From an uncultured Solobacterium sp. (GTDB lineage Bacteria; Bacillota_I; Bacilli_A; Erysipelotrichales; Erysipelotrichaceae), in assembly GCA_900552125.1 (NCBI GenBank), contig URYK01000059.1, forward strand, positions 1 through 14,009: a stretch of 14,009 bases of DNA. Direction: 5' to 3'. The notes beneath the pieces are model-generated. The model was not told where the DNA came from. It made no database searches and saw only the letters and a program-made list of their open reading frames with translations. Below, piece after piece: positions 1 through 14,009 of this stretch (positions are counted from its first letter, which is position 1; every line of letters begins with the position of its first letter). Made by a program: the position numbers and the translations under genes.

Positions 1-12
1 TGGCATATATTT

Positions 13-54
13 GACGCCCTGTGATACTAAACTTACCACTTTTTCAGTGGCGTC
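13..54. other. Inverted repeats at window start, possible IS end
   Basis: Two overlapping inverted repeats are visible: CCACT (36-40) with AGTGG (46-50), and GACGCC (13-18) with GGCGTC (49-54). They share bases 49-50, so they are alternative pairings. A run resembling subterminal sequence of IS200/IS605-type elements follows at about 61-75. This could be the end of an insertion sequence lying to the left, or a terminator of the preceding gene. No coding region is evident in 1-165. Confidence 0.3.
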
Positions 55-116
55 CTATAGGTGGGGGAGGATGTCACACGATAGATTCTCGAATAGAACT
101 TCTGCATAAACAAGAT

Positions 117-126
117 TGGTATAAAT
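117..126 (+). promoter_or_regulatory. Candidate extended -10 promoter for the cas operon
   Basis: TGGTATAAAT fits an extended -10 element (TGN followed by TATAAA) about 80 bases before the cas6 start. No good -35 lies 17 bases upstream. A second possibility is TTGACC at 128-133 followed after 16 bases by TATAGG (150-155). Either would transcribe the whole cas6-cas2 operon. The assignment is inferred from motif shape alone. Confidence 0.35.
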
Positions 127-142
127 GTTGACCGATGATAGT

Positions 143-180
143 GTAAAAATATAGGGAGGGCCACAATGGCACAAATAAAA
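143..180 (+). repeat. Leader-like copy C upstream of cas6
   Basis: By hand alignment without gaps, 143-180 matches 9881-9918 of the CRISPR leader at 29 of 38 positions, including ACAATGGCAYAAATAAAA at its right end. Position 143 starts 63 bases before cas6. The same element therefore occurs at the head of the cas operon and at the head of the array. It may be a shared promoter or regulatory module, or a relic of another leader. Confidence 0.7.
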
Positions 181-205
181 ATCTTAAAGAGAAAGAAGGG
201 GGAAG

Positions 206-928
206 ATGATTCAATTTAATTTAGAGTTTGTCTTGGAAAAACCAGAGTTACCGTTAGAATTAGACCGGCTGCTGGTAAGTTTCTTAAAAGCGTCGTTAGA
301 GAGTGCTTCACCAAAGATGTTTGAGCAATTATATGATAAGAGAAGGTCAGTGGTAAAACCATACACTTTTTCTTATTATCTGCCAGGGGCAAAGTTTAAG
401 GACGAGAAGATATATTTAAGGCAGAATAAGTTCTCGATGTTTTTTTCAAACGCAGATATGGAGCAGACTATTTATTTTTTTAATGGATTTAAGAAAATAT
501 TACATCAGCGTTATCCGATGAATGGTAATTCGATGGAGCTTGTACGCATTAAAAATGTGAGGAGAAAGGAGATAAAGGATCCGGAGATTATTGTGAAAAT
601 GCAGAGTTCTCTCATAGCAAGAAGACATGATGTAGAAGAGAACAGAGATACTTATTATGTTTACGACCATCCAGAATTTTCTCAGGTAGTGAAAGAAAAT
701 GTACAGACGCTAATTGAGAGATTAGGAGTAGATGTCTCAGTAGAAGGCTTTGAGATTGTTCCAATAAAAGGCAAGAAAATTGTTGCAACGATATTTGGAA
801 GAAAGGTAGATGCGAATATTGGAATTTATAAATTATCAGGAAGTCCAGAACTTCTGACCTTTTTATATCGGACAGGGATGGGAGGCAGACGTTCGGAAGG
901 ACATGGGATGTGGGAGATAGTGTATTAA
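206..928 (+). CDS. cas6: Cas6 CRISPR RNA endoribonuclease (type I-B)
   Basis: Cas6 cuts the CRISPR precursor transcript inside each repeat to release crRNAs. At 240 residues it is a normal length for the family. The C-terminal glycine-rich RNA-binding loop is clear at residues 223-236 (TGMGGRRSEGHGMW). The early KPYTFS segment (51-56) is typical of these RAMP-fold proteins. The start ATG follows an AAGGGGG ribosome site. It is the first gene of the operon, 71 bases before cas8b. The N-terminal position that holds a catalytic histidine in many Cas6 proteins, shortly before KPxTFS, reads QLYDKRR here. The only histidines are H100, H141, H155 and H233, so the catalytic residue is unclear. It matches my memory of clostridial Cas6 proteins. 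Confidence 0.93.
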   Translation: MIQFNLEFVLEKPELPLELDRLLVSFLKASLESASPKMFEQLYDKRRSVVKPYTFSYYLPGAKFKDEKIYLRQNKFSMFFSNADMEQTIYFFNGFKKILHQRYPMNGNSMELVRIKNVRRKEIKDPEIIVKMQSSLIARRHDVEENRDTYYVYDHPEFSQVVKENVQTLIERLGVDVSVEGFEIVPIKGKKIVATIFGRKVDANIGIYKLSGSPELLTFLYRTGMGGRRSEGHGMWEIVY

Positions 929-999
929 TAGGATATTTTTAATCAGGCAAAATCTCCTACAAATTGTAACGCACATCTTACAGAAAGGGGGAGAAAAAG

Positions 1000-2775
1000 T
1001 TGGACAGAGTAATTATTACACTCGGTGATTTTCTGAAGAATGCCGGAATTGTAGGTATGAAATACTTGTTGGATATATCCGAAGCAGAAGAAGATTCAGA
1101 TTATGGTATTACATCAGATGAGCAGGGGATTTGGCTGGATAGAGACTTTGCACTTCATGCAGACTGGACAGATTTATATTTTAATGCCTGTGTAAAGTAT
1201 TTTGGAAAAAACACAGTATATCAGGGAGTACTTGACAGAATTGAGCGTTGCCTTACTAAAATAAGGGAAGATAAATGGAATCCAGGAAGAGAAGAAAAGG
1301 ACGATTTAAAGTTTATCACGGAAAAGCTGCTTTCGAATAGCTATCAGAACGGATTCAATATTATCAAAGAGAAGGTAGAGAACCCTGAAGTTTATCTGGA
1401 ACTGAAGAAGAATAAACTTAGTGATAAATTTGAATCTGATGTTTTAAGAAAGCGTTTGGAAGAATTACAGCAATTTTTAACACAGCCGTTATGTAGAGAA
1501 ACTTTTATTATGAAAAGTATAATTTATAATTATATTAACCGATTTTGGGATGGAAAATGTTTCCTTCTTCGGGTAAATGCAAAAAAGGATATGCGGGCTG
1601 TTTTTGAAAAGGATTTTTCGGAACCGTTTCATAAGTACTTAGAAGGTGAACATAAAAAAGCAAAAGATACCTGTATTGACTGTGGAAATGGGATTACTGG
1701 GAAAGAAAAGATTTCTATCGCTTTTATGAAAGAAATGGCAGATGATTTGACAAGAAAGCGTTCCGCTTTCTGGAATTGTCAGGTAGATGCCTTTTTATGT
1801 CCTGTATGTTCCTTTGTCTATGCATTAAGTCCATTGGGATTTCAAATGTATGCAAATAAGTTCGTATTTATGAATTTGAATGAAAACATATCGGTATTAG
1901 TGGATGTGAACGGTAAAAAACGAGGGAACGGTCTTAAGGAAAAAGGAGAAGAAGAAAACTATACAGTATGGTTTGCAAGGATATTGAATAAAGTTCTTTC
2001 TGACAAAGTAAAAGAACTCAATAATGTGCAGGTTATTTTAAGAGGAACACGCGCAGAAGATAATTATATGTTCAGTATTATAGGCAGAGATGCCCTACAG
2101 ATTCTGAAACAGGAAAAGGTACAGAAAGCATTGAAATATCTTGAGCAACACCCATATGTAAAACTTTCTAATGAATTTGTAAATGTTCATGAGAGCGTTG
2201 TTATGAATATTTTGCAGTATCATAAACAGTATAGTTTACTTAATCAGATTTTAAAGGAGTCTCTGGAGAATACTGGAGTAATACCAACGGCATATTGGGT
2301 TTTTGTAGTTCAATTATGCACAAGTATTGAAAAAAGAATGGAAGTAAATGTGGGGAGCATTTCTGAAGAGTTGGAACAATCGCAGCAGGGTATTGAAGAA
2401 AAACTGTCAAAGGCTAAGGAGGGGATATTTATGAGTCGTATTAAAATGAGGGATGCAGGCTATAAATTGCGTAAAGAGATTTTATTAGCAAAAAAAGCGG
2501 AAAATGATGAATGTATGAGGGGAACAATCTATCAATTACTGAATGCTTTGTCTGTGCGAAATGAAGGAAAATTTATGGATATTGTAATACGGTTGTATAG
2601 TTCAACAAAATTACCTATGGCAGATGGTTTCGTTTATATGCTTGGAAATAAGGAGAAGTTTTCAGAGTATGGCTATTCTTTTATACTGGGATTAAAGGGA
2701 AGTTATACAGATAGTAAGGATAGTAAATCAGAAGATACGAAACAGTCACAGGATGAAAGTGGGGAGGAAAATTAA
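1000..2775 (+). CDS. cas8b1: Cas8b1/Cst1, large subunit of type I-B Cascade
   Basis: This is the large subunit of the I-B effector complex, which in characterised systems reads the PAM and helps recruit Cas3. The supported mark is a split CXXC...CXXC zinc-binding pattern, C225/C228 and C267/C270, diagnostic of the Cst1 'CXXC_CXXC' family. The length of 591 residues and the position between cas6 and cas7 fit. The start is a TTG at 1000 behind an AAAGGGGGAG ribosome site, and no better ATG lies nearby. The C-terminus is hydrophilic and rich in Ser, Asp, Glu and Lys, and looks disordered. Its stop codon abuts the cas7 ATG, and the cas7 ribosome site (GGGGAGG, 2761-2767) lies within its last codons, suggesting translational coupling. 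The sequence of this family is fast-evolving, so the subtype name rests on the cysteine motif and the neighbours. Confidence 0.9.
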   Translation: MDRVIITLGDFLKNAGIVGMKYLLDISEAEEDSDYGITSDEQGIWLDRDFALHADWTDLYFNACVKYFGKNTVYQGVLDRIERCLTKIREDKWNPGREEKDDLKFITEKLLSNSYQNGFNIIKEKVENPEVYLELKKNKLSDKFESDVLRKRLEELQQFLTQPLCRETFIMKSIIYNYINRFWDGKCFLLRVNAKKDMRAVFEKDFSEPFHKYLEGEHKKAKDTCIDCGNGITGKEKISIAFMKEMADDLTRKRSAFWNCQVDAFLCPVCSFVYALSPLGFQMYANKFVFMNLNENISVLVDVNGKKRGNGLKEKGEEENYTVWFARILNKVLSDKVKELNNVQVILRGTRAEDNYMFSIIGRDALQILKQEKVQKALKYLEQHPYVKLSNEFVNVHESVVMNILQYHKQYSLLNQILKESLENTGVIPTAYWVFVVQLCTSIEKRMEVNVGSISEELEQSQQGIEEKLSKAKEGIFMSRIKMRDAGYKLRKEILLAKKAENDECMRGTIYQLLNALSVRNEGKFMDIVIRLYSSTKLPMADGFVYMLGNKEKFSEYGYSFILGLKGSYTDSKDSKSEDTKQSQDESGEEN

Positions 2776-4378
<1,603 letters not shown>

Positions 4379-4403
4379 ATTTTGTGTATTGGGGGAATGA
4401 AAT

Positions 4404-6824
4404 ATGGAGTTATATGCAAAATCAAAAGCGAAGCAATTGAGCATCAAGGAAGTAGAAGCATTAAAAGAAACTCTGGAAAGTTTTTTAGACAGTTTAGAAG
4501 GAATACTCACTCCCAAAGAAGAACAGATAATAATTCAGCAAATTCAGAAAATACAGAATCAAAAAGAAGAAAAGCAGAAAACTTTGAAAGAACATGAAGA
4601 AGATATTGTAAAATGTGCCGAAGCTTTTTTCAGAGGATATGGAAAATATTTTACTGAGATAGAAAAAATATTAATTCTCCAAGCTTGCCGCCAGCATGAC
4701 TGGGGAAAGGCAAATCTCATTTTTCAGTCCAAAGTATGTCAGAAAGTACGAGATAATCTGTCGGAGCCTGAGAAAAAAATTTCTCAGATTCCGCATGGAT
4801 TTTTAAGTGCAGTATCTATTTCTTATAAGGAATTTCAAAAATTATATGAAGGATTAGAAAAAGATGATTTTAAGGCTTTTATGACAGCGATTTATTATCA
4901 TCATGATAGAAAAGACGATTTTATTCAGGATGATATAAAAGCATATTGCCAGAAATATTATTTAAAATATCTTTCGGAATATTTGAAAGAAGAGCGGGAC
5001 AAGGTATACAGCAGCCAGATGAGAAAATTGCTTTTCCGAAATAATATGTCAAGCATAAAGTTAGATGTGAAACCTTCTCTCTGGAACAAATATGTTTTAC
5101 TCAAAGGAATGCTGAACAAATTTGATTATACAGTAAGTGCTGGTTATGAATTTGCCGAAGAAAATTCAGATCTGGAAGAAAAAAGGCTGGTAAATAATAT
5201 CAATAAAAATATGAAAGAGCAAAAATTTGCTTTAAAGCCAGCACAAAAATTCATGCAAGAAAATGTAAATAAAAATCTGGTAGTCATTGCCCCGACTGGT
5301 TCGGGAAAGACGGAAGCGGCATTGTTATGGCTTAATGGAGAGAAAGGCTTCTATACTTTACCATTAAAGGTTTCGGCCAATGATATTTATCGAAGAATCA
5401 AGGATGATTATAATTATAAGGATGTAGAACTGCTTCACTCAGATGCAATGCAAAAATATTTAGAAGAAAGTACAAATGCAGCAGATAGTATATATCAGAG
5501 ATATGAAAAAGCCAAATTATTATCTAATCCACTTACGATATGTACCGTAGACCAGCTTTTCAAATTTGTATATCGAGCATTAGGAACGGAAATTTTTGCG
5601 GCAACTTTAAAATATTCTAAAGTCATTCTTGATGAAGTGCAGTCATATGACCCACATATTATAGCAACGATTATAACTGGACTAAAACAAATTACAGAAA
5701 TGGGAGGCCGATTTGCGATTATTACAGCAACTTTTCCTCCTGTCCTAAAATATTTCATGGAAAAATGCGGATTAATCCAGGGAGAACAGTATGAATTTCG
5801 AGATTTTTCTAAAGAATCAGATATTATCCGGCATAAAGTCAAAATAAAATCAGGAGAAATGAACTTTGATGAAATACTTGAAAAAGGCCGGGATAAAAAA
5901 GTGTTAGTTATTTGTAATACTGTCACCAAAGCGCAGGAAGTTTATGAGCAGATTGAGAGCCAGTTAGAAGAGGAAGACCTCCATCTTTTGCATTCTCGAT
6001 ATGTCAAAAAAGACCGCCTGCAACTGGAAAAAATGATTAAGAATTTTTCTGAAAATGAAGAAGAATGCGGAATTTGGATTACAACACAGATAGTAGAAGC
6101 CAGCCTGGACATTGACTTTGATGTATTATATACCGAAATGTGTACGGTAGATAGTTTGCTCCAGAGAATGGGACGCTGCAATCGAAAAGGGCGTTATATT
6201 CCAGAAGAACCGAATGTCATTGTTTATGATAATGCGAATGGAAAGGGAACAGTTTATTATGAAGATATGTATGATCGTTCTCTCGAAAAACTGTATCAAT
6301 ATGAAGATAAAATATTTACAGAAGAGCTGAAAACGGAATATATCAATGCAGTTTACTGCACAGAAGAAATTAAAAAAACAAAGTATTATGAAGAGATTGA
6401 ATACTGGCTAGAACATTTTTCAACAATTCATCCTATAGAATATACCAAAGAAGATGTCGATAAAAAATTTCGAAATATTCATAGCATAACAGTACTGCCA
6501 GATATACTCTATGAAGAAAATCAAGTTCTTTTTGAAGAGGGAGTCAATCTACTCAGAACACCAAATATAAACAAAGACATAAAGAATATCATCACATCTA
6601 AATTTAGCAGTCTGACACTGGGACTTACTTACTATCGTTATAAAGATAATGGGCTAAATGGAATAGATGTCACAACAATCGGCTCTCACGGAGATGACAG
6701 AAAAAATAATTACCCTGTAACACAAATTCACAGAACATCAATGAAATATGATTTTGACCCGGATACGGGAAGGGGAAAAGGTCTTATTTTAGGGGAGATA
6801 GATGATGAGGCATGTATACTGTAA
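4404..6824 (+). CDS. cas3: Cas3 helicase-nuclease (HD plus DExH)
   Basis: Cas3 is recruited to the Cascade R-loop, unwinds the target DNA and cuts it. The 806-residue protein has both halves. The HD nuclease includes H64, H98-D99, H131, H166-H167 and probably D241. The SF2 helicase includes Walker A APTGSGKT (296-303), DEVQ (410-413), TATF (441-444) and motif VI QRMGRCNR (587-594). All expected catalytic residues are present, so it looks intact. GGGGGAA lies seven bases before the ATG. An out-of-frame ATG at 4397 is ignored. The residues before about 60 are charged and lysine/glutamate-rich. It lies between cas5 and cas4, as usual for clostridial I-B operons. Confidence 0.98.
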   Translation: MELYAKSKAKQLSIKEVEALKETLESFLDSLEGILTPKEEQIIIQQIQKIQNQKEEKQKTLKEHEEDIVKCAEAFFRGYGKYFTEIEKILILQACRQHDWGKANLIFQSKVCQKVRDNLSEPEKKISQIPHGFLSAVSISYKEFQKLYEGLEKDDFKAFMTAIYYHHDRKDDFIQDDIKAYCQKYYLKYLSEYLKEERDKVYSSQMRKLLFRNNMSSIKLDVKPSLWNKYVLLKGMLNKFDYTVSAGYEFAEENSDLEEKRLVNNINKNMKEQKFALKPAQKFMQENVNKNLVVIAPTGSGKTEAALLWLNGEKGFYTLPLKVSANDIYRRIKDDYNYKDVELLHSDAMQKYLEESTNAADSIYQRYEKAKLLSNPLTICTVDQLFKFVYRALGTEIFAATLKYSKVILDEVQSYDPHIIATIITGLKQITEMGGRFAIITATFPPVLKYFMEKCGLIQGEQYEFRDFSKESDIIRHKVKIKSGEMNFDEILEKGRDKKVLVICNTVTKAQEVYEQIESQLEEEDLHLLHSRYVKKDRLQLEKMIKNFSENEEECGIWITTQIVEASLDIDFDVLYTEMCTVDSLLQRMGRCNRKGRYIPEEPNVIVYDNANGKGTVYYEDMYDRSLEKLYQYEDKIFTEELKTEYINAVYCTEEIKKTKYYEEIEYWLEHFSTIHPIEYTKEDVDKKFRNIHSITVLPDILYEENQVLFEEGVNLLRTPNINKDIKNIITSKFSSLTLGLTYYRYKDNGLNGIDVTTIGSHGDDRKNNYPVTQIHRTSMKYDFDPDTGRGKGLILGEIDDEACIL

Positions 6825-6859
6825 TATATGATTTATGATTAAATAATGAGGACGAAGGT

Positions 6860-7357
6860 ATGACAGATAAAAGAATCACAGGTGTCATGATTTACTATTA
6901 CTTTGTTTGTAAACGAAAGCTATGGTATTTCTGCCACGAAATCAATATGGAATCGGAAAATGAAAATGTACAGTTGGGAAAGCTTTTGGATGAAAAAAGT
7001 TATGAAAGGGATGAGAAACACATCAATATTGATAATGTGATTAACATTGACTTTATCAGGGAACATCAGGAGTTACATGAAATTAAGAAAAGTAAGGCAA
7101 TTGAAGAAGCCGGAATCTGGCAGGTAAAATATTACCTTTATTATTTAGAAGAACGGGGAGTGAAAAACATTAAAGGTAAAATAGACTACCCTCTTATGAA
7201 GAAAACTTTGTTAGTAGAACTATCCAAACAGGACCGTGAAAAATTAAAATCAATTATTGATGAAATTGAATCTATGAAAAAAGAAGAATTTCCACCAAAA
7301 TTTACAGAACAAAAAATATGTAAAAAATGTGCATATCATGACTTGTGTTTTATATAA
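6860..7357 (+). CDS. cas4: Cas4 exonuclease (RecB-like, Fe-S)
   Basis: Cas4 trims prespacers and sets PAM choice and orientation together with Cas1-Cas2. It is 165 residues, typical of the short I-B form. The iron-sulphur ligands are C17 (FVCKRKLWYF) and the C-terminal C154, C157 and C163 (ICKKCAYHDLC). The PD-(D/E)XK nuclease core is seen as D64, then E74-I-K76 in HEIKKSK, and the QVKYYLYYL RecB motif (88-96). It starts 35 bases after cas3 behind a GAGGACGAAGG ribosome site. The 150 bases between its stop and cas1 are unusual and are annotated separately. Confidence 0.95.
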   Translation: MTDKRITGVMIYYYFVCKRKLWYFCHEINMESENENVQLGKLLDEKSYERDEKHINIDNVINIDFIREHQELHEIKKSKAIEEAGIWQVKYYLYYLEERGVKNIKGKIDYPLMKKTLLVELSKQDREKLKSIIDEIESMKKEEFPPKFTEQKICKKCAYHDLCFI

Positions 7358-7361
7358 AGGC

Positions 7362-7527
7362 AGCAGGGGGTACAAATGGAGCAGAGCTTCAAATATACAA
7401 ATTAGGTAAAGATAATCAAGGTGATTTGAAGAGTAGAACAAATGAAACAAAGCTTAAAATATGCTTTACTTATCTTCTGATGAACTGACTTTTCAGGAGG
7501 GGTACGAATGAAACAAAGCCTATATAT
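7362..7527 (+). repeat. Three tandem copies of the cas1 start region, 66-bp period
   Basis: ATG codons at 7376, 7442 and 7508 (the real cas1 start) are exactly 66 bases apart, each followed by related sequence. ATGAAACAAAGC is identical at 7442 and 7508; the 7376 copy reads ATGGAGCAGAGC. The two upstream frames close quickly, as MEQSFKYTN and MKQSLKYALLIF. Copies 1 and 3 also share the ribosome-site run GGGGTAC. The similarity covers roughly 30 bases per unit and then weakens. The 7376 copy may extend further as a frameshifted relic of cas1 (IYKLGKDNQGDLKSRTN against IYNNGDLKRKDN). Confidence 0.75.
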
Positions 7528-8500
7528 TTATAATAATGGGGATTTAAAAAGAAAAGACAATACATTGCAATTTACAACATATGAAGGGGACAAAAGGGAC
7601 ATACCGATAGAAAGAATTTCAGACATATATATATTGTCGGAAATGTCATTTAACACAGCGTTTATTAACTACATCTCACAGTACGGAATCCCATTACATT
7701 TCTTTAACTATTACAACTTCTATACAGGAAGCTACTATCCAAAAGAAAGCTTACTTGCCGGACAACTTCTCGTAAAACAGGTAGAACATTACACCTGCTA
7801 TGATGAGCGTCTCGTTATAGCAAAAGAATTTATCAAGGCGGCTGCAGATAATATTTATAGAAATTTACGTTACTATAACAGCAGAGGAAAAGATGTAGCT
7901 GAGTGTATGAAAGAAGTAAACAGTCTAAGAAAAAAACTAGACCACACAGAGTTTATCGAAGAACTAATGGGAATAGAAGGAAATATACGAAAAAACTATT
8001 ATAGGGCATGGAACACCATTGTAAATCAGGAAATACAATTTGAGAAAAGAGTGATGCATCCACCAGACAATATGATAAATTCGCTGATTTCTTTTGTAAA
8101 CTCCTTGATATATGCCAAAACATTGAGCGAGATTTACCACACGCAGCTAGACCCAACAATAAGTTATCTTCATGAACCAGGATTTCGAAGATATTCTTTA
8201 TGCCTTGATATATCTGAGGTATTCAAACCACTGATTGGAGACAGATTAATATTTTCTCTATTAAATAAAAACCAGATAACAGAAAAAAGTTTTACAAAAG
8301 AACTAAACTTTTTACATCTAAAAAAGGAAGCATCCCGCTTGATTGTCACAGAATTTGAAAAACGAATGAAACAGACAATCATGCACAAAGAATTAGGGAA
8401 AAAAATCTCTTATCAATATTTAATTCGGTTGGAAGCATATAAGCTCATAAAACATTTGATAGGAGAAAAAGAATACGAAGGGTTTAGAATATGGTGGTAA
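7508..8500 (+). CDS. cas1: Cas1 integrase
   Basis: Cas1 forms the (Cas1)4-(Cas2)2 complex that integrates new spacers at the leader end of the array. It is 330 residues. The metal-binding catalytic residues are E157 (GIEGNIRKNYY), H222 (YLHEPGFRRYSL) and E237 (DISEVFKP), all in their standard motifs, so it should be active. AGGAGGGG lies seven bases before the ATG. The gene ends ...FRIWW with a stop that lies within the first copy of the duplicated cas2 start region. Its own start region is preceded by two decayed copies at 66-base intervals. Confidence 0.98.
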   Translation: MKQSLYIYNNGDLKRKDNTLQFTTYEGDKRDIPIERISDIYILSEMSFNTAFINYISQYGIPLHFFNYYNFYTGSYYPKESLLAGQLLVKQVEHYTCYDERLVIAKEFIKAAADNIYRNLRYYNSRGKDVAECMKEVNSLRKKLDHTEFIEELMGIEGNIRKNYYRAWNTIVNQEIQFEKRVMHPPDNMINSLISFVNSLIYAKTLSEIYHTQLDPTISYLHEPGFRRYSLCLDISEVFKPLIGDRLIFSLLNKNQITEKSFTKELNFLHLKKEASRLIVTEFEKRMKQTIMHKELGKKISYQYLIRLEAYKLIKHLIGEKEYEGFRIWW

Positions 8501-8589
8501 AATATGTATGTGATTTTGGTATATAAAAATTTTTGTGTCTTATAGAAGAATGATGACAGAGGTAAAATATGTATGTAGTTTTAGTATAT
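8496..8589 (+). repeat. 29-bp direct repeat flanking 36 bp at the cas2 start
   Basis: Bases 8496-8524 and 8561-8589 match at 26 of 29 positions, starting with the identical GGTAAAATATGTATGT. The second copy contains the true cas2 ATG (8569). The first would encode MYVILVYKNFCVL and then stop, compared with MYVVLVYDISKD in Cas2. The interval 8525-8560 is 36 unique bases. The 65-base period equals one repeat-plus-spacer unit of the array nearby. Confidence 0.85.
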
Positions 8590-8847
8590 GATATAAGCAA
8601 AGACGAAAACGGACAAAAGAGATGGTCGCATATCTTTAAGATATGTAAAAAATATCTATCTCATATTCAAAACTCTGTATTTGAAGGTGAGATATCCAAA
8701 GTTCAATTAGTAAAACTCCAACAGGAATTAAAAGTATACATTGATTCCAATCTTGATTCTGTAATTCTATTCAAAAGCCGCCAGCAAAAGTGGCTGGATA
8801 AAGAATTTTGGGGTAAGGAAGATGATAAAACAAGCTTTATTTTATAA
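8569..8847 (+). CDS. cas2: Cas2, integration complex subunit
   Basis: Cas2 is the dimeric scaffold that bridges Cas1 dimers during spacer integration. At 92 residues it has the usual length. The N-terminal beta strand ending in the conserved Asp (VVLVYDISKD, D8), the QNSVFEGEI segment and the SVILFK strand are typical of the family. The real ATG is the second of two tandem copies of this start. GAGG at 8559-8562 provides a ribosome site. It is the last cas gene, and a leader-like sequence begins at its stop codon. Confidence 0.97.
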   Translation: MYVVLVYDISKDENGQKRWSHIFKICKKYLSHIQNSVFEGEISKVQLVKLQQELKVYIDSNLDSVILFKSRQQKWLDKEFWGKEDDKTSFIL

Positions 8848-8931
8848 AACTGTCGATGCCCGACAAGGCAAAAAATGAGGCACATCAATAATAGTATAAG
8901 TAAAGGATATGTGATAATTTTTATTTTATAA
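8839..8931 (+). repeat. Leader-like copy A after cas2
   Basis: This aligns without gaps to 9852-9944 in the leader, about three quarters identical over 93 bases and 59 of 75 in the core. It begins at the cas2 stop and contains a perfect hairpin TGTCG-ATGCC-CGACA (8851-8865), which is semi-conserved in the true leader. No repeats follow it; hicAB follows instead. The hairpin has no U-run and is not a good terminator. Confidence 0.8.
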
Positions 8932-8958
8932 TACATAACAAATTGCGTATTGATTTGA

Positions 8959-8987
8959 TTGACACATAATAAATTATGTATTAAAAT
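8959..8987 (+). promoter_or_regulatory. hicAB promoter with overlapping operator palindrome
   Basis: A consensus -35 TTGACA (8959-8964), a 17-base spacer and the -10 TAAAAT (8982-8987) sit just upstream of hicA. Inside the spacer is the palindrome ACATAAT-AA-ATTATGT (8964-8979) with perfect 7-bp arms. Further CATAA/TTATG half-sites flank it at about 8934 and 8991. This is the expected arrangement for HicB binding its own promoter and blocking RNA polymerase. Confidence 0.75.
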
Positions 8988-9009
8988 ATGTTATGTAAGG
9001 AGGGATGAG

Positions 9010-9207
9010 ATGAAAAGTTATTCATCCAGAGAAGTGATTGGGATATTGAAGAAAGATGGATGGTATGAGGTTGCTTGTGTTGGCGATCATCACCAATTCA
9101 AACATTCAATTAAAAAGGGCAGGGTAACAGTTACTCATCCTAACAAAGATATTCCAATCAAAACCTTACGAAGTATATCAAAGCAGTCTGGAGTTATGTT
9201 TCCGTAA
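9010..9207 (+). CDS. hicA: HicA mRNA-interferase toxin
   Basis: HicA is a small double-stranded-RNA-binding-fold ribonuclease that cleaves mRNA and stops growth unless bound by HicB. It is 65 residues from ATG 9010. The motif set KKDGWYEVACVGDHHQFKH contains the conserved Gly-x-His-His (G25, H27, H28; the catalytic His region), and TVTHPNKDIPIKTLRSISKQ is the usual C-terminal half. I reject the longer frame opening with TTG at 8959, because that codon is the -35 box and the mRNA would start near 8994. AAGGAGGG lies five bases before ATG 9010. It is followed 29 bases later by hicB. Confidence 0.93.
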   Translation: MKSYSSREVIGILKKDGWYEVACVGDHHQFKHSIKKGRVTVTHPNKDIPIKTLRSISKQSGVMFP

Positions 9208-9236
9208 CTTCTCTGCACATAACGGAGGTGTTAATT

Positions 9237-9668
9237 ATGTCAAAAGACCGATATTCTTATGTAGCTGTTTTTTCTTATGAAGAAGATGGTATTAGTATTG
9301 AATTTCCCGATTTACCTGGATGTCTTCCATGTGCTGAGAAAGATAATACAGAGGAAGCTTTAAAAAATGCTAAAGAAGCTCTTGGGCTGCATATATGGGG
9401 CATGGAGCAAGATGGTGAAGAGATTCCCGTTCCAACTCCGATTACATCGATTCATTTGGATTCTAACGAAGTTCCTGTATTGATTGAGGTATTTATGCCG
9501 CCTGTTCGTGAAAGGATTAATAGTCGTTTTGTAAAGAAAACTTTGTCTTTACCTGCATGGCTGGCGGCCAAAGCCGATGAAGATGGTGTTAATTGTTCCA
9601 GAATATTTCAACTTGCTCTGATGAATTATTTACAGGTCAGTGAAGAGAATAAAGCAGGAAGCAACTAA
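9237..9668 (+). CDS. hicB: HicB antitoxin and autorepressor
   Basis: HicB neutralises HicA and represses the hicAB promoter. It has 143 residues. The N-terminal partial RNase-H-like domain is seen in YVAVFSYEEDGISIEFPDLPGC (8-29) and the helix TEEALKNAKEALGLHI. The C-terminal part (FVKKTLSLPAWLAAKADEDG to the end) resembles a ribbon-helix-helix DNA-binding domain. The start is ATG 9237, eight bases after GGAGG; an in-frame GTG at 9228 overlaps that ribosome site and is unlikely. The toxin-first gene order is the common HicAB order. It is the last gene before the leader. Confidence 0.95.
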   Translation: MSKDRYSYVAVFSYEEDGISIEFPDLPGCLPCAEKDNTEEALKNAKEALGLHIWGMEQDGEEIPVPTPITSIHLDSNEVPVLIEVFMPPVRERINSRFVKKTLSLPAWLAAKADEDGVNCSRIFQLALMNYLQVSEENKAGSN

Positions 9669-9674
9669 TTTAAT

Positions 9675-9712
9675 GAAATTCCGTTTGGTTAATATCGGAT
9701 GGGATTTCTTTA
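9675..9712 (+). terminator. Terminator-like hairpin after hicB
   Basis: GAAATTCC (9675-9682) can pair with GGGATTTC (9701-9708) in an 8-bp stem with one G-U pair, followed by a short T-rich run (TTCTTTA). It lies just past the hicB stop. The loop is long (18 bases) and the U-tract is weak, so termination may be partial. Confidence 0.45.
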
Positions 9713-10028
9713 GGTTCATAGGCGGTTTAAAATGAAAAATATAATTCTAAGTTGCAGTTTGATTATATTACAGTGAGTCTGCTGATAAGTAGAGAAGTAA
9801 GAATATACATTTAAAAAATTAAAAGAAATAGCATACGCGGTAAGAAAAATAAAATTATAGAACTGTCGATGTTCGATAAAGTAAAAAACAGGGGACATCG
9901 ACAATGGCATAAATAAAAGATATATGATAATTTTTAAATGAGAATATAAGGGAAAAACACAGATTGAGTCTAAGATCGACAGAAATAGGAGTGAAAAAGT
10001 AGGAAAAATGAGGAAAATTAAGTAACGG
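9713..10028 (+). promoter_or_regulatory. CRISPR leader
   Basis: This is a non-coding AT-rich stretch of 316 bases immediately left of the first repeat. The opposite array end has a decayed repeat, so the leader is here and new spacers should enter here. It contains a perfect inverted repeat TGTCGATG (9864-9871) and CATCGACA (9896-9903), a candidate structural or protein-binding element. The segment 9852-9944 (copy B) is shared with 8839-8931, and 9881-9918 with 143-180. I see no convincing -35/-10 pair; TATGAT at 9923-9928 is a possible -10. The rest, 9713-9850, holds nothing I recognise. Confidence 0.8.
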
Positions 10029-12743
10029 GAATTAATAGAAACATTGTGGAATGTAAATGTGGACAGGATAAAATGCCGGAGCTATAACATCTGGGAATTA
10101 ATAGAAACATTGTGGAATGTAAATTAGTTCTTCATTGCCCCAGCCTGATAACAATAAAGAATTAATAGAAACATTGTGGAATGTAAATTATTTGTCAGTG
10201 GGCGATATTACAAGTAATAGAACCGAATTAATAGAAACATTGTGGAATGTAAATATAGGTAATTATTTGTCACAGTACTCAGGTAATTAGAATTAATAGA
10301 AACATTGTGGAATGTAAATTTAAGCTCTTACGATAAATCATACAAGTAAATCATAGAATTAATAGAAACATTGTGGAATGTAAATACCCCATCGGGTTTT
10401 AATCTTGATTTGACTCTGCGAATTAATAGAAACATTGTGGAATGTAAATATTTCTATTGCCCTGGCAATCGCCGGAGAACCATTAGAATTAATAGAAACA
10501 TTGTGGAATGTAAATTATTAATCATTGCGGCACTCCTTTCTCTTATCGGTCGAATTAATAGAAACATTGTGGAATGTAAATTTTGATAAGACAGACAGAA
10601 GGTTTCCACGCTATCTGAATTAATAGAAACATTGTGGAATGTAAATTATGTTGCAGAGGAACATTATCAAAAAAAATTAAGAATTAATAGAAACATTGTG
10701 GAATGTAAATTTTCGTGCCAGTCAAGTACGAAATGTTTTAATGTGAATTAATAGAAACATTGTGGAATGTAAATACTTATCTAAATATTCCTTTTCCTGT
10801 TCTGCTAAAGAATTAATAGAAACATTGTGGAATGTAAATAATTTCTAATGGTTTCTTATCATCTGTACTTCCCAGAATTAATAGAAACATTGTGGAATGT
10901 AAATAATGATGAATTAAGTTCGCGGTCCTTTGCAGCACGAGAATTAATAGAAACATTGTGGAATGTAAATGTGATAAAAACGGTTTAGGGATAGCCAGCG
11001 GAACCACGAATTAATAGAAACATTGTGGAATGTAAATTTTGCTCTAGTTCCGCTATAATCTCCGGGGTGCAGGTGAATTAATAGAAACATTGTGGAATGT
11101 AAATACCGAAGCTTCGATTGTTAGAAACGCGAAGACAACGAATTAATAGAAACATTGTGGAATGTAAATATCCCCGTTTACTCGTACATTTTCTGACAAA
11201 AAAATGAATTAATAGAAACATTGTGGAATGTAAATAGAGAATTGGAACAAATACTAGGAAAATGGAAGCCAGAATTAATAGAAACATTGTGGAATGTAAA
11301 TGTAACAAACATTAGCGTCAATTCAGAACAGTTGGACGAATTAGTAGAAACATTGTGGAATGTAAATTACCAACGGCGGCGAGGCAGTACATCGCAACCC
11401 CAGAATTAATAGAAACATTGTGGAATGTAAATTTTAAGGTTGTGCTGTACGAAGTAGACGGCTACACAGAATTAATAGAAACATTGTGGAATGTAAATAA
11501 CATTGTCTGTACGGTAATCTCTTTGTCCCCTAAGAATTAATAGAAACATTGTGGAATGTAAATGAAGCAGCGAGTACTTTATTCGCCTTAATCATGTCAG
11601 AATTAATAGAAACATTGTGGAATGTAAATTGATTTCTTTTAGATACGGAGTCTTATCATTTCTCCAGAATTAATAGAAACATTGTGGAATGTAAATTTTT
11701 TAGATGTGGAAAGGATTTATTTATGAATTTTGAATTAATAGAAACATTGTGGAATGTAAATCCAAGAAATTCATCGAGCATATCAAGAAAATACTGAGAA
11801 TTAATAGAAACATTGTGGAATGTAAATAATGACACAATCACCGAACCAAATAAATTAAAGATGAATTAATAGAAACATTGTGGAATGTAAATTGATCTGT
11901 GAAGAATCCATCCCCTTTCTGGTTTCTGAATTAATAGAAACATTGTGGAATGTAAATTCAATTACCGCTATAACGTGCCCTGACAGTGCTAGAATTAATA
12001 GAAACATTGTGGAATGTAAATTCAGAAAGGCCCTACGCCCTAACTGCTCAGCCGCCAGAATTAATAGAAACATTGTGGAATGTAAATAATATGCAATAGA
12101 TCATCTTGACGCTGATTGGAACGGAATTAATAGAAACATTGTGGAATGTAAATACACCGGCAGATATTTTGGAGTGTGCCAGTAAGCTGAATTAATAGAA
12201 ACATTGTGGAATGTAAATAAAATCCTGTCTGTGACTCCTGCAGGTTAACGCAGCCGAATTAATAGAAACATTGTGGAATGTAAATCTTTTAAGAATTTAA
12301 AAGAAAGGGGACAGAACGTCCGAATTAATAGAAACATTGTGGAATGTAAATTGCACTCTCGATATGTAAGTCTCCACGGCTCCATTTGAATTAATAGAAA
12401 CATTGTGAAATGTAAATTTCTGGCATATCCTCTTCGGCATCTTCCGGAATTTCGAATTAATAGAAACATTGTGGAATGTAAATTGAAATCACTCCTTTTT
12501 ATTTATTTAAAACCCTTTAGAATTAATAGAAACATTGTGGAATGTAAATCTAAATATTGTTCCGATTCCTTTTGTAAACAAATCGAATTAATAGAAACAT
12601 TGTGGAATGTAAATGATGATACAAATGTAAATGATGTGGTTAAAATTAGAATTAATAGAAACATTGTGGAATGTAAATATGTCTTGTAATTAATAAAGCG
12701 GCTGTACAAACCTGAATTAATAGATACATATTGGAATGTAGAT
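10029..12743 (+). CRISPR. Type I-B CRISPR array, 42 repeats and 41 spacers
   Basis: The 30-bp repeat begins GAATTAATAG and ends GGAATGTAAAT. I count 42 copies separated by 41 spacers of 34-37 bases (mean about 35.5). Thirty-nine copies look identical. The 21st (11338-11367) has A7 to G, the 37th (12388-12417) has G21 to A, and the last (12714-12743) has four changes. The repeat can form a short hairpin, ACATT-GTGG-AATGT (positions 13-26). With transcription on the + strand, an 8-base 5' handle would be ATGTAAAT. Orientation rests on the decayed right end, the leader at the left, and the 3' end shared from memory with C. difficile I-B repeats. I noticed no duplicated spacers. Open frames across this region, repeating INRNIVECK or HSTMFLLI, are artefacts of the repeats. 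Confidence 0.99.
12714..12743 (+). repeat. Degenerate leader-distal terminal repeat
   Basis: This differs from the consensus at positions 12, 17, 18 and 28. The changes reduce the predicted stem from five to four base pairs. A decayed last repeat is normal for the trailer end of an array and fixes its polarity. No further repeat follows directly; 12744-12856 is AT-rich and shows nothing I recognise. Confidence 0.93.
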
Positions 12744-12856
12744 TATTATCATAATTAATATTTAGCAGATGGGATATATCAAAAAGAAAATATGACAATG
12801 ATTTTAAACGGGACATGAAATTGCTAACAGTGATATTTTAAGTGAGGTGCTGAAAG

Positions 12857-13117
12857 GTGATAGAGTATGAGAATTATGGAAAATTAGAGAGTCTTGCAGA
12901 ATTAGAAAATGCCATAGAGATGGGATTAGATATTGAGTTTCTTCTATATGATACGAGGTATAATATTTCTTGGAGAGATAACAAACCATTTATATGCGAA
13001 TGTCCAGAAGGAGTGGCTAAGTTTTTTGATACCTCAGAACTTTTGTTACAGAGGTATGAAGTGGGTGACAATCCTCTGAAATCTCTATGGGGAGATATGA
13101 AAATATTATCTATGTGA
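12857..13117 (+). CDS. Hypothetical protein, 86 residues
   Basis: I do not recognise a characterised family. The GTG start at 12857 lies nine bases after GAGG (12844-12847). A later in-frame ATG exists only deep in the gene. The protein is soluble and acidic, with no membrane segment or signal peptide. It starts with an amphipathic helix (SLAELENAIEMGLDIEFLLY) and is followed by a short beta-rich part (RYNISWRDNKPFICECPEG) and a C-terminal part ending LKSLWGDMKILSM. I recall similar small proteins in Lachnospiraceae genomes without an assigned function. It stands alone downstream of the array on the same strand. The clean ribosome site and amino-acid composition support a real gene. Confidence 0.7.
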   Translation: MIEYENYGKLESLAELENAIEMGLDIEFLLYDTRYNISWRDNKPFICECPEGVAKFFDTSELLLQRYEVGDNPLKSLWGDMKILSM

Positions 13118-13160
13118 TTAACATGTTTGGTAAATGGAAGGCGGACGTGTTAATTTTATA

Positions 13161-13235
13161 CCTATTTTAAGGAGAAATTTTATAGAAATACTCTGGAATA
13201 CATTTGCACAAACTCCTCGCATAGTTTAAAATAGG
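13161..13235. repeat. 10-bp inverted repeat bounding a 55-bp intergenic segment
   Basis: CCTATTTTAA (13161-13170) and TTAAAATAGG (13226-13235) are perfect inverted copies between two small genes. The enclosed bases 13176-13205 resemble the CRISPR repeat at about 20 of 30 positions. No terminator U-run follows. It could be a small mobile-element relic or a chance feature of AT-rich DNA. Confidence 0.35.
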
Positions 13236-13299
13236 AAACAATATTACAGAAATTACGAAACAAAAATTATTAGATTTTAAAATTGAGACAAAGAAAAAA

Positions 13300-13614
13300 A
13301 TGAAAAAATGTAAAATCACAGTCATGCGTAAAGCATGCTATAAAGATTTAATGGAAAAATATGAGAATCCTATGGAACATGCTTGTGATATAGAAGAAGG
13401 GCAAGTTTTCATCGCCAATGGCTGGTGTAAGCCAGTTGGAATGTGCGATAGTGCCTGGGAGAGTATGTCGCCATTTGTCATGACATTAGCATATGGAGGC
13501 AAGGACATTTACAATGGATGGATGAAAAATGAAAAGTCAGCAATGATATCCTGCAATGATGGGTTCCGTCCAGTGAGTTTTCTTATTGAAGCTTTGGAAG
13601 AAGAAGCTGATTAG
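13300..13614 (+). CDS. TIGR04076 family protein
   Basis: This is a 104-residue, cysteine-containing protein resembling the TIGR04076 family common in Clostridia and other anaerobes. Its function is not established. Shared features as I remember them are the opening KKCKITVMRK, the EEGQVFIANGWCKPVGMCDSAW segment (about 32-53), and the late CNDGFRPVSFLIE motif. Cysteines lie at 4, 13, 28, 43, 49 and 84, which may suggest metal or redox binding. This is inference only. The ribosome site is weak: the bases before ATG 13300 are an A-rich run. It stands alone, with no operon partner visible. Confidence 0.8.
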   Translation: MKKCKITVMRKACYKDLMEKYENPMEHACDIEEGQVFIANGWCKPVGMCDSAWESMSPFVMTLAYGGKDIYNGWMKNEKSAMISCNDGFRPVSFLIEALEEEAD

Positions 13615-13724
13615 TGCACTGGATTATTGACAGAAAGTTTCATATTAATTGTGAATTGGATTATCTACTATAAATAAGCAAATATCAAAAAGTGCATAAA
13701 ATTTATCCTCTTACAGCAAGAAGA

Positions 13725-13745
13725 CTCCGACCTCTAAGGTGGGAG
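13725..13745 (+). other. IS200/IS605-like hairpin
   Basis: CTCC-g-ACCT (13725-13733), loop CTA, and AGGT-g-GGAG (13737-13745) form a near-perfect hairpin with one G-G mismatch. Such hairpins near AAGAAG are typical of the ends of IS200/IS605 elements and of TnpB guide-RNA regions. It lies about 170 bases before a tnpB-like start and may mark that element's left end, or the right end of an earlier one. Confidence 0.45.
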
Positions 13746-13786
13746 ATGAATTGCGTCTGCTACCTACTTGATAGAGCATCCTAATT

Positions 13787-13859
13787 ATAGTATAGTATCT
13801 TTAGTCGGATAATAAAAAATTGAGATAATAACGCACATTTAGTATTCTTACTATACTAT
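13787..13859. repeat. 11-bp inverted repeat upstream of the tnpB-like gene
   Basis: ATAGTATAGTA (13787-13797) and TACTATACTAT (13849-13859) are perfect inverted copies 51 bases apart. Together with the hairpin at 13725 they fill the 301-base gap before the tnpB-like gene, in which I see no other gene. They may be an operator pair or part of the insertion-sequence end. Confidence 0.5.
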
Positions 13860-13915
13860 CATCTTGCGCTTGTATTCAAGTATCAAAGGTGGGTTTTCGA
13901 GGAAAAGGAAGTGGC

Positions 13916-14009
13916 ATGGTGGCAAACAGAGCATATAAATTCAGAATATATCCCAATGATGAACAGAAGATTTTGTTTGCTAAGACTTTTGGCTGTGTGA
14001 GAATGGTAT
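13916..14009 (+). CDS. tnpB: TnpB-like RNA-guided nuclease, 5' end only
   Basis: Only the first 31 residues are present, and the frame runs off the window. MVANRAYKFRIYPN followed by DEQKILFAKTFGCVRMV is the characteristic N-terminus of IS200/IS605 and IS607 TnpB (OrfB, helix-turn-helix part). TnpB is an RNA-guided nuclease that helps its element persist. The start may be ATG 13916 or the next codon, GTG. GAGGAAAAGG lies upstream at 13899-13908. No tnpA is visible to the left on this strand, so this may be an IS1341-type element with tnpB alone, or one with another layout outside the window. Confidence 0.85.
   Translation, partial: MVANRAYKFRIYPNDEQKILFAKTFGCVRMV

Follow-up and report, generated by a model that had tools for sequence, protein, structure and literature searches.

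Candidate off-array spacer integrations at the starts of cas1 and cas2 in a type I-B CRISPR-Cas operon

We analysed a 14,009-nt stretch of DNA from an uncultured Solobacterium sp., hereafter the window. It carries a type I-B CRISPR-Cas operon, followed by a HicA/HicB pair and then by a CRISPR array (Table 1). The repeat and spacer lengths that a first-pass annotation had given for the array were borne out. The HicA/HicB pair (PF07927, PF15919) lies between two copies of a 92-bp stretch, 77% identical, at 8842-8933 (just after cas2) and 9855-9946 (before the array); these copies perhaps represent a duplicated leader segment with a toxin–antitoxin insertion. The nearest genome, G001, is near-identical to the window, with 33 differing aligned positions over 9 kb and none in either cas junction. 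Its contig holds 9 copies of the window's array repeat, and 3 exact spacers are common to it and the far end of the window array. About 116 bases between cas6 and the next gene in G001 (L120, ~916-1032) are absent from the window (~942). Two more G001 arrays with related repeats occur on other contigs, L131 and L198, with 33 and 23 copies, respectively.

Table 1. Features of the window.
Feature	Position	Strand	Details
cas6	206-928		
Cas_CXXC_CXXC protein	1000-2775		
cas7	2776-3651		
cas5	3629-4378		
cas3	4404-6824		
cas4	6860-7357	+	TIGR00372, E 1e-21
c1, first and most decayed cas1-start copy	7367-7398	+	ATG 7376, MEQSF; 24/32 to 7433-7464, lag 66
Core of first cas1 interval	7399-7424	+	part resembles cas1 codons 8-15
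c2, second cas1-start copy	7425-7456	+	ATG 7442; 25/32 to 7491-7522, lag 66
Second cas1 interval, 36 nt (proposed host-derived spacer)	7457-7492	+	truncated arm of host palindromic repeat
c3, third copy with working cas1 start	7491-7522	+	ATG 7508
cas1 (type I-B)	7508-8500	+	TIGR03641, E 5.7e-134; working ATG 7508
Upstream copy of cas1-stop/cas2-start junction (proposed target duplication, 29 nt)	8496-8524	+	26/29 to 8561-8589; absent from relatives
cas2 interval, 36 nt (proposed spacer)	8525-8560	+	without significant similarity to anything searched
Downstream copy with working cas2 start	8561-8589	+	ATG 8569
cas2	8569-8847	+	TIGR01573, E 4.4e-13; working ATG 8569
CRISPR array	10029-12743	+	42 repeats of 30 nt, 41 spacers of 34-37 nt

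The junction between the cas1 stop and the cas2 start is present twice. The repeat finder returned the same values as the first-pass annotation: a 29-bp pair, 26/29 identical, with 36 bases between the copies and a spacing of 65 bp. In the upstream copy, an ATG at 8504 opens MYVILVY and is followed shortly by a stop codon. The downstream copy keeps cas2, as had been proposed. Outside the 29-mers the period ends: 8525-8560 matched 8590-8625 at 9/36 positions and 8460-8495 at 8/36. With an array repeat of 30 nt and spacers of 34-37 nt, the cas2 period of 29 + 36 = 65 therefore fits a repeat plus a spacer. During spacer acquisition, Cas1–Cas2 attaches a prespacer to the two ends of a target as long as a repeat, and the target is thereby duplicated. 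The first-pass annotation had suggested such an insertion at the cas2 start, with tandem duplication and decay as the main alternative. Tandem duplication with uniform decay is unsupported for cas2, since identity falls to 9/36 when the period is carried on into the interval.

We compared the cas1–cas2 junction with those of relatives. In 36 of the 46 relatives with a readable cas2 start, cas2 begins 4-15 nt past the last cas1 codon. Unrelated gaps of 29-159 nt separate the two genes in 9 of the 46, and the extra copy was found only in the G001 record (L001). L003, taken on the wrong strand and with a contig of 57174 bases like that of L064, was left out of the relatives; so was L060, whose contig ends before any cas2. 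L041 and L048 were dropped as redundant from the profile and constraint tests. According to BLAST, 30 of 397 family genomes gave some match. Nine family genomes aligned in two pieces that overlap on the subject by 21-29 bases. The overlap is exactly 29 in G203, G417 and G150, in which one 29-base stretch aligns to both window copies and, judging from these alignments, is a single ancestral stretch. G396, G064 and G233 aligned in one piece across the junction, with 42-56 bases fewer. Among the 17 readable loci from this search, the copy occurred only in L090, which is G001 again; L106, which gave no cas2 start, was excluded here. The relatives are thus single-copy at cas2, as the empty site of an off-array product would be, and the difference at this junction is clean, the insertion being common only to the window and G001.

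The relatives were also scanned for pairs of at least 22/29 identity at lags of 40-100. Besides arrays, the scan returned two weak pairs near genes, each of 22/29: one in L052 at lag 66, matching the cas1 end to cas2 codons, and one in L063 at lag 65, ahead of cas1; both were rejected, neither being a copy of a gene start. In L057, L058 and L067, where the cas1–cas2 gap is 69-75 nt, a short sequence resembling TTGGTGGTAA is found at the end of cas1 and recurs immediately ahead of cas2, the two being ~64-70 nt apart. These stretches, too short to judge, are possibly a parallel junction duplication. L070 holds several loosely conserved, decayed-array-like repeats spaced 61-66 nt apart at ~918-1140, ~3 kb before cas1.

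The cas2 interval did not resemble cas2. Against cas2 nt 22-75, its best score was reached by 366/400 shuffles and its mean by 214/400; alignment to cas2 codons past the start, named beforehand as the result that would speak against insertion, did not occur. A match to the cas2 3′ end was not accepted, its best score being reached by 27/400 shuffles, and there was no significant similarity to cas1 or the rest of the window. These results bear on the possibility that the locus arose when the 5′ ends of the genes were simply duplicated in tandem and then decayed and took up small insertions, the CRISPR-like period being a coincidence. We consider that history unlikely. It would leave homology through the whole period, which is missing at cas2, even though the flanking copies are 26/29 identical, and is partly present at the first cas1 interval, considered below.

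Searches of phages, plasmids and G001 for the source of the cas2 interval, a step proposed in the first-pass annotation, yielded matches at chance level only, and two exact patterns of the interval were not found in viral contigs. The absence of a source says little, given that phage matches at E 0.01 were obtained for at least 2 of the 41 array spacers, at 5 places in 2 records, with one place per record displayed. The spacers at 10516-10551 and 11302-11337 match MT837225.1 and MT835469.1, which are records of phages from human faeces.

The 150 bp between cas4 and cas1, outside the coordinates of the first-pass annotation, hold two additional copies of the cas1 start. Counting the working one, three ATGs follow one another in steps of 66 bp (7376, 7442 and 7508). 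By eye, such copies were seen in none of 46 other records, in which this flank is not alignable, and the scan of relatives found no pair before cas1 except in L001 itself and the weak one in L063. The three duplications have periods of 65, 66 and 66 bp, each an array repeat plus a spacer. Under tandem duplication, these periods would be coincidence.

The second cas1 interval resembles DNA found elsewhere in the host. Positions 7457-7479 match dozens of places in G001, many as inverted pairs ~90 bp apart. On sequence grounds, the source of the interval is a palindromic interspersed repeat scattered through the host genome, which we take to be MITE- or REP-like. For 7457-7492, matches of at least 28 bits to the host repeat numbered 21, versus 0.7 for shuffles, and the best single score was reached by 3/100 shuffles. 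The best arm-plus-flank match was 29/36 ungapped, or 80-83%. In 1.288 Mb of G001 we found 33 core matches: both the stem and the partner arm were present in 27, at least one of these in 30, and neither in 3, which are chance-like by look; the reversed-core control gave 0. What the window holds is one arm of 36 nt, unaccompanied by a stem. Its homology to the host repeat ends on the left where the c2/c3 repeat ends (between 7456 and 7457) and on the right where c3 starts (7491). Divergence is alike in the duplicated copies (7/32) and between the insert and the host repeat (7/36 at best), as expected from one event. An origin in cas1 nt 19-160 was not accepted: the best score was reached by 50/400 shuffles and the mean by 7/400, and the scores were also reached by 107 and 130 of 300 window segments.

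Host-repeat DNA at this position is a further difficulty for tandem duplication. A host-repeat insert between direct repeats could also arise by break repair with templated filler, in which a short piece is copied from elsewhere and the local sequence is duplicated without Cas1–Cas2. We regard such repair as distinctly improbable, as it gives no reason for duplications of 29-32 bp with inserts of 34-36 nt every time and does not account for the clustering at cas1 and cas2. Moreover, no comparable non-array case was recognised among the pairs listed for 1.288 Mb.

The first cas1 interval was tested as two 36-nt frames, 7392-7427 and 7397-7432. Within it, 22 nt match a relative's cas1 codons 8-15 at 20/22, and nhmmer places the interval colinearly on cas1, linked to the c1 start (E 0.0013). 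Against cas1, its best score was reached by 1/400 shuffles and its mean by 11/400. The coding differences of c1 are cas1-like, being of kinds seen in relatives, for 5/5 in 15 nt (P 0.0001) and 5/9 in 21 nt (P 0.027). Both the colinearity and the 15-nt result favour tandem duplication here, with c1 as a duplicate of cas1 codons 1-18 that received a 14-nt insertion. Because part of it resembles cas1 codons 8-15, the first interval may be a decayed duplication, or it may be an old insertion. A relationship to the host palindromic repeat was rejected, the score being reached by 161/300 shuffles, and one exact pattern of the interval, sought in viral contigs, was not found there.

Some of the differences between the copies and the working starts are of the kind found among relatives, as seen in c1 and in the upstream cas2 copy, where 2/3 coding differences are relative-like (P 0.086). 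This pattern would also suit ghost starts, left behind when recombination replaced the resident cas1 and cas2 by the versions of another lineage. Such a replacement seems highly improbable, as it would neither interleave ghosts before each gene nor yield one period. Furthermore, c1 and c3 share 8/9 nt before the ATG, a stretch not seen by eye before cas1 in the relatives displayed.

To gauge how unusual the pairs are, we scanned window positions 1-9990 exhaustively for ungapped 29-mer pairs at lags of 20-300. The top three were at 8496 (lag 65, 26/29), 7425 (lag 66, 23/29) and 7370 (lag 66, 23/29). In a G001 sample of 120 stretches, which together make up 1.288 Mb of some 3.3 Mb, 98 pairs reached 23/29 or more at lags of 40-100 before filtering, and 79 remained after filters for complexity (≥0.58) and interval identity (<0.5). 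The complexity cut-off was set after a stricter filter, which left 4 pairs, proved to drop the window's own pairs; the interval-identity filter excluded one further lag-66 pair (L214). By reading, 53 of the 79 belonged to two arrays; among the 26 that lay elsewhere, 3 had lags of 64-67. The best lag-65 case, at 12361 of L237 (27/29), was set aside as, by look, an operator-like duplication with a palindrome, upstream of a transporter-like gene, and the pairs in L184 and L137 as short tandem repeats by look. The non-array pairs give an expectation of 0.023 per 10 kb at lags 64-67 versus 3 in the window, a comparison that is a yardstick and no clean P value, two of the three window pairs sharing a copy and the window having been picked by a reader.

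The copies did not stand out in likeness to the native CRISPR repeat. The best agreed at 16/30, a value reached by 12% of window positions, and the other four at 13-14/30. Target likeness to the native repeat, which is a tendency and no requirement of off-array products, is at background level only, and no copy matched the locus repeat as a member of a CRISPR array would.

One of the three intervals has an identifiable source, and in the sampled copies of that source a PAM-like YCN motif lies within 1 nt of the fragment. In 28/28 stem-bearing host arms, a single base separates YCN from the fragment edge, and the side is the expected one. Similarly, CCA lies 5′ of both inspected phage protospacers, although for one of them this requires tolerating mismatches at the first three bases. 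The PAM evidence is modest: YCN is common, occurring at 8.5% of positions; the offset was given a tolerance of 1 nt; and the arms were selected by a stem pattern that already includes CCA or TCA. Across 1.288 Mb of G001, host matches of the 41 array spacers did not exceed 19 nt; self-sampling is therefore not seen in the array.

Overall, we favour by a little (probability about 0.55) the interpretation that two, perhaps three, off-array integrations by the operon's own type I-B Cas4–Cas1–Cas2 occurred at this locus, one of them with host DNA. The duplicated targets, of the ~30 nt expected, measure 29 nt at cas2 and about 32 nt at cas1. Inserts of spacer length unrelated to the target are present at cas2 (36 nt) and in the second cas1 interval (34-36 nt), and that in the first is doubtful. 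The interpretation builds on the repeat geometry, the empty cas2 site in relatives, the host origin of one insert, and the operon with its array. From these we infer, with moderate confidence, that Cas1–Cas2 was the agent; this reading is preferable to the others considered, though unproven. The insertion originally suggested for the cas2 start gains from the clean difference in relatives, the lack of cas2 alignment and the similar geometry found twice before cas1, once with a host-derived 36-nt insert; for the cas2 interval itself, phages, plasmids and G001 offered chance-level matches only. The cas1-side evidence strengthens off-array integration as the explanation. Against it stand the lack of a source for the cas2 and first cas1 intervals, targets unlike the CRISPR repeat, and the partly cas1-like character of the first cas1 interval.

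In the proposed mechanism, the integrase would join DNA pieces of ~36 bp to staggered positions ~30 bp apart, once at the cas2 start and once or twice at the cas1 start. Gap filling would then leave the target duplicated on both sides of the insert. With the ribosome site and start codon intact in the downstream copy, the gene would survive and the upstream copy could decay freely. The gene starts presumably survived because the duplicated target restores the ribosome site and ATG, and survivorship alone may explain the places hit. Cas6 probably leaves these copies unprocessed, which could allow a spacer of host origin to persist in them. A bolder version, which we hold to be doubtful, is that the adaptation complex repeatedly writes into its own gene starts, at least once with host DNA, and so builds proto-arrays in which self spacers, unlikely to be processed into guides, survive, the clustering reflecting a cis preference or feedback on adaptation. 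If so, self-derived spacers would persist at gene starts although they would be harmful in an array.

Laboratory work has established off-array integration, which has been proposed as a route to new arrays. Natural fossils that combine a duplicated target with an insert the size of a spacer, relatives whose site is empty and a source in the host would demonstrate its occurrence in nature. They would further show that the integrase's own operon can be a target and that silent self-derived spacers can persist. The geometry of the repeat pairs provides a testable search rule for other genomes. In the in vivo study compared here, the host was reportedly E. coli, and the repeat-length target is said to have been duplicated at off-array sites too.

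Off-array (non-canonical) spacer integration in vivo was described by Nivala et al. 2018, as cited in excerpts of PMC11788318, PMC9456107 and PMC11394691. As in that account, the window carries spacer-length inserts outside an array. There, as cited, Cas1–Cas2 was overexpressed, whereas here the events would be fossils of a type I-B system with Cas4, in the integrase's own operon. In vitro, according to PMC6895254, Streptococcus thermophilus Cas1–Cas2 made off-target integrations into plasmids at targets that are not CRISPR, and G was preferred at the border. G is also the first base of the cas2 copy, but those sites are described as resembling the leader–repeat junction, unlike the background-level similarity to the native repeat seen here. 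The titles and abstract openings searched, a scope that most subscription papers fall beyond, contained no work on insertions at cas gene starts. For the type I-B system of Clostridioides difficile, excerpts of PMC8406132 give a YCN PAM, 34-40-bp spacers and the chromosome as one of the sources, all of which resemble the spacer lengths, YCN motif and host DNA source described here. By contrast, the C. difficile spacers went into arrays, in a strain with plasmid-expressed adaptation genes. Off-array integration is already known; fossils of it in the integrase's own operon look new.
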